Of a stretch of DNA of 64,000 nt, positions 1 to 64,000 are shown piece by piece; the stretch's first letter is position 1; each line of letters opens with the position of its first letter. The translations under genes and the position numbers were made by a program. The DNA comes from Chitinophagaceae bacterium IBVUCB2 (GTDB lineage Bacteria > Bacteroidota > Bacteroidia > Chitinophagales > Chitinophagaceae), in assembly GCA_002127295.1 (NCBI GenBank), contig NFUV01000002.1, positions 1-64,000 of the forward strand, given 5' to 3'. A model generated the notes under the pieces. That model was not told the origin of the DNA, did no database searches, and saw only the letters and a program-made list of their open reading frames with translations.

Positions 1-66
1 GGCCAACTGCCGGTAAGTGAATCCTTGCGTCAAATATTCGTTGACGGCTTGTTGTTTAATGTCCAT
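1..66 (-). CDS. IS3-family transposase OrfA-like protein, N-terminal 22 residues only
   Basis: The minus strand from 66 to 1 reads MDIKQQAVNEYLTQGFTYRQ followed by LA. This looks like the start of the helix-turn-helix domain of an IS3-type OrfA, which binds the ends of the element. The gene runs off the left edge of the window, so length, catalytic residues and integrity cannot be judged. The ATG at 66 sits about 40 bp inside the element end, a normal position for an OrfA start. It could also be another small HTH protein, but its position at a break in a SusC gene favours a transposase. Confidence 0.65.
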   Translation of the reverse strand, partial: MDIKQQAVNEYLTQGFTYRQLA

Positions 67-106
67 AAGTTTACTTTTTTGTGTAAACCTATTTCAGGAC
101 GAGACA
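1..106 (-). mobile_element. End of an IS3-like insertion sequence, rest outside window
   Basis: Read on the minus strand, the first 66 bases encode the start of a transposase-like helix-turn-helix protein. The roughly 40 bp before that start codon hold TCCTGAAATAGGTTTACAC, which resembles terminal repeats of Bacteroidota IS3-family elements as I remember them. The sequence of an unrelated gene, a SusC receptor, begins immediately afterwards. IS3 elements usually end in TG...CA; the CA at 105-106 fits that rule, so the junction is placed at about 100-106. The other end and any target-site duplication lie outside the window. Family assignment is from pattern memory and has not been searched. 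Confidence 0.65.
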
Positions 107-2539
107 GAGTATTATCCATTAGCATGGGAGTCTTACCGCAATGGATTGGTTTATGGACCATCAAATATTCCAATTGCAACAGCTAGTCAGATTGCAACCG
201 GAACTTTGCCCAGAAATGCAGGTGGTAATCAGATTTATTTATCTGGTCAATACCAGGACATTTATCAGTTATTGGGAGGTTATAATCCTTATACTGTTGG
301 AAATAGAGATATTGTTAGAACTGATGGAACTTTGAATCCTGCAGCGAGTTTATTATATGCTGATGATTTGAATTGGTTAGACCAGGCCTCTCGTACAGGA
401 ACCAGAAATGAGTATGGAGTTCTGTTTGGCTCAGGAACTGAAAAATCTGATTTTTCTGCTTCTTTCAATTATTTAAAAGAAGGCGGATGGGGTTTACGTT
501 CTGGATTATCCCGGTTTAGTGGAAGGGTAAATGGAAATGTTACTCCAACATCCTGGTTTAAAGCAGGCTTTAATCTTGCAGCTAACCGTACTAAATTTAA
601 TAATTCAGCTACCGGCGGTATTGTAAATCCTTTCTATTTTGCCAGGTATGCTGCCCCAATTTATCCAGTTTATCTTCACCAACAGGGAACTGGTCAGGTT
701 GTATTAGATGCTTTGGGAAAGCCAAGGTTTGACTATGGTAATGAGAATGGCTATACTCGTCCTTTCAATAGTGGCCGTCACTCCATTGCAGAGCATCTGT
801 TGAATAGGGATAATGATTTAAGAGATGCCCTTTCTGCCCGTACATATGGCGAGGTAATGTTTACACCATGGTTAAAATTCACTACTAATATTAGTTTTGA
901 TGTAACAAATAATGAGTCTGAAAGCTATGAGAACCCATTAGTGGGCGACGGGTATCCCTCAGGTCGTTATAGCAGAGGGCAAAGCAGGTCAACAAGTCAT
1001 ACATTCAATCAGCTTTTAAACTTTAATAAGAAATTCGGAAGCCATACACTTGATGTATTATTAGGTCATGAAAATTACAATAATATACAAACCGGATTGA
1101 CAGGTATGAGGATTGGACAAAGTTTTGATGATATTTATGTGTACTCAAACTTTATTACTATCAACTCTTTAAACTCATCTGTTACTGAAAACAGATCAGA
1201 AGGTTATTTCTCCAGAGTGAACTATGATTTTGCTAACAAGTATCTGCTTTCTGCTTCCATCAGGAGAGATGGTAACTCAAAATTCCCAAGAGATATCAGG
1301 TGGGCTAATTTCTGGTCCATCGGTGCTGCCTGGAAAATTGATGAAGAAAAATTCTTTAATGTTTCATGGATTGATATGTTGAAACTCCGTGCATCATATG
1401 GTGTAACGGGTAATTCTGAAACAGCTAATTATCCATACCAGGCAGGTTATAGCATAGGCTTTGATGATGATACTAGGCCCGGTGTAATTCTTTCTTCACT
1501 TGGCAGCCCTGCTCTGACATGGGAAACACAAAAGCCTTTTGACTTAGGTTTAGATTTTGCCTTCTTTAAAAATCGTCTATCGGGTACAATTGGGTATTTT
1601 ATCAGGAATAGCTCGGGATTAATTTTTAATGTACCTCAGCCATTACAAAATGGTGGTACCAGCGGTGGAGGATACACAATTGCTCAAAATATTGGCTCAA
1701 TGACGAATAAAGGTATTGAGATACAATTAACAGCGAGTGTAGTGCGTAAAAAAGATTTTAACTGGAATGTTACATTTAACGGTACATCATACAAAAATAA
1801 ATTGACTAAAATGCCTGAGATTACTCCGGTATTGACAAGTGTACCTTTTAGAAGAGAAGTAGGTAAATCTATTTACGACTTTTACACCCGAACTTATTAT
1901 GGAGTTGATCCGGCAGATGGTCAGGCACTTTATTTAGGTGCTATAACTTATAACCCGGCTAACTCAAGATTGAAAGACAACGGTAAAGGTGGTTTTGATA
2001 CGGTTACAATTGATCATAATAATGCCAGACAAACTTATATTGGAAAGAGCTCTTTACCCGATTGGTTTGGTAGCTTAGTTAATACTATATCTTATAAGAA
2101 CTTTGAATTAGGATTTGTATTCACTTACCAAATTGGTGGTTCTGTTTACGATGGTGTATACGGATCTCTAATGTCAACGGCAACTGCTGGTCAAACTTAT
2201 CATACTGATATTATGAAGCGTTGGCAGAAACCAGGTGATATTACCAATGTTCCAAGATTAGATAATACAAGGACCGCACAGTATGGTGCTGTATCAACTC
2301 GGTTCCTTACCAGTGCCACCTATTTCAGTCTAAATAATATCAATGTAGCTTATCAGATACCAGCTGGAGTTTTATCTAAAATCGGTGCTACCGGAGCAAG
2401 ATTGTTTATCAGTGCTGAAAATGTACGTTTCTTTACCAAGAGAAAAGGTATGAATGTAAACGGTAATTTTTCTGGACAAACCGGAGATACATATGATGCA
2501 GCTCGGGTAATTAATGCAGGTCTAAGTTTTAACTTTTAA
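107..2539 (+). pseudogene. SusC/RagA-type TonB-dependent receptor, 5' part cut off by IS insertion
   Basis: About 810 residues match the beta-barrel part of a SusC/RagA outer-membrane receptor, which imports glycan or peptide fragments together with a SusD lipoprotein. Visible signs are the stretch around residues WESYRNGLVYGPSN, the alternating aromatic barrel strands, and a C terminus ending in GLSFNF. Family members are usually about 1000 residues, with a signal peptide, a carboxypeptidase-like domain and a plug. All of these are missing because IS-like sequence replaces everything before about position 106. An open frame continues upstream to 17, but its first ~30 residues are translated IS end, not receptor. 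The start of the original gene presumably lies beyond the IS. Without a signal peptide the remaining part should not reach the outer membrane. Confidence 0.8.
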
Positions 2540-2620
2540 GTAATTGAAAAAGTAAAACATTGCGAATTATCAGATGATTCTATAAAAAAGTATTATTAGA
2601 AATTTTTTAAAAATTTTCAG

Positions 2621-4105
2621 ATGAAAAAAAATATTATAAATAAAATAGTGGCACTTTTTTTAGTGGCGCTATTGGGAACCGGTTGCAGCAAGGATTACCT
2701 CCAATTGGATCCTCCAGCTACACAAACCCCGGAAAACATTTTTGCTACCACCAAAAATGCTTTTGCTGCCATTAATGGAATACATAGAATGATGTATGTT
2801 CAATGGTACGGCACACAAGCTTTAGGTGGCCATAGTGGCAATATGATTTATATGGACCTGCTTGGAGAAGACTTTGTAATGCCTGCTCAGGCTAATGGCT
2901 GGTTTGTTACTGAGTATAGATGGCTTGGCCATCGCAACGACGTAGGTACTATTGGTCGCTTTAGCTATGGATTTTATTATTCTATTATCGGTAATGCTAA
3001 TGCCATTATTGCTAACATAGATAATGCAGAAGGACCTGATGCCGACAAAAAATTGATTAAAGGCCAGGCATATGCGTACAGAGCCTGGTGTTATTTTCAA
3101 ATGGTACAATTGTTTGGAGAAAGGTTTGACAAAACAAAGGCAAACGATGGCTTAGGTATGTCATTAGTATTAGCAACTCAAACAGGTTCATTACCCAGAA
3201 GTACGGTTGCGGAGACCTACACTCAGATTAATAAAGATATTGATCAGGCTATAACTTTATTGGATGGTATTGCAAGGCCTGCAAAATCTCATTTAAATGT
3301 AAACGTAGCAAGAGGCATTAAAGCAAGAATAGCATTGACCCAGCAAAACTGGACATTGGCTGCATCTACTGCTGCTTTGGCCCGCCAGGGTTTTTCGTTG
3401 ATGACGAATGCTCAATACCTGGAGGGATTCTCTAATACTACCAATCCTGAGTGGATGTGGGGAATTGATCATAGAGATGATCATAACACCTTCTTCTATT
3501 CTTTCTATGCATATTTAGGTAACTTTTCTTCTACTAATACAAGAGGAAATCCGAAAGCAATTTTTTCTCCTTTATATGATCAAATTACTGCCACCGATAT
3601 AAGGAAGCAATTGTGGGATCCTACAGGAACAAACGCATCTTTCCCGGTTGTTGCTGGTGGCACAAGATTTCCTTATATGACAAGGAAGTTTATGTTGGCT
3701 AATCCAGGCAACAGTAATGGGGATTTAGTATTTATGCGTACTGCTGAAATGTATTTAATAGAGGCTGAGGCTTTGGCAAGACAAGGTGGACAAGATGTTG
3801 CTGCACGTCAGGCATTGTTTGTATTAGCTAATCAAAGAGACCCTAATTATGTTCTTTCAACTAATAGCGGTCAAGCTTTAATAAATGAAATTATGATTCA
3901 GCGTAGAGTTGAATTATGGGCGGAAGGATTTCGTTTTTATGATTTAAAAAGGTTAAATGAGCCTTTAAATAGAGCTGGCGGAAATCATAACAATACTGTA
4001 GCTCAAATAATACAAGAGCCTGCAGGTACTGTGAACTGGCAATTCTTAATTCCAAGAGTTGAGATTGAATATACTTTAGGTGTTGTGGTGCAGAATCCTC
4101 TTTAA
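2621..4105 (+). CDS. SusD/RagB-family outer-membrane lipoprotein
   Basis: This 494-residue protein has a lipoprotein signal with lipobox LGTGC (Cys22), then the SusD start SKDYLQLDPPA. The SusD C-terminal pattern is also present (RTAEMYLIEAEALAR, IMIQRRVELWAEGFRFYDLKR), where helices carry the TPR-like scaffold. SusD proteins cap the SusC barrel on the cell surface and capture the substrate. It lies 81 bp after the susC remnant, the usual order. Since its receptor is interrupted, this SusD may lack its partner unless another SusC substitutes. The substrate cannot be told from sequence; no glycoside hydrolase or peptidase is next to the pair. Confidence 0.92.
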   Translation: MKKNIINKIVALFLVALLGTGCSKDYLQLDPPATQTPENIFATTKNAFAAINGIHRMMYVQWYGTQALGGHSGNMIYMDLLGEDFVMPAQANGWFVTEYRWLGHRNDVGTIGRFSYGFYYSIIGNANAIIANIDNAEGPDADKKLIKGQAYAYRAWCYFQMVQLFGERFDKTKANDGLGMSLVLATQTGSLPRSTVAETYTQINKDIDQAITLLDGIARPAKSHLNVNVARGIKARIALTQQNWTLAASTAALARQGFSLMTNAQYLEGFSNTTNPEWMWGIDHRDDHNTFFYSFYAYLGNFSSTNTRGNPKAIFSPLYDQITATDIRKQLWDPTGTNASFPVVAGGTRFPYMTRKFMLANPGNSNGDLVFMRTAEMYLIEAEALARQGGQDVAARQALFVLANQRDPNYVLSTNSGQALINEIMIQRRVELWAEGFRFYDLKRLNEPLNRAGGNHNNTVAQIIQEPAGTVNWQFLIPRVEIEYTLGVVVQNPL

Positions 4106-4121
4106 TAAAACTTCAATAATT

Positions 4122-4156
4122 AAAAAAGGCTATCTCATTATGAGATAGCCTTTTTT
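4122..4156. terminator. Bidirectional terminator between susD and hisS
   Basis: A 16-bp perfect stem (AAAAAAGGCTATCTCA with its complement) with a 3-base loop is flanked by A and T runs, so it can work on both strands. Its right edge overlaps the hisS stop codon at 4155-4157. Confidence 0.9.
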
Positions 4157-5519
4157 AATTAAAAATCGAATGAATTAATTCATCAAAATCAATTTCCCGC
4201 TGCTCCCCCTTTCGTATATCTTTTACCACTGCCTTTTTTGCTGCAATTTCTTTTTCTCCGATAATTATAACGAACGGAATATTTTTCTTCTCTGCATATT
4301 TAAACTGCTTATCAAATTTTGCAGCTTCATGATATAGTTCGCAACGGATATTGTGTTGGCGCATCTCCTGCATTAATGGGAAAGCAATTTTACTCTCTTT
4401 TTCACTAAGGTTAAAGAATAAAGCTTGTGTGCTGATAAATACATCGTCGGGAAATAATTTCAATTCTTCCATTACATCATAAATCCTGTCCACCCCAAAT
4501 GAAATACCAACACCCGGAATTCCCGCAACTCCAAATAAACCGGTTAAATCATCATAGCGGCCACCCCCTCCGATGCTACCCATCTTTACTTCCGCAGGAG
4601 CTTTTGCTTCAAAGATGATTCCTGTGTAATAATTTAGACCTCTTGCAAGCGTTGGGTCGATTATAAGACTTGCTGATGATGAATGCTCAACTACATGTTT
4701 TATTTCTTCAATTCCTTTTTTTCCTGTGGCTGTCTGCCCGATCAAGGAAAAGAGATTCGATAAGATATTATTATTATCTCCGGAAATACCTAAATAATTT
4801 TCAATAATAGCAGTTTGTTCACCTGTTAATCCACGGTTGATTAATTCTTCTTTTACTTTTTCCAATCCAATTTTATCAAGCTTATCAATAGCAATAGTTA
4901 TATCCATCATTTTATCAGCACCGCCACATATTTCTGCTAAGCCTGCTAATATTTGCCGATGATTTATTCTTAGTTCATAATTAATAAGTCCCAATTTTAT
5001 AAATACCTCCTGGTAGATAGAAATTAATTCAACTTCATTTAGTAACGATTTACTACCTACTACATCAGCATCGCATTGGTAAAATTCACGGTAACGTCCC
5101 CTTTGTGGCCGGTCAGCTCTCCATACGGGCTGAACCTGGTAACGTTTAAACGGAAAATTCAATGTGTTATGATTCATTGCTACGTATCTGGCAAAGGGAA
5201 TTGTAAGGTCGTATTTCAAAGCTCTCTCAGTAATCCCATTTGTGCTTTTTCCAGAGAGCACTTTTTCAAAATCTTCTCTTACCTGCTTTTCTTTTACAGG
5301 ATTGTCGAGTCCGTTGTTCAGGATTTTAAAAATTAATTTATCTCCTTCATCACCATACTTACCCATTAATGTATCAAGGTTTTCCAGGGCTGGTGTTTCC
5401 AATGGCTGAAATCCGTAGAGTTCAAATACTGATTTAATGATATTCAGAATATAGTTTCGTTTACGAACTACATCCGGCCCGAAATCTCTTGTTCCTTGTG
5501 GTAGTGATGGTTTTCCCAT
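4155..5519 (-). CDS. hisS: Histidine--tRNA ligase
   Basis: A 454-residue class II aminoacyl-tRNA synthetase that charges tRNA-His. Class II and HisRS motifs are visible: TLMGKYGDEGDKLIFKI near residues 50-68, the motif 2 region RADRPQRGRYREFYQCDADV, the HisRS signature LARGLNYYTG, and motif 3-like GSIGGGGRYDDLTG. The C-terminal anticodon-binding domain (DDVFISTQALFF onward) is complete. Length is normal. The start MGKPSLPQGTRDFGPD is typical. It follows the phosphatase gene by 9 bp and is probably co-transcribed with it. Confidence 0.97.
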   Translation of the reverse strand: MGKPSLPQGTRDFGPDVVRKRNYILNIIKSVFELYGFQPLETPALENLDTLMGKYGDEGDKLIFKILNNGLDNPVKEKQVREDFEKVLSGKSTNGITERALKYDLTIPFARYVAMNHNTLNFPFKRYQVQPVWRADRPQRGRYREFYQCDADVVGSKSLLNEVELISIYQEVFIKLGLINYELRINHRQILAGLAEICGGADKMMDITIAIDKLDKIGLEKVKEELINRGLTGEQTAIIENYLGISGDNNNILSNLFSLIGQTATGKKGIEEIKHVVEHSSSASLIIDPTLARGLNYYTGIIFEAKAPAEVKMGSIGGGGRYDDLTGLFGVAGIPGVGISFGVDRIYDVMEELKLFPDDVFISTQALFFNLSEKESKIAFPLMQEMRQHNIRCELYHEAAKFDKQFKYAEKKNIPFVIIIGEKEIAAKKAVVKDIRKGEQREIDFDELIHSIFN

Positions 5520-5528
5520 TAAGTATGA

Positions 5529-6029
5529 TTAAATCGAATTAGAAGTTTCTTGTTGCAAAGCTCCTTTAGGAATGGGGGAGTATTTTGCTATTATTGCATC
5601 GCAAGCTTTGTTAATAAGACTGTATGCTTCATGATACCCTGGTTCAGTTCCATACCATGGGTCAGGCACATCAAGATTTTGGCCGGGATGTAATTCATTC
5701 ATCAGGAAGTCAATTTTAGATGGATCGAATTTCTTACCTGCTATCTTTTTTACTTCATCTAATACATCGGCAGCCAGCACATATATCTTATCATATAGTT
5801 CAAAATCATTAGCCGTAAACTTTGTAGACCGTTGTTGACTAATATCAATTCCATTAAGTTTAGCCACTTTCTGGGAAAAATGGTGTGGTGCTTCGCCTGT
5901 GTGATAACCATTAGTTCCAGCACTATTTATGCTCCATTTTAAGCCAGACCTGAATGCCTTATCCTGTAAAATGCCTTCCGCTAAGGGACTGCGGCAAATA
6001 TTACCCAGGCAAACCATTAAAACTTTCAT
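5529..6029 (-). CDS. Low-molecular-weight protein-tyrosine phosphatase
   Basis: A 166-residue LMW-PTP. The phosphate-binding loop C-L-G-N-I-C-R is at residues 7-13, followed by SP, with nucleophile Cys7 and Arg13. The general acid Asp123 lies in the conserved VPDPWYG segment. Such enzymes dephosphorylate tyrosine residues or small phospho-esters in the cytoplasm. In many bacteria they act on exopolysaccharide tyrosine kinases, but no such kinase is nearby, so the substrate is unknown. It sits directly upstream of hisS. A perfect -7 box lies just 4 nt before the ATG. Confidence 0.95.
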   Translation of the reverse strand: MKVLMVCLGNICRSPLAEGILQDKAFRSGLKWSINSAGTNGYHTGEAPHHFSQKVAKLNGIDISQQRSTKFTANDFELYDKIYVLAADVLDEVKKIAGKKFDPSKIDFLMNELHPGQNLDVPDPWYGTEPGYHEAYSLINKACDAIIAKYSPIPKGALQQETSNSI

Positions 6030-6033
6030 TTGG

Positions 6034-6041
6034 CAAATATA
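6034..6041 (-). promoter_or_regulatory. -7 promoter element of the phosphatase-hisS unit
   Basis: Read on the minus strand this is TATATTTG, a perfect TAnnTTTG. Only CCAA separates it from the ATG at 6029, so the start site of transcription should fall at or next to the start codon (see findings). Confidence 0.55.
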
Positions 6042-6291
6042 ATCATGGCAGGGAACATTGCCGTTTGGTATAAGCAGATACTCAACATCTTGTTGATAAT
6101 TAACTAACAGTAGTTTATGGATTTACAAACCTGAAGCATCTGTTTAATGGTTAGATTAGAAATAAACCAGGTGCTTGTTAGAGCCGTGTGAGAGGAAAAT
6201 TAGAAAGTTGTAAAAGAATCTTCCATTGCTAATATTTATTGGAGAAGGGACTAAATTTTTAATAATTTGCCGTTCCCGAAAAAAGTCACTC

Positions 6292-6537
6292 ATGTTTGAA
6301 GAATACGAAAATAAAAAACGAAAGCAGGTAGCGTCTATGAAGTCGTTGATGGACTATGGTATGGGGATATTAATCCTGTTATTGGGACTATTTTTTTTAT
6401 TTCGAAGAAAACTTGGAAAGATTGAGTTGAATGAGAAGTTTCCCCCTGATAATATTGATATAATTTTCGGCAGCTTTTGTTTATTGTACGGGGCATGGAG
6501 AATTTACAGGGGCTATAAAAAAAACTATTTTAAATGA
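6292..6537 (+). CDS. Small two-helix membrane protein of unknown function
   Basis: About 81 residues starting MFEEYENKKRKQ. Two hydrophobic segments are seen, GMGILILLLGLFFLF (about 23-37) and IIFGSFCLLYGAW (about 58-70), with a basic tail. The frame is open from 6226, but the ATG at 6292 is preferred. It follows a TAATTTG-like -7 box near 6262-6270 and gives a charged cytoplasmic N terminus. Its stop overlaps the next start (ATGA), showing translational coupling to the PstS-like gene. As I recall, small membrane proteins like this sit between tonB and pstS-like genes in related genomes. Function is not known. Confidence 0.75.
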   Translation: MFEEYENKKRKQVASMKSLMDYGMGILILLLGLFFLFRRKLGKIELNEKFPPDNIDIIFGSFCLLYGAWRIYRGYKKNYFK

Positions 6538-7469
6538 TTGAAATCCGTACTGCGAATAAAAATATTGTTGCTGCATTTGTGTTATTGATGTTTTTATTAT
6601 CAGCATGCAAATCGTATAAAGAACAGGAAGAGCACCTGGCTGATACTCCTTACAGAGGAACTATCTATGTAAGTGCGGATGAAACTTTTAAAACAGTTAT
6701 AGACGAGCAGGTACAAGTATATGAATCCAATTTCCCGGGTACGAAAATTATGGTTTCGTACAAACCGGAAGCAGAGTGTTTAAAAGACTTGATGGTAGAT
6801 AGTGTAAGAATGGTAATTGTTACCAGAAGACATTCAGAAGAAGAAAAAGAATTTCTGGCAGATTCAATGAAAGTATTATTACGCAGTATGACAGTGGCAA
6901 GAGATGGGATAGCAATTATTTTGCATCCTTCTGAAAAAGACTCCTTGTTTACTATGAAAGACATCAAAGAAATACTTGCCGGGACTTTTAAGAAAAATTT
7001 AATACCCGTATTTGATGGGGTAAAAGCAACCAGTACCGTACGTTTCGTCATCGATTCAGTGTTGCGTGGCGATTCGTTGACAAAGAATGCAATGGCAGCC
7101 CGCAGCAGCGAAGGTGTTATCGAATATGTCTCTAAGAATCCCGGAGTGATTGGTTTTATAGGCGTAGGCTGGATTGGCAACCCGGAAGACACATCGCAAC
7201 TGAGTTTTTTGAATAAGGTAAGAGTAGGAGCAATAGAAAGTACAGATATCCCGGACTCATATGTTAAAGCTTACCAGGCAAACATTTACATAAAGCGGTA
7301 TCCTATGGTACGGGATTTGAATTATATACTAAAAGAGAATTACAGAGGTTTGGGAACAGGGTTCGCAAATTTCATGAGTGGAGAGATTGGACAATTGATT
7401 TTCAGAAGAGCTTACCTGGCGCCAGCACAAAAAAAATTAGGCATCAGGCCGGTGAAACTGAACGAGTAG
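6534..7469 (+). CDS. PstS-like phosphate-binding lipoprotein (PBP superfamily)
   Basis: A 311-residue lipoprotein with lipobox LLSAC (Cys25) and a type 2 periplasmic-binding fold of the PstS group. It has a beta start RGTIYVSADETF, the segment KPEAECLKDLMVDSVRMVIVTRR, the hinge region DGIAIILHPSEKDSLFTMKDIKEILAG, and GVIGFIGVGWIG. PstS proteins bind phosphate for an ABC importer, but no pstCAB is near. In Bacteroidota this branch commonly accompanies ExbB/ExbD/TonB genes, so its ligand and role may differ from true PstS. It overlaps the upstream small membrane gene by 4 bp and precedes a TPR gene by 40 bp. Confidence 0.85.
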   Translation: MIEIRTANKNIVAAFVLLMFLLSACKSYKEQEEHLADTPYRGTIYVSADETFKTVIDEQVQVYESNFPGTKIMVSYKPEAECLKDLMVDSVRMVIVTRRHSEEEKEFLADSMKVLLRSMTVARDGIAIILHPSEKDSLFTMKDIKEILAGTFKKNLIPVFDGVKATSTVRFVIDSVLRGDSLTKNAMAARSSEGVIEYVSKNPGVIGFIGVGWIGNPEDTSQLSFLNKVRVGAIESTDIPDSYVKAYQANIYIKRYPMVRDLNYILKENYRGLGTGFANFMSGEIGQLIFRRAYLAPAQKKLGIRPVKLNE

Positions 7470-7509
7470 ACAAAGTATTTATATTTACAACAATTAAAAG
7501 AAGAAGAAA

Positions 7510-9309
7510 ATGAAGAAAACCGTATTCACATTTTTAGCCTCGGGATTGATTATGATAACGGGGTTGAAAGCACAGACCATTCAAGAGGGTAAAAGCCACT
7601 TGTATGCAAAAAGGTACAACAGTGCCAAGTCGGTGTTTGAAAAATTATTGGCTGTAAATCCTAATAGTATTGAAGCTACTTATTGGTTAGGTCAGTCTAT
7701 TTTGGAAATGGATGAAATTGCCAGCTCCCGCCGGGCTGCTGCAGGTCAGCTATATTCAAAAGCGCTACAAACAACTTCAAACGCACCTTTAATTTTAGTA
7801 GGAATGGGACATGTGGACTTGTTGGACAACAAACCCGCAGATGCCCGTCAGAAGTTTGAGACAGCTTTAACAATGACAAAAACTAAAAGAGGAGATGATC
7901 CGGCTATTCTTACTGCCATTGGCCGTGCGAATGTAGATGCTAAGAATGGCGATTTTCAGTATGCGATAGATAAATTGCAGGCAGCAGCTGATAAAGGCGA
8001 GAAAAACGCTGAAATATTTCTTGAATTAGGTAATGCATATCGTAAAGCCAGACCCGGTGAAGGTGGTGGAGATGCCTTTAAAAGCTATAAAAAAGCATTG
8101 GAGATTGACCCAAAATTTGCGGTGGCAAGTTTAAGGCTGGCGCAGTTATTTGAATCACAAAAAAACCATGAGCTTATTCTGGAATACCTGAATGAGTCTG
8201 TAACCAGGGATCCTGGATTTACCGCAGGCTATTTTGAATTGTTTTACTATTACTTCTTACGTCAAAAAAATGAAGAAGCAGAAGCGCAGTTAAACAAATA
8301 CATCAATAGCAAGCCTGATAAAGATATCCAGGATGAGTTTCTCTATGCACAGCTTTGTTGGGTACGTAAAGATTTTGCTTGTGCTATTACAAAAGCAGAA
8401 AGTGTAATTGCAGCTTTGGGTGAAAAAACAAAACCTAAAGTTTACAGATTATTAGCAGATGCATATTTTCAGAAAGGAGATTTTGCTTCAGCTAAAAAAT
8501 ACAGTGACCTGTTTTTTGCAAAAAAGAATCCAGATGATTATATCTCTTACGACCATAAGTTAAGGGCTGAAGTATTATCAAAAACAGGTGGTACCAAAGA
8601 AGAGATTCTTAATAACTATATACAAGGTGTTGAATTAGATACTACGGTAGCCGATAAAGTTGATTTTCTTAAAAAAGCCGCAGCGGATTTTAAGGAAAAG
8701 AAATGGAGAGCCGAGGAGGCCATTATATTAGAAAAGTTAATTGCTACAAAGCCTAAACCAATCATTAACGACTATTTTGATATGGCATTAGCACACTACT
8801 TTACTCCGAACTATGAAAAAACAAGGGAGACGGCTCTAAAGATGATAGAATTGTATCCTGACCAAATTTATGGTTATGAATGGGCCTATAATGCAAGTAT
8901 AACAATGGCTACTGACACATTAAGAGCAGAATCATCCAGAGATTCTATAAAAGTAGCGATGACAGCACCGGACGCTTTGAAAATGTATGATTTTACCAAG
9001 GCTGATACCGTGAAATATAGAAAACAATATTTGAGCTCTATAAAATTTTTAGCCCAATACTATATTAATATAGCTAAGGACAAAGAAAAATCCATAGAAT
9101 ATTTTACAAAATGGCTTGAGGTAGATCCCGCAAACTCAGCAGACATTACTAAATATATCGAACAAATAAAGAAAATGCCTGCAACTAAGCAATCTGCCAG
9201 CGGTACTAAACCTGGCGCTTCATCAGGAAAGGTGAAAAGCCCTCCTGCAAAAGCGGTGGTGAAAACAAAACCATCGACAAGTTTAAAAACTATGTACTCA
9301 AAAGCATAA
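7510..9309 (+). CDS. Secreted TPR-repeat protein
   Basis: A 599-residue protein with a signal peptide ending LKAQ (about residue 22) and many tetratricopeptide repeats. Examples are the segments around AKRYNSAKSVFEKLLAVNPN, ALEIDPKFAVASLRLAQLFE and YFTKWLEVDPANSADITKYI. TPR arrays are protein-binding scaffolds, so it probably acts in the periplasm or at the envelope. The C terminus (after about residue 560) is a Lys/Pro/Ser-rich, low-complexity tail. It ends the three-gene unit with the small membrane protein and the PstS-like lipoprotein, and a terminator follows. The partner is unknown; a link to TonB function is inferred only from the usual gene neighbourhood. Confidence 0.88.
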   Translation: MKKTVFTFLASGLIMITGLKAQTIQEGKSHLYAKRYNSAKSVFEKLLAVNPNSIEATYWLGQSILEMDEIASSRRAAAGQLYSKALQTTSNAPLILVGMGHVDLLDNKPADARQKFETALTMTKTKRGDDPAILTAIGRANVDAKNGDFQYAIDKLQAAADKGEKNAEIFLELGNAYRKARPGEGGGDAFKSYKKALEIDPKFAVASLRLAQLFESQKNHELILEYLNESVTRDPGFTAGYFELFYYYFLRQKNEEAEAQLNKYINSKPDKDIQDEFLYAQLCWVRKDFACAITKAESVIAALGEKTKPKVYRLLADAYFQKGDFASAKKYSDLFFAKKNPDDYISYDHKLRAEVLSKTGGTKEEILNNYIQGVELDTTVADKVDFLKKAAADFKEKKWRAEEAIILEKLIATKPKPIINDYFDMALAHYFTPNYEKTRETALKMIELYPDQIYGYEWAYNASITMATDTLRAESSRDSIKVAMTAPDALKMYDFTKADTVKYRKQYLSSIKFLAQYYINIAKDKEKSIEYFTKWLEVDPANSADITKYIEQIKKMPATKQSASGTKPGASSGKVKSPPAKAVVKTKPSTSLKTMYSKA

Positions 9310-9333
9310 AAACTCGGTTTTCTTCTTTTACAA

Positions 9334-9370
9334 TGAAAATCCCTTGTCTCTTTTGGCAGGGGATTTTTCA
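9334..9370 (+). terminator. Terminator after the TPR gene
   Basis: The arms TGAAAATCCC (9334-9343) and GGGATTTTTCA (9360-9370) form a stem with a 16-base loop and one extra T, with the T run inside the 3' arm. It separates the TPR unit from nuo. Confidence 0.7.
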
Positions 9371-9492
9371 TTTTAGCCCGAGCAATCTTGACGGAATGAG
9401 TAAAAGTTTATAGAGCGATTAGTCTCTATATGTTGTAGTATTAATCATCCTTTTAAGGCCATTTTAGTTAAGGTATTTTGAGCCTACCACCT

Positions 9493-9500
9493 TATTTTTG
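9493..9500 (+). promoter_or_regulatory. -7 promoter element of the nuo operon
   Basis: TATTTTTG is a perfect TAnnTTTG, 18 nt before the ATG at 9519. It shows that the in-frame TTG at 9498, which lies inside the box, is not the nuoA start. No clear -33 TTTG is found at the ideal spacing. Confidence 0.65.
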
Positions 9501-9518
9501 CCGATAGAGAAAACACCT

Positions 9519-9914
9519 ATGATTTATTTTCTTCAAACCAATATAAATACTACAGATGCCAGCTCCTATTTACCCGTAGCATTACAGGTAGCTTTTGCTG
9601 TTGGATTGGTAATATTTTTAACGGTAGTTACCCATTTGCTGGGGCCTAAAAGAAAAACTTCTGATAAACTCCAGAACTTTGCAAGTGGGATTGAAAGCCA
9701 TGGAGATGCCCGTCAGCCAATGGCGATCAAATATTTTCTGACAGCTATTTTATTCGTGTTATTTGATGTGGAGGTGATTTTCTTTTATCCTTATGCAGTC
9801 AATTTTAAAGGCTTGGGATGGGATGGATTTTGGGCAGTGTTAATGTTCGTTGGTTTTTTCCTTTGTGGATTTACCTATATTTTGAAGAAGGGTGCTTTAA
9901 AATGGGAAGATTAA
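9519..9914 (+). CDS. nuoA: NADH-quinone oxidoreductase subunit A
   Basis: A membrane subunit of complex I of about 131 residues with three transmembrane helices: near residues 20-40, LTAILFVLFDVEVIFFYPYAV, and WAVLMFVGFFLCGFTYI. The conserved ESHGDARQPMAIKYFLTA and FDVEVIFFYP segments are present; this loop lies at the junction of the quinone arm and membrane arm. The frame can be extended to a TTG at 9498, but that codon overlaps the promoter box, so the ATG at 9519 (MIYFLQTN) is chosen. It is the first gene of the operon. Confidence 0.95.
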   Translation: MIYFLQTNINTTDASSYLPVALQVAFAVGLVIFLTVVTHLLGPKRKTSDKLQNFASGIESHGDARQPMAIKYFLTAILFVLFDVEVIFFYPYAVNFKGLGWDGFWAVLMFVGFFLCGFTYILKKGALKWED

Positions 9915-10028
9915 AAAATGTGAGGATTTGGCAATCAGACATTTGAAAATGAAACTTTAAAGAGGTAAAACTGTTAATTAGTATGTCATTTACAAATTTC
10001 CAAATCGATCAATTTTCAAATTAATTCT
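9915..10028. repeat. nuoA-nuoB spacer with a degenerate palindrome
   Basis: The 114-bp spacer has no gene. It contains ATTTGAAAATG near 9941 and CAATTTTCAAATT near the end, which are roughly complementary and could pair across the spacer. The style (TTTCAAAT/ATTTGAAA) resembles the other AT-rich palindromic spacers of this operon. Confidence 0.4.
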
Positions 10029-10613
10029 ATGGCTCGTCCTGTATCATACAATTTGATCAAAAAACCGCTGGAAGCCGATATCAGCATTGCTGATATGCCG
10101 GAAGGTCAGCAGGGTGAAGGATTCTTTGCCACTAAGTTGAATGATGTAATTGGTTTGGCAAGAAAGAATTCAATCTGGCCACTGCCTTTTGCTACATCTT
10201 GTTGCGGGATCGAATTCATGGCTACTATGGGTTCGCATTACGATTTGGCAAGATTTGGTTCTGAAAGAGTGGGCTTCTCTCCCCGTCAGTGTGATTTATT
10301 GATGGTAATGGGCACCATTGCTAAAAAAATGGGACCTGTAGTAAAACAAGTTTATCTCCAAATGGCAGAACCCCGCTGGGTAATAGCAGTAGGTGCTTGT
10401 GCCAGCAGCGGTGGAATTTTTGATACATATAGTGTTTTACAAGGAATTGACCAGGTAATACCAGTAGATGTGTATGTGCCAGGTTGCCCGCCAAGACCAG
10501 AAGCAATTATTGATGGGGTAATGAGAATACAAGATTTAGTAGGCAAAGAAAGTTTGAGAAGAAGAAATGGAGAACAGTATAAAGCGTTAATGGATAGTTA
10601 CGGAATACAATAA
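10029..10613 (+). CDS. nuoB: NADH-quinone oxidoreductase subunit B
   Basis: A 194-residue peripheral subunit holding the terminal iron-sulfur cluster N2, which hands electrons to quinone. All four cluster cysteines are seen: the adjacent pair Cys58-Cys59 (ATSCCGIEFM), Cys124 (GACASSGG) and Cys153 (PGCPPRPEA). Length is normal. It starts after a 114-bp spacer and needs NuoD as partner at the quinone site. Confidence 0.98.
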   Translation: MARPVSYNLIKKPLEADISIADMPEGQQGEGFFATKLNDVIGLARKNSIWPLPFATSCCGIEFMATMGSHYDLARFGSERVGFSPRQCDLLMVMGTIAKKMGPVVKQVYLQMAEPRWVIAVGACASSGGIFDTYSVLQGIDQVIPVDVYVPGCPPRPEAIIDGVMRIQDLVGKESLRRRNGEQYKALMDSYGIQ

Positions 10614-10686
10614 AAAGCTACGGATTCTTTAAGCAAAAATCAAAATCAATGTCTCGTAGCTCAAAACTCGGGACTCGAATTTAAAG
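10614..10686. repeat. nuoB-nuoC spacer with a CTCGTAGCTC repeat
   Basis: The 73-bp spacer carries AAGCTACGGATTC and GTCTCGTAGCTCAAAACTCG. The 10-mer CTCGTAGCTC (10653-10662) occurs in reverse orientation in the nuoJ-nuoK spacer (18466-18475). No gene is visible. Confidence 0.5.
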
Positions 10687-11292
10687 ATGGGATTGACCAA
10701 CGAAACAATAAAACAAAGATTAACTGGAAAATTTGGAGAACAGATATCCAATTTTGAAGAGCCTTATGGTATGCTCACCTTCGAAGCACCAAAAGAACTG
10801 AACCTGAAGGTGCTTAATTTTCTCTATGATGATGATGAATTGAAGTTTCGTTTTATGACAGACTTATGCGGTGTTCATTATCCTGCTAATAAAGGAAAGG
10901 AAATCGCTGTTGTTTATCATTTGCATAACCTGGAAGATAATATCCGTATTCGCTTTAAAGTATTTGCAGATATTAATCAACCCGACATATATACAGCCAC
11001 TGGATTATTTTCTGCGGCTAACTGGATGGAAAGAGAAACCTATGATTTTTACGGGGTGAATTTTGTTGGACATCCAAAGTTGAAAAGAATATTGAATGTG
11101 GATGAGATGGATTATTTCCCGATGCGGAAAGAATTTCCATTGGAAGACCAGACAAGGATTGATAAAGATGATGAGATGTTTGGAAGAGGCGGAGCAACAG
11201 GATATGGAACAGACACAAGAGAAGAAGATAATCGAAATTCTGTAACTGCCGAAGCGGATAAACCTGATGAAACAGGAAGGCCAATTGTGTAA
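10687..11292 (+). CDS. nuoC: NADH-quinone oxidoreductase subunit C
   Basis: A 201-residue, 30-kDa-type subunit of the complex I connecting arm. The conserved segments FRFMTDLCGVHYP, SAANWMERETYDFYGVNFVGHP and RILNVDEMDYFPMRKEFPL are present. It is separate from NuoD, unlike the NuoCD fusion of E. coli. After the conserved core (about residue 160) it has a ~40-residue acidic, Gly-rich tail (GRGGATGYGTDTREEDNRN and on) that is probably disordered. The spacer to nuoD is 96 bp and holds no clear feature. Confidence 0.97.
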   Translation: MGLTNETIKQRLTGKFGEQISNFEEPYGMLTFEAPKELNLKVLNFLYDDDELKFRFMTDLCGVHYPANKGKEIAVVYHLHNLEDNIRIRFKVFADINQPDIYTATGLFSAANWMERETYDFYGVNFVGHPKLKRILNVDEMDYFPMRKEFPLEDQTRIDKDDEMFGRGGATGYGTDTREEDNRNSVTAEADKPDETGRPIV

Positions 11293-11388
11293 TTGTTGAA
11301 TAGCGAACAAAAAGTACAAGAGTGCGACGCAACAGACGATGATAGTAACAGTGCAGCTTGGTAAATAAAAATAACTTATAAGACAGCA

Positions 11389-12612
11389 ATGTCAGAACAA
11401 CATATCAAATTACCGGAAGGCTCGATTGAGAAGACGACCACTACGCTGAACCTGGGGCCAACCCATCCGGCTACGCATGGTGTGATGCAGAATATCCTGG
11501 AATTGGACGGGGAAAGAATTGTATCTACTGAGCAAACTATCGGTTATATACACCGGGCTTTTGAAAAAATTGCTGAGAGAAGACCGCTTGCACAGATCAC
11601 TACATTGACGGATCGGTTGAACTATTGTTCATCCCCTATCAACAATATGGGCTGGCACCTCACCTGCGAAAAATTGTTGGGTGTAAAAACGCCGAAGAGA
11701 GTTGACTATCTCCGGGTTATCATTATGGAGTTGTCGAGAATTTCAGATCATTTGATCTGTAATTCAATTGTGGGTGTTGATGCAGGCGCATACACCGGCT
11801 TTTTATATGTAATGCAGTATCGGGAGTTGATCTATGAGATATATGAAGAAGTTTGCGGAGCAAGATTGACTACTAATATGGGCCGTATTGGTGGTTTTGA
11901 AAGAAACTTCAACAATATTGCTTTTGAGAAAATAGAAAAATTTCTCGCTGAATATCCAAGGGTGTTGAAGGAGTTTGAAAACTTATTTCAGCGTAACCGC
12001 ATTTTCATGGACAGGACAAAAGGCACTGGTGCTATCAGTGCTGAAAGAGCATTGAATTATGGGTTTACTGGTCCTAACCTGAGAGCCGCCGGAGTTGATT
12101 ACGATGTAAGAGTGCATTCTCCATATAGTAGTTACGAAGATTTTCAATTCAATATTCCAGTTGGTACCACCGGCGATAATTATGATCGTTGGTTGGTGCG
12201 GGAGCAAGAAATGTGGCAAAGCCTAAGCATTATTGAACAGGCTTACCAAAAAGTTCAGGAGTTTAAAGGAACAGAGGCCGACGTTTATCATGCTGATGTG
12301 CCAGAATATTATTTGCCGGAAAAAGTAGATGTATATACAAAGATGGAAGCGTTGATCTACCATTTTAAAATTATCATGGGGGAAACTGATATTCCTGCCG
12401 GTGAAGTATATCAATCTGTCGAAGGTGGAAATGGTGAGTTAGGATTTTATTTAATTAGTGATGGTGGTCGTTCGCCATATCGTTTGCATTTCCGCAGGCC
12501 TTGTTTTATTTACTACCAGGCTTATGAGGAATTAACGAAAGGTGCAATGTTGAGTGATGCAATTATGACGATGAGTTCATTAAACTTAATTGCGGGAGAA
12601 TTAGACGCTTAA
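11389..12612 (+). CDS. nuoD: NADH-quinone oxidoreductase subunit D
   Basis: A 407-residue, 49-kDa-type subunit that forms the quinone-binding pocket with NuoB. Signature regions are [20 protein letters not shown] near the N terminus (with the quinone-site His), [30 protein letters not shown], and the C-terminal [13 protein letters not shown] and AGELDA. Length and ending are normal for the stand-alone form. It is related to the [NiFe] hydrogenase large subunit but lacks its nickel cysteines. Confidence 0.98.
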
Positions 12613-12683
12613 AAATTAAAAAATCAAAAGTAAAAAAGTAGAGTCAGTTGTTTTGAATTTTTACTTTTGAATTTTGACTTGAT
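12613..12683. repeat. nuoD-nuoE palindromic spacer with an internal -7 box
   Basis: This 71-bp spacer has inverted arms TCAAAAGTAAAAA and TTTTTACTTTTGA. It ends in TTACTTTTGAATTTTGACTT (12661-12680), which recurs identically at 13661-13680 before nuoF. The block contains TACTTTTG (12662-12669), a perfect TAnnTTTG 14 nt before nuoE. Confidence 0.7.
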
Positions 12684-13187
12684 ATGATGAAATTTTCGGA
12701 CGATAAATTAAAGGAGGTTCAACGGATAATTAATTTTTATCCGGATGGAAAGCAGAAGAGTGCCGTTATTCCGGTTCTGCACCTGGCGCAACAGGAATTT
12801 GGCGGCTGGCTGAGTACAGAAACGATGGATTATGTAGCTTCCTTATTAAAGCTGGCTCCCATTGAAGTGTATGAAGTAGCCACTTTCTATAGCATGTATA
12901 ATTTAAAACCAGTTGGTAAATACATGTTTGAAGTGTGCCAAACGGGACCTTGTATGCTCAATGGAAGCGATGATATTGTAAAATACATCTACGATAAACT
13001 GGGGATCAAACCCGGTGAAACAAGTGCTGATGGATTGTTTACATTGAAGACAGTAGAGTGTTTAGGTGCTTGTGGTTATGCACCGATGATGCAGATGGGA
13101 AAAAATTACAGGGAGCATTTGACAAAAGAAAAAGTGGATGCGATAATCAACGAATGCAGGAACGAAGCAACGGCAATAAAGAATTAA
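12684..13187 (+). CDS. nuoE: NADH-quinone oxidoreductase subunit E
   Basis: A 167-residue, 24-kDa-type subunit with a thioredoxin-like [2Fe-2S] domain (cluster N1a). The four cluster cysteines are visible: Cys85 and Cys90 (VCQTGPCMLNG), Cys126 and Cys130 (VECLGACGYAP). The N-terminal helical part (IINFYPDGKQKSAVIPVLHLAQ) is complete. Two ATGs are adjacent at the start and either would serve. It is followed 4 bp later by the NTF2-like gene. Confidence 0.98.
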   Translation: MMKFSDDKLKEVQRIINFYPDGKQKSAVIPVLHLAQQEFGGWLSTETMDYVASLLKLAPIEVYEVATFYSMYNLKPVGKYMFEVCQTGPCMLNGSDDIVKYIYDKLGIKPGETSADGLFTLKTVECLGACGYAPMMQMGKNYREHLTKEKVDAIINECRNEATAIKN

Positions 13188-13191
13188 TAAA

Positions 13192-13611
13192 ATGAGATTG
13201 CTGTTTACGATAGGATTGTTCTTTACAAGTTTGATGGTCGTTGCACAGACAAATGAAGCAAAACTGGCAACAACAATAAAAGAGTTTCACCAGTCGCTGG
13301 TAAAGAAGAACACTGTTTCTATTAACCAGCAAACTGACAAGGCATTGAGTTATGGACACAGCAACGGCTGGATAGAAACAAAAGCAGAAATGATCAAGAA
13401 CCTGGAAACAGGTTATACGAGTTATAAAAGCATAAAGGAAGATAGTCTGCAGGTAACGATAAATGAAAATCTGGCACATGCGAGGTTTGTTGGCGACTAC
13501 GAGGTTTCATTGAATGGCGGGAATGCAGTTGTCTATCATTTAAAAGTGCTGGAAGTGTGGGTGAAGAAAGGAAAGAGATGGTTGTTGTTTGCGAGACAAG
13601 CGGTGAGATAA
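13192..13611 (+). CDS. Secreted NTF2-like (DUF4440-type) protein inside the nuo operon
   Basis: A 139-residue protein with a cleavable signal (MRLLFTIGLFFTSLMVVAQ) followed by an NTF2/SnoaL-like fold. There is an N-terminal helix (LATTIKEFHQSLVKKN), then beta strands with DSLQVTINENLAHARFVGDYEV and ending LEVWVKKGKRWLLFARQAVR. DUF4440 proteins have this layout; their ligands are mostly unknown. It sits 4 bp after nuoE and before a promoter-like spacer leading to nuoF, so it is transcribed with complex I. It is not a known complex I subunit, and the export signal places it outside the cytoplasm, away from NuoE and NuoF. Confidence 0.85.
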   Translation: MRLLFTIGLFFTSLMVVAQTNEAKLATTIKEFHQSLVKKNTVSINQQTDKALSYGHSNGWIETKAEMIKNLETGYTSYKSIKEDSLQVTINENLAHARFVGDYEVSLNGGNAVVYHLKVLEVWVKKGKRWLLFARQAVR

Positions 13612-13686
13612 TTAAAAATTAAAAATTCAAAAGTAAAACCGAGCATCGCTTTTTTGAATTTTACTTTTGAATTTTGACTTATAAGA
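13612..13686. repeat. Palindromic spacer before nuoF, copy of the nuoD-nuoE spacer
   Basis: The 75-bp spacer has inverted arms TTCAAAAGTAAAA and TTTTACTTTTGAA. It shares the 20-bp block TTACTTTTGAATTTTGACTT (13661-13680) with the spacer at 12613-12683, exactly 1000 bp away. The box TACTTTTG (13662-13669) lies 17 nt before the nuoF ATG. Confidence 0.7.
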
Positions 13687-15045
13687 ATGGGAAGAAAATT
13701 ATTATTAGACAAAGCTCACATTGAAAACATCAGGCTCTATGATGTGTATCGCCGTGAAGGTGGTTATCGTAGTGTGGAGAAGGCATTGAAAACAATGAGC
13801 CCCGATGCAGTGACTGAGGAAGTGAAGAAAAGTGGACTTCGGGGTCGTGGCGGTGCTGGTTTTCCTACAGGTATGAAATGGAGTTTCCTTGCCAAACCGG
13901 AAGGAGTGCCCCGCTATTTAGTAGTGAATGCAGATGAGTCTGAACCCGGAACGTTTAAGGATCGATATTTAATGGAGTTCATTCCGCATTTGTTGATTGA
14001 AGGAATGATCACTTCTTCTTTTGCATTAGGTTCTAATAGAGCATACATCTATATCCGTGGCGAGTATGCATGGATCGTTGATATTTTAGAGCAAGCGATA
14101 CAAGAAGCAAAGAACAATGGCTTTTTGGGTAAAAATATTTTAGGCAGCGGTTTTGATTGTGAGATTTATGTGCAGCGTGGAGCAGGTGCTTATATCTGCG
14201 GTGAAGAAACGGCATTGCTTGAATCATTAGAAGGTAAAAGAGGCAATCCACGAATCAAACCTCCATTTCCTGCAGTAAAAGGTTTGTGGGATTGCCCAAC
14301 AGTGGTGAACAATGTGGAGACGATTGCGGCTGTTGTTCCCATCATCAATGAAGGTGGAGAAGAGTATGCAAAAATTGGTATTGGTAAATCAACCGGTACT
14401 AAACTGATAAGTGCTTGTGGTAATATCAAGAAGCAAGGGGTGTATGAAATTGATATGACCATCAGCGTTGAAGAATTTATTTACAGCGATGAATATTGTG
14501 GTGGTATTGCCAACGGAAGAAAATTGAAAGCTTGTATTCCAGGTGGTTCATCCGTTCCTATTTTACCTGCGAACTTGTTATTGACAACAGCAAAGGGTGA
14601 AAAAAGAATGATGACCTATGAAAGTTTAGCTGATGGTGGATTTGCAACAGGCTCTATGATGGGCTCTGGTGGATTCATTGTTTTGGATGATACGCAGTGT
14701 GTGGTAAAACATACCTACACATTGGCAAGATTCTACCGTCATGAAAGTTGCGGACAATGTTCGCCTTGTCGTGAAGGAACAGGCTGGATGGAAAAGATAT
14801 TGCTGAACATTGAGAATGGAAAAGGTAAGATGAGTGACATTGATCTGCTCTGGGATATTCAAAGAAAGATCGAAGGGAATACAATCTGTCCGTTGGGTGA
14901 TGCAGCCGCATGGCCGGTAGCAGCAGCAATAAGACATTTCAGGGATGAGTTTGAATGGCATATCACAAATGCTGATGAAGCACAAAGAAGGAATTATGGG
15001 TTGATGCATTATGCAGATCCTATTCATGTACCTGTGACAGCATAA
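13687..15045 (+). CDS. nuoF: NADH-quinone oxidoreductase subunit F
   Basis: A 452-residue, 51-kDa-type subunit that oxidises NADH with FMN. The nucleotide-binding glycine loop GRGGAGFPTG is at residues 53-62, and GAGAYICGEETALLESLEGK is the second FMN/NADH region. The N3 [4Fe-4S] cluster ligands are ESCGQCSPCREG (about 353-364) and the later Cys in NTICPLGDAA. Length is normal. Its partner NuoE is separated from it by the NTF2-like gene and a spacer with its own promoter-like box. Confidence 0.98.
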   Translation: MGRKLLLDKAHIENIRLYDVYRREGGYRSVEKALKTMSPDAVTEEVKKSGLRGRGGAGFPTGMKWSFLAKPEGVPRYLVVNADESEPGTFKDRYLMEFIPHLLIEGMITSSFALGSNRAYIYIRGEYAWIVDILEQAIQEAKNNGFLGKNILGSGFDCEIYVQRGAGAYICGEETALLESLEGKRGNPRIKPPFPAVKGLWDCPTVVNNVETIAAVVPIINEGGEEYAKIGIGKSTGTKLISACGNIKKQGVYEIDMTISVEEFIYSDEYCGGIANGRKLKACIPGGSSVPILPANLLLTTAKGEKRMMTYESLADGGFATGSMMGSGGFIVLDDTQCVVKHTYTLARFYRHESCGQCSPCREGTGWMEKILLNIENGKGKMSDIDLLWDIQRKIEGNTICPLGDAAAWPVAAAIRHFRDEFEWHITNADEAQRRNYGLMHYADPIHVPVTA

Positions 15046-15069
15046 TAAAAGAACGAACGAATTTTTAAT

Positions 15070-16191
15070 ATGGCAGACGAAGTAAAAAAAGAGGCACCTG
15101 CAAATTTTAAAGTCACTATCGATAACATTACTATCGAAGTGGCTCCGGGTACATCTATATTAAATGCTGCAAGAAAGATTGGTGGTGATGTTACTCCGCC
15201 TGCAATGTGCTATTACAGCAAGTTGCAAGGCAGTGGTGGTAAATGCCGTACTTGTTTGGTGGAAGTGGCTGCTGGTTCAACAGCAGATCCAAGACCAATG
15301 CCGAAACTCGTTGCATCATGCCGCACTAATGTAATGGATGGCATGATCGTAAAAAATATTACCAGCGACAGGGTGCAGGATGCAAGAGCAGGCGTGGTGG
15401 AATTTCTTTTATTAAATCATCCTCTCGATTGCCCGATATGTGACCAGGCTGGTGAATGTCATTTGCAGGATCTTGGTTATGAGCATGGCAAAGAAGGTAC
15501 TCGTTACGAATTCAAGAGAAGAACATTTGAAAAAGAAGATATAGGTCCTTACATACAATTGCACATGACAAGATGTATTCTTTGTTATCGCTGCACTTAT
15601 GTGGCCGACCAGTTAACAGATAACAGAGTACATGGTATTTTGGACAGGGGCGATCATGCTGAGATCTCTACTTACATTTCAAAAGCGATTGATAACGACT
15701 TCAGCGGAAACATGATCGATGTTTGTCCTGTTGGAGCATTAACAGATAAAACATTCCGGTTTAAGAACCGTGTATGGTTTACCAAGCCGGTAGATGCACA
15801 CCGTGATTGTGATAATCCAAAATGTTGCGGTAAAGTAACCTTGTGGCAACGTGGCGATGATGTGTTGAGAGTTACTTCAAGAAAAGATGAATGGGGTGAA
15901 GTGCAGAGTTATGATGGCAAACCGGGATGGATCTGTAACATTTGCCGCTTTGATAAAAAGAAAGCAAGTGATTGGATAATTGAAGGCCCAACAAGTATTA
16001 GCAGGCATTCAGTTATTTCACAGGGGCATTATGAAGGCTTACAAAAGCCAAAAGAAACAATTGCAGAAGTAATGGGAGGCCGTGACCCCAAATTGCTGAT
16101 GGATATTCATAGCATCAGTGATGTGAACAGTGTGGAAATAGCTTCCTTGCCCGGGCCGGCAACGAGTAAAACTTTTGAGAAAAGTGAATAG
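15070..16191 (+). CDS. nuoG: NADH-quinone oxidoreductase subunit G, short form
   Basis: A 373-residue version of the 75-kDa subunit. It keeps the N-terminal electron path. The N1b [2Fe-2S] ferredoxin domain has cysteines in AMCYYSK, GGKCRTCLVEV and VASCRTN. The N5 cluster lies in HPLDCPICDQAGECHLQDLG, and the N4-type cysteines in RCILCYRCTYV with DVCPVGALT. A short Cys-bearing segment follows (DCDNPKCCGK, WICNICRF). The large molybdopterin-oxidoreductase-like domain that makes E. coli NuoG about 900 residues is absent. I recall short NuoG in other Bacteroidota, so this is probably lineage-typical rather than a truncation. Confidence 0.93.
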   Translation: MADEVKKEAPANFKVTIDNITIEVAPGTSILNAARKIGGDVTPPAMCYYSKLQGSGGKCRTCLVEVAAGSTADPRPMPKLVASCRTNVMDGMIVKNITSDRVQDARAGVVEFLLLNHPLDCPICDQAGECHLQDLGYEHGKEGTRYEFKRRTFEKEDIGPYIQLHMTRCILCYRCTYVADQLTDNRVHGILDRGDHAEISTYISKAIDNDFSGNMIDVCPVGALTDKTFRFKNRVWFTKPVDAHRDCDNPKCCGKVTLWQRGDDVLRVTSRKDEWGEVQSYDGKPGWICNICRFDKKKASDWIIEGPTSISRHSVISQGHYEGLQKPKETIAEVMGGRDPKLLMDIHSISDVNSVEIASLPGPATSKTFEKSE

Positions 16192-16200
16192 TAATTATAG

Positions 16201-17259
16201 ATGAACATGACCCTATTAGTTATAGACTGGTGGCTTATTTTAGAAAAAGCATTGCTGATTGGCGGCATTATCGGCCTGTCATTCTTTATAGCTATGTACA
16301 CTACTTTGGCAGAAAGGAAAGTGGCGGCATGGCTTCAGGATCGGCGTGGACCGAACAGGGCAGGACCATTTGGTATTTTTCAACCATTAGCTGACGGGGG
16401 CAAATTATTTTTCAAAGAAGAGATCATTCCATTAGCATCGAATAAGTTCTTATTTATTCTCGGCCCTGCGTTAGCAATGATAACTGCATTGATCACAAGT
16501 ACTGTTATTCCCTGGGCTGCACCATTTATAACGAAGGGTGGAAATGTAATACCCATGCAGGTAGCTGATGTGGATATGGGCATTTTATTGGTATTTAGTA
16601 TTGTGAGTGTGGGTGTATATGGAATTATGATCGGTGGATGGGCATCTAATAATAAGTTTTCGTTGATGGCTGCCGTTCGTGGCGCATCTCAAATGGTTTC
16701 ATATGAATTACCGATGGGATTATGCCTTATTGCAGTATTGTTTATGACAGGCTCCTTAAAAATGAGTGAGATTGTTGCAAACCAGGTACAGAATGGATGG
16801 CATATTATTTATCAACCTTTGGGGTTTTTAATATTCTTTATTTGTGCCTTGGCAGAATGTAACCGAACACCGTTTGATTTACCCGAAGCCGAAAATGAAC
16901 TAAACTTTGGTTATCACCAGGAATATTCTTCAATGAAATTGGGCTTTTACCTGTTTGCCGAATATATCAATATGTTTATCAGCAGTGCGGTAATGGTAAC
17001 CTTGTATTTCGGTGGTTATGATATTCCATTTGTGAACGAAGCATCGTGGGGATTGAGTTCATTCTGGATGTCATTAATCAGCTTTAGTGTGCTAATGGCA
17101 AAAATATCTTTCTTCCTGTTCTTGTTCTTATGGATACGGTGGACTATTCCCCGCTTCCGTTACGACCAATTAATGAATTTGGGATGGAAGAAATTGATTC
17201 CATTGGCACTGGTGAATATGATAATTACAGCAGCGGTGCTGTTGTTGTTGAATAAATAG
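16201..17259 (+). CDS. nuoH: NADH-quinone oxidoreductase subunit H
   Basis: A 352-residue membrane subunit with about eight helices that forms the entrance to the quinone channel. Conserved pieces are YTTLAERKVAAWLQDRRGPN, GPFGIFQPLADGGKLFFKE, CALAECNRTPFDLPEAENEL (the acidic loop facing NuoB/NuoD) and WIRWTIPRFRYDQLM. The start at 16201 lies 9 bp after nuoG. The 121-bp spacer that follows carries a separate promoter element for nuoI. Confidence 0.98.
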   Translation: MNMTLLVIDWWLILEKALLIGGIIGLSFFIAMYTTLAERKVAAWLQDRRGPNRAGPFGIFQPLADGGKLFFKEEIIPLASNKFLFILGPALAMITALITSTVIPWAAPFITKGGNVIPMQVADVDMGILLVFSIVSVGVYGIMIGGWASNNKFSLMAAVRGASQMVSYELPMGLCLIAVLFMTGSLKMSEIVANQVQNGWHIIYQPLGFLIFFICALAECNRTPFDLPEAENELNFGYHQEYSSMKLGFYLFAEYINMFISSAVMVTLYFGGYDIPFVNEASWGLSSFWMSLISFSVLMAKISFFLFLFLWIRWTIPRFRYDQLMNLGWKKLIPLALVNMIITAAVLLLLNK

Positions 17260-17355
17260 TAAGAAGTCCGACAGATCAAAAGTCTGAAGGGTTGTAAGAT
17301 TAATAGGTTATTAAGAAGTATTCTTTCCGTCTCCCGGCATTCGGAATGATAACAA

Positions 17356-17363
17356 TATATTTG
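17356..17363 (+). promoter_or_regulatory. Internal -7 promoter element before nuoI
   Basis: TATATTTG, a perfect TAnnTTTG, lies 17 nt before the nuoI ATG in the 121-bp nuoH-nuoI spacer. It suggests that nuoI-N can also be transcribed from inside the operon. Confidence 0.55.
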
Positions 17364-17380
17364 CGAACTTTTATAAAAGT

Positions 17381-17920
17381 ATGTTAACACAAAGAGCAAA
17401 AGAAGTAGACCGTAAGCCAATGACTTTCCTGGAGAGCATTTATCTCTGGAATATCATGAAAGGCATGGGTATTACTATCAGTCACTTGTTTAAAAAGAAA
17501 GCGACGATAAATTACCCGGAGCAGACAAGAACTTTTTCTAAAGTGTTCCGTGGTTTACATGTGCTGAACCGGGATGAGGAAGGAAGAGAAAATTGTACGG
17601 CCTGTGGTTTATGTGCAGTGGCTTGCCCGGCTGAGGCAATTACCATGGAAGGCGCAGAAAGATTGCCAGGCGAAGAGCATTTGTACAGGGAGGAAAAATA
17701 TGCAGCCAAGTACGAGATAAATATGTTGCGTTGTATTTTTTGTGGTTTGTGCGAAGAAGCTTGTCCGAAGGATGCGATTTATTTATCGCAGACTTTTGCG
17801 CCAGCGAATTATGGAAGAAAAGGATTTATATATAAGAAAGATGATTTGCTGATACCTCATCCCATTGAAAATAAAGAGGCATATGAAGCCGCATTGGGAG
17901 ATAAACCAGCAAAAAACTAA
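17381..17920 (+). CDS. nuoI: NADH-quinone oxidoreductase subunit I
   Basis: A 179-residue ferredoxin-like subunit carrying clusters N6a and N6b, the relay to NuoB. Two complete 4Fe-4S motifs are seen: Cys72, 75, 78, 82 (NCTACGLCAVACP) and Cys118, 121, 124, 128 (RCIFCGLCEEACP). The start ATG at 17381 follows the promoter box at 17356 by 17 nt, which supports it. Length is normal. Confidence 0.98.
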   Translation: MLTQRAKEVDRKPMTFLESIYLWNIMKGMGITISHLFKKKATINYPEQTRTFSKVFRGLHVLNRDEEGRENCTACGLCAVACPAEAITMEGAERLPGEEHLYREEKYAAKYEINMLRCIFCGLCEEACPKDAIYLSQTFAPANYGRKGFIYKKDDLLIPHPIENKEAYEAALGDKPAKN

Positions 17921-17942
17921 GAACGATTAACGGCTTAAGGGA

Positions 17943-18443
17943 ATGAACATTACACAAATATTATTCTGGTTTCTTTCAGTGGTAGCACTGTTTAGTGCTT
18001 TAATGGTAATTACCAATAAAAATCCCGTATACAGTGTGCTTTGGTTGATCGTTACCTTCTTTGCTATTTCCGGTCATTATATATTATTGAATGCACAGTT
18101 TCTCGCCATTGTAAACATTATTGTTTATGCAGGAGCAATAATGGTGCTATTCCTGTTTGTGATTATGCTGATGAACCTGAATAAGGAAACAGAACCCCAA
18201 AAGAACCGCTGGTTAAGGATGGCGGGTGCTGTAGCAGGAGGGTGTTTGTTGTTAGTGTTAGTGGCGGCATTAAAAGATACAGATATCAAACAACAACAGG
18301 CAATGGTAAATGGCGGAAGCATTGGATTAATTAAGAATTTAGGAAAGGAATTATTTACCACATACGTAGTACCTTTTGAGATAAGCAGTATTTTATTTTT
18401 GAGTGCAATGGTAGGTGCGGTAGTGATTGGGAAGAAGGAATAA
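17943..18443 (+). CDS. nuoJ: NADH-quinone oxidoreductase subunit J
   Basis: A 166-residue membrane subunit with about five helices. The conserved AQFLAIVNIIVYAGAIMVLFLFVIMLMNL helix region is clear (residues about 50-78, with its pi-bulge glycine), then an unstructured loop and a last helix SSILFLSAMVGAVVIGK. It is 22 bp after nuoI. An 83-bp repeat-containing spacer follows. Confidence 0.97.
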   Translation: MNITQILFWFLSVVALFSALMVITNKNPVYSVLWLIVTFFAISGHYILLNAQFLAIVNIIVYAGAIMVLFLFVIMLMNLNKETEPQKNRWLRMAGAVAGGCLLLVLVAALKDTDIKQQQAMVNGGSIGLIKNLGKELFTTYVVPFEISSILFLSAMVGAVVIGKKE

Positions 18444-18526
18444 GAAGCTTCGAGCTATTAGCGATGAGCTACGAGTTAAAGACTCCGGCTCGCAGTTAGA
18501 AGCTCAAGGCTCAAAACTTTTTTATT
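18444..18526. repeat. nuoJ-nuoK spacer with GAGCTACGAG repeats
   Basis: The spacer is built of variants of AGCTTCGAGCT, GAGCTACGAG and AAGCTCAAGGCTC. GAGCTACGAG (18466-18475) is the reverse complement of a 10-mer in the nuoB-nuoC spacer. No gene is visible. Confidence 0.5.
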
Positions 18527-18862
18527 ATGCCGATTAATTATTACATATTTCTGTCTATCGCCTTATTTGCCATTGGTATTGTAGGTGTGTTGACACGTCG
18601 CAATGCGATCATTATTTTCATGTGTATTGAATTAATGTTGAATGCAGTGAATTTGTTGTTGGTCGCTTTTTCAAAAATGCATCATTTGAAAGCGGTGGCT
18701 ATTGATGCAGCCTCAACAGCAGGAACAGACGGGCAGTTATTCGTATTTTTTATCATGGTGGTAGCTGCGGCAGAGGTAACAGTGGGATTAGCAATAATTG
18801 TAATGCTGTATAGAAATATACATTCGGTGGATGTGAATTTTTTGAATCGATTAAAACATTGA
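18527..18862 (+). CDS. nuoK: NADH-quinone oxidoreductase subunit K
   Basis: A 111-residue, three-helix subunit related to MrpC. It has the conserved glutamates in its second and third helices ([18 protein letters not shown] and [18 protein letters not shown]), which carry protons across the membrane. It is followed after 19 bp by nuoL. Confidence 0.98.
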
Positions 18863-18881
18863 TGCTGTTTAGAAGATAGTT

Positions 18882-20774
18882 ATGCAGAACGCTTTACAAA
18901 TAGTTTACCTGATTCCCCTGTTACCATTGATAGGATTTCTTATTAATGGTTTGGGAAGAAAGCATTTATCCAAATCCGTTATTAGTGTAATTGGTAGTGG
19001 GGTAGTATTGGCATCATTTGCCATCAGCATCTGGGTGTTTTTGCAGGTAAAAGGTGGCAACACACATGAAGCTCATTATTTTGATTTCATTTCTGTTGGG
19101 GATCTAAAAATTCCATTTGCATTTAAAATTGACCAGCTCTCATCTTTATTTCTCTTAATAATAACGGGAGTTGGGTTTTTGATACATGTGTACTCTACTT
19201 CTTATATGCATGAAGAAAAGACAGAGCACTTTGGAAGATATTTTTCCTATCTGAATCTTTTTATCTTTTCCATGTTGCTGCTGGTAATGGGGGCCAACTT
19301 CGTTATCATGTTCATCGGTTGGGAAGGAGTGGGACTTTGCTCTTATTTATTAATTGGATATTGGTTTAAGAAAACCGAATACAATAAAGCGGCTAATAAG
19401 GCTTTCATCATGAACCGTATTGGTGACCTTGCCTTCCTGATCGCTATTTTCTGGTTGATACAAAAATTGGGAACAGTTACGTATAGTGAAGTTTTTACTG
19501 CCGCCAATTTGGCTAAACTAAGCACAACAGATATAAGTGTCATTACATTATTATTATTCGTTGGTGCCACTGGTAAAAGTGCCCAGATACCTCTTTATAC
19601 ATGGCTGCCTGATGCGATGGCCGGTCCTACACCTGTTTCTGCATTGATACATGCTGCTACAATGGTTACTGCTGGTATTTATATGATTGCTCGGAGCAAT
19701 TTGTTGTATTCGCTGGCACCTCTTACAATGGATATTGTGGCTTATGTTGGTTTAGCAACTGCTTTATTTGCCGCAACAATTGCATTGAAGCAAAACGATA
19801 TTAAAAAAGTATTGGCTTATTCTACTGTCAGCCAGTTGGGATTTATGTTTCTTGCATTAGGTTGCGGTGCTTATACAGCTGCCGTATTCCATGTAATGAC
19901 ACATGCTTTCTTCAAAGCCCTGATGTTCCTCGGTAGCGGTAGTGTTATTCATGCAATGGGCGGCGAACAGGATATTCGTAACATGGGCGGATTGAGCAAG
20001 AAATTGAAAATTACTTTCATCACCTTCCTGGTTGGATGTATTGCAATAGCAGGTATTCCGCCTTTCAGCGGTTTCTTTTCTAAAGATGCGATCCTTCTAA
20101 GTGCATTTGCAAAAAATCCTGTGTTGTATGGTATCGCATTGTTTACAGCATTGCTTACCGCTTTTTATATGTTCCGTTTGTTGTTCATCACTTTCACTGG
20201 TAAATTCAGGGGAACACATGAGCAGGAGCATCATTTGCATGAAAGTCCTGCCCCAATGACTATTCCATTGATAATTCTGGCAGTGCTTTCTATTATTGGT
20301 GGATTTGTCGGCATACCGGAAGTATTTATGCATGGTGGAGATAAATTAGGCGAGTTTTTATCACCTGTAATTACCAATCATGGTGAAGGTCATGTTTCTC
20401 ATTCAACAGAATATATATTGATGGGATTATCAACAGGTCTGGTTCTTATCATGATAATTTTTGCATGGTTTAAATTCAAAAACTATCAGCGAACAGAAGA
20501 ATCAGGACTTGGAAAAGTGTTGGAGAATAAATGGTATGTAGATGAGCTGTATGATAAAGTAATTGTTAACCCATTGCACAAATTTGGTGGTTTTCTGAAC
20601 TCGATATTCGAAAACAAAGTGGTAGATGGTATTGTAAATGGAGTGGGTAGAGCTGTTAGTTATAGCAGCCGCCAGTTTCGGTTATTACAAAGTGGCCAGG
20701 TGGGTAATTATATTTTACTGATGGTAGGAAGTATAGTGCTGATTTTTGTACTACAATTTTTTTTGAAACGATAA
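18882..20774 (+). CDS. nuoL: NADH-quinone oxidoreductase subunit L
   Basis: A 630-residue antiporter-like proton-pumping subunit at the far end of the membrane arm, with about 16 helices. Seen are the core IGWEGVGLCSYLLIGYWF with its conserved Glu, TWLPDAMAGPTPVSALIHAATMVTAGIYM with the channel Lys and His residues, and the C-terminal long amphipathic helix region ending in a transmembrane anchor (NYILLMVGSIVLIFVLQFFL). Length is normal. It is 1 bp from nuoM. Confidence 0.98.
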   Translation: MQNALQIVYLIPLLPLIGFLINGLGRKHLSKSVISVIGSGVVLASFAISIWVFLQVKGGNTHEAHYFDFISVGDLKIPFAFKIDQLSSLFLLIITGVGFLIHVYSTSYMHEEKTEHFGRYFSYLNLFIFSMLLLVMGANFVIMFIGWEGVGLCSYLLIGYWFKKTEYNKAANKAFIMNRIGDLAFLIAIFWLIQKLGTVTYSEVFTAANLAKLSTTDISVITLLLFVGATGKSAQIPLYTWLPDAMAGPTPVSALIHAATMVTAGIYMIARSNLLYSLAPLTMDIVAYVGLATALFAATIALKQNDIKKVLAYSTVSQLGFMFLALGCGAYTAAVFHVMTHAFFKALMFLGSGSVIHAMGGEQDIRNMGGLSKKLKITFITFLVGCIAIAGIPPFSGFFSKDAILLSAFAKNPVLYGIALFTALLTAFYMFRLLFITFTGKFRGTHEQEHHLHESPAPMTIPLIILAVLSIIGGFVGIPEVFMHGGDKLGEFLSPVITNHGEGHVSHSTEYILMGLSTGLVLIMIIFAWFKFKNYQRTEESGLGKVLENKWYVDELYDKVIVNPLHKFGGFLNSIFENKVVDGIVNGVGRAVSYSSRQFRLLQSGQVGNYILLMVGSIVLIFVLQFFLKR

Positions 20775-20775
20775 T

Positions 20776-22248
20776 ATGATTCCTGTTTTACTGATATTGA
20801 TTCCATTACTGGCGGGACTGGCTTCTTTCTTCATCAAGAATGATAAAACAGTTCGTTCGTGGGCCTTATTTTCTTCATTGCTCACAGTTGTTGTTGCGGT
20901 GTTGGCTGTAACAGTATTAAAAGAAAATAAATACCTGGCTCATCAGTGTGAATGGATACCAGCATTGGGCAGTAGTTTTTCTGTAAAGCTGGATGGAATG
21001 GGGCAGTTGCTTTGCTTGTTGACAGGAATAGCTTATCCTTTAATTTTTCTTGGCACCTGGAACAGTCAATATAAAAATGCAAAGAACTTTTTTGCCCTGA
21101 TGTTATTGTCACAAGCTGGCCTGATGGGTGTGTTTGTTGCAATGGATGCTTTACTGTTTTATTTCTTCTGGGAGCTGGCATTAATACCAGTTTATTTTCT
21201 TTGCTCTCAATGGGGTGGCGAAAAAAGGATCCGGGTTACATTTAAGTTTTTCATTTATACGTTCCTTGGTTCTGTCTTAATGCTGATTGGTATTTTATAC
21301 TTGCAATCGCAAACACCTAATAAATCATTCGGGATACAGGATTTTTATAATCTTGATTTGCCAGGCAAAACACAGTCATGGGTATTCTGGTTGTTTTTCC
21401 TGGCCTTTGCCATTAAAATGCCCATATTCCCTTTCCATACCTGGCAGCCCGATGCGTATGAGCAATCTCCAACTGCTACCACAATGGTGTTAAGCGGCAT
21501 TATGGTAAAAATGGGATTGCTCGGATTATTACGTTGGTTGTTACCTGTATTACCAATCGCTTCTTATTCCTGGGGAGATGTAACTATGTCGTTAGCGGTG
21601 GCAGGTATTATTTACGCATCTTTAATTGCAATTCGCCAGGATGATATTAAAAGATTAGTTGCTTATTCCTCCATTGCGCATATCGGCTTAATGTGTGCCG
21701 CAATTTTCGCAGAAAATAAAAGTGGTACACAAGGGGTAATGATACAGATGTTCAATCACGGTATCAATATTATAGGGTTGTGGATCATTGTAGAAATAAT
21801 TGAAAAACGTTTCGGTACCCGTAAGATGTCTGAGTTAGGTGGACTGGCACAAAAAGCACCCGTGATGGCTATCTTTTTTGTAATAATTGCTTTGGCAAAT
21901 ATTGCTTTACCATTAACCAATGCATTTGTCGGCGAGTTCTTAATGTTTAACGGGTTGCTCAATGCAAAATCGCAATACTCTCTGTGGTTTACTGTATTTG
22001 CCGGCGTTGGAATAATATTGGGAGCTGTGTATACTTTGAACATGATTCGAAAAATATTTTATGGTGCTACAAACCAGGTGACGGAAGCAGCACAAGATCT
22101 GAAGTTGAATGAAAAACTGTCATTGGGAATAATTGTAGCCTTGATTTTCTGGATAGGAGTATATCCACAAGCTATATTGAATATTACTGACGGAATTTCG
22201 CAGACCATACTTGAACAAACAGATATTTCTCATTTGTTCAAAAAGTAA
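20776..22248 (+). CDS. nuoM: NADH-quinone oxidoreductase subunit M
   Basis: A 490-residue antiporter-like subunit with 14 expected helices. Typical segments are LLFYFFWELALIPVYFL with the conserved Glu, KMPIFPFHTWQPDAYEQSP (NuoM signature) and KRLVAYSSIAHIGLM. It forms one of the four proton routes together with NuoL, NuoN and NuoH/J/K. It is separated from nuoL by 1 bp and from nuoN by 15 bp. Confidence 0.98.
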   Translation: MIPVLLILIPLLAGLASFFIKNDKTVRSWALFSSLLTVVVAVLAVTVLKENKYLAHQCEWIPALGSSFSVKLDGMGQLLCLLTGIAYPLIFLGTWNSQYKNAKNFFALMLLSQAGLMGVFVAMDALLFYFFWELALIPVYFLCSQWGGEKRIRVTFKFFIYTFLGSVLMLIGILYLQSQTPNKSFGIQDFYNLDLPGKTQSWVFWLFFLAFAIKMPIFPFHTWQPDAYEQSPTATTMVLSGIMVKMGLLGLLRWLLPVLPIASYSWGDVTMSLAVAGIIYASLIAIRQDDIKRLVAYSSIAHIGLMCAAIFAENKSGTQGVMIQMFNHGINIIGLWIIVEIIEKRFGTRKMSELGGLAQKAPVMAIFFVIIALANIALPLTNAFVGEFLMFNGLLNAKSQYSLWFTVFAGVGIILGAVYTLNMIRKIFYGATNQVTEAAQDLKLNEKLSLGIIVALIFWIGVYPQAILNITDGISQTILEQTDISHLFKK

Positions 22249-22263
22249 CAAGGAATAGAAATT

Positions 22264-23640
22264 ATGAATGCATTAATCATATCGGCGCTTTTAGGTGTAG
22301 TAATGATGTTCAGCAGCTTTCTGTTGAAGGATAGAAGTACCGTACGCAGTATGGCCATTGCCGGTTTGCTTTTATTGTTGGTAGTAAATGTGCTGGAAAT
22401 GAACGGGGTTGAGTTTTTTAACATCAACACCCGTGATATGATAGTTTTTGACCGCTTTGCACTGCTGTTTAATACAATAGCTTTTTTATCCACTTTATTA
22501 TACCTGTTGCTTTCTGCAAAGGAGATGGCAAAAGTGGGTGTGTATTTCGCTGATTACTTAGCTTTGATTTTCTTTATTCTGTGTGGTGTTATATTGGTAT
22601 CATCGTTCAAGTCATTATTAATTCTATTCCTGGGGATTGAAATTATTTCTATTCCCCTTTACATATTGACCGGTAGTGATAAAAGAAATTTGAAAAGCAA
22701 TGAAGCGGCATTAAAATATTTTTTACTCGGTACTTTTTCAACCGGATTAATGTTAATGGGTATTGCCCTTATTTATGGCGCACAAGGTTCTTTTTATTCT
22801 GTAGATATTAGTAAAATTGCCGGCGAAACACCCTCTGCACTATTGATAGCGGGCATGCTGCTTTTATTTTTCTCCATGTCATTTAAAGTATCAGCGGCTC
22901 CTTTCCATTTCTGGACCCCGGATGTGTATGATGGTGCACCCACTGTATTTACTTCTTTTATGGCTACCATCGTAAAGGCAGCCGTATTTGTTGCTTTTAT
23001 CCGTTTGTTTGATGAGGCATTTGGTTTATTACATCTGCAATGGCAGTTACTGGTAGCTGTAATAACCGCCCTGACTTTATTCATTGGTAATATCACTGCT
23101 GTATTTCAGCAAAGTGTAAAAAGAATGTTAGCCTACTCCAGCATAGCTCAGGCAGGGTTTATGATGCTTTCCTTATACGCAATGAATGCAGATGCAAAAG
23201 AAGGCCTGATGCTTTATGTAGCAGCCTATAGTTTTGCCACTATCGGTATTTTTGCAGTGCTCATTAAAATGAGTGATTATACATTTGAAGGGTTTAATGG
23301 ATTTGCAAAGCACCAGCCTTTGCTGGCCGCTACCACCACTATATTTCTTTTATCATTGGCAGGTATTCCATTGACTGCAGGGTTTCTTTCTAAATTTTAT
23401 ATGCTGAAAGCAGCATTAGGAACAGGAAAACATCTTTGGCTTGTAATAGTGGCAGTACTAATGGCCGCAGTCAGTGTTTATTATTATTTCAGAGTTATAC
23501 AAGCCATGTATTTTAAAGAAGGTGAAGGCCAGCCAATGGAAGTTTCTAAGCCCTTTAAATGGACATTGGTAGTGTTAGCTGCCCTTATTATACTGCTGGG
23601 TATTTTCCCCAACATCTTACTTAGCTGGCTTTATTTCTGA
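22264..23640 (+). CDS. nuoN: NADH-quinone oxidoreductase subunit N
   Basis: A 458-residue antiporter-like subunit closing the operon. Features are the Glu-bearing helix LLILFLGIEIISIPLYIL, SFKVSAAPFHFWTPDVYDGAPT (NuoN signature) and KRMLAYSSIAQAGFMM. All 14 canonical subunits (A-N) are therefore present in the canonical order. No clear terminator is found in the 58 bp before the next gene. Confidence 0.98.
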   Translation: MNALIISALLGVVMMFSSFLLKDRSTVRSMAIAGLLLLLVVNVLEMNGVEFFNINTRDMIVFDRFALLFNTIAFLSTLLYLLLSAKEMAKVGVYFADYLALIFFILCGVILVSSFKSLLILFLGIEIISIPLYILTGSDKRNLKSNEAALKYFLLGTFSTGLMLMGIALIYGAQGSFYSVDISKIAGETPSALLIAGMLLLFFSMSFKVSAAPFHFWTPDVYDGAPTVFTSFMATIVKAAVFVAFIRLFDEAFGLLHLQWQLLVAVITALTLFIGNITAVFQQSVKRMLAYSSIAQAGFMMLSLYAMNADAKEGLMLYVAAYSFATIGIFAVLIKMSDYTFEGFNGFAKHQPLLAATTTIFLLSLAGIPLTAGFLSKFYMLKAALGTGKHLWLVIVAVLMAAVSVYYYFRVIQAMYFKEGEGQPMEVSKPFKWTLVVLAALIILLGIFPNILLSWLYF

Positions 23641-23698
23641 TTTGTACCAATCTGGTAGCATAGCTTCAACTTTTCTTAATTTCGGGAAATAAGTAAGT

Positions 23699-24973
23699 AT
23701 GAAGTTCCGTGATGTTTTTCTCCTTGCATTTCGAACAATTCGCAGTAATAAATTGCGGACAGGACTTACTGTTTCCATCATAGCATTTGGTATTATGGCA
23801 TTAGTGGGTATCATCACTGCCATAAAAGCAATGAATCAAAAATTGACAGAAAGCTTTTCTACCATGGGGGCCAATGCTTTTACACTCCGGTTCAAAGAAA
23901 GAAGCCTTCGGTTTGGTGGCAATAGCAGGGAGATTGAAGTTTCTAAAAAAAATTCCCGCAAAGAAAAAAAATCAAGCCTGGGAAAAAATATTACTAAAGA
24001 TGAGGCGGAGCAATTTATAAGCCGCTATGATTTTCCTTCTACAAAAAGTGTATCCATTTTTGGAGGCAGGACTAATACTGCCATATATCAAACAAGAAAA
24101 ACAAGTCCCAACGTAACAGTATTTGGTGGCGATGAAAATTATTTATTACTCAATGGATTTTCATTACAGTATGGTAGAAATCTTAATCAGCTTGACGTAG
24201 AAACAGGTCGCAATGTTTGTGTACTGGGATATGATGTAGCAAAAAAATTATTTAAAGAAGGCTTAGATAAAGCAGTAAACACTGTAATTCGTCTAAACAA
24301 TATTCCCTATAGAGTCGTTGGGGTTTTAGAAAGTCGTGGATCCACTTTTGGGTTCAGTAGGGATAATATTATTATCACTACCTATTATAATGTCAATAGG
24401 AATTTTCCCTCTAACTTTTCTTTTGTGATAGCTGTAATGACAAACGACCTTTTAAAAGTTAATGAAGCAATGGGAGAGGCTGAGGGTACATTCCGGTCTA
24501 TTCGAAAGCTTACTACTACCGAAGACAATAATTTTGTTTTAGATCGTAGTGACAGCATTGCCGCAAAAGCAATGAATAGTCTTCGTTTTCTTACTGTTTC
24601 AGCAACCATAATTGGGCTAATTACGTTAATAGGTGCGGCTATTGGCCTAATGAATATAATGCTGGTCTCTGTATCAGAACGAACAAGAGAAGTGGGATTG
24701 ATAAAAGCCATTGGGGGCAAAAGAGAAATGGTAAGCCGTCAATTCTTATTGGAGGCTATGATAATAAGTGTGGCAGGTGCGATATTAGGTATAGTGTTGG
24801 GTATTATTGTTGGCAACCTTTTTTCTATTGTTTTAGGCACCGGTTTTGTTATCCCATGGAACTGGGTTTTGTATGGCATTATCATCTGTACGTTGGTGGG
24901 ATTACTGGCAGGTCTTTACCCGGCAATTAAGGCCGGAAAGCTTAATCCCATAGAGGCATTACGATACGAATAA
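23699..24973 (+). CDS. FtsX/MacB-type ABC transporter permease
   Basis: A 424-residue permease. The N-terminal helix (LRTGLTVSIIAFGIMALVGIITA) is followed by a periplasmic MacB-type domain with the segment GRNVCVLGYDVAKKLF. Three C-terminal helices of the FtsX domain follow, including the signature MLVSVSERTREVGLIKAIGGKR. Such proteins work by mechanotransmission with an ABC ATPase. No ATPase gene is next to it, so its partner is encoded elsewhere. It lies between nuo and the exb/ton genes; the cargo or role is unknown. The ATG at 23699 gives the usual start KFRDVFLLAFRTIRSNKLRT. Confidence 0.93.
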   Translation: MKFRDVFLLAFRTIRSNKLRTGLTVSIIAFGIMALVGIITAIKAMNQKLTESFSTMGANAFTLRFKERSLRFGGNSREIEVSKKNSRKEKKSSLGKNITKDEAEQFISRYDFPSTKSVSIFGGRTNTAIYQTRKTSPNVTVFGGDENYLLLNGFSLQYGRNLNQLDVETGRNVCVLGYDVAKKLFKEGLDKAVNTVIRLNNIPYRVVGVLESRGSTFGFSRDNIIITTYYNVNRNFPSNFSFVIAVMTNDLLKVNEAMGEAEGTFRSIRKLTTTEDNNFVLDRSDSIAAKAMNSLRFLTVSATIIGLITLIGAAIGLMNIMLVSVSERTREVGLIKAIGGKREMVSRQFLLEAMIISVAGAILGIVLGIIVGNLFSIVLGTGFVIPWNWVLYGIIICTLVGLLAGLYPAIKAGKLNPIEALRYE

Positions 24974-25075
24974 AAAAAAGGGCTAATATTGATTGTATTC
25001 AAATCTGTGGAATTTGCATGAAATTCTTATCAAATTATTTATCAGGGAGTTGTTCCGTTTGAAAAAATCCTTAAC

Positions 25076-25114
25076 TTGACGCTTCCTATTTAAAAAAAGG
25101 AAGGAAAAAGTCAA
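25076..25114 (+). promoter_or_regulatory. Two-step inverted repeat in the exbB upstream region
   Basis: Outer arms TTGAC (25076-25080) and GTCAA (25110-25114) enclose inner arms CTTCCT (25082-25087) and AGGAAG (25098-25103). A -7-like box TAGCATTG (one mismatch) follows at 25132-25139, so the palindrome lies just upstream of the predicted promoter and could be an operator. Confidence 0.4.
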
Positions 25115-25195
25115 TTTTAATGATTTTTTCTTAGCATTGTGACTCTTAAAAAGACGGATTAGTATCTAACATTTTAAAAATTAAAAATTACGAAC

Positions 25196-26056
25196 ATGGC
25201 AGAGATTAAACCAACTGCAACAGCATCTGTTAAGGCGACATCAGTTCAACCGAAAAAAAGCAGTAATGCTATTTCGTGGATTGCTCCGGTATTTTGTATT
25301 GTGGCAGGCTATGCGATTTGGCGTTTTATGATGGGTAACCCAAGTGGATTCAATGAACCTGATCCCTCTGGTGGATTTTGGCCGCACCACAAAGGTCCAA
25401 AAGATGCATTCAGCGCAATCTATGAAGGTGGAATCATCGTTCCATTATTGATAGGAATGTTGTTGATAGTAATTGTATTCTCTATCGAACGTTATCTTAC
25501 AATCCGCAAAGCGTTAGGCAACGGTTCTATTTCTGATTTTATCAGGAAAGTACAATATCACCTGGCGAACCGCAATGTTGATGCTGCACTTTCTGAGTGT
25601 GACAAGCAACGTGGTTCTGTAGGTAATGTAATGAAAGCTGGTCTTCGTCGTTACAAAGAAATGATCAACGAGGGTGGTTTAAATACAGAGCAAAAAGTTG
25701 TTTCTATTCAAAAAGAAGTAGAAGAAGCTACAGCACTTGAATTACCTATGTTGCAGAAGAATCTTGTATTCCTTTCTACTATTACCTCTGTAGGTACCCT
25801 TGTGGCCCTGTTAGGTACTGTATTAGGTATGATCAGGTCATTTGCTGCCTTAGGTCAGGATGGTGGTGCTGGTGCGGCCGGCGACCTTGCGGTTGGTATT
25901 TCTGAGGCCCTTTATAACACGGCTTTGGGTATTGGTACTTCCGCTTTAGCGTTGATTATGTATAACGTTTTCACTACTAAGATTGATTCTATTACTTACG
26001 GCATTGACGAGTCTGGTTTTACGCTGACTCAAAGCTTTGCTTCTCTGTACAAATAA
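25196..26056 (+). CDS. exbB: ExbB/TolQ/MotA-type proton channel protein
   Basis: A 286-residue inner-membrane protein with three helices: an N-terminal one near residue 30, then SIYEGGIIVPLLIGMLLIVIV at about 75, and the channel helices around LVFLSTITSVGTLVALLGTVLGMIRSF and AVGISEALYNTALGIGTSALALIMYNVF. These are the ExbB/TolQ signatures lining the proton path. With ExbD it powers TonB. The ~220-bp upstream region contains a palindrome and a -7-like box, so it is the start of the exbB-exbD-exbD-tonB operon. Confidence 0.96.
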   Translation: MAEIKPTATASVKATSVQPKKSSNAISWIAPVFCIVAGYAIWRFMMGNPSGFNEPDPSGGFWPHHKGPKDAFSAIYEGGIIVPLLIGMLLIVIVFSIERYLTIRKALGNGSISDFIRKVQYHLANRNVDAALSECDKQRGSVGNVMKAGLRRYKEMINEGGLNTEQKVVSIQKEVEEATALELPMLQKNLVFLSTITSVGTLVALLGTVLGMIRSFAALGQDGGAGAAGDLAVGISEALYNTALGIGTSALALIMYNVFTTKIDSITYGIDESGFTLTQSFASLYK

Positions 26057-26123
26057 TACAGAAAATACCCCTAAAAGGGTATGGAATTTTGTAATGAATT
26101 CATCTAATTAAAAAGTAGAAAAA

Positions 26124-26780
26124 ATGTCGCATGTTAAAATACAAAAGAAGAGTACAGATACGGACATGACTCCCTTCGTGGACATTGCCTTTCTGATACT
26201 TTCCTTTTTCATTATGGCAACTAAGTTCAAACCGCCGGAGCCTGTTGAAATTAAGACTCCGGGGTCAGTTTTATCACAGAAACTGCCAGATAATAACTCT
26301 GTACTGATTTCTATTGACTCATCTGATAAGGTTTACTTTTCTGTTCTTTCAGAAAAAGATAAAACCAAGTTCGATGAGATTATAAACGGTATCAATACCA
26401 GCCAAAATCTTGGATTGACGCCGGCTGAGATCAGCAATTTTAGAAAAACAGTAATGGTAGGCGTTCCTTTTGGAGGTCTTAAACAACTATTGGCTACCGA
26501 TGCAAAAGAACAAGGTAAACTTAAGCAACCAGGTATCCCAGTATTGGATTCTGCCACTAACCAGTTGGTATGGTGGATCCAGGAAGCTAAAAAGGCATTT
26601 GCCGGTCAAAAATTAAACTATCTTATTAAAGGGGATGGTAATTCTAAATACCCTGCTTTTGAAGCTGTAATTGCTTCATTAAAGAGAAATGAGGAGTATA
26701 AATATAACCTGGTAACCGCCCTTGATGATGTTCCTTCAGGATCGGCTCTGGATAAATCACTTAAAAACCCAGCCAATTAA
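26124..26780 (+). CDS. exbD: ExbD-family biopolymer transport protein (first copy)
   Basis: A 218-residue protein with the ExbD start: a short cytoplasmic part, then DMTPFVDIAFLILSFFIMAT with the essential proton-carrying Asp20 in the single transmembrane helix. The periplasmic domain is longer than in E. coli ExbD (about 140 residues). It contains a polar insertion around residues 60-160 (GLKQLLATDAKEQGKL). It pairs with the second ExbD in the next gene, an arrangement usual in Bacteroidota. Confidence 0.95.
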   Translation: MSHVKIQKKSTDTDMTPFVDIAFLILSFFIMATKFKPPEPVEIKTPGSVLSQKLPDNNSVLISIDSSDKVYFSVLSEKDKTKFDEIINGINTSQNLGLTPAEISNFRKTVMVGVPFGGLKQLLATDAKEQGKLKQPGIPVLDSATNQLVWWIQEAKKAFAGQKLNYLIKGDGNSKYPAFEAVIASLKRNEEYKYNLVTALDDVPSGSALDKSLKNPAN

Positions 26781-26806
26781 TTTTTTAAAAACGTAAACCA
26801 TTTTTT

Positions 26807-27433
26807 ATGGCAAGTATAGATACCGGTGGCGATGGTGGCCACAAAAAAGGCCCGGGGGTTAAGAAAGCCAAAAAACTTTCTACTCGTGTAGATATGACAC
26901 CTATGGTGGATCTCGGGTTTCTGTTGATTACATTTTTCGTTTTCACAGCAACTATGAGTACGCCTACTACACTGGACCTTAATATGCCTAAGGATATTAA
27001 AGATAAAAAAGAAGAAACCGAAGTAAAGGAATCCGGTGTTCTTACGGTTATGTTGGGCAAAGGCAACCAAATTTATTATTATGAAGGGCAGTTAAAAGTG
27101 GATGCAGAAGGCAACAACTTTAAGCAAACTACCTTCAAAGGCATCCGTGATATTATCATCAATAAAAAGAAAGAGGTAATGGATCGGTATGCAGCAGCCC
27201 CGGATCCAACATGCGAAGCTGAAGCAAAAGCTAAAGGGAAACCAGTTAGCAATTGTGCCGATAAGGATTTTGTGGTTATTATTAAACCTTCAAAGGATGC
27301 AACCTATAAAAATACCGTTGATATCCTGGATGAGATGACCATCAACCAGGTAAGAACTTATGCTATGGTAAAGTTATTGGACCAGGAATATCAACTGATT
27401 CAAGCAACAGAAGTCAGCAGCGGTATAAAATAA
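26807..27433 (+). CDS. exbD: ExbD-family biopolymer transport protein (second copy)
   Basis: A 208-residue second ExbD. After a Gly/Lys-rich cytoplasmic start comes RVDMTPMVDLGFLLITFFVF with the conserved Asp34. A periplasmic domain follows, with LTVMLGKGNQIYYYEGQL and VVIIKPSKDATYKNTVDILDEM, the typical ExbD/TolR beta region. There is a likely disulfide-capable pair of cysteines (DPTCEAEAKAKGKPVSNCAD). It differs clearly from the first copy, so the two probably form a mixed complex with ExbB. Confidence 0.95.
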   Translation: MASIDTGGDGGHKKGPGVKKAKKLSTRVDMTPMVDLGFLLITFFVFTATMSTPTTLDLNMPKDIKDKKEETEVKESGVLTVMLGKGNQIYYYEGQLKVDAEGNNFKQTTFKGIRDIIINKKKEVMDRYAAAPDPTCEAEAKAKGKPVSNCADKDFVVIIKPSKDATYKNTVDILDEMTINQVRTYAMVKLLDQEYQLIQATEVSSGIK

Positions 27434-27490
27434 TCGATAATGATTATGGAAAACAAACATTATCAGCATCTAATTAAAAACGCTTAAGTC

Positions 27491-28321
27491 ATGGAAGCCA
27501 ATAAAATTTTATCCGCAGATGTTCTTGACCTTGTGTTCGAAGGCAGGAACAAAGATTACGGTGCTTACGATTTGCGTAAGACGTACAATCGCCGTATTAC
27601 CCGGGCACTTATCATTACCGCCTCTATTGCTGTAATTGCATTAGGAGGATCGTTACTGGCAAGTGCTATGAAAGGTAAAGACGACAAAAAAGTAAAAATG
27701 AACGAAATGACCATCCAGGATGTGAAGCAGGAGGAGAAAAAAGAACCACCTCCGCCTCCGCCACCACCTCCGCCAAAACAGGAACCACCAAAAGTGGAAA
27801 TGAAACAGTTCACTCCTCCTGTTATTAAAAAGGATGAAGAAGTGGAGAAACCACCACCACCACAAGAAGAATTAAAGGAAGCGAAAATTGATGTGGTGAA
27901 CCAGGAAGGTATTAAAGATGAAGGTATAGTAGCTCCTACAGTAATCGACGAGGGTAAGCAAATCGTAGAAGAGAAACCTGTGGAAGATGAAAATAAGATC
28001 TTCGACAAAGTTGAAATCGAAGCTTCTTTCCCTGGTGGAGATGCTAAATGGAGACGTTATCTTGAGCAAAATGCAAACGGACAGGTAGCAACTGATAATG
28101 GAGCACCAGAAGGTACATATACAACCGTGGTTCAGTTTGTAGTGGATAAAGAAGGAAATATAAGTGATGTAAGAGCATTAACGAATCATGGGTATGGTAT
28201 GGAGCAAGAGGCTATGAGGGTTATTAAAAAAGGACCTAAATGGACTCCTGCTGTACAGAACGGCCGCCAGGTAAAAGCATTCCGTAAGCAGCCAATTACC
28301 TTCCAGGTACAAAGCGAATAA
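27491..28321 (+). CDS. tonB: TonB energy transducer
   Basis: A 276-residue TonB. The N-terminal cytoplasmic part VLDLVFEGRNKDYGAYDLRKTYN is the Bacteroidota-type start. It is followed by one helix (ALIITASIAVIALGGSLLAS) and a Pro-rich periplasmic spacer with a run of ten prolines and many Pro-Lys/Glu pairs. The C-terminal TonB domain covers GTYTTVVQFVVDKEGNISDV through KQPITFQVQ. It carries energy from ExbB/ExbD to TonB-dependent receptors, such as that at 29931-32774. A terminator follows directly, closing the four-gene unit. Confidence 0.97.
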   Translation: MEANKILSADVLDLVFEGRNKDYGAYDLRKTYNRRITRALIITASIAVIALGGSLLASAMKGKDDKKVKMNEMTIQDVKQEEKKEPPPPPPPPPPKQEPPKVEMKQFTPPVIKKDEEVEKPPPPQEELKEAKIDVVNQEGIKDEGIVAPTVIDEGKQIVEEKPVEDENKIFDKVEIEASFPGGDAKWRRYLEQNANGQVATDNGAPEGTYTTVVQFVVDKEGNISDVRALTNHGYGMEQEAMRVIKKGPKWTPAVQNGRQVKAFRKQPITFQVQSE

Positions 28322-28341
28322 ATTAAACATTGAATTTTTAT

Positions 28342-28374
28342 AAATCCTCTTCTGCAAAGGAGAGGATTTTTTTT
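28342..28374 (+). terminator. Terminator after tonB
   Basis: A 9-bp perfect stem AAATCCTCT / AGAGGATTT with a 10-base loop, followed by a T run. Confidence 0.85.
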
Positions 28375-28435
28375 GCGAGTTCGTTTATAAAGAATGCCGA
28401 ATACACAATTCATCTGACAAACACCATAATTGATT

Positions 28436-28443
28436 TATTTTTG
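28436..28443 (+). promoter_or_regulatory. -7 promoter element of mnmE
   Basis: TATTTTTG, a perfect TAnnTTTG, is only 4 nt (AAAC) before the ATG at 28448. This predicts a very short or absent leader (see findings). No clear -33 TTTG accompanies it. Confidence 0.5.
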
Positions 28444-28447
28444 AAAC

Positions 28448-29830
28448 ATGTTGAATTCTCTTTCAGGCTGGGATGATACGATTGTAGCATTGGCCACTCC
28501 ACCGGGTGTTGGTGCTATTGGCGTTATACGTTTGAGTGGAAATAAGGCTTTGTCAATTGCAAATGCATTATTTTCTGCCAAAGATTTATTGAAACAACCA
28601 TCGCATACCATTCATGTTGGGTATTTAAAAGAAAATGATAAAGTGCTGGATGAAGCAGTGATCTCCATTTTTAAAAATCCTACCTCTTATACCGGAGAAG
28701 ATGTGATCGAAATTGGTTGCCACGGATCGCCTTATATTCAACAACAAATTTTAGATGCCTGTATCCGACAAGGAGCAAGATTGGCAAAGCCAGGAGAATT
28801 TACCCAACGGGCTTTTTTAAATGGTAAACTTGACCTTACCCAGGCAGAAGCAGTAGCCGATCTGATTGCCTCCAATACAGCAGCCTCGCAAAAAGCAGCC
28901 TTGCATACGATGCGGGGAGGATTCTCCGATAATTTAAAAGTATTGCGAGATCGGTTGATCACTTTTTCTGCATTGATTGAACTAGAGCTTGATTTTTCGC
29001 AGGAAGATGTGGAGTTTGCAGATAGGAAGAAATTTTATGAATTAATTGAAGAACTCAACCTTTCTACCAAACAGTTGACAGATTCTTTTCAGTTGGGAAA
29101 TGTTATCAAAAATGGAGTAAGTGTTGCTATCATTGGAAAACCCAATGCCGGAAAATCAACTTTATTGAACAGTTTGTTGAATGAGAATAGAGCTATTGTA
29201 AGCGATATAGCCGGCACTACCAGAGATACTATTGAGGAAGTGATAAATATCGATGGTATTTTGTTCAGATTGATTGATACAGCAGGTATACGGCAACATA
29301 GCACTGATGTTATAGAGAATGCCGGAATGGAACGCAGTATTGAGAAAATGAAACAAGCTGACCTTGTACTGTATCTATTTGATGCCGCTGAATCCAGATC
29401 AGAAATTACAGCCAGGAAGTTGGATTTTGAAACTCAGCAATTGAATTATTTATTGGTGGCAAATAAAATAGATGCATTGGAGGAAGACAAGGCCAAAGAG
29501 AAATTAGGCGATTTAGATAAAATGGTTTTCATTTCAGCCAAACAGCGTTTGCATACTGATGTGTTGAAAGAAAAAATGGTAGATACTGTACTTCAGGGTA
29601 AGGTACAAAATGAGAATACCATCATCACCAATGCCAGGCATTACCATGCACTAAAAGAAGTACAGCAATCCCTTATTGATATTAAAAATGGATTGGATAA
29701 TAACCTTTCCGGCGACTTATTGGCATTAGACATTCGTCGTTGCCTGCATTATCTCGGCGAGATTACAGGAGAAATTACTAATGACGATCAATTGGATTAT
29801 ATTTTTAGTAAGTTCTGTATCGGGAAGTAG
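28448..29830 (+). CDS. mnmE: tRNA uridine-5-carboxymethylaminomethyl-modifying GTPase MnmE
   Basis: A 460-residue GTPase that, with MnmG, modifies U34 of certain tRNAs using a folate-derived one-carbon unit. Features: the N-terminal folate-binding domain (DDTIVALATPPGVGAIGVIRLSG), helical domain, G1 motif IIGKPNAGKST near residue 228, G2/G3 (AGTTRDTIEE, DTAGIR), NKID-type G4 (NKIDA), and the invariant C-terminal Cys motif FCIGK. Complete and normal in length. MnmG is not in the window. Confidence 0.98.
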   Translation: MLNSLSGWDDTIVALATPPGVGAIGVIRLSGNKALSIANALFSAKDLLKQPSHTIHVGYLKENDKVLDEAVISIFKNPTSYTGEDVIEIGCHGSPYIQQQILDACIRQGARLAKPGEFTQRAFLNGKLDLTQAEAVADLIASNTAASQKAALHTMRGGFSDNLKVLRDRLITFSALIELELDFSQEDVEFADRKKFYELIEELNLSTKQLTDSFQLGNVIKNGVSVAIIGKPNAGKSTLLNSLLNENRAIVSDIAGTTRDTIEEVINIDGILFRLIDTAGIRQHSTDVIENAGMERSIEKMKQADLVLYLFDAAESRSEITARKLDFETQQLNYLLVANKIDALEEDKAKEKLGDLDKMVFISAKQRLHTDVLKEKMVDTVLQGKVQNENTIITNARHYHALKEVQQSLIDIKNGLDNNLSGDLLALDIRRCLHYLGEITGEITNDDQLDYIFSKFCIGK

Positions 29831-29865
29831 GCGGATATTTAATTACCAGTTAGCAATCGAATATT

Positions 29866-29898
29866 AAAAATCCCGCAGTTTCAAACTGCGGGATTTTT
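29866..29898. terminator. Bidirectional terminator between mnmE and the receptor gene
   Basis: A 16-bp perfect stem (AAAAATCCCGCAGTTT and its complement) with a one-base central spacer, flanked by A and T runs. It can serve both convergent genes. Confidence 0.93.
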
Positions 29899-29930
29899 TG
29901 TCATCTCTTTTTTGACTCTGTTGGTGTATA

Positions 29931-32774
29931 CTACCACAAAGACCAGGTGCCACCCACTTTTTTCTTTGTGCCAGATGGGCGCATATTGTAGGTAAAAGTA
30001 GCCATAAAATATTGCCCCATAATATTACTGTACACAGTAGTCGATGTATTCTGATTCAGGAAAACATATGAACTCTGACTCTGGTTTAAAATATCTGTTG
30101 CATTCAGGCGTAGTACGGCACGTTCATCCGCAAAGAACGTAAAGTTGACCCCGGCATTCAACAAGTACATTTGCCTGTATGCCTTATTAGTGAAAGCATT
30201 ATTATAAAAATAGTTCAGGTTGGCATCGAAGACAATATGCTTTATATAACGCAATACCAGTTCGGTTCCAATAACCTGCTGAAAAGTTTTGGTAGTAACA
30301 AACCTGGGATTGCTGTTTCTTAAATTAGTATACGAGAAAGAGTAGGAGGGAGTTATTTCTAATTTGTCGTTCCAGTTAAATCCAATGGCAGACCATATAT
30401 TGCTGCGTAATCTTTTTTGAGAGCTTTCTTCTTTATTGTAGAAAAATTTGTTACGGCGAAATTCTGTCCAGGTGCCAAAGTTCCAGGATAAGGTGAATGA
30501 GTTTTTGAATTTAATATTCTGCTGGCCCAGGCCAAAGTTGGTAGCAATACGGCTGCTTCCATCTGCATTTACCGGCTGTATGGTTTGCACACCGCTTTTA
30601 TCTAAACTAATATTTTGCACTACATCGTTTTCCGCTGTATACACTTCACCCCAGCCCCATACATTCAGGTTGTTTTTAGGGTTGAACGTATTCAGGTTGA
30701 TGCTGATGGTATTACGAATGGTCGGCACCAGGTTTAGATTTCCCAGGTTGATGATATAAGGATTCGTATTGTTTCTTACAGGTATTACGTAATTGTAATC
30801 GGGTAGTATAATATCCCGGATCATGTTTACTGTTAATTTTTTATAAGTGATTTCCAGGGTAGGCAATATGTTGCTGTTACGCTGTATAATATTATTGGGT
30901 AAATAAGATACCGCATTATCGAAGCGCTGGAATTGATAGCGTACACCCGGTGTTATACTCAGGTCCTTATGCCTGAACTCCAGCCCCGAGCTAACAAAGT
31001 ACTTATTACTTTTTCTCAGGAAAGAACTGCTTAGATCATAATTAGGAAGATCGTAGTGATCATTATTTTTGTCAAGCGTTGTTACCTTATTTTTTAGTTC
31101 TTCGTACTCATATCTCAAACCAGCACGTAAAAAGAATTTTTTACCTATAGGATCACGATAATTAGCACCTGCATAAGCATACAAGGCAGGCACATGCTCC
31201 TGTCGCAATTGGTAGGTAGCGCTGTCAAACTGGTTTGGATAAAAATAATGGATATCGGCATTGGTATAATTATCCACCTTTCGGCTGTTCCAGTTTAGTC
31301 CTTGCGTAAAAGATATTCTTCTCCCTTTTTTAGTTTTAGACTGACGGGTTATTGAAAAATATTGCCGTAATATATTATTACCTGTATTACCATCAATCAA
31401 TACCGTTCCATTATTCAGAAGACCTAAAATATTATTTACACCGCTTTGATTATTGTTGCTGTTGTTTCTTTCTCCGGCGTTGACATAATTAACCGTTGCT
31501 GTAATATTGGTAACTGAATCCGGCTTCAGGTTCATTCCAACTCCAACAGAATGGGAAATACCATTCACCAGGGCATTGTAGTCGGATGCATTAGTAATGG
31601 TGGTGTCTTTATTGAAAATTTGTGTGGATCTGTTGCTTTGAAGATCTGTATGTACTTTTCCCAAATAATACTGAGCAAAGAATGATTTCCTTTTATTGGG
31701 AGAATGGTTGATATTGATACCCGCACCATTACTGGTAGTAACACCACCCAGTTGCGACATGCCGCCAAAGTTGATGCCATTTACGCTAACGCTGGAACCG
31801 AAGAGGCTATTATTGTTATTATTGTTGCCACTTCCGCTTATTTCCCTGTTACGGCTCAATCCCCCCGATTGTAATAATTCCGACATGCTAAAGCCGGGTT
31901 TGTTCAGGTTATTGCTATAGCCTAATACGCTTATTTGTAATGTATCCCTGAAAATATTAGCAATAGCACCAGCTTCATACCGAAAACCATTCGGGCCTCT
32001 GCCTCCTCCGGCATAAGCTTTACCGAACAGACTTTTTTTCACTCCCTTTTTAAAAGTAAGATTAATAACCTTGCCCACATTGTTCATGTTGTCATCACCA
32101 GTTTCCAATAGTTCATCTTTATCATCTGTTATTTGTACTTTGTCAATAACATTCGATGGTAAATTTCGTGAGGCCATTTTAGGGTCACTGCCAAAAAAGG
32201 ATTTCCCATCTACTGTAATACGATTCACTCTTTTGCCACTGACAGTAATATTTCCTTCTTTGTCTACCTGTACGCCAGGCAACTTTCTTAGCAGGTCTTC
32301 CACCAGGGCATTAGGTAAGGTGCGAAAAGCATTTGCATTAAACTCTACGGTATCGTTTCGAATTACCATTGGCGGACGTTCAGATACTAATAGTACTTCG
32401 TCTAAACTGGTAGCATCAGGCGTTAAACCAATATTCCCTAATGCCAGTTCGCTTTGCTGGGTTGAAAAAAGAAACTCTTTTTTATATACTCCATAACCAA
32501 CAAAGGATACGATTACCCTGTAAGGAATATTATAGGAAAGATCCGGGATACGGAAATTTCCCTCTGCATTAGTTAGTTTATACATAACAATGGTAGTGTC
32601 TGCTGCTTTAAAGACAGTAACAGTAGCCATGTATAAAGGCTTTTGCGTAGTGCTGTCTACCAATTTTCCAGACAACACACCCTGGGCCTGCGAATAATTT
32701 GTAATTACACAGGCAACTACAATGCTCAGCACAACGCTGAATTTCTTAAAGGAGGAAGGCATACTATTTCTCAT
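29931..32774 (-). CDS. TonB-dependent receptor-like outer-membrane protein with CarboxypepD-type N domain
   Basis: About 947 residues. A signal peptide (FKKFSVVLSIVVACVITNYSQAQ) is followed by a carboxypeptidase-regulatory-like beta domain (GVLSGKLVDSTTQKPLYMATVTVF). Then comes a plug domain (FRTLPNALVEDLLRKLPGVQVDKEGNITVSGKRVNRITVDG) and a long barrel of the OMP_b-brl_3 kind. Loops are Asn/Ser-rich, including a six-Asn run. The frame is open to 32903, but the first 43 residues there are not signal-like, so the ATG at 32774 (MRNSMPSSFKK) is chosen; 32762 is also possible. No SusD gene is next to it. The substrate is unknown; these receptors often import siderophores or peptides. Confidence 0.9.
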   Translation of the reverse strand: MRNSMPSSFKKFSVVLSIVVACVITNYSQAQGVLSGKLVDSTTQKPLYMATVTVFKAADTTIVMYKLTNAEGNFRIPDLSYNIPYRVIVSFVGYGVYKKEFLFSTQQSELALGNIGLTPDATSLDEVLLVSERPPMVIRNDTVEFNANAFRTLPNALVEDLLRKLPGVQVDKEGNITVSGKRVNRITVDGKSFFGSDPKMASRNLPSNVIDKVQITDDKDELLETGDDNMNNVGKVINLTFKKGVKKSLFGKAYAGGGRGPNGFRYEAGAIANIFRDTLQISVLGYSNNLNKPGFSMSELLQSGGLSRNREISGSGNNNNNNSLFGSSVSVNGINFGGMSQLGGVTTSNGAGININHSPNKRKSFFAQYYLGKVHTDLQSNRSTQIFNKDTTITNASDYNALVNGISHSVGVGMNLKPDSVTNITATVNYVNAGERNNSNNNQSGVNNILGLLNNGTVLIDGNTGNNILRQYFSITRQSKTKKGRRISFTQGLNWNSRKVDNYTNADIHYFYPNQFDSATYQLRQEHVPALYAYAGANYRDPIGKKFFLRAGLRYEYEELKNKVTTLDKNNDHYDLPNYDLSSSFLRKSNKYFVSSGLEFRHKDLSITPGVRYQFQRFDNAVSYLPNNIIQRNSNILPTLEITYKKLTVNMIRDIILPDYNYVIPVRNNTNPYIINLGNLNLVPTIRNTISINLNTFNPKNNLNVWGWGEVYTAENDVVQNISLDKSGVQTIQPVNADGSSRIATNFGLGQQNIKFKNSFTLSWNFGTWTEFRRNKFFYNKEESSQKRLRSNIWSAIGFNWNDKLEITPSYSFSYTNLRNSNPRFVTTKTFQQVIGTELVLRYIKHIVFDANLNYFYNNAFTNKAYRQMYLLNAGVNFTFFADERAVLRLNATDILNQSQSSYVFLNQNTSTTVYSNIMGQYFMATFTYNMRPSGTKKKVGGTWSLW

Positions 32775-33426
32775 AACAATGTTAAGTACGTAGGAAAATT
32801 GAAAATGTTGCACCAATGTACGAATTGATTCGTAAAAGCTAGTATAAAAATTTGGTGCTTGATCTGGAGCGGGGCTAGCAGAAGAAAGGGCCAAATCATT
32901 CATAAGTCTTCCGTAGGTGGCTTAAAACTAATTTTTTGGCCGTTGTTGGTCTTCCCAAAATCTTTGAGCCACTTTTCTTGTGTGAGGTATCGTGTATAGC
33001 ACAAAGTAAAACACAACACCAGCAACGGCGTGAAATCACCTGCAGGAAATAATTAACGATCAGGCCATGTTGCAGGACTATCTGTGGCTGCTGGATCAGC
33101 TTATAGCGAATGGTGATTAATTCTCAAATATAATGGCTGGTTTCTCAATACAAGGCGATATGCTTAACCAAATGACAGAGGAGTTAAAGAATCTTATAAG
33201 AGAAGCTAGTTTGAGCAAAAGTAGCATTTGTGTCAGCTATGCAGAATTGCCCAATTTTTTGAACCTTACTAACTAGCATTTTTCATCATACTGCAATGAT
33301 TGACGCAGCGGTAATAGATAATATTGTTCGTAACATGAGAGAAGTGATTTAATATATTAAAGCAGGGTTGCCAGCTATAACATTATTTTTTTATTTTGAT
33401 AAGATTGATAGTAACCGCCCGGATAT
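32775..33426. other. About 650 bp without a supported gene; short decayed coding remnants
   Basis: Between two minus-strand genes lies sequence with only short open stretches on the plus strand. One is a 28-codon stretch ending at 33120 (Leu-rich, including AMLQDYLWLLDQLIANGD). Another is a 47-codon stretch from 33133 to 33276 (MAGFSIQGDMLNQMTEELKN and on), and the last is an 18-codon piece near 33298-33354 (MIDAAVIDNIVRNMREVI). None has a recognisable family. They look like scraps of former genes. The receptor's promoter must also lie here but no clean TAnnTTTG was found. Confidence 0.4.
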
Positions 33427-35079
33427 TTATTTAAATAAGCCATTATAAGTTTCTGCTTTTGCAGCCGTTGTTTCAAAGAAACAGCTTTGATCATTTTGTC
33501 CGGGGCTTCCTTCCCGAACAGTATTTTTAGTATGTTTCAGGCATAAAGCATTGGCATTATTACCCTGCCAGTATTCAACAGTAAAGAGATAAGTTGTTTT
33601 TTCTAATTTCCTTGTCGTTGTTTTCAATCGTTTTATCCGTGTTTCCAACACTTTCCTTATATACTCTGCACTCATACCATTATTGATTTTACCTACACTC
33701 CATTCTTCATTGGTGCCTTTTAAAGGTGTAATGCTAAGCTGGTTGCCATTTACCGCATAAGTGCCGGTTTCATATTGCAGTACATTTACCGGGTTGTTTG
33801 CCACAGCTGATGCTGCATTATAAACAAACCGGTAAGTGCCGTCTTTATTAAATTGATATTGATACAACCAGAACCCGCCTGTATGAAAACCGCTCCTATT
33901 TCCATACGCAGCGCCATGCTTTTCCTGCGACTGCGCTTCCCATATTTTTCCTGCAATCGGGGAGTTTATTTTTGCGTTTGTTGTTGCAGGGTTGGATGGC
34001 TGTACAGTAGCCGCATTAATTGTTTTATTTTCAAAACCTGTTATAAATCCCGGGGGATTATCAATGAGTGAATTATTTATATCTCTTGATTTGTAACGAT
34101 ATTCCTGCAGACCGGTTTTATCACCATTATTTCCGTCTCGTTGAGTGGCTTTCGGCGATCGTAACAAAAGTGTTATTTCATCATTGCCGATATAAGAAGC
34201 AAAGTCTAATGTATATGTTGTTTTTTCTAATTTAAAATCGGTAGAAGCTCGTACCAGTTTTCCCCACCCGGTGGTTCTGCCACTTGCTGCTTTGCTCCAC
34301 CATTCACCTTTACCTTTTTTAGGCGATAGCGTAATTTGATTGCCATTGATAGAGTAAGTCCCTGTTTCATACACAAATAAAATGTCTTTCACATAAACCA
34401 TCCAGTCTTTTGCCCTGAACAGATAAGTGCCATCTCCATAAAAAGCATATTCTCGTCTCATATAACCACCTGTCAATTGATTATACGTTCCGTTTGTTTC
34501 TGTATTATAAAACACCCACATTCCTACAATGGATGCGCTATTTGTATTATTTGCAGGCAAAGTTTTATTGTTAGCAACAGTAGCCGAAGCCTTAGCCAGA
34601 TTTAACGAATTGATAAATGCCAACAATTCGTTTTGATATTGGTTGCTATTGGTCATGAGCACCACACTTACCATTTGTCCGCCACCGGTGGCTGTAAGTA
34701 ATGTAGCCAATCCTTTTTGTTCGCCATCTGTATAGTTGGCGGTACCTGAAATAATATCCCAGCCGTTTTCTTTTACCGGGTCTTGCAGGGCAGGTTTAGT
34801 GCTTACCTCTACGGATGCTTTTACCAGTTTGTCCCAGTCGGTGTTGAAGTTTTCATAAGGGGTAGCATCCGTAGCAGTGGCTTTGGTAATAAGGGCTATG
34901 GCATATCCGCCTGTTTCTTTATCGGTAACAGATAACTGTACACCACCTTCGTTTTGTTGCTGCTGCCAGCCTTTGGGAGGGGTATAGCTCAATACATCAA
35001 AGATTTTTTTTTGTGTATATCCGCTTACACACATGAGTAAGATGGATAGCAACAGCATTAGTTTTTTTAATAGTTGCAT
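33427..35079 (-). CDS. Secreted protein with PsbP-like N domain and two repeated beta modules, unknown function
   Basis: About 550 residues with a signal peptide (MQLLKKLMLLLSILLMCVSGYTQ); the longer frame to 35106 adds nine unlikely residues. Residues ~25-170 resemble the whole 183-residue protein encoded just upstream (both begin F-x3-TF/SYT-x-P-x-GW). The rest contains two similar lipocalin-like modules. One is around GGYMRREYAFYGDGTYLFRA with YETGTYSINGNQITLSPKKG; the other is around FHTGGFWLYQYQFNKDGTYR with YETGTYAVNGNQLSITPLKG. This indicates an internal duplication. It begins 34 bp after its upstream paralogue and is probably co-transcribed. No enzyme motif is seen, and I do not recognise a function. 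Confidence 0.75.
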   Translation of the reverse strand: MQLLKKLMLLLSILLMCVSGYTQKKIFDVLSYTPPKGWQQQQNEGGVQLSVTDKETGGYAIALITKATATDATPYENFNTDWDKLVKASVEVSTKPALQDPVKENGWDIISGTANYTDGEQKGLATLLTATGGGQMVSVVLMTNSNQYQNELLAFINSLNLAKASATVANNKTLPANNTNSASIVGMWVFYNTETNGTYNQLTGGYMRREYAFYGDGTYLFRAKDWMVYVKDILFVYETGTYSINGNQITLSPKKGKGEWWSKAASGRTTGWGKLVRASTDFKLEKTTYTLDFASYIGNDEITLLLRSPKATQRDGNNGDKTGLQEYRYKSRDINNSLIDNPPGFITGFENKTINAATVQPSNPATTNAKINSPIAGKIWEAQSQEKHGAAYGNRSGFHTGGFWLYQYQFNKDGTYRFVYNAASAVANNPVNVLQYETGTYAVNGNQLSITPLKGTNEEWSVGKINNGMSAEYIRKVLETRIKRLKTTTRKLEKTTYLFTVEYWQGNNANALCLKHTKNTVREGSPGQNDQSCFFETTAAKAETYNGLFK

Positions 35080-35113
35080 GGTAACAAGTGTAATAATATT
35101 TAACAAGGGAATT

Positions 35114-35665
35114 TTACATCATCGGAGCAGGTGCTGCAGGTACAGCAGCAGGTGCTGCTTTTCTTTTTGCATTTGTTTGCCCTACTTCATCCAGATCCAT
35201 CTGCAGCGTTTCCATAAACTGGTTAAACTCGCTGATGCAGGTGTTGTTATTGGTAAGCAATTGGTAGTATAGTGTTTGCTTGCCATTGCTGAGCGAATAA
35301 AAATAACTTTGTACAGGAGCCATTTGTTGGGTGCTGGTACCTTTTGAAAAGAAACATATCAATCCATCGCCTTCATATTTTGTAACAGCCCCTCTTTGGT
35401 TTTGATAGCTAATGCCTGCGCCACCGTACAATGTGCGAAATTGAAGGTATTCGGCAGCAGTAGCAACGCCGCCTTTTTCAGTTTTCGAAATGATGATTTT
35501 ACATACCACTCCTTTTTTAGCTGCCTTCTCCAGCGTTACGGTTTCGGTGGTTCTGGTTATTTGCCATCCTGTGGGTACGGTGAATGTTGCTTTGCCAAAA
35601 ATTTCTTGTGCTTTTATTTGAAAAAGCGACAGGAGCATGAAAGTGGTAGTGATAATTTTTTTCAT
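35114..35665 (-). CDS. Secreted single-domain paralogue of the next gene, unknown function
   Basis: A 183-residue protein with a signal peptide (MKKIITTTFMLLSLFQIKAQ) and one domain like the N-terminal part of the neighbour at 33427-35079 (FGKATFTVPTGWQITRT...). It ends in an Ala/Pro-rich tail. It is the first gene of a two-gene unit. Its upstream region has one of three copies of the 18-bp dyad seen around the two-component genes, 51 nt before the ATG, with a TACTTTTA box in between. Function not recognised; export to the periplasm or surface is likely. Confidence 0.75.
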   Translation of the reverse strand: MKKIITTTFMLLSLFQIKAQEIFGKATFTVPTGWQITRTTETVTLEKAAKKGVVCKIIISKTEKGGVATAAEYLQFRTLYGGAGISYQNQRGAVTKYEGDGLICFFSKGTSTQQMAPVQSYFYSLSNGKQTLYYQLLTNNNTCISEFNQFMETLQMDLDEVGQTNAKRKAAPAAVPAAPAPMM

Positions 35666-35686
35666 TGAAATGATGTTTTATGAAGT

Positions 35687-35733
35687 AAAAGTACTTTACT
35701 GCAAAGCCCTTTATTATCGTTAAAAAGCATGAT
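35687..35733 (-). promoter_or_regulatory. Dyad operator copy A plus -7-like box
   Basis: The 18-bp dyad ATCGTTAAAAAGCATGAT lies at 35716-35733. On the minus strand a TACTTTTA box (one mismatch to TAnnTTTG) at 35687-35694 follows after 21 nt, then 21 nt to the ATG at 35665. The layout matches copies B and C. Confidence 0.6.
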
Positions 35734-35737
35734 TTTT

Positions 35738-36958
35738 TTAGTGCAATAGCTTTACATATGCTGCATAATCAAACTTATTGGTAAAATTGTGCAGCAACCG
35801 CAGCGATGAGGGCATGGTTACATACCGAAATGCTATAGTAATGAATTGTGGTGCAGCTGCTCCGGCTGATGAAGTCTTAAAATACGCAGGGTTGTATTGG
35901 TATAAGGGTTCGCTTTTCTTTTCGCCATCGTAAAACTTCCAAAACCGGTTGTAATTGATTTTTTCTTTCAACTTATACTTACTGTTTTGATAAACATCCT
36001 CCGTACGGTTAGTAATGGCCTGTTCATTCAGCCAATCCTCTTTTTCAGTGGCAAGGATTTTTTTTACGATATCAATTTTTTCATTCACCGCTGTTTCCCA
36101 TTCCTCGATTTGCTTTAATCCGCTTTTGTCCCGATCGGCTGTGAAAACAGTAATTGTTTTTACAAACTGTAATTTTTCCCGTTCGTAATATTCCAATAAG
36201 CTTAAGAGATAGGCTTTGCGGCTTACCGGAATTAGCATAGGTACAGTAGTATTTTTTTTTACAAACCAATAGCGGTAAATATGCGGCACACGGGTATTCA
36301 TTTTCACATCCTCCTCTGCTACATCCTGAAAATAATTTTGACCAGTATTGATGGCTTCTAACAATGATGTATTGTTGCAGGATAAGTAATTGAACAGGCT
36401 GATTAGCTTATCTCCAGGTTTGTTAAGATTATTTTTCCAATCGGCATATTGAAAACCAAAATTTTTATCGCCCATTCTATCGTCAAATGTTCTTTTGATA
36501 AAACGATTCAATGTGTTTAGCGGAATGGCGTTTGCATAAACTCGTAACACAGTACCATATTCGCTATTTCGTTTTTGTTTTCCGCTGGCGCAAAAGAATT
36601 CATAGTGAGCTGTCTGCAAGTAATAGCTGCCCATTTTGGTATTTCCTGCATATTCATACCTGTTGCTGGAGAAAGTGCTTTCCCAATTACCTCCAGTGAG
36701 GGTAAAGCCTATTCGACTTTGCTGCTCAGTTTTTTCTACCTGCTCCAATGTTTTTTTAGCGATGGCTTTGTCGGCTACTGTTTTCAGATTTATAAAATAG
36801 TCAGCCCTTGCTGCAGGCCAGGGATGTTGGGCGGCTGTAAGGTATTGGCCGGGTGCTGCATCTAACTCTTCACGGGTTTTGCAGTTTTGGGCATAGCTGC
36901 TTTGTATGTATACCATAGCTGCAGATACCAGCATAATTTTCTTTAGTATTTCTTTCAT
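35738..36958 (-). CDS. Secreted protein of unknown function
   Basis: About 406 residues with a signal peptide (MKEILKKIMLVSAAMVYIQSSYAQ); the frame can be extended by eight residues to 36982, but the ATG at 36958 gives a normal signal. The mature part is rich in Lys, Asn and Tyr, with mixed charge, and looks mostly helical in its second half (RKAYLLSLLEYYEREKLQFVK; QIEEWETAVNEKIDIVKKIL). There is no transmembrane segment and no motif I recognise. Two or three cysteines are present (NCKTREEL, FFCASGK, LSCNN). A loose version of the dyad lies upstream near 37024-37037, too degenerate to count. It is flanked by regulon-like genes, so a shared role is possible. Confidence 0.7.
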   Translation of the reverse strand: MKEILKKIMLVSAAMVYIQSSYAQNCKTREELDAAPGQYLTAAQHPWPAARADYFINLKTVADKAIAKKTLEQVEKTEQQSRIGFTLTGGNWESTFSSNRYEYAGNTKMGSYYLQTAHYEFFCASGKQKRNSEYGTVLRVYANAIPLNTLNRFIKRTFDDRMGDKNFGFQYADWKNNLNKPGDKLISLFNYLSCNNTSLLEAINTGQNYFQDVAEEDVKMNTRVPHIYRYWFVKKNTTVPMLIPVSRKAYLLSLLEYYEREKLQFVKTITVFTADRDKSGLKQIEEWETAVNEKIDIVKKILATEKEDWLNEQAITNRTEDVYQNSKYKLKEKINYNRFWKFYDGEKKSEPLYQYNPAYFKTSSAGAAAPQFITIAFRYVTMPSSLRLLHNFTNKFDYAAYVKLLH

Positions 36959-37074
36959 TGTCTTTATATTATAGTTCTCCAAAAATTATCGACAAGGTTT
37001 TTTCTTTTCTGTTGCAGCAGTACATCAAAAGAAGATGCAAATATTTTTATCGCTTCATTTTTTTATTTATCATT

Positions 37075-37896
37075 TCATTTCCCGTAATAAGTATAAACAG
37101 TAGTATCTGTTTGCATCAACGTATTACCCGGCTGCATGTATATATTCAATATTCTTTGGGTTACTAATCCTATATCATCTGTCTGGTATTGGTATTCTAC
37201 TGTTTGCCTTATGGCTTTGTTGTTTAGCTTATCGTAATAAGTAGTTTTTTGCAGCAGATTTTTTGATAATTTTCCATAAAAAGAAACTGGCAACCCTGCA
37301 CTGTAAAAACCAGCTCGATAGGGCATATTGGCGGCATATTCATACACCACAGAATCTAATGCATTAGGGATGCCGGGACTTATGCCTATGCGTTCGGAAA
37401 TATAATAGGTAGCTGTATTGTTTGTATAATAGTATTGGGCTTTATTGATATAGCCCGAAAAATAGTTAGCCGCATTAGACAATGTGCCATCTGTATTGTA
37501 ATTGTATTTAGCAGATTGTGTAACTGTGCCGTTGTTCAAAATCCAACTGCTATCTACATATCCTGCTGCATTCAGCTTATCGTATGTTTTTGAGTTTGAT
37601 AACGTACCGTTGTTATACTGTTCAGCTGTATAAATGCCATTACTAAGCGTATGCGTATAGCTATGTACAGTTCCCATGGAGGTGCGGCGGGTGTACCGGT
37701 AGGTATTGCCTTCATAAAGGTAGTTGGTTGTATCGAAGGATAGGTTTGAAGACGTGCCATTATAGTTTCTTACTGAATGCGTGGCTGTTTTTATTTTGTA
37801 TTGGCTATAATCAATAGCCGGCAACGGTGTTATTTTTTCTTTTGAGCAGGATAGCAATACAATGCTTACTAAAATAACGGAGCATATTTTTTTCAT
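37075..37896 (-). CDS. YD-repeat-like lipoprotein, unknown function
   Basis: A 273-residue lipoprotein with lipobox LLSC (Cys17). The mature part is made of short beta repeats rich in Tyr, Asn and Thr: YKIKTATHSVRNYNGT, YLYEGNTYRYTRRT, KYNYNTDGTLSNAANYF, EYQYQTDDIGLVTQRILNIY. This resembles wall-associated YD/RHS-like strands found in many Bacteroidota surface lipoproteins. It is divergent from the sensor kinase gene. The shared 165-bp region has two copies of the 18-bp dyad. Function not known; a surface or periplasmic role is inferred from the lipid anchor. Confidence 0.78.
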   Translation of the reverse strand: MKKICSVILVSIVLLSCSKEKITPLPAIDYSQYKIKTATHSVRNYNGTSSNLSFDTTNYLYEGNTYRYTRRTSMGTVHSYTHTLSNGIYTAEQYNNGTLSNSKTYDKLNAAGYVDSSWILNNGTVTQSAKYNYNTDGTLSNAANYFSGYINKAQYYYTNNTATYYISERIGISPGIPNALDSVVYEYAANMPYRAGFYSAGLPVSFYGKLSKNLLQKTTYYDKLNNKAIRQTVEYQYQTDDIGLVTQRILNIYMQPGNTLMQTDTTVYTYYGK

Positions 37897-37915
37897 TACT
37901 TGTAATTTTATAAGA

Positions 37916-37963
37916 TAAAAGTACCGTCATGCTATGCCTGTTGCTATCGTTAAAAAAGATGAT
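37916..37963 (-). promoter_or_regulatory. Dyad operator copy B plus -7-like box
   Basis: The dyad ATCGTTAAAAAAGATGAT lies at 37946-37963. TACTTTTA at 37916-37923 follows on the minus strand after 22 nt, then 19 nt to the ATG at 37896. It serves the lipoprotein gene. Confidence 0.6.
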
Positions 37964-37986
37964 TTTTAAAACCCATCATCTAAAAA

Positions 37987-38034
37987 ATCATTAAAAAGAA
38001 TGATATGCCTCTTTTGAAAAACCGGCTTAATTTG
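37987..38034 (+). promoter_or_regulatory. Dyad operator copy C plus -7-like box
   Basis: A perfect dyad ATCATT-AAAAAG-AATGAT lies at 37987-38004. TTAATTTG at 38027-38034 (one mismatch to TAnnTTTG) follows after 22 nt, then 26 nt to the kinase ATG. Copies B and C start 41 bp apart and face divergent genes. Confidence 0.6.
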
Positions 38035-38060
38035 TATTACTTATTAATTCATTTCAGCGA

Positions 38061-40004
38061 ATGAAACTTTTTCTTCTTTTTGGTCTATTATGTATTGGAT
38101 TGGTTCCATTGCAGGCGCAGGAGACTATTGCGAAGAGAGATAGTTTGCTGCAAATAACCCGCTCAGCTAAGGAGGATACAAATAAAGTAAAAGCCTTGTT
38201 GGCATTAGCCGATTTATTTGAAAACAATGAGCCCGAAAAAGCAATAGCCTATAACAGGCAGGCAGGCATCCTGAGTAATAAGCTGCACTTCGAAAAAGGT
38301 ATAATGAGTTCTTATAGAAACCTGGCATATATCTATACATTACAATCCCGCTACGATTCATTGTTACATTTCAGCAAGCTGGTGTACCAGATGGCGGAAA
38401 AGAAGAATGATACCTACAATATGGGTGTATCTCTTTTTAATATGTCAGAGGGCTATAAGTTTTTGGGCGATTATGAAAAATGCATTGACTATACTTTCAG
38501 AGCTATGAAAATACTGGAGGGCAAGGGCTATCATTCGATAGAAGCTCATTTATTTTCTGGTCTCCAGTCTACTTATTATAAGCTGAAGCAGTACGACAGG
38601 TCAATAGAGTATGGACTGAAAGGCATTGAGTTGGCGAGGCAGTATAAAAATGAGAGTATACTGATGGTGTTGCTGGAAAATATGGGCCATTGTTATACCG
38701 ACATAAAGCAATACACTAAAGCCGATGGACTTTTTGATGAGGCAATAAGCCTTGCACATAAGAATGAAAATAAGTTCACTGAAATAATTTGTTACGAAGG
38801 CAAGGTGGATATAGCGTTGCATGGAAAAAGATACAGTGATATAAAGCAATACGCTGACCGAACGATGCAATTGAGCCTGGAGACAGGCGATTCTTCGGGT
38901 ATTTGTGTGTCGTACCACAACCTTGGCCTGTATAACCTGCTAACAAAAAATTTTGATAAAGCGTATGAAGATGGGCTGGCTTCTTTAAAGATAGCACATG
39001 AAAATAAGTTCACTGAACATGAGGCGAAGATCCTGAACCTGCTGGCGACCATCAGTGCCGCAAGAAACGATATTGCCGGCTCTATTGAATACGGTAACAT
39101 GGCGAGAGAATTGAATGATAAAATATTTACGGAAGGCGTAGCAAAAAAAGATGCAGAGATGCGTACGTTGTACGAAACAGCAAAGAAGGAAGACCAGATT
39201 GAATTGCAACGGGCGCAACTCAAACAAAAATCTACCCTCAACTATTTGTTAATAGCGGGGGCAGCAGCAATGCTACTCATTTCCTTGCTTAGCTATCGCA
39301 ACTACAAACACCGACAAAAGCTACAACAGGCAAAAATTGATGAGTTCGAAACAGAAAAATTACTGACCGCCACAGAAGCTGTACTTAAGGGAGAAGAGCA
39401 GGAGCGAAGCCGCCTTGCTAAAGATCTTCACGACGGGTTAGGAGGTATGCTCAGTGGTATAAAACATTCATTAAGCAGTATGAAAGAAAATTTAATTATG
39501 ACGCCGGATAATGCACAGGCTTTTGAAAGGAGCATTGATATGCTGAATTCTTCTATCAGTGAAATGCGCAGGGTGGCACATAATATGATGCCTGAGATGC
39601 TGGTGAAGTATGGATTAGACACGGCGTTGAAGGAATTTTGTCATGAAATTAAAGCCAGTGGAGCTGTAAACGTAAATTACCAAGTCATAGGAATGGATAA
39701 GGCAAATATTGATCAAACTGTCTCAGTAACTATTTATCGAATTGCACAGGAGTTAATTAACAACGCTATTAAACATGGGAAAGCCAATGATGTACTGGTG
39801 CAGCTTCACTTGCATAAACAGGAGAAACTATTGGCCTTAACAGTGGAAGATGATGGAATTGGCTTCGATGTAAATTCGTTAAATGAATCAAAAGGAATTG
39901 GGTGGAAAAATATTCAAAGCCGGGTAGATTTTTTACAAGGGAAACTAGATGTTCAATCAGAACCCGGAAATGGGACATCTGTAATGATTGAAATTAATAC
40001 CTGA
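38061..40004 (+). CDS. TPR sensor histidine kinase (HisKA_3/NarX type)
   Basis: A 647-residue membrane kinase. A signal peptide (MKLFLLFGLLCIGLVPLQAQ) is followed by a periplasmic TPR array (residues ~40-350; e.g. NNEPEKAIAYNRQAGILSNK, KQYDRSIEYGLKGIELARQY). There is one transmembrane helix at about 393-413, then a short coiled coil. The HisKA_3 phospho-acceptor is His457 in RSRLAKDLHDGLGGML. The ATPase domain has an N box (ELINNAIKHGKAN) and G box (VEDDGIGFD). It presumably phosphorylates the response regulator encoded next, with stop and start overlapping by 1 nt. The TPR part probably senses a protein or envelope state. Dyad copy C upstream suggests autoregulation. Confidence 0.95.
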   Translation: MKLFLLFGLLCIGLVPLQAQETIAKRDSLLQITRSAKEDTNKVKALLALADLFENNEPEKAIAYNRQAGILSNKLHFEKGIMSSYRNLAYIYTLQSRYDSLLHFSKLVYQMAEKKNDTYNMGVSLFNMSEGYKFLGDYEKCIDYTFRAMKILEGKGYHSIEAHLFSGLQSTYYKLKQYDRSIEYGLKGIELARQYKNESILMVLLENMGHCYTDIKQYTKADGLFDEAISLAHKNENKFTEIICYEGKVDIALHGKRYSDIKQYADRTMQLSLETGDSSGICVSYHNLGLYNLLTKNFDKAYEDGLASLKIAHENKFTEHEAKILNLLATISAARNDIAGSIEYGNMARELNDKIFTEGVAKKDAEMRTLYETAKKEDQIELQRAQLKQKSTLNYLLIAGAAAMLLISLLSYRNYKHRQKLQQAKIDEFETEKLLTATEAVLKGEEQERSRLAKDLHDGLGGMLSGIKHSLSSMKENLIMTPDNAQAFERSIDMLNSSISEMRRVAHNMMPEMLVKYGLDTALKEFCHEIKASGAVNVNYQVIGMDKANIDQTVSVTIYRIAQELINNAIKHGKANDVLVQLHLHKQEKLLALTVEDDGIGFDVNSLNESKGIGWKNIQSRVDFLQGKLDVQSEPGNGTSVMIEINT

Positions 40005-40630
40005 TGGCAATAAGTATATTTATTGTGGATGACCACTACATGGTAATAGAGGGCATTCGTTCTTTATTGCAAAATGAAGACACAATTGAATGGATGGGAC
40101 ATGCTACCAATGCTGCCTCTTGTCTCAGTTTTTTAAAGCAGCAACAACCCGATGTAATTTTAATGGATGTTAGTTTGCCCGACAGGAATGGAACGGAGCT
40201 TTGTAAGGAGGTAAAAGAATTATACCCGTCTGTATTAGTGTTGGGTCTTAGTACATTTAACCAACAAGCTGTTATACGCAATATGGTGGATAACGGTGCA
40301 GCTGGCTACTTACTGAAAAATGCCTCAAAAAATGAGATACTGGAAGCTATTACTTCTGCTTCAAAGGGAAAGCAATATTTAAGTTTTGAAGCTGCACTTT
40401 CAATGAAAGCACCGGATAAAAAAATGCCTGTCATTACCCGCAGGGAAAAAGAAATATTGCTGCTGATCGCAGAAGGTCTTACCAACGCAGAAATGGCGGA
40501 AAGGTTGTTTATCAGCATCCCTACTGTAAATACACATCGTAAAAGCCTTTTAGAAAAATTTGATGTAAAAAATACTGCTTTGCTGATAGGCAAGGCTATA
40601 AAATTTGGTTTTGTACAAAATGAAATTTAA
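40004..40630 (+). CDS. NarL/LuxR-type response regulator
   Basis: A 208-residue regulator. The receiver domain has the acidic pair Asp9-Asp10 and phospho-acceptor Asp55 (VILMDVSLPD), with Lys in GYLLKNAS. The C-terminal LuxR-type HTH spans about residues 139-200 (ITRREKEILLLIAEGLTNAEMAERLF, then SIPTVNTHRKSLLEKF). NarL-type HTH dimers bind inverted repeats, which fits the nearby 18-bp dyads. Translationally coupled to the kinase (TGATG overlap). Confidence 0.96.
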   Translation: MAISIFIVDDHYMVIEGIRSLLQNEDTIEWMGHATNAASCLSFLKQQQPDVILMDVSLPDRNGTELCKEVKELYPSVLVLGLSTFNQQAVIRNMVDNGAAGYLLKNASKNEILEAITSASKGKQYLSFEAALSMKAPDKKMPVITRREKEILLLIAEGLTNAEMAERLFISIPTVNTHRKSLLEKFDVKNTALLIGKAIKFGFVQNEI

Positions 40631-40653
40631 ACCGTCCAACGTAGCTGTACCTG

Positions 40654-40796
40654 ATGCCTAGGGTTTATGAACTCACGACCCATCTCGGCAATGTGCTAAG
40701 TACTATTTCGGATAAGAAGATCGGCAATGATAGCAGTGGTGTAGTCAATTATTATATTGCAGAAGTTCTTTCTCAAAATGATTACTATCCCGAAGT
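40654..40796 (+). pseudogene. RHS-repeat core domain remnant
   Basis: A short stretch reads YELTTHLGNVLSTISDKKIG, continues through NYYIAEVLSQNDYYP, and then diverges. This is the conserved core of Bacteroidota RHS/YD-repeat proteins, where the motif normally continues DYYPFGM. Here the match stops after DYYP, and there is no large RHS gene upstream, only the response regulator. The open frame runs on to 40857 with unrelated residues. It is therefore a fragment of a lost RHS gene, which encoded a large surface or toxin-delivery protein. Confidence 0.75.
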
Positions 40797-40806
40797 GATA
40801 GTAATC
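40780..40806. repeat. Perfect 10-bp inverted repeat at the end of the RHS match
   Basis: GATTACTATC (40780-40789) and GATAGTAATC (40797-40806) are separated by 7 nt. The left arm is the RHS codons for DYY; the right arm is where the match is lost. It may be a rearrangement scar. Confidence 0.5.
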
Positions 40807-40856
40807 AAATCTGTGGAAAACCTTATGCAGACTGCTTTATCAAAGAAAAATGATTA

Positions 40857-41064
40857 AACTATTTACGCAAAAAAGTGAATTTTTTTGCCAAAATACTGAG
40901 TGAATGGGTCAGTATGAAAATGAGGGGTCGTTTTTTAAAAACTTTGAATGTTTTATAAGTGATAGCAGGGAAAGATGTCCTGAATTTGCCATAACCCTTG
41001 CAGATAAATAGTGCTGTACGATTCTATTGGTAAGTAATACTTAATTGCTTAAGCTTTTCCTGTC
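40857..41064. other. Spacer with a possible IS-end remnant
   Basis: This is the rest of the 434-bp non-genic stretch 40631-41064. Around 40900-40930 it contains TGGGTCAGTATGAAAATGAG followed by GGGTCG, a repeated GGGTC pattern reminiscent of IS21-type ends. No transposase is present. The remainder shows nothing recognisable. Confidence 0.3.
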
Positions 41065-42180
41065 TCAATCTTTAGTAGTGGGTAATTGCTGAACACTTTT
41101 TTCTTTGTATAAAAACCTGATATTTCGCAAGAACACAATTGTAAGTAACATAAAAGTAATAAGAAGTATAAAAGCAAATTCAGGGCGCAATCCGTTTAGC
41201 CAATAACCTTCCAGCAAAATAAAACCATGTATAAAGCATATTAATTTAGCAGCAAATGCGTGGCTAAATCCCTGGTTTGTTAATAAGTGATGAATATGCG
41301 TTTTATCTGCCAAAAAGGGGGAATTGCCATTCCATATCCGAACTGTAAATACACGGATCGTATCAAATACCGGGATCAATACAATACTTGCAACAAACAC
41401 AGGTGTATTTGGTATTGCAGGATTTAATATTGCCCCATTTACCTGCATCAAACGTATACATAATACGGCAACCACAAAACCCAGCACCAGTGAGCCGGTA
41501 TCTCCCATAAAAATCCGGGCAGGATTAAAATTGAAATATAGAAATGCCAGTATTCCGCCTGCCAGTGCAAATGCAATCAAAGCTGTATTTACATCCCCAT
41601 TTATAGTGAGGAAGATTCCAAGGGTAACAAGACTCATAAAGCCGAGTCCGCCTGCAAGCCCATCAATACCATCAATTAAATTAAATGCATTGGTGATGCC
41701 GACAATTGCCAATACTGTAACAGTGTATTGTGCAGTAAGTGGTAAATCGTTGATGCCAAACAATCCTTCAAAAGAAGCGATACGAATGCCAGATAAAGCA
41801 ATCAAAAGAGCAAGTGCAATTTGTACAACAAATTTATATTTCGCAGAAAGATTTTTTAGATCATCCATTATGCCAAGTCCAAAAAGAACAAGAATAGAAA
41901 AGAAGAAACTGATTTGACCGATTCCATTTGAAAAGGGGAACCATAGCGCCAGCCCCATCATCATGCCTGCAATAATAGCAATGCCGCCCATTGTAGCAAT
42001 GGGAGCCGCATGTTCTTTGCGGGCATCAGGCACATCAAATAGCCTGTACTTTTTTATTAAGCTAATAAGAGGTGGGATAGTAATTAACGTTACTACAAAT
42101 GCCGTAATAAACGACAGTAATGCAAACTTGTAATCATATAGATACAAGTCGAGTTGTAAAAGGTGGATGTGGTTATTCAT
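41065..42180 (-). CDS. WecA/MraY-family undecaprenyl-phosphate sugar-1-phosphate transferase
   Basis: A 371-residue integral membrane enzyme with about 11 helices that moves a sugar-1-phosphate (often GlcNAc-1-P) from UDP-sugar to undecaprenyl phosphate, the first step of surface polysaccharide synthesis. Visible family motifs: the Asp pair in GIMDDLKNLSAKYK (about 105), NAFNLIDGIDGLAGG (about 165-180), FNPARIFMGDTGSLVLGF (about 220) and the His motif DKTHIHHLL (about 290). It is divergent from a glycosyltransferase gene. MraY itself is usually in the cell-wall cluster, so a WecA-like role is more likely. Confidence 0.93.
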   Translation of the reverse strand: MNNHIHLLQLDLYLYDYKFALLSFITAFVVTLITIPPLISLIKKYRLFDVPDARKEHAAPIATMGGIAIIAGMMMGLALWFPFSNGIGQISFFFSILVLFGLGIMDDLKNLSAKYKFVVQIALALLIALSGIRIASFEGLFGINDLPLTAQYTVTVLAIVGITNAFNLIDGIDGLAGGLGFMSLVTLGIFLTINGDVNTALIAFALAGGILAFLYFNFNPARIFMGDTGSLVLGFVVAVLCIRLMQVNGAILNPAIPNTPVFVASIVLIPVFDTIRVFTVRIWNGNSPFLADKTHIHHLLTNQGFSHAFAAKLICFIHGFILLEGYWLNGLRPEFAFILLITFMLLTIVFLRNIRFLYKEKSVQQLPTTKD

Positions 42181-42367
42181 TGTACCCGGTTTTGGATCAG
42201 GTATTGGATTCTTGTAAGTACAAAGTAGGGCGAATTCTAAAAAGCTGCAACCTTTTTTTAGTCGATGACAAAAAAAAATACATTCAGCCTTAACAGGTTG
42301 TGGTATTTAACCCCCCAATTAGGATATTTGCTTAAAGTGCACCGTATTTTTCACAAGTGAAATAGTA

Positions 42368-43555
42368 ATGGAGATAGTAGTATTTCTTTTTTGGATAAGT
42401 CTTTTCACCTTGTTTTATGGCCATGTTGGTTATGGGGTACTAATTTTTTTGCTTGGCCCATTCCTTTTTTTCTTTCGGCGATTTTCCAGGAAAGAAATAC
42501 GGGCAGAACAGCCGGCCATTACTATTATTGTTACAGCTTACAATGAAGAAAAAATCCTGACTAAAAAAATAGAGAACACTCTTGCGATTAATTACCCGGA
42601 GGATAAGCTAAAAATTATTTTCATCACAGACGGCTCCACTGATAATTCGGTGCAACTCATTAGCCAACACTCAACGATAGTATTATTGCATCAAACTGAG
42701 CGAAAAGGAAAATATGCAGCAATAAAAAGAGCAATGGGGCAGGTACAAACACCAATTGTTGTATTTAGCGATGCGAACTCTATGTTGAATAAAGACTGTA
42801 TTACCTATATTGTAAAACAATATAAAAACCCGGTAATAGGTGGAGTGGCGGGTGAAAAAAAAATTCTCCATACTACATATGCATCAGCGGTAAGCAAAGC
42901 AGAGGGATTTTATTGGCAGTATGAATCTTTAATGAAAAGAGCCGATGCTGCATTTGGTACAGTAGTGGGTGCCGCTGGAGAATTGTTTTCTATTCGAACT
43001 TCATTATTCAAAGAACTGGATGATGAAATAATTTTGGATGATTTTATCATTTCTATGCAGGTGTGTTTACAAGGTTATAAAATTGCGTATGAGCCTAAAG
43101 CTTTTGCAATGGAAGAAAGCTCAACTTCATTAAAAGAAGAAGCAAAGAGAAAAATAAGGATTGCTGCAGGTGCTTATCAGGCTATTGGCTATTTAAAAAA
43201 TGCTCTGAATTTTTTAAAGCATCCGTTGCTTAGTTTTCAGTACATATCAAGAAGGGTATTCCGTTGGGTACTTTGTCCTCCTATGCTTATCGTCCTCTTT
43301 CTTACTAATGCTGTCATCGTAATTGCGGGGAGCTATCATCAATTTTACAATTGGCTACTGTTGCTACAGGTGCTGTTTTATTTATTTGCAATTACAGGTT
43401 GGCTTATTATGAGGGGGGGTAAACAACCCGGGTTATTATCTATCCCATTTTATTTCATGTTTATGAATTACTGCCTGGTAAGAGGATGGATTGTATTCTT
43501 GCAAGGGAGGCAAACTGTTTTATGGGAGAAATCTGTCCGGGAAACTTCTATCTAA
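42368..43555 (+). CDS. Membrane glycosyltransferase family 2
   Basis: A 395-residue GT2 enzyme. An N-terminal helix is followed by the GT-A domain: ITIIVTAYNEEKILTKKIEN (start of the nucleotide-binding fold), DGSTDNS, the DXD-like FSDANS, the acidic segment DDFIISMQVCLQGYKIAYEPKA, and a basic segment before C-terminal helices (PPMLIVLFLTNAVIVIAG and more). Such processive-type enzymes add sugars for exopolysaccharide or glycolipids. The divergent WecA-like gene supports a polysaccharide role. Acceptor and sugar are unknown. Confidence 0.92.
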   Translation: MEIVVFLFWISLFTLFYGHVGYGVLIFLLGPFLFFFRRFSRKEIRAEQPAITIIVTAYNEEKILTKKIENTLAINYPEDKLKIIFITDGSTDNSVQLISQHSTIVLLHQTERKGKYAAIKRAMGQVQTPIVVFSDANSMLNKDCITYIVKQYKNPVIGGVAGEKKILHTTYASAVSKAEGFYWQYESLMKRADAAFGTVVGAAGELFSIRTSLFKELDDEIILDDFIISMQVCLQGYKIAYEPKAFAMEESSTSLKEEAKRKIRIAAGAYQAIGYLKNALNFLKHPLLSFQYISRRVFRWVLCPPMLIVLFLTNAVIVIAGSYHQFYNWLLLLQVLFYLFAITGWLIMRGGKQPGLLSIPFYFMFMNYCLVRGWIVFLQGRQTVLWEKSVRETSI

Positions 43556-43573
43556 AGTCATTCAATATTTGTA

Positions 43574-43603
43574 TTTGTCCACCACTTTGGATTTGTATTT
43601 TTG
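43574..43603 (+). promoter_or_regulatory. Promoter of recG
   Basis: A -33 TTTG (43574-43577) is followed after 18 nt by TATTTTTG (43596-43603), a full Bacteroidota promoter. Transcription should start near 43608-43610. Confidence 0.7.
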
Positions 43604-43614
43604 TTTAAACACAA

Positions 43615-45729
43615 ATTATCTCTCATAACAACAACATATTATCCAGTCCGATTGAATACCTGAAAGGTGTGGGGCCGCAAAAAGGGGAGTTGTTGAAAAA
43701 AGAATTAAACATTTTTTCATTCGGCGATTTGCTTACTCATTTTCCGCACCGGCATATTGATAGAACTAAAATCAATTTTATTAATGAGATTAACAGCAAT
43801 TCTGACTTTGTGCAGGTAGCTGCTGTTTTAACCAACTTTGAAGTTATCGGCCAGCGATCAGGAAAGCGGTTAGTGGGATATGTAAAAGATAAAACTGGCG
43901 AACTAGAATTGACATGGTTCCAGGGGTTAAGTTGGGTGCAAAAGTTATTGGAAACGGGCCGGTCTTATTTAGTTTTTGGTAAGGTAACTTTTTTCAATGG
44001 CAAAGCACAAATTGTACATCCCGAAATAGAATTATTATCATACGAAACTAATAAAGCAAAAGACTTCCTGGAGCCTGTTTATTCCACCACAGAAAAATTA
44101 AAAGTAAAAGGACTGGGTGCAAGACAATTGGCAAAGCTCACCCAGGTATTACTAATGCAGGTGCGGGAAAAAGATGTTCCGGAAAATCTCCCTGCGTCAA
44201 TTCTTCAACCATTACAATTAATCAGCCGTTTTGATGCTTATCGTAAAATTCACTTTCCACAATCTCCGGCTGAGTATGAAGAGGCCGTAAAGCGGTTAAA
44301 GTTTGAAGAACTTTTTATTGCCCGTTTACGGATGCATTTGTTGTTATCACAACGTCATCGGTTTTCTAAAGGTGTAGTTTTTGATAAAGTGGGGGACTTA
44401 TTCAATAACTTTTTTAATAATCATCTTCCATTTGCATTAACCAATGCACAAAAGAGAGTGGTAAAAGAAATAAGAAATGATACAGCAAGAGGACGGCAAA
44501 TGAACCGGTTACTGCAAGGCGATGTGGGTAGTGGTAAAACTATTGTTGCAGTTCTTATTATGTTATTGGCAAACGATAACGACTTTCAAGCCTGCCTGAT
44601 GGCCCCGACAGAAATTTTAGCTCAGCAGCATTTTTCTACTATAAGTGCTCTGTTAGAGAAGATGGATGTAGGTGTTCGATTGCTAACTGGTTCTGTAAAA
44701 ACGGCACAGCGAAGAAAAATTTTGAAAGAACTGGCAGACGGCACTTTAAAAATCTTAATTGGTACCCATGCCGTAATTGAAGAAGTTGTGCAATTTAAAA
44801 ATCTGGGCATCGTAATCATTGATGAACAACACAGGTTTGGGGTGGCTCAGCGAGCCAGGTTGTGGCAAAAAGCATCAATTCCGCCGCATGTATTGGTAAT
44901 GACGGCAACTCCAATACCTAGAACACTGGCTATGACGGCTTACGGCGATTTGGATTATAGTGTGATAGATGAAATGCCCCCAGGCCGGCAACCCGTTACT
45001 ACAGTACACCGTTATGAAACGCAGCGGAGCAGGGTGATGGACTTTATTAAAGCCGAGATTGATAAAGGAAGACAGGCATATATTATTTTCCCTTTGATAG
45101 AGGAAAGTGATAAGTTAGATTATGAAAGCCTGATGTTGGGTTATGAAAATGTAAAAAGCTATTTTCCTGAGCCCAGGTATTGGATAAGTATGGTGCATGG
45201 CAAACAACCAGCCGCTCAGAAAGAACTAAATATGAAAAGGTTTGTTGATAAGGATACACAGTTATTGGTATCAACAACCGTTATAGAAGTAGGGGTGAAT
45301 GTACCTAATGCAACGGTGATGATAATTGAAAGCGCTGAGAAGTTTGGATTATCACAATTGCACCAGTTGAGAGGGAGGGTGGGCAGAGGAGCTGATAAAA
45401 GCTATTGTGTATTATTAACGAGTTCTAAATTGGGAAATGTTGCCCGTGAAAGGATAAAAATCATGACCTCTACTACCAATGGGTTTGTAATTGCAGAAAA
45501 AGATTTAGAACTCCGGGGCCCTGGTGAAATTGAAGGTACAAGGCAGAGTGGTGCGTTAAACTTTAAACTGGCGAGCATAGTCCAAGACCGCTCTTTACTG
45601 GAACTGGCAGGAAACATGGCTGCAAAGTTGCTTGACGACGACCCGGACCTGCTTTCGGCAGAAAATTTGCAGCTAAAGAACTTCCTGCAGCAGCAAAAAG
45701 GAGCTATTTTATGGAGTAAAATTTCCTAA
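43615..45729 (+). CDS. recG: ATP-dependent DNA helicase RecG, unusual start
   Basis: A ~700-residue helicase that remodels stalled replication forks and Holliday junctions. Seen: wedge/OB domain (KGVGPQKGELLKKELNIF, ELELTWFQGLSW), Walker A QGDVGSGKT, DEQH box (IIDEQHRFG), MTATPIPRTLAMT, and the RecG C-terminal part with QLRGRVGRG and LRGPGEIEGT. RecG proteins begin with SPIEYLKGVGP, and here this stretch is encoded upstream of the first normal start codon, GTG at 43669. Only ATT 43615, ATC 43618 or ATA 43636 can serve between the promoter and that segment. The start given (ATT) is tentative; a GTG start would remove nine or more conserved residues. Confidence 0.9.
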   Translation: MISHNNNILSSPIEYLKGVGPQKGELLKKELNIFSFGDLLTHFPHRHIDRTKINFINEINSNSDFVQVAAVLTNFEVIGQRSGKRLVGYVKDKTGELELTWFQGLSWVQKLLETGRSYLVFGKVTFFNGKAQIVHPEIELLSYETNKAKDFLEPVYSTTEKLKVKGLGARQLAKLTQVLLMQVREKDVPENLPASILQPLQLISRFDAYRKIHFPQSPAEYEEAVKRLKFEELFIARLRMHLLLSQRHRFSKGVVFDKVGDLFNNFFNNHLPFALTNAQKRVVKEIRNDTARGRQMNRLLQGDVGSGKTIVAVLIMLLANDNDFQACLMAPTEILAQQHFSTISALLEKMDVGVRLLTGSVKTAQRRKILKELADGTLKILIGTHAVIEEVVQFKNLGIVIIDEQHRFGVAQRARLWQKASIPPHVLVMTATPIPRTLAMTAYGDLDYSVIDEMPPGRQPVTTVHRYETQRSRVMDFIKAEIDKGRQAYIIFPLIEESDKLDYESLMLGYENVKSYFPEPRYWISMVHGKQPAAQKELNMKRFVDKDTQLLVSTTVIEVGVNVPNATVMIIESAEKFGLSQLHQLRGRVGRGADKSYCVLLTSSKLGNVARERIKIMTSTTNGFVIAEKDLELRGPGEIEGTRQSGALNFKLASIVQDRSLLELAGNMAAKLLDDDPDLLSAENLQLKNFLQQQKGAILWSKIS

Positions 45730-45855
45730 TGAGAAATTCTACGATTTGCTGAAATGGTATTTACTTAAATGGGAAAATATTCTGTAAATGGTTATTCTTA
45801 ACACAAGTTTTCAATCTATTTCTCATAAAATTTGGTTACTTTAATATAAAACAAT

Positions 45856-48800
45856 TTGACCCTGAAACGATTCCTGATTTTAGCCGCATTTTGTACCCCG
45901 GCCTTTGCTTCACTGGCACAGAGCTATAACAATATTGAGTTTATAGAAAACAAAGGCCAGTGGGATAGCCGTGTTCAGTATAAGGGTGACGTAAGCAATG
46001 GTGCTTTTTTTATCCGTGAAAGCGGCTTTACTGTTTTACAGCACAACCCGGTTGACTTTGCAAACCTTGCTACATTTTTTCATGGTCAAAAACCAGATGG
46101 AAGTGCGGTAACAGCAAAAGATAATATTACACTTCGTTCACATGCTTATCATGTGGATTTTTTAGGAGCAAGCACTTCCGTTAAAACGATACCGGAGAAA
46201 GTAGTGTCCACGTACAATAATTATTTTGTTGGAAACGATCCTTCCAAATGGGCAAATGAGTGTCGTCTTTACCAGGTTATAACATTAAAAAATATATATC
46301 CAAATATTGATGTTCGTTATTATACAGATAATAATTTTTTGAAGTATGATATTATAGTGAGACCGGGTGGAGATGTTTCAAAGATTGCCATGAAATATGA
46401 TGGCACGGATAAGTTGCTGGTAAAAAACAAGCAACTTATAATGGAAACATCAGTGGGAGAATTGAAAGAGTCTGCTCCTTATACTTACCAGGCGGATATA
46501 AACGGCAAGAAAGAAGTTCGTTGCAGATATGTAGTAAAAGATAATGTTGTTCGATTTGTTGTAGATAATTACAATCCATCTGAAACATTAGTGATTGACC
46601 CAACGGTTACCTTTTGCTCTTTTGCAGGAGGCAATGCAGACAACTGGGGCTTTACTGCTACTTATGGCCCTGATGGAAGCATGTATGCAGGGGGCATTGT
46701 ATTTACTCAGGGCAGTTGGCCGGTTTCCCCAGGGGCATTTCAAACTATATTCCAGGGCGGAGCTCCTAATCAGGGAAGTGATATGGGAATAATAAAATTG
46801 AATCCCAATGGTACTAACCGTGTATATGCAACTTATTTAGGAGGTTCCGGAAATGAGCAACCCCATAGCCTGATAGTTGATAACCAGGGAAACCTTGTAA
46901 TAGCAGGACGTACTAACTCAGGCAATTATCCCGTAACTGCTAACGGTACACTTGGGGGCACAGGCTATGATATTGTTGTGACAAAATTGAATGCGACGGG
47001 TACTGCTATTATCGGTTCTAAAAAAATAGGTGGAAGTAGTGATGATGGGGTTAATATTGTACCGGGCAGAACTGGAACAAATTCGCTAAACCGCAATTAT
47101 GGGGATGATGGCCGTAGCGAAGTAATTTTGGACGGAGCCGGAAATGTATATGTAGCATCTTCAACACAATCAAATAATTTTCCGGGCACTACTGGTTTTT
47201 TTCAATCCAGTTTTGGTGGCGGTAGCCAGGATGGGGTATTATTAAAATTTAATTCCAATATAAGCAGTCTGTTATTTGCAAGCTATTTGGGAGGTTCAGC
47301 AAATGATGCAGCCTATGTATTATCCTTAGATCCTGCCGGAAATATTTATGTAGCCGGCGGTACTGAGAGTACAAATTTTCCAGGAAACAAGGCAGGCGCT
47401 AAAGGCCCTAACAATCACGGAGGAATTGATGGCTTTATATCAGTTGTTAATAATACAGGAACAGCTATTATACGTACAACTTATGTTGGAACAAATGGTG
47501 CAGATCAGATTTTCGGTGTTCAGTTTGACAATAGGGGCTTTCCTTATATAATGGGTCAAACTACGGGTAATTGGGAGATAACACCTGGTACACCCACCTA
47601 TGGAAGTGCTACCGGCAAACAATTTATTGTAAAATTTCAGCCCGACCTTTCAGCATATGTTTATTCAACAGTTTTTGGCACCAGCTCATTAACACCCAAC
47701 ATTTCACCAATAGCTTTTTTGGTAGATCGTTGTGAAAATGTGTACATATCAGGATGGGGCGGATTTTTTGGAACTGATAATGTATATAGCAGCGCCGGAA
47801 CAACCGGCTTGCCGGTTACTCCTGATGCTTTTAAGAGTGCTACAGATGGCAAGGATTTTTATTTTTTTGTATTGAAAAAAGATGCAACGCAACAACTTTT
47901 TGGAAGCTTCTTCGGAGAAAATAATTCTATTGCGCAGGGAGGTGTTGACCATGTGGATGGTGGCACCAGTCGTTTTGATAGCCAGGGAAGAATTTACCAG
48001 GCAATTTGTGGTAATTGTAAACTGAACAATCCTCCACTGCCATATCCTGTTACAACCGGAGCATGGGCTACTGTTAATAATACTCCTAATTGTAACCTTA
48101 CCATGCTAAAGATTGAAATGAATTTGGCTGGTGTAGAGGCTGGTGTTCAGTCAGCCATTGGAGGAGCCCCCCGGGATACAGCAGGCTGTCTTCCACTTAC
48201 AGTTGATTTTATTGATACCATTGCCAAAGCACAGAGCTATGAATGGTATTTTAATTATGTGCCTGGTAATCCCCCTGATCTTACTACTACAGTTCCTTCA
48301 GCCTCTCATACATATACAGCGGTTGGAACATACCCAGTCATGCTTGTTGCCATTGACCCAACAACATGTAATATCAGGGACTCATCGTTTTTAAATATTC
48401 GTGTAGGTGACCTGGAAGCTAATCTTGCTTTCAGTAATATAAAATTACCTCCCTGTTCAGGGTTCAATTACGAGTTTACTAATTTATCTACTACTGATAT
48501 AACGGCTCCGTTTAAGGATACCTCTTTTATATGGGATTTTGGGGATGGTAGTCCAAGAGTAGTGCGGGGCATGTTGCCAATTCAACATACATTCCCCGGC
48601 CCCGGTACGTATACGGTAAAACTAATTTTAAAAGATTCTACATATTGCAATAACCCAGATTCCATAGAAATAGAATTGGATGTGGCAGATAATGTAAGAG
48701 CAAGATTTACTACACCTGCAAACGGATGTATCCCTTATACCGCTGTGTTTGATAATACATCACTTGCCGGGGAAACATGGCTGTGGGATTTTGGAGATGG

Positions 48801-49461
48801 GAATACATCCACAGCATTTGAACCAACACATACCTATACCGCCGTTGGAACTTATAATGTTGTATTAATTGCATATAATCCTAATACCTGCAATGGTTCG
48901 GATACTGCCAGGTTTACGATACAAACATTTGATGCACCGGTGCCTGACTTTAGCTTTGCTCCAATTCCGGCACAGGAAAATACACCCACAACATTTACAA
49001 ATCTTTCGTCAGCAGACGCCATTCGTTTTAAATGGGTTTTTGGGGATGGTGATTCGCTGATTACCACTTCAAGAGCACCGGTTTCACACCAGTATAATGC
49101 AACAGGAACTTTCAATGCTTGTCTTACAGCATATAATGCAGCAGATTGCGACAGTACAATATGCAGACCTGTAACCGCTGTAATTGTACCACTCGTAGAT
49201 GTTCCTAATGCGTTTACACCCCAAAGCGGCGATGTAAATAGTGTTGTTATGGTAAGAGGGTTTGGTATTGCCAGAATGCAATTCATTATCTGGAACCGCT
49301 GGGGACAGAAGGTCTTTGAAACCAACGACCGTTTCCGTGGATGGGATGGAAGAGTGAAAGGAGTGATTCAACCAATGGATGTTTACGCCTATACATTAAG
49401 TGTGGAATTTTTTGATGGTGTTAAAACAACTAAGAAGGGTGATATAACGTTAATAAGGTAA
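45856..49461 (+). CDS. Large T9SS type-B cargo with SBBP propeller and PKD domains
   Basis: A 1201-residue secreted protein starting with TTG; signal peptide FLILAAFCTPAFASLAQ. The N-terminal domain (~25-260, start YNNIEFIENKGQWDSRVQYK) is the one often placed before SBBP beta-propeller repeats. These repeats follow, e.g. ATYLGGSGNEQPHSLIVDNQ and ASYLGGSANDAAYVLSLDPA. PKD-like domains follow (WDFGDGSP, WLWDFGDGNTST, FKWVFGDGDSL). The end (PNAFTPQSGDVNSV ... MQFIIWNRWGQKVFETNDRFRGWDG) is the CHU_C/gliding-type C-terminal domain recognised by the type IX secretion system. It is probably a surface or released adhesin. The PorP/SprF gene follows directly. Confidence 0.93.
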   Translation: MTLKRFLILAAFCTPAFASLAQSYNNIEFIENKGQWDSRVQYKGDVSNGAFFIRESGFTVLQHNPVDFANLATFFHGQKPDGSAVTAKDNITLRSHAYHVDFLGASTSVKTIPEKVVSTYNNYFVGNDPSKWANECRLYQVITLKNIYPNIDVRYYTDNNFLKYDIIVRPGGDVSKIAMKYDGTDKLLVKNKQLIMETSVGELKESAPYTYQADINGKKEVRCRYVVKDNVVRFVVDNYNPSETLVIDPTVTFCSFAGGNADNWGFTATYGPDGSMYAGGIVFTQGSWPVSPGAFQTIFQGGAPNQGSDMGIIKLNPNGTNRVYATYLGGSGNEQPHSLIVDNQGNLVIAGRTNSGNYPVTANGTLGGTGYDIVVTKLNATGTAIIGSKKIGGSSDDGVNIVPGRTGTNSLNRNYGDDGRSEVILDGAGNVYVASSTQSNNFPGTTGFFQSSFGGGSQDGVLLKFNSNISSLLFASYLGGSANDAAYVLSLDPAGNIYVAGGTESTNFPGNKAGAKGPNNHGGIDGFISVVNNTGTAIIRTTYVGTNGADQIFGVQFDNRGFPYIMGQTTGNWEITPGTPTYGSATGKQFIVKFQPDLSAYVYSTVFGTSSLTPNISPIAFLVDRCENVYISGWGGFFGTDNVYSSAGTTGLPVTPDAFKSATDGKDFYFFVLKKDATQQLFGSFFGENNSIAQGGVDHVDGGTSRFDSQGRIYQAICGNCKLNNPPLPYPVTTGAWATVNNTPNCNLTMLKIEMNLAGVEAGVQSAIGGAPRDTAGCLPLTVDFIDTIAKAQSYEWYFNYVPGNPPDLTTTVPSASHTYTAVGTYPVMLVAIDPTTCNIRDSSFLNIRVGDLEANLAFSNIKLPPCSGFNYEFTNLSTTDITAPFKDTSFIWDFGDGSPRVVRGMLPIQHTFPGPGTYTVKLILKDSTYCNNPDSIEIELDVADNVRARFTTPANGCIPYTAVFDNTSLAGETWLWDFGDGNTSTAFEPTHTYTAVGTYNVVLIAYNPNTCNGSDTARFTIQTFDAPVPDFSFAPIPAQENTPTTFTNLSSADAIRFKWVFGDGDSLITTSRAPVSHQYNATGTFNACLTAYNAADCDSTICRPVTAVIVPLVDVPNAFTPQSGDVNSVVMVRGFGIARMQFIIWNRWGQKVFETNDRFRGWDGRVKGVIQPMDVYAYTLSVEFFDGVKTTKKGDITLIR

Positions 49462-49536
49462 GCACCTTGTACAGGATTTTAAGTACGGAGTGCATTTAAT
49501 TTACAGTGTTTTAAAAGTATACCCAGGAGTAGTGGC

Positions 49537-50583
49537 ATGAATAGAAAATTAAAAATAATAGTGTTGTTTGCTGCGAGTACTTTGTATTTCATACCCGGTA
49601 CTAACTCGCAGGATTTGCATTTTTCTCAATTTATGAACTCCCCCTTGTTGACCAATCCTGCCAACACGGGTTTTATTCCTGATGGGGATTACAGGTTGGG
49701 AATAAATTATCGTAATCAATGGGCTGCTATTACTGCTTTTCCTTACAAAACGATGAGTGCTTTTGGCGATGTGCAGGTAATGCAGAATAGTGATAATACC
49801 GGCTGGTTAGGATTAGGTGGCGTAATATTGAGAGACGTTGCAGGAACTGGCACACTTACTTCTACTAAAATTTATGGTTCAGTCGCCTATCATCAAATGA
49901 TAAATGCCGGAAGTCTACTTAGCCTCGGTTTTAATGCTGGCTGGGCCAATAAAAATATCAATACAGCAAATCTTACTTTTCCGAGTCAGTGGAATGGAAG
50001 ATTTTTTGATGTGCATCAAACTACAGTAGCACCAAAGTTGGATGTAAATAATATTAATTACATCGACTTGCAGGTGGGGATGAATTATGCTTATTTTCCT
50101 ACTAACGATGTTTATTTAAATGCAGGCGTATCTGCCATGCATATTAATCGCCCAAGAGAATCTTTTTTTGATGAATCTTCCGGAATTGATAATCGCATTG
50201 CTGTTCGTTATAATGCTTTTGTAAATGGTAGCTTCATGCTGAACGATAGAGTGATAGTAAATCCCAATGTTTATTTCTCCATGCAGGCAAAATCATATGA
50301 AATAGTAGGTGGATTAAATGCGCATTATAATCTTTCTGGCGACGGAGAAAAAATCCTGATTGCCGGTGTTTATTACCGGCATAAAGATGCTGCCATACCA
50401 ATGCTTGGTTTGGGTTATAAGGATATGACCTTCACATTTACTTACGATGCTACCATTTCTACATTAAAAAACTTTAATAATACCCGTGGCGCATTTGAGT
50501 TTTCATTAATCAAGCAAGGTGTTGTTGACAGATACAACGGCAACCGCAGGGAGTCTATGTGCCCTTCTTTTAAAGCTTACTAA
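49537..50583 (+). CDS. PorP/SprF-family type IX secretion membrane protein
   Basis: A 348-residue outer-membrane barrel with signal peptide (up to TNSQ) and the family start DLHFSQFMNSPLLTNPANTGF, followed by RLGINYRNQW. PorP/SprF proteins are encoded beside type-B T9SS cargo and are thought to hold that cargo at the cell surface. Its position 75 bp after the CHU_C cargo gene fits exactly. The C-terminal strands (GLGYKDMTFTFTYDATIST) are complete. Confidence 0.95.
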   Translation: MNRKLKIIVLFAASTLYFIPGTNSQDLHFSQFMNSPLLTNPANTGFIPDGDYRLGINYRNQWAAITAFPYKTMSAFGDVQVMQNSDNTGWLGLGGVILRDVAGTGTLTSTKIYGSVAYHQMINAGSLLSLGFNAGWANKNINTANLTFPSQWNGRFFDVHQTTVAPKLDVNNINYIDLQVGMNYAYFPTNDVYLNAGVSAMHINRPRESFFDESSGIDNRIAVRYNAFVNGSFMLNDRVIVNPNVYFSMQAKSYEIVGGLNAHYNLSGDGEKILIAGVYYRHKDAAIPMLGLGYKDMTFTFTYDATISTLKNFNNTRGAFEFSLIKQGVVDRYNGNRRESMCPSFKAY

Positions 50584-50653
50584 CTGTTTCTTTTCAGGAT
50601 ATTCTATATTATTCCGATTTTTGCGAACTTAATTGATTGTTTAAAAACAGTTC

Positions 50654-52072
50654 ATGGAAACAGCAACCACTGCCTCACTTACCACACATCATGTTGAAGC
50701 ATTTAAAGAAATTGTTGGAGAGCAATTTGTTTTTGTAGATGAAGAATCGCTGAACAACTATGCACATGATGAAACTGAAAATCTTCATTACCTGCCAGAA
50801 GTGGTAATAAAACCACGAACAGCGGAAGAAATCAGTGCTATCCTTAAAATTTGTAATAAAGAAAAAGTACCAGTTACTCCACGGGGAGCAGGTACGGGAT
50901 TAAGTGGAGGTGCTTTACCACACTTAGGCGGAGTATTGCTGTCAACAGAAAGAATGAATACCATTCTTGAAATTGATGAACGCAACCTGCAGGTAACTAC
51001 TGAGCCGGGTGTAATAACAGAAGTATTGCAAAATGCAGTGAAAGAGAAAAAACTATTTTATCCTCCTGATCCAAGCAGCAGGGGCTCCTGTTTTATCGGT
51101 GGCAATATTGCTGAAAACAGTGGAGGCCCAAAAGCAGTTAAATATGGCGTAGTAAAAGATTATGTCCTCAACCTTGAAGTTGTTTTGCCTACCGGAGAAA
51201 TTATTTGGACAGGTTGTAACGTACTGAAAAATTCAACTGGCTATAATCTTACACAGTTATTGGTTGGAAGTGAAGGAACATTAGGTATTGTTACAAAAAT
51301 TGTATTACGATTAATTCCACTTCCTGAATATGATGTATTAATGCTGGTTCCATTCCGCAATTTGGAGCAGGCAGGTGAAGCGGTGAGTGCTATTTTTAGG
51401 GCAGGGTTTGTACCAAGTGCAATGGAGTTAATGGAAATAGATTCCCTAAAAATTGTAAGCAAATTTGTTGGTACGGCCGTTCAAGTTACAGATGATACGG
51501 CTGCCCATCTTATAATTGAAGTAGACGGCAACAATATGGATGTGTTGATGGGAGAGATGGAAGCTATTAGCAACCTGTTAACACAGTATGATATTGGAGA
51601 GATTTATTTTGCAGACGATGCGCAGCAGAAAGCAGAGTTATGGAAGTTGAGAAGAAGAGTAGCAGAAGCAGTAAAATTAATTGGTTATACAATTGAAGAA
51701 GACACGGTAGTACCTAGAGCAGAGTTACCAGCATTAATAAGAGGCGTAAAAGACCTGGGAAAGAAATTCGATTTTGAAGTTGTTTGTTATGGTCATGCTG
51801 GGGATGGTAACCTGCATATAAGAATAAGAAAAGAAGGTGTACCAAACAGCCATGGTAATGAGGCTATGACCATAGCCTTAAGAGAATTGTTCACTATAGT
51901 AAAAAACTTAGGTGGTACAATTAGTGGGGAACACGGAATTGGGCTTATTCAAAAACCTTATATGGACATTGTTTTCAGGGAATCTAATTTGCGGTTGATG
52001 CGGGAGATTAAAAAAGCTTTTGATCCCAATAATATATTAAACCCCGGAAAGATTTTTGATTTAACTACATAA
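50654..52072 (+). CDS. FAD-linked oxidoreductase, GlcD/D-lactate dehydrogenase type
   Basis: A 472-residue flavoprotein of the glycolate oxidase subunit D/D-2-hydroxyacid dehydrogenase family. The PCMH FAD domain has TPRGAGTGLSGGALP and PPDPSSRGSCFIGGNIAENS, and VGSEGTLGIVTKIVLRLIP follows. The C-terminal cap domain has CYGHAGDGNLHIRI and SGEHGIGLIQKPYM with the active-site His residues. It oxidises glycolate, D-lactate or a similar acid, passing electrons to the respiratory chain. GlcE/GlcF are not adjacent, so it may act alone. Substrate is inferred at family level only. Confidence 0.94.
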   Translation: METATTASLTTHHVEAFKEIVGEQFVFVDEESLNNYAHDETENLHYLPEVVIKPRTAEEISAILKICNKEKVPVTPRGAGTGLSGGALPHLGGVLLSTERMNTILEIDERNLQVTTEPGVITEVLQNAVKEKKLFYPPDPSSRGSCFIGGNIAENSGGPKAVKYGVVKDYVLNLEVVLPTGEIIWTGCNVLKNSTGYNLTQLLVGSEGTLGIVTKIVLRLIPLPEYDVLMLVPFRNLEQAGEAVSAIFRAGFVPSAMELMEIDSLKIVSKFVGTAVQVTDDTAAHLIIEVDGNNMDVLMGEMEAISNLLTQYDIGEIYFADDAQQKAELWKLRRRVAEAVKLIGYTIEEDTVVPRAELPALIRGVKDLGKKFDFEVVCYGHAGDGNLHIRIRKEGVPNSHGNEAMTIALRELFTIVKNLGGTISGEHGIGLIQKPYMDIVFRESNLRLMREIKKAFDPNNILNPGKIFDLTT

Positions 52073-52078
52073 ATACCC

Positions 52079-52678
52079 ATGATTATGAAGAAACTTATTT
52101 TGTCATTCATGTTATCTGCTGTTGTGGTTAGTTTATATGCTCAGGAAGAGGAAGAAGAAGAGAAAGGCGGCTGGAAGAAAGACCATTTATTTATTGGTAC
52201 AAGTCTGAACCTTGGCTTTTCAAATGGATTTATCATAGGATTAAATCCTGAAATTGGGTATAGCATTAATAAATTTATTGATGCAGGTATATCCACCAAC
52301 TTCAATTATGTCACACAGCGTTATCAGAATATTGATGCTTCACTTCGTTATATGGCTATAGGCGGAGGGCCATTTGTTCGGGTATGGCCTGTTCGCATGA
52401 TTTTTATTGGCGGCCAGTATGAATATAATAGTATCAAACTATCAGAAAAAGTAGGAGGAACTGTAACGTATAGGGAAAATCATACGGCCTCCAGCCTTTT
52501 AGTGGGAGCCGGCTATGGAAACAGAATGATCGGAGAGTCCCAGTTTTATACCAGCATTATGATTGATGCGTTGAAGGATGAGTATTCTCCTTATCGTGAC
52601 CAGTATGGAAGAGTGTTGCCTGTTTTTCGAACTGGCTTTATTTTTTATCTTGGCAGAGGTAAGAAGAATGATAATTAA
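52079..52678 (+). CDS. Predicted outer-membrane beta-barrel protein
   Basis: A 199-residue exported protein: signal peptide to SLYAQ, a Glu-rich linker (EEEEEEKGG), then alternating strands (HLFIGTSLNLGFSNGFIIGLN, INKFIDAGISTNFNYV, MIFIGGQYEYNSIKL, RTGFIFYLGRGKK) typical of a small OMP_b-brl barrel. Start could be at 52079 or the next Met at 52085. It begins 6 bp after the FAD oxidoreductase. Its stop overlaps that of the convergent LOG gene by 3 bp. Function unknown. Confidence 0.82.
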   Translation: MIMKKLILSFMLSAVVVSLYAQEEEEEEKGGWKKDHLFIGTSLNLGFSNGFIIGLNPEIGYSINKFIDAGISTNFNYVTQRYQNIDASLRYMAIGGGPFVRVWPVRMIFIGGQYEYNSIKLSEKVGGTVTYRENHTASSLLVGAGYGNRMIGESQFYTSIMIDALKDEYSPYRDQYGRVLPVFRTGFIFYLGRGKKNDN

Positions 52679-53214
52679 ATAAAATATTTTTTTAATTCTT
52701 CAGGATCATCCAATACGATGATCTTTTTTTCTGCCTGTTCGTATAAAAAATTTTCTTTTCGCATATATTCTATATGTTGTAGAAGATGATCATAAAAGCC
52801 GCTGGAATTCAGGATAAAGATCTGTTTATCATGAATGGTTAACTGGTTCCAGGTTAATATTTCAAACAACTCATCCAATGTTCCAAACCCACCCGGTAGT
52901 ATTAATGCTGCTTCGCACAAGCTATAAATTGTTTTTTTCCGGATATGCATATCATCACAGATAATTAACTCTGTAATCCCACGATGCTGTACTTCCCATT
53001 CTAATAATAAGCGGGGAATAATACCGGTTACATTCCCATTATATTTCATTACACTATCTGCAATGCTTCCCATCAGGCCCGCACTGCCTCCGCCATAAAT
53101 AAGTTTCACACCATTTTCCGCCATCAACTTTCCTAGTTGCTCAGCATGTTTGATGAACAGTAAATTATTTCCATTCTTTGAGCCGCAGAAAACAGCAAGA
53201 GATTGTATCGACAT
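52675..53214 (-). CDS. LOG-family protein (TIGR00730)
   Basis: A 179-residue Rossmann-like protein with the LOG motifs GGGSAGLMG and PGGFGTLDELFE, the second containing the catalytic Glu. Family members cleave cytokinin-type nucleoside 5'-monophosphates or other nucleotides to base and ribose phosphate. The frame extends to 53247, but the ATG at 53214 (MSIQSLAVFCGSKNG) gives the family's usual start. Convergent with the barrel gene, with overlapping stop codons and no terminator between. Confidence 0.95.
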   Translation of the reverse strand: MSIQSLAVFCGSKNGNNLLFIKHAEQLGKLMAENGVKLIYGGGSAGLMGSIADSVMKYNGNVTGIIPRLLLEWEVQHRGITELIICDDMHIRKKTIYSLCEAALILPGGFGTLDELFEILTWNQLTIHDKQIFILNSSGFYDHLLQHIEYMRKENFLYEQAEKKIIVLDDPEELKKYFI

Positions 53215-53330
53215 GATTCCTATAAATTTGCAGCAAAGGGATAGCAATTTTGGTTATCTTCAAAATTCAATAATTCACATTTATATTAAGTTGTGCTTGC
53301 CAAAGCCTGCTGTACCAGAAACAATTTACT

Positions 53331-54860
53331 ATGAGTCCAACAATCCTCTTCACATTTGTAATAGGTTATTTTGTTTTGTTATTGGGAGTAGCCTGGTATA
53401 CATCAAGGAATTCAAACAATGAATCTTTTTTCATTGGTAATAAGAGTAGTAACTGGATGCTGGTAGCCTTTGGTATGATTGGTACATCTTTATCAGGTGT
53501 TACGTTTGTAAGTGTACCGGGTGGAGTTGGGAGCGGTAATTTTTTCTACTACCAGATTGTATTAGGGTATTTGTTAGGCTATCTTGTTATTGCATTTGTG
53601 CTGTTGCCCTTGTATTACAAAATGAACCTGACGAGCATTTACACATATCTTGAGAAAAGATTTGGCATAAATGCTCACAAAGCAGGGGCATTCTTTTTTA
53701 TTCTTTCAAGAACAGTGGGAGCTACTGCCCGTTTGTATCTTGTGATAAGTGTGTTACAAATTTTCATTTTTAATAAACTGGGTATTCCGTTTTATGCAAC
53801 AACGCTGGTGATTCTGTTGTTGATCCTCTTATATACTTTTGAAGGCGGGGTAAAAACTATTATTTACACAGATACATTACAAACAACGGGCATGCTGGTA
53901 GGGCTGGTTGTTTGTATCATCGTTATTACAAAAGCATTGGGTACTGATTTGGGCGGAGCCTGGACGATGATGTCGGATAAAGGGTATACGCAAATATTTA
54001 ACTGGGATGTTAAATCGGGTTCCTTTGCTTTGAAGCATATTATCGGCGGTATGTTCATCGCCATTGCAATGACGGGGCTAGACCAGGAAATGATGCAAAA
54101 AAATATCAGCGTAAAAAACTTGAAAGACTCCCAAAAGAATATGATGACATTTACTGCGGTACTGATGGTAGTAAATCTTTTATTCTTGATACTTGGCGGC
54201 ATACTTTATTTATATGCAGCACAGAACAATATCACGGTGCCACCCGATGATTTATTTGCTACGATCGCTTTGAGTGATACATTCAGTGGTGTAATTGGTA
54301 TTATATTTATCATTGCGCTGATCTCAGCCCTTTTTCCAAGTGTGGATGGGGCCATCACTTCACTTACTTCCTGCTTTTGTATTGATATACTAGGGATAAA
54401 AAAATCAACAGATAGTGAAAAAGACAAAAAAAGAACAAGGCTTAAAGTGCACTTCACTTTTGCAGCAGTATTTTTCCTGATGGTGCTTTTATTTAAATGG
54501 ATAGATGATAAACTCATTATTGATTTCATACTGAAATTTGCCGGGGTTACTTATGGCCCCTTGCTGGGATTATTTGCTTTTGGCATTTTGACAAAACGTT
54601 CGCTGAACGATAAATTGATCTGGGTGGTGTGCATTATTGCTCCCCTATTAGCCTTAGGACTTGATATGGTTAGCAATCCGGCATGGTATGAAGCTAAATT
54701 GCATATAAGCCTTGGTCTTCAAAGTTTATCGGACAGTATTTTTAATGGCTATAAAATAGGGAATGAACTGATTCTTATTAATGGGATTTTTACCTTCATA
54801 GGTCTTTGGTTTATTTCCAAAAAGTCCGCAGCTCCAAATATTCAGCTTCACGCAGTATAA
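53331..54860 (+). CDS. Sodium:solute symporter family transporter
   Basis: A 509-residue SSS (LeuT-fold) transporter with about 13 helices. Seen: the start ILFTFVIGYFVLLLGVAWYTSR, the Na-site region NWMLVAFGMIGTSLSGVTFVSVPGG, the family segment DTLQTTGMLVGLVVCI, TGLDQEMMQKN, and ALISALFPSVDGAITSLTS. The solute is unknown; close families carry sugars, sialic acid, proline or pantothenate. A promoter element for the next gene starts 4 bp after its stop. Confidence 0.95.
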   Translation: MSPTILFTFVIGYFVLLLGVAWYTSRNSNNESFFIGNKSSNWMLVAFGMIGTSLSGVTFVSVPGGVGSGNFFYYQIVLGYLLGYLVIAFVLLPLYYKMNLTSIYTYLEKRFGINAHKAGAFFFILSRTVGATARLYLVISVLQIFIFNKLGIPFYATTLVILLLILLYTFEGGVKTIIYTDTLQTTGMLVGLVVCIIVITKALGTDLGGAWTMMSDKGYTQIFNWDVKSGSFALKHIIGGMFIAIAMTGLDQEMMQKNISVKNLKDSQKNMMTFTAVLMVVNLLFLILGGILYLYAAQNNITVPPDDLFATIALSDTFSGVIGIIFIIALISALFPSVDGAITSLTSCFCIDILGIKKSTDSEKDKKRTRLKVHFTFAAVFFLMVLLFKWIDDKLIIDFILKFAGVTYGPLLGLFAFGILTKRSLNDKLIWVVCIIAPLLALGLDMVSNPAWYEAKLHISLGLQSLSDSIFNGYKIGNELILINGIFTFIGLWFISKKSAAPNIQLHAV

Positions 54861-54863
54861 GTT

Positions 54864-54871
54864 TATCTTTG
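54864..54871 (+). promoter_or_regulatory. -7 promoter element of the O-methyltransferase unit
   Basis: TATCTTTG, a perfect TAnnTTTG, sits 17 nt before the TTG start at 54889, supporting that start codon. Confidence 0.6.
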
Positions 54872-54888
54872 CTGCAAATTTTTTTTAG

Positions 54889-55527
54889 TTGGAACTTATA
54901 CATCCATCAGCACAGCAGTATGCAGAAGATTATTCTTCGAAGGAAGATATTCTTTTAAAAGAAGTTAATGAATTTACGGTACAGCATCACGCAGAGTCTC
55001 AAATGCTGAGTGGGCACCTGCAGGGAAAAGTGTTGGAAATGGTAAGCTGTATGATACGGCCACGCCGTATTCTGGAAATCGGCACTTTTACAGGCTATAG
55101 TGCCTTATGCCTGGCAAAAGGCCTTACAGAGGACGGGCAACTGCACACCATTGAATTAAGAGAAGCGGATGCTACACTATCAAGAGCATATTTTGACCGA
55201 TCTTCTTTTTCTAAACATATAATTTCTCATACAGGTAATGCGTTAGATATTATTGCCGGATTAGAGGAAACATGGGACCTGGTATTTATTGATGCTGACA
55301 AACCAGCTTATATCGAATATTTTAACCTTGTATTGCCCCGGTTGCGGCAAAACGGGTTTATTTTAGCAGATAATATCTTTTTTCACGGGCAGGTGCTGGA
55401 GAAGGAAATAAAAGGAAAGAGTGCAAAAGGCATCCAGGCTTTCAATGAGTTTATCAAAAACCGGATCGATATTGAGAAAGTGGTTTTAACTATTCGGGAT
55501 GGCCTTTTCTTAATTAGAAAACTATAA
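54889..55527 (+). CDS. Class I SAM-dependent O-methyltransferase (COMT-like)
   Basis: A 212-residue Methyltransf_3-type enzyme, starting with TTG (MELIHPSAQQYAEDYSS). Motif I is ILEIGTFTGYSALCLAKGL, the metal/substrate segment is DLVFIDADKPAYIEYF, and LADNIFFHGQVL follows. Such enzymes methylate catechol-like hydroxyls with a divalent metal; the natural substrate here is unknown. It heads a run of three plus-strand genes with short spacers (12 and 19 bp) with glucosaminidase and hpt. Confidence 0.94.
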   Translation: MELIHPSAQQYAEDYSSKEDILLKEVNEFTVQHHAESQMLSGHLQGKVLEMVSCMIRPRRILEIGTFTGYSALCLAKGLTEDGQLHTIELREADATLSRAYFDRSSFSKHIISHTGNALDIIAGLEETWDLVFIDADKPAYIEYFNLVLPRLRQNGFILADNIFFHGQVLEKEIKGKSAKGIQAFNEFIKNRIDIEKVVLTIRDGLFLIRKL

Positions 55528-55539
55528 CAATATTAACAA

Positions 55540-56595
55540 ATGCGAAGAACAGGAAATTATTTTATACTCGTTTTTGTATTGGCTTCATCTGCTTGCTTTG
55601 GCCAAAAGGCTGATGTTGTGCTGAATTATATTGAAACATATAAAGAATTAGCCATTACAGAAATGCAGCGTACGGGTGTACCCGCAGCCATTACTTTAGC
55701 TCAGGGTATTCATGAATCTGGTGCCGGCAGCAGCAAGTTGGTATTGGCATCCAACAATCATTTTGGTATTAAATGCAAATCAAATTGGGAAGGTGAATCC
55801 GTTAAGCATGACGATGATGAAAAAAAGGAATGCTTTCGGAAATATCCATTGGCTGAACATTCGTACAGAGATCATTCGGATTTTTTAAAGAATGGAAAAC
55901 GATATGCTTTTCTTTTTGAACTGCAGCCAACAGATTATGTAGGTTGGGCTAACGGGTTAAAACAAGCAGGATATGCTACTAATCCAAAATATCCTCAGGT
56001 ATTAATAAAATTGATTGAAAGTTACAACCTGCAGGATTATACCATGATTGCACTGGGTAAACCGGTACCAAAGAATGAAGATATTGTACATGTCTCAGCC
56101 TATAAAGATGTGGAAGGTAGTGCGTCGAAAGAGATTGGTTATCCAATTGAAAAAGAAGTAGCAGTAGCAAAGGAAAATTATCCTGAAGGCGAATTTAAAA
56201 TTAACGATACAAAAGTTATTTATGCAAAAAAAGGAACTTCATTTCTGGCCATTGCAAAACAATATGATGTGGACTTGTCCAAAATATTTGACTTTAACGA
56301 AATGGAAAGAACGGAAACTCTACCCGAAGACCAGCTGATTTATATTCAACGTAAACGTAAAACTGGTAAAGACGAGTTTCATACAGTATTACCAGGCGAA
56401 ACCCTTCACTCTATTGCGCAAAAGCAAGCTATCCGGTTGGAAACTTTACGGGAATTAAATTGGTTAAAGCTGGATGAAAAACCAGCTCCCGGTGTACAAC
56501 TTAGTCTCAGAAAAAAATCATCATCCATACCTAAACTTGTAGTTAAGGAAAATTATTCTTTGATCCAGGATAGAAACAAAGGAACTTCTAATTAA
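55540..56595 (+). CDS. Glucosaminidase (FlgJ-type) with two LysM domains
   Basis: A 351-residue exported peptidoglycan hydrolase. After the signal peptide (to ACFGQ) comes the glucosaminidase domain (residues ~25-165): YKELAITEMQRTGVPAAITLAQGIHESG with the catalytic Glu, then NNHFGIKC, RDHSDFLKNGKRYAFLFEL and WANGLKQAGYATNPKYPQ. Two LysM-type wall-binding repeats are at about 220-270 (IYAKKGTSFLAIAKQYDVDL) and 280-330 (HTVLPGETLHSIAQKQAIRL). It probably cleaves glycan strands during wall growth. Confidence 0.94.
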   Translation: MRRTGNYFILVFVLASSACFGQKADVVLNYIETYKELAITEMQRTGVPAAITLAQGIHESGAGSSKLVLASNNHFGIKCKSNWEGESVKHDDDEKKECFRKYPLAEHSYRDHSDFLKNGKRYAFLFELQPTDYVGWANGLKQAGYATNPKYPQVLIKLIESYNLQDYTMIALGKPVPKNEDIVHVSAYKDVEGSASKEIGYPIEKEVAVAKENYPEGEFKINDTKVIYAKKGTSFLAIAKQYDVDLSKIFDFNEMERTETLPEDQLIYIQRKRKTGKDEFHTVLPGETLHSIAQKQAIRLETLRELNWLKLDEKPAPGVQLSLRKKSSSIPKLVVKENYSLIQDRNKGTSN

Positions 56596-56614
56596 AACGA
56601 CCTAACTAATTCTT

Positions 56615-57148
56615 ATGGCAGTCATTAAAGTGCATGATAAGTCTTTTGAAACCTATCTCCCGGAGGAGCAAATTCAACAACGAATTAAAGAGTTAGCGAC
56701 TGCTATAAACACTGATTATGCAGGTAAACGACCATTGTTTATCGCCATATTAAATGGATCTTTTATGTTTGCTGCAGATCTTTTCAAACATGTAAACATA
56801 GATGCAGAGCTCTGTTTTATTAAGTTAGCATCTTATAAAGGGATGAAATCGTCAGGGAATGTGGTTACCTCAATTGGCTTGGAAGATGATCTCTTTGGAA
56901 AAGATGTAATTATTGTTGAAGACATAGTTGATACTGGAAAAACACTGCATAATTTTCTCCCGAAATTGATGCACCAGCAGCCAAAGTCGCTTAAAATTGC
57001 TTCATTATTGCATAAATCAGCCGCAACAGAATATCCATTAACCATTGACTATATTGGGTTTGATATACCGAATAAATTTGTAGTTGGCTATGGACTTGAT
57101 TATGACGGTCTTGGCCGTAACCTGAAGGAGATCTACCAGTTGATATAA
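56615..57148 (+). CDS. hpt: Hypoxanthine phosphoribosyltransferase
   Basis: A 177-residue purine salvage enzyme that makes IMP/GMP from hypoxanthine/guanine and PRPP. Seen: the PRPP loop VIIVEDIVDTGKTL, the N-terminal substrate segment RPLFIAILNGSFMFAADLFK, SYKGMKSSGNV, and the base-binding KFVVGYGLDYDGLGRNL. Length is normal. It ends the methyltransferase-glucosaminidase-hpt run. Confidence 0.97.
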   Translation: MAVIKVHDKSFETYLPEEQIQQRIKELATAINTDYAGKRPLFIAILNGSFMFAADLFKHVNIDAELCFIKLASYKGMKSSGNVVTSIGLEDDLFGKDVIIVEDIVDTGKTLHNFLPKLMHQQPKSLKIASLLHKSAATEYPLTIDYIGFDIPNKFVVGYGLDYDGLGRNLKEIYQLI

Positions 57149-57200
57149 ATCTGGGGAAGTCTACGGCTTTTTTTGTACTTTATCCTGCCAAAATATCCAG

Positions 57201-58982
57201 TTGAAGGCCACTTGTCATATACTATTCTTTCTTATTCTAAATTTATCCCTGTTTTCCCAGCAGTATTATGTGCGGGGCGAAGTAAAGGATGAAGCAGGTA
57301 ACGTTTTGCAAAATGTTACTATACTACAACATAAAACCGGGTATGTTTTTAAAAGCGGAAGTGCCGGAACTTTTGGGATCATTTCTCATCAACAAATAGA
57401 TACATTCAGTTTTTCATACGAAGGCTATCGAACAGAAAAGGTGATAGTGAATGCAGATAACTATGTCAGTGTAAAGATGAAACTAGCTCCTTCATCATCA
57501 TCTAATGTTAAAAGAGATAAGTTATCGTCACTTACAAAAGATCTTGAAAAAGAAGAACAAAAAAGATGGTTCTCAGGTGATGAAACCTATGCCAGCTTAT
57601 TGGAAAATCATTTTGTAAATGCAAAGCGATTTCCGACCACCGGACTATCATTGAATGTAGACAGGGCTTCCTACAGTAATATCCGCCGATTTATTACGCT
57701 TAATTCTTTAGTACCACCTGATGCGGTACGTATAGAAGAAATGCTGAATTATTTTAACCTCAATTACAATGAACCGAAGGATGCTTCCTTGTTTGATATA
57801 AAAACAACTTTAAGTAGTTGTCCCTGGAACCCGGCAAATCACTTGTATTATATTAACCTCTCTTCCAAAAAATTAAATCTTGATACACTTCCACCAAGCC
57901 ACCTCGTTTTCCTGATAGATGTATCAGGCTCGATGGATATGCCCAATCGGTTACCGTTACTTAAATCAGCTTTTCGTCTATTGGTAAATAACCTACGGGA
58001 TAAAGATTCTGTTGCGTTAGTGGTATATGGCGGTATAACGGGAATAATGTTAAATACAATCAGTGGTGGTGAAAAAGAAAAAATTCTAAAAGCCATCGAC
58101 GAGCTAACACCGGGAGGCACAACACCGGGAGAGTCAGGAGTCAAGCTTGCCTATAGTGTTGCAAAAAATCATTTTATTAAAGGAGGAAATAACCGGGTGA
58201 TATTAGCAACGGATGGTGATTTTAATGTGGGGATGAAAACAGAGGGAGAATTGGATGAGCTTATTTCCCAACACCGGGAATCGGGTATATATCTTACCTG
58301 TCTTGGTGTAGGGATGGGGAATTATAAAGATTCAAAAATCCAAACACTTGCTAAGAAAGGAAATGGAAATTTTGCATACCTCGATAATTTTAAAGAAGCT
58401 GAAAAAGTGTTGCTGAAAGAATTTACACAAACATTATATACCGTGGCTGATGATGTGTATATGAATGTGGAATTTAATGCTGAGTATGTAAAGGAGTACC
58501 GGCTTGTAGGGTTTGATAATAAAGTAGGTGCATTAAGAGATACCATGTCGGCAATAGAAGGAGGGGAAATTGGTTCTGGTCATTCATTGCTGGCTTTATT
58601 TGAAATAACGCCAACCAATGCTTGTAATGATGCAATAGCAGATGAAGTGAAATCTGGAAAATTTGCCGATATAAAATTGCAGTACCGGCATCCTAATAAT
58701 GCAACACTCTTCAACATGAATCATGAGTGTAAGCTAAACTTTATACCCTCCAAAGAGTTGGATAAAAATTTTCATTTTTCTGCGGCAGTGGCGATGTTTG
58801 GCTCTGTATTACGATCCTCTTCATTTACCAAAAATGTTGGATGGAATGAAATTATTGCTCTTGCAGAAAGTTCTTCTACGGCGGATGACTTATTGCAGAA
58901 AGAGTTTATTACCCTGGTACAGCAGGCAAAGTTGCTTTATTCAAAAGTAAAAAAGAAAAAAGGTGCTGGCACGCAGTACTAG
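57201..58982 (+). CDS. VWA-domain protein, YfbK-like, exported
   Basis: A 593-residue protein starting with TTG; signal peptide HILFFLILNLSLFSQ. A carboxypeptidase-like beta domain (YYVRGEVKDEAGNVLQNVTI) is followed by a YfbK-type N-terminal domain (TTGLSLNVDRASYSNIRRFI, PDAVRIEEMLNYF). Then comes a von Willebrand A domain with metal site DVSGSMDMPNRLPLL and LATDGDFNVG, and a C-terminal DUF3520-like region. VWA domains bind protein partners through a metal ion; the partner is unknown. It ends 2 bp from the convergent dnaJ stop. Confidence 0.92.
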   Translation: MKATCHILFFLILNLSLFSQQYYVRGEVKDEAGNVLQNVTILQHKTGYVFKSGSAGTFGIISHQQIDTFSFSYEGYRTEKVIVNADNYVSVKMKLAPSSSSNVKRDKLSSLTKDLEKEEQKRWFSGDETYASLLENHFVNAKRFPTTGLSLNVDRASYSNIRRFITLNSLVPPDAVRIEEMLNYFNLNYNEPKDASLFDIKTTLSSCPWNPANHLYYINLSSKKLNLDTLPPSHLVFLIDVSGSMDMPNRLPLLKSAFRLLVNNLRDKDSVALVVYGGITGIMLNTISGGEKEKILKAIDELTPGGTTPGESGVKLAYSVAKNHFIKGGNNRVILATDGDFNVGMKTEGELDELISQHRESGIYLTCLGVGMGNYKDSKIQTLAKKGNGNFAYLDNFKEAEKVLLKEFTQTLYTVADDVYMNVEFNAEYVKEYRLVGFDNKVGALRDTMSAIEGGEIGSGHSLLALFEITPTNACNDAIADEVKSGKFADIKLQYRHPNNATLFNMNHECKLNFIPSKELDKNFHFSAAVAMFGSVLRSSSFTKNVGWNEIIALAESSSTADDLLQKEFITLVQQAKLLYSKVKKKKGAGTQY

Positions 58983-58984
58983 AC

Positions 58985-60154
58985 TTAAGAAAACATATCT
59001 TTTATCTTTTCAAAAAAGTTCCTTTCGTTTTTATCAGGATGTGGTTTAAAATTGGGGGAACTGCTGAGCTTTTCCAACATTGCTTTTTCATCGCTTGTTA
59101 AATTTTGCGGAGTCCAGATATTTACCTGAATCAACTGGTCACCTTTTTCATAAGAGTTTACCGCTGGAAAACCTTTTCCCTTCAAACGGAATATCTTTCC
59201 ACTTTGCGTACCCGCCGGAATTTTAATTTTTGCCCTTCCATCAATCGTGGGTACTTCCACCTGTGTGCCAAATGCTGCATCAGTAAAAGAGATGTGTAAT
59301 TCGTACGCAACATTCAAACCTTCTCTATGTAGTTCCTTATGCGGTTCTTCTTCTATTAAGATAATTAAATCACCCGCAGAGCCGCCTCTTTCGCCTGCAT
59401 TACCTCTGCCACTTATGTTTAATTGCATTCCTTCTTGCACACCAGCGGGTATATCAATACTTACTGTTTCTTCGCCATAGACTCTTCCTTCCCCTTTACA
59501 ACTTGTACATTTTGCTGTTACTGTTGAACCTTCTCCATTACATGTAGGGCAGGTTGTAACAGTTTGCATTTGTCCCAGGAAAGTGTTTTGAACTCTTCTT
59601 ACTTGCCCACTTCCACCACAAGTGCCACAATTTTGTACACTACCTTTATCTTTTGCACCACTTCCAGTACAGGTAGTACATACTACATGTTTTTTTACTT
59701 TTATATTCTTTGTTACTCCTTTCGCAATTTCTTCATAGGTCAATTTTAATTTAACCCGGAGATTGCTTCCTCTTATTCCCCGACTTCTCTGGCCACCACG
59801 GCTACGTTGTCCGCCTCCACCGCCAAAGAAATTTCCAAAAACATCATCACCGAAAATATCTCCAAACTGGCTGAAGATATCATCCATGTTCATCCCACCG
59901 GCCCCACCATGTCCGCCACGGGCACTACCACTTACACCGGCATGGCCATACCGGTCGTATTGGGCTTTCTTATCTGCATCGCTCAATATTTCATATGCTT
60001 CAGCTGCTTCCTTAAATTTTTCTTCAGCTGCTTTATCGCCAGGGTTTCTATCCGGGTGAAATTGCATGGCAACTTTACGATATGCCTTTTTTATTTCCTC
60101 TGCAGAAGCTGTTTTAGTAAGTCCCAGTATTTCGTAAAAATCTCTTTTAGCCAT
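58985..60154 (-). CDS. dnaJ: Chaperone protein DnaJ
   Basis: A 389-residue type I Hsp40 that delivers clients to DnaK and stimulates its ATPase. J domain with His33-Pro34-Asp35 (MQFHPDRNPGDK), a Gly/Phe-rich region, and four CxxCxGxG zinc motifs (CTTCTGSG, CGTCGGSG, CPTCNGEG, CTSCKGEG). The C-terminal substrate domains follow, with a short end KIKDMFS. It is co-transcribed 7 bp after grpE; dnaK is not in the window. Confidence 0.98.
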   Translation of the reverse strand: MAKRDFYEILGLTKTASAEEIKKAYRKVAMQFHPDRNPGDKAAEEKFKEAAEAYEILSDADKKAQYDRYGHAGVSGSARGGHGGAGGMNMDDIFSQFGDIFGDDVFGNFFGGGGGQRSRGGQRSRGIRGSNLRVKLKLTYEEIAKGVTKNIKVKKHVVCTTCTGSGAKDKGSVQNCGTCGGSGQVRRVQNTFLGQMQTVTTCPTCNGEGSTVTAKCTSCKGEGRVYGEETVSIDIPAGVQEGMQLNISGRGNAGERGGSAGDLIILIEEEPHKELHREGLNVAYELHISFTDAAFGTQVEVPTIDGRAKIKIPAGTQSGKIFRLKGKGFPAVNSYEKGDQLIQVNIWTPQNLTSDEKAMLEKLSSSPNFKPHPDKNERNFFEKIKDMFS

Positions 60155-60161
60155 ATAAATT

Positions 60162-60719
60162 TTATTTCCCTACCACAACTTTTGCGTGACGGATAATCTT
60201 ATCATTTAAAAAATAACCTTTCATTACTTCATCCACATTCTTTCCTTTTAGCTCTTCCGATGGTGCAGGGATTTCTGTAACTGCTTCATGCAAATCAGGA
60301 TTGAACTCCTGGTTAATGGCTTCCATTGCTTTTACTCCCCTTGATTGTAACTTGTTGCGTAGCTTATTAAACACCAGCGATACACCTTCTTTTATAGCCG
60401 CTGCATCATCACTATTTTCTAGTTGTTTTTGGGCCCGGTCACAGTCATCCAGTACATCCAATAAATCAGTAATAACATCACGACCCGCCGTTTGTATCAG
60501 TTCAATTCTTTCTTTGGCGTTGCGACGTTTGAAGTTTTCAAACTCAGCCACTTTTCTAACATATTTGTCTTTTTCCAACTCCAGTTCCGCCTTTAACTTT
60601 TCCATGTCTGTTTCCTCTGCTACCGGCTCATTCAGGTGTGAGGTACCGCTTTGATTTTCATCTGTATTAATATCCATTTCCGGATTCATATCTGCTTGCT
60701 TCATATCTTTTTCTGCCAT
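60162..60719 (-). CDS. grpE: Nucleotide exchange factor GrpE
   Basis: A 185-residue GrpE that releases ADP from DnaK. An acidic disordered start is followed by a long helix (EKLKAELELEKDKYVRKVAEFENFKRRNAKER) and the C-terminal beta domain with NPDLHEAVTEIP and VDEVMKGYFLNDKIIRHAKVVVGK, the family ending. A promoter box lies 16 nt upstream. No CIRCE (HrcA) inverted repeat is seen, so heat control must use another route. Confidence 0.97.
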   Translation of the reverse strand: MAEKDMKQADMNPEMDINTDENQSGTSHLNEPVAEETDMEKLKAELELEKDKYVRKVAEFENFKRRNAKERIELIQTAGRDVITDLLDVLDDCDRAQKQLENSDDAAAIKEGVSLVFNKLRNKLQSRGVKAMEAINQEFNPDLHEAVTEIPAPSEELKGKNVDEVMKGYFLNDKIIRHAKVVVGK

Positions 60720-60735
60720 TTTTACAAATTGTTTG

Positions 60736-60743
60736 CAAAGGTA
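60736..60743 (-). promoter_or_regulatory. -7 promoter element of grpE-dnaJ
   Basis: On the minus strand TACCTTTG, a perfect TAnnTTTG, 16 nt before the ATG at 60719. No CIRCE element is present in the 149-bp upstream region. Confidence 0.6.
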
Positions 60744-60868
60744 AGCTTGTCAATAATATTGCCAATGGCGGATTTGGGACAAATTGGCCGCTATACAAAT
60801 GATGCCGCGATGAGCTGACAGGACTTTGCCACTTAGGTTACACATTTATAGTACATTGCATTCCCTTT

Positions 60869-62041
60869 ATGAATAAAGTTTACCTGCGAAGAAAAATTAC
60901 CCCCAGGGTAGAAAATGGCCATCCATGGATTTTCAGCAATGAAGTTGAGAAAGTAGAGGGTGAGGTGCTGGGAGGAGAAATAGCCGAAGTATTTAGCTAT
61001 GATAAAAAATTTATAGGCAAAGGCTATATAAACCCCAAGTCGCAAATCTTGGTACGCTTACTTACAAGAAGTAAAACAGAAGAAATCAACGAAGCTTTTT
61101 TTACAACACAATTAAAAAAATGCTGGGAATATCGAAAGAAATTGGGCTATATAGAAAACTGCAGGCTTGTTTTTGGCGAGGCAGATTCGTTACCGCAACT
61201 TATTATAGATAAATTCAACGATTATTTTGTAATTCAAACAGTGGCGCTGGGTATTGATGTTTGGAAACCGGCTATTGTAAAGGCCATCAATGAAATTTTT
61301 AATCCCAAAGGGATCTATGAACGTAATGATGTGCCGGTAAGGGAGCTTGAAGGATTACCACAACAGAAAGGGTTTTTATCTGCTCCGTTTGACACTCAAA
61401 TTATCATAAATGAGAATGGATTAAAATTTTATGTGGATGTAGAGAATGGGCAAAAGACGGGTTATTTCCTAGACCAACAGGATAATAGAAAGGCCATTCA
61501 ACATATTGTGAAAGATGCAGATGTGCTGGGAGCTTTTACCTATACAGGAACTTTTGAGATTCATGCAGCGCATTATGGTGCTAAGTCGGTATTAGGACTT
61601 GATATTTCTGCAAATGCTGTGGCTCAAGCAAATAAAAATGCAGAATTAAATAAGGTACATAAGAGGTGCAGATTTGAAACAGCCAATGCGTTTGATGTAT
61701 TGAAGCAATGGGGAAAAGACGGAAGACAATATGATGTTGTAATGCTGGATCCTCCTGCATTTACGAAGAGCAGGGAAACAATTCAAAAAGCTATCACTGG
61801 CTATAAAGAAATTAATCTGAGGGGGATGAAATTGGTGAAGCCCGGTGGATTTCTTGTTACTTCATCTTGTACTAATCTTGTTCAACCTGATCTGTTCTTA
61901 CAGATAATTAATATGGCCGCAAAAGATGCAAGAAGGAAAATACGGCAGGTAACATTTCAAACACAGTCAAGCGACCATCCGATTATTTTAGGCATGGAAA
62001 ACACACATTACCTTAAGTTCCTGATTATCCAGGTACAATAA
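60869..62041 (+). CDS. rlmI: RlmI-like class I SAM-dependent rRNA methyltransferase
   Basis: A 390-residue PUA-plus-methyltransferase enzyme like RlmI, which makes m5C in 23S rRNA. N-terminal PUA domain (VYLRRKITPRVENGHPWIFSNEV, GKGYINPKSQILVRLL), middle domain (RLVFGEADSLPQLIIDKF), then the SAM domain with GAFTYTGTFEIHAAHYGAKSV, MLDPPAFTKSRETIQ and the catalytic Cys in VTSSCTN. The exact target position is inferred from the family. Confidence 0.92.
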   Translation: MNKVYLRRKITPRVENGHPWIFSNEVEKVEGEVLGGEIAEVFSYDKKFIGKGYINPKSQILVRLLTRSKTEEINEAFFTTQLKKCWEYRKKLGYIENCRLVFGEADSLPQLIIDKFNDYFVIQTVALGIDVWKPAIVKAINEIFNPKGIYERNDVPVRELEGLPQQKGFLSAPFDTQIIINENGLKFYVDVENGQKTGYFLDQQDNRKAIQHIVKDADVLGAFTYTGTFEIHAAHYGAKSVLGLDISANAVAQANKNAELNKVHKRCRFETANAFDVLKQWGKDGRQYDVVMLDPPAFTKSRETIQKAITGYKEINLRGMKLVKPGGFLVTSSCTNLVQPDLFLQIINMAAKDARRKIRQVTFQTQSSDHPIILGMENTHYLKFLIIQVQ

Positions 62042-62057
62042 AATACACAAAAAATAA

Positions 62058-62405
62058 TTAGCGGGAAACCTGGAATTTGCCAGACTCAATGATCTTACCA
62101 GTAGGATCAATCAATTGATAGATGTAAACACCACGATTAAAATCGGTGAGATTAACGGTAGTTTTTTCAGGCACATTGTTTACTTCATGTACTTTCTTAC
62201 CTAACACACCGTTATAGATATGAATAGTAAGACCTCTTTTATAATTACTTTGTAAATCGAATGTTATGTAGCTGGTTGCGGGGTTGGGATATAATCTAAT
62301 AATCCGGTCTCCTCCATCAGAAACTGGATTGTTCCTGGAAGACTGCGCCTGCGATTGCAAAGAAATCAACAGGATAAAGGATAATATGGGTATAATTCGT
62401 CTCAA
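62058..62405 (-). CDS. Minimal T9SS type-A sorting-domain protein
   Basis: Only 115 residues: a signal peptide (RIIPILSFILLISLQSQAQ), a 15-residue linker, then a complete type-A C-terminal domain of the type IX system (IIRLYPNPATSYITFDLQ, IHIYNGVLGKKVHEV, LTDFNRGVYIYQLIDPTGKI and final KFQVSR). There is no cargo domain. The start is TTG at 62405; a perfect -7 box lies 5 nt upstream. It may be a small surface protein in its own right, or the remaining end of a larger gene that acquired a new start. Confidence 0.82.
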   Translation of the reverse strand: MRRIIPILSFILLISLQSQAQSSRNNPVSDGGDRIIRLYPNPATSYITFDLQSNYKRGLTIHIYNGVLGKKVHEVNNVPEKTTVNLTDFNRGVYIYQLIDPTGKIIESGKFQVSR

Positions 62406-62410
62406 CGAAA

Positions 62411-62418
62411 CAAATTTA
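62411..62418 (-). promoter_or_regulatory. -7 promoter element of the minimal T9SS protein
   Basis: On the minus strand TAAATTTG, a perfect TAnnTTTG, only 5 nt before the TTG start at 62405. Confidence 0.45.
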
Positions 62419-62537
62419 CTTTTATTATTCGAAAAATAGGCCTAAAATTTTATCTATGCAACGTAAAAATACGATTTGTCAAAAATTGTTGTAAATCATT
62501 GACTTGCAGTCCATAAATATTAAATTTTAACGAAATC

Positions 62538-63008
62538 TTATTGAAGAGCGGTAAGAGTTTCTTGAATTTTTGAAAAATTGGGAATTTCGCCTGCATTCTC
62601 CAATACTTCAGCATATCGAATGATTCCTTCTTGATCTATTACAAAAGCAGATCTTTTTGAAACACCTTTCATGTTATACCCAAACATTTCATAGATAGAA
62701 CCATATGCCCGTGAAGCTTCTTTATTAAAATCACTTAGTAATGTAAAATTGAGTTGTTGATCTTCTTTATACTTGGCTAATGTGTGCAAAGCATCAACAG
62801 AAATACCAAATACTTTTGCATTAATGTTATTATACCAATTGATATTATCTCTTACAGAACAAAGCTCTTCAGTGCAGGTACTGGTAAAAGCAAGTGGAAA
62901 AAAAAGCAATAAAATTGGCTGGCCTTTTAGTTCGGACAAGGTGATTTGTTTTTTTTCGCTGTCAAATAGAGTAAAATCAGGGGCTGTTTGTCCAACTTCG
63001 ATTTTCAT
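62538..63008 (-). CDS. Peroxiredoxin (AhpC/TSA-type)
   Basis: A 156-residue thiol peroxidase. Thioredoxin-like fold start GQTAPDFTLFDSEKKQ, peroxidatic Cys45 in PLAFTSTCTEELC, and a second Cys50 that could resolve it. The segments VFGISVDALHTLAKYKEDQQLNFTLLSD and SAFVIDQEGIIRY are typical of the AhpE/BCP-like branch. It removes peroxides in the cytoplasm. It lies 77 bp downstream of the OxyR gene on the same strand. Confidence 0.93.
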   Translation of the reverse strand: MKIEVGQTAPDFTLFDSEKKQITLSELKGQPILLLFFPLAFTSTCTEELCSVRDNINWYNNINAKVFGISVDALHTLAKYKEDQQLNFTLLSDFNKEASRAYGSIYEMFGYNMKGVSKRSAFVIDQEGIIRYAEVLENAGEIPNFSKIQETLTALQ

Positions 63009-63085
63009 ATATTGTAATTGATATTTTTAAAAAATATAAACCTGTCCGATCATAATAACAAAGTGTTTAATAAACAGTTCACCTT

Positions 63086-64000
63086 TTATACAGGAATAAT
63101 ATTTGGACTCTTGTTTTTGGTGATTTTGTTTGGAATTGCATCTATGATTTCTCTCTTTAAAGCCTCAATCATTCTTTTCTTTAGAAAATCACGGTGTGTA
63201 ACAATACTTACCTCCCGCATCGGAATTGGCTTTTTGAATTGCCGGACCAATTTTTTCTGTTTCGGAGAAAGTTCCAGAATCGCAAGTTCTGGCAGAATAG
63301 TTATACCATCATTTAATTCCACCAGTCTTCTCAGTGTTTCCAGGCTTCCGGCTTCGTAATCAAAATGGCTTCCTTCGGCGCTGGCTTTACGTAGTTGACA
63401 AAGATTTGCAATCTGTGTCCGGAAGCAATGACCTTCTTCTAATAACCATAATTTGTTAGGGTCAATATCAGTCGGCAGCACATATGTTTTTTTGTATGCG
63501 GCATTTTTTGGGGATATATAAGCTACCATTTCTTCATAAAATAAAACTGTTTCTTTCATTCCAGCTTCATTAAGAGGAGTAACAAGGATGCCGGTATCTA
63601 TTCTTCCTTCCCTTAACCGGCTAATGATCGTATCCGTTGTCATTTCATTTATAATAAGTTTAATCAGCGGGTATTTTTTTGTGAAGGATGGAATAAACAA
63701 CGGTAAAAGATATGGTGCCAATGTAGGAATGATAGCCACTTTTAGTTCGCCGGCCAGCACACCTTTTTTTAATTGTAAAAAATCAGAAAGGCTGTTTCTT
63801 TCTTCAATAATTTTTTTTGCATATGCTATAACTTCTGTACCGATGGCCGTGGGTATTACCGGTTGTTTACTCCGGTCGAAAATACGAATACCCAATTCCT
63901 CTTCCAGTTTATGTAATTGCATACTTAATGTTGGTTGGGTAACATAGCTGGCAGCAGCAGCTTTGGCAAAATGGCGATAGGTATCAACCGCTATTGCATA
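63086..64000 (-). CDS. oxyR: OxyR-like LysR-family peroxide regulator, N-terminal residues outside window
   Basis: At least 305 residues; the gene runs off the right edge. The frame continues past Met at 63922 to the edge with YAIAVDTYRHFAKAAAASYV then TQPTLS, which is the LysR HTH, so that Met is internal and only about five to eight residues are missing. The regulatory domain keeps both redox cysteines of OxyR: the segment LEEGHCFRTQIANLC has the spacing C-N8-C seen in E. coli OxyR (Cys199/Cys208). It senses hydrogen peroxide by disulfide formation and probably controls the peroxiredoxin downstream. Confidence 0.93.
   Translation of the reverse strand, partial: YAIAVDTYRHFAKAAAASYVTQPTLSMQLHKLEEELGIRIFDRSKQPVIPTAIGTEVIAYAKKIIEERNSLSDFLQLKKGVLAGELKVAIIPTLAPYLLPLFIPSFTKKYPLIKLIINEMTTDTIISRLREGRIDTGILVTPLNEAGMKETVLFYEEMVAYISPKNAAYKKTYVLPTDIDPNKLWLLEEGHCFRTQIANLCQLRKASAEGSHFDYEAGSLETLRRLVELNDGITILPELAILELSPKQKKLVRQFKKPIPMREVSIVTHRDFLKKRMIEALKREIIDAIPNKITKNKSPNIIPV

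Follow-up and report, generated by a model that had tools for sequence, protein, structure and literature searches.

Three copies of an 18-bp inverted repeat lie in promoters around a two-component system in the 64,000-nucleotide stretch of Chitinophagaceae bacterium IBVUCB2 analyzed here (the window). With a probability of roughly 0.8, judged from sequence comparison, these dyads serve as operators for the response regulator of the locus (40004..40630), which would activate its own genes together with genes for exported proteins. The system would be an autoregulated LuxR-type two-component system, a known kind. To our knowledge, few regulator binding sites have been defined for Bacteroidota two-component systems. 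The locus is of interest since a widespread and apparently undescribed regulon of exported proteins is predicted by a single sequence rule, a dyad followed after 22 nt by a -7 box; the predicted binding site is open to direct test, and the layout recurs beside related kinase-regulator pairs in many Bacteroidota.

Gene content of the locus

The sensor histidine kinase (38061..40004, plus strand) displays hydrophobic peaks at residues 1-19 and 392-411 and Pfam matches to TPR_12, HisKA_3, and HATPase_c, such that a hydrophobic N-terminus and a TPR array are followed by a transmembrane segment (about 392-411), the HisKA_3 domain with His457, and the ATPase domain. Its gene overlaps by one base that of a NarL/FixJ-type response regulator (40004..40630, plus strand), composed of a REC domain with the invariant Asp55 and a GerE domain with the recognition helix IPTVNTHRKSLLE. 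Response_reg (85.4 bits) and GerE (57 bits) both score above cut-off, in agreement with the sequence-only reading, which had placed a NarL/LuxR-type regulator right after the kinase.

Divergent from the kinase is a lipoprotein-like gene (37075..37896, minus strand; 273 aa) with an LLSC lipobox recognized by eye and no known domain; its earlier description as YD-repeat-like found no backing, as neither Pfam nor NCBIfam returned a match. Also on the minus strand are M406 (35738..36958; 406 aa, no Pfam match) and a two-gene unit of exported-looking proteins, S183 (35114..35665; 183 aa) and, 34 nt behind it, S550 (33427..35079). A structure model of S183 (pLDDT 77) gave BT_1490, Tsi3, and PsbP as the best fold matches, with EagT6/SciW, LpqN, and DcrB lower (query TM-scores of about 0.4-0.55), and the modeled fold is PsbP/Mog1-like. 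S550 combines an N-terminal FDVLSYTPPKGW stretch with a Lipocalin_4 match of 33.7 bits (Pfam cut-off 22.4), and its homologues recur next to other kinase-regulator pairs.

Dyads and promoter geometry

Exact matches to ATCRTTAAAAARNATGAT occur at 35716-35733, 37946-37963, and 37987-38004, the positions that the sequence-only reading had listed, and no other exact match is present in the window, again as claimed; none of 100 dinucleotide shuffles gave one. The first copy (minus strand, gene-facing reading ATCATGCTTTTTAACGAT) is the predicted operator of the S183-S550 promoter, the second (minus strand, ATCATCTTTTTTAACGAT) that of the lipoprotein promoter, and the third (plus strand, ATCATTAAAAAGAATGAT) that of the kinase-regulator promoter. 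Each is followed after 22 nt by a -7-like box: TACTTTTA at 35686-35693 (minus strand) for S183, TACTTTTA at 37916-37923 (minus strand) for the lipoprotein, and TTAATTTG at 38027-38034 (plus strand) for the kinase. The boxes had thus been recognized correctly, as had the second and third gaps, but the first gap is 22 nt rather than 21. Similarly, the start codons follow the boxes after 20 (S183), 19 (lipoprotein), and 26 nt (kinase), of which only the first had been given differently, as 21. In all three dyads, the A-rich center is on the plus strand. Seen from the two target promoters, the repeat is therefore in its T-rich form (ATCATNYTTTTTAAYGAT), and seen from the kinase promoter in its A-rich form. 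The three layouts are therefore equal in distance and unequal in orientation, and the target genes and the kinase differ in the kind of box.

In class II activation by LuxR/NarL-type regulators, an inverted repeat of about 18-20 bp is centered near -41.5. The -7 box of Bacteroidota has the consensus TAnnTTTG according to PMC7366714 and PMC9723704, the latter placing it at -12 to -5 in Flavobacterium psychrophilum. If the boxes at the locus are placed at -12 to -5, the dyad centers fall at about -43.5; if the boxes lie two or three bases further downstream, the centers fall at about -41. Either predicted placement would suit a class II activator. The arrangement differs from general class II activation by LuxR/NarL-type regulators in the use of a Bacteroidota TAnnTTTG-like -7 box and of one outward-facing dyad per divergent promoter.

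Inverted repeats, with T runs after some of them, could also mark RNA elements or bidirectional terminators. This reading is almost certainly wrong: four stretches surrounding the dyads fold weakly as RNA (-2.8 to -5.2 kcal/mol, z 0.23 to -1.36), no Rfam family matches positions 33000-41000 at gathering scores, and each copy is located ahead of the -7 box, outside the predicted transcript. On the weak folds and the lack of an Rfam family, it was ruled out.

Whole-genome search

The entire genome (3,998,833 bases in three contigs) contains three exact matches to ATCRTTAAAAARNATGAT, all of them the window copies in promoters of the locus. With up to two mismatches, 32 matches were retrieved compared with 18 for a backward-pattern control, so loose near-matches on their own mean little. 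A genome-wide search for the dyad with a box downstream had been proposed with the first description of the locus; among the 30 of 32 near-matches inspected (two lacking a locus), a box at the right distance was found at the window copies only. A wider regulon of this regulator in its own genome was considered on the same 30 near-matches and rejected, since none outside the locus has a box at the right distance. The small excess of near-matches over the control is also what one would expect of dyads matched by chance or generated by an A+T-rich composition. The shuffled windows, the comparative evidence, and a geometry that is fixed across 51 collected systems (below) leave this explanation a probability close to nil.

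Conservation in related kinase-regulator systems

Conservation of site and spacing in relatives, anticipated by the sequence-only reading, is borne out in the closest relative found (genome G015, locus L034), whose regulator is 83% identical and which repeats all three sites and boxes at matching places. The S183 promoter there reads ATCATTGTTTTTAACGAT-22 nt-TACTTTTA and the lipoprotein promoter ATCATCTTTTTGAATGAT-22 nt-TACTTTTA, while the kinase-side dyad has two mismatches and TTTG at offset 26. Two M406-type genes closely follow the lipoprotein gene of this relative.

Further systems were collected from the genus and from 80 titled bacterial-genome loci (the best 80 of 573 relatives; at least 592 pattern stretches), among which are Chitinophagaceae, Pedobacter, Niabella, Emticicia, Cyclobacteriaceae, Chryseolinea, and Gelidibacter. 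The 104 systems were reduced to 100 by removal of duplicates and to 96 by dropping L078, L087, L099, and L148, for which there was no upstream sequence; by the residue at the helix position they comprise 53 N, 36 D, 5 E, and 2 unread systems. Across these 96, 106 copies of ATC-N12-GAT were counted in the 30.6 kb upstream of kinases (3.46/kb) compared with 32 in 176.6 kb of kinase ORFs (0.18/kb), and the upstream total stands against a mean of 9.5 and a maximum of 19 in 200 mononucleotide shuffles.

A dyad with at most three mismatches lies by the kinase start in all 53 systems with helix residue N (T[VI]N.H). It is located between 260 nt upstream of and 40 nt inside the called kinase start in 51 of these; in the other two (L115 and L145), the kinase ORF was called too long, and the dyad lies 50-98 nt within it. 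The starts of the last two dyads are 33-43 bp apart in 34 N systems. On the kinase side, 48 of the 51 systems have a TTTG that starts 24-29 nt downstream of the dyad, at exactly 26 nt in 38 of them (shuffle mean 2.2, maximum 7). On the divergent side, TA.TTTT[AG] is found in 31 of 51, always at offset 22 (shuffle mean 0.14, maximum 3, over offsets 19-24); it is absent at that offset from the remaining 20 divergent sides.

The collected systems also bear on the sign of control. In 27 of 51 systems, the divergent-side dyad is overlapped at its gene-side edge by a TTG (offset -1), the position expected of a -33 element, whereas the kinase sides of the 51 have no fixed TTG. Target promoters may accordingly keep part of a -33 element and may not be fully activator-dependent. 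The same overlap is compatible with the regulator acting as a repressor that covers the -33 region until phosphorylation alters binding, a reading that could further draw on the kinase promoter, which faces the A-rich form of the dyad, opposite to the targets, and whose copy is more degenerate (exact in 9 of 34 pairs compared with 21 of 34 for the distal, divergent-side copy). Given this opposite orientation and weaker copy, kinase and target promoters could be controlled differently. We nevertheless consider repression unlikely, as a center near -41 to -44 and the constant spacing between dyad and -7 box fit class II activation, and full TTTG -33 motifs occupy no fixed place between dyad and box on either side (commonest offset, 5 of 51).

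Occurrence across 396 genomes

The link between dyad and regulator class was followed across 396 genomes of the order, with a regulator threshold of at least 297 bits against that of the window, a line drawn after the scores were known. Thirteen genomes encode such a regulator, with 12 TVN helices and one TVS; at 16 lower-scoring loci (L205-L220), the 14 readable helices are all TVD, TVE, or TIE. The exact dyad is held by 12 of the 13 top-regulator genomes (22 copies) compared with 17 of the 383 others (17 copies), and a backward-pattern control gave three matches over all 396. The exception in the top group, G387, encodes a TVN regulator and has no exact dyad in its genome.

Surroundings distinguish the two sets of copies as well. 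A box at offset 22 or 26 accompanies 12 of 14 copies in top-regulator genomes and none of the 17 copies elsewhere, where the 14 are those with surroundings (the three of the window not counted and five without a locus left out). Conversely, an ORF of 100 codons or more, on one strand, encloses 14 of the 17 copies in other genomes, compared with 2 of the 14; in these two (L224 and L229), the ORF reads toward the divergent side from an upstream alternative start. Four top-group copies (L221, L227, L237, and L238) precede exported-looking genes, and no kinase start was read on their other side. The proposed self-controlled regulon of exported proteins is well supported by this distribution together with the 53 related systems.

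Divergent targets

Of the 53 collected N systems, 44 have a divergent ORF, and blastp sorts these ORFs into 15 unrelated groups. A hydrophobic-N-terminus rule was passed by 41 of these 44 targets compared with 3 of 96 regulators, upholding the view that the targets are exported proteins. Twenty of the 44 were scanned with Pfam, and four gave matches above cut-off: TIG, PKD with Fib_succ_major, LamG, and TPR; one Lipocalin_4 match was just under cut-off, and sub-cut-off matches were treated as noise. Because the families are unrelated and nearly all have a hydrophobic N-terminus, the theme common to the targets is export rather than one biochemical activity.

Proposed mechanism and comparison with known systems

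In the activator reading, an envelope signal would be read by the TPR domain of the kinase, which is predicted to be periplasmic, and the kinase would then phosphorylate the regulator. The regulator would bind as a dimer to the 18-bp inverted repeat (ATCAT-N8-ATGAT), immediately ahead of promoters whose -7 box is sigma-A-like. Relative to the likely transcription start, the center of the repeat would be about 41-44 bp upstream, a class II activator position, from which we propose that the bound regulator recruits RNA polymerase. Three promoters would thereby be switched on: that of the kinase and regulator (self-activation), that of the lipoprotein (perhaps with M406), and that of S183-S550.

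The nearest studied system known to us is FimS/FimR of Porphyromonas gingivalis, which likewise pairs a TPR kinase with a response regulator. As described in PMC11053733 and PMC1974823, FimS has TPR motifs in its periplasmic sensor domain, and its regulator positively controls surface structures and binds the mfa1 promoter in EMSA. The window's kinase has the FimS-like architecture (N-terminal signal or transmembrane segment, TPR array, transmembrane segment, HisKA_3, HATPase_c) and scores 57.4 bits against the FimS model NF053520, for which the NCBIfam cut-off is 600. It would be FimS-like in its working but, far under this cut-off, is not classed as FimS. The targets also differ, being lipoprotein-like or otherwise exported-looking, with no fimbrial family among those scanned with Pfam. 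The main text of the FimR paper PMC1974823 does not use the terms palindrom-, inverted repeat, binding site, or consensus.

The superfamilies of the window's pair, a HisKA_3 kinase and a NarL-type regulator, are common to MctS/MctR, LiaS, UhpB, and NarX/NarL. The best NCBIfam models for the pair are MctS (129.5 bits, cut-off 700) and MctR (162.9 bits, cut-off 300), both below equivalog level; the MctS, LiaS, UhpB, and NarX scores are all far below their equivalog cut-offs, and the kinase alignments cover the catalytic half. No description of the dyad or its layout was found in the open-access literature, among the matches listed, a scope outside which most subscription papers fall.

Regulator subclasses and a candidate second regulon

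Half-sites differ between the regulator subclasses of the collected systems. Bases 4-5 are AT in 107 of 146 half-sites of N systems, whereas D systems have CC in 33, CT in 17, and AT in 4 of 64; regulators with TVD.H mostly have ATCCC-type dyads. When the 89 N and D systems were labeled by majority (helix class/half-site), 40 were N/A, 3 N/C, 22 D/C, and 2 D/A; another 5 were mixed, and 17 lacked a scorable dyad (7 TVN and 10 TVD under the stricter full-dyad rule applied). The exceptions are L150, L152, and L159 (labeled C) and L131, L155, and L171 (mixed) among TVN systems, and L088 and L093 (labeled A) and L090 and L177 (mixed) among TVD systems. In a regulator tree, 52 N systems group in a single well-supported clade; the exception is L171, with its mixed dyad. 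A tree built without the helix columns, from rows with N or D only and excluding L092 and L095, retained one independent N/D pair. Residue-level co-evolution was therefore rejected as proof: the association is strong in counts, yet it amounts to a single contrast in the helix-free tree. As the N/D versus A/C contrast represents one evolutionary event, it does not alone prove that the regulator reads the dyad. The label counts are compatible with a match between regulator and operator, and they do not prove which residue is decisive.

The window's genome also encodes a TVD-class kinase-regulator pair (C1:684420). Dyads of the ATCCNNTAAAAANNGGAT type, allowing one mismatch, number 12 in this genome compared with 2 for the backward control, and four of the 12 precede, respectively, the kinase of the TVD pair together with a divergent lipoprotein-like gene (C1:687088), a paralogue of S183 (C1:131248; E 3e-44), and two homologues of S550 (C1:696366, E 1e-31, and C2:940987, E 3e-34). 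The box expression matched at offset 21 for the S183 paralogue and at offset 22 for the S550 homologue at C2:940987, while T-rich box-like stretches were seen by eye on the divergent side at C1:687088 and at C1:696366. No such gene lies behind the remaining eight copies, one of which (L260) has a box match and no ORF. These sites outline a candidate TVD-type regulon and, with relatives of S183 and S550 behind ATCCNNTAAAAANNGGAT-type dyads, place the same kinds of exported proteins behind two dyad types in one cell.

The dyads might instead belong to another DNA-binding protein that co-occurs with these systems, given that binding by the adjacent regulator is itself deduced from sequence. We regard this as quite improbable: dyads sit by the kinase start in every collected TVN system, they track the regulator class over the 396 genomes, and the dyad type differs by regulator subclass, including two types within one genome. 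It is very likely that the adjacent NarL/LuxR-type regulator uses the dyad as its operator.

A broader and more tentative reading, to which we give slightly less than even odds, is that two-component systems for exported proteins, locally wired and insulated from one another, make up an expanded family in Bacteroidota. Each would consist of a TPR kinase, a NarL-type regulator, two 18-bp operators facing outward, and an exported gene in divergent orientation. Once a system had been duplicated, recognition helix and operator would change together (TVN.H with ATCAT, TVD.H with ATCCC), enabling one genome to operate regulons in parallel, without cross-talk, over paralogous families of exported proteins. 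S183-S550 of the window's genome would then be under the first type and the S183 paralogue and two S550 homologues under the second. With two regulator subclasses in one genome, how paralogous regulators stay apart is open to a natural test.

A regular expression matched kinase-side D-class dyads in 17 of 36 systems, L093 being doubtful with a spacing of 18 nt. By eye, L170 and L178 share the D-class kinase-side layout, which the class C loci do not.

Proteins Encoded Near the Predicted Operators

An exported-looking protein family recurs among the divergent targets, that is, the genes facing away from the kinase gene behind a predicted operator dyad (L123:2084-2743, L113:2333-2872, L117, L118, L133, L136, L153, and L155). 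A Pfam scan of the L123, L113, and L153 members matched none of the three. By structure modeling (pLDDT 73), this family is predicted to adopt the tube fold of the type VI secretion protein Hcp. For the best 10 Foldseek matches of the model, target TM-scores are 0.63-0.77 and E values lie between roughly 2e-7 and 8e-7. A signal-peptide-like N-terminus is present despite the Hcp-like modeled fold.

Alignment of the exported-looking 183-residue protein S183 (window 35114-35665, minus strand) with its homologs from L034 and L109-L112 (n = 6) revealed a conserved C-terminal alanine-proline tail, about RKAAPAAPAAPAPMM, in five of the six; the L112 ORF stops short of it. In L034, the closest relative found, two M406-type genes lie close behind the lipoprotein gene (L034:9021-11535), whereas the window has a single M406 gene (35738-36958, minus strand), separated by 116 nt from the lipoprotein-like gene (37075-37896, minus strand).

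Additional Kinase-Regulator Pairs

The window's genome encodes a third, more distant kinase-regulator pair (G000:C2:999162-999764, L090), whose dyad, ATCCCGTAAAAGGGTGAT, represents yet another type in this genome. Near-perfect palindromes of the ATCCCCTGAACAGGGGAT type adjoin kinases of a further class, which displays an ISLHTVDSH helix; the loci concerned, besides L090, are L088, L094, and L096-L098.
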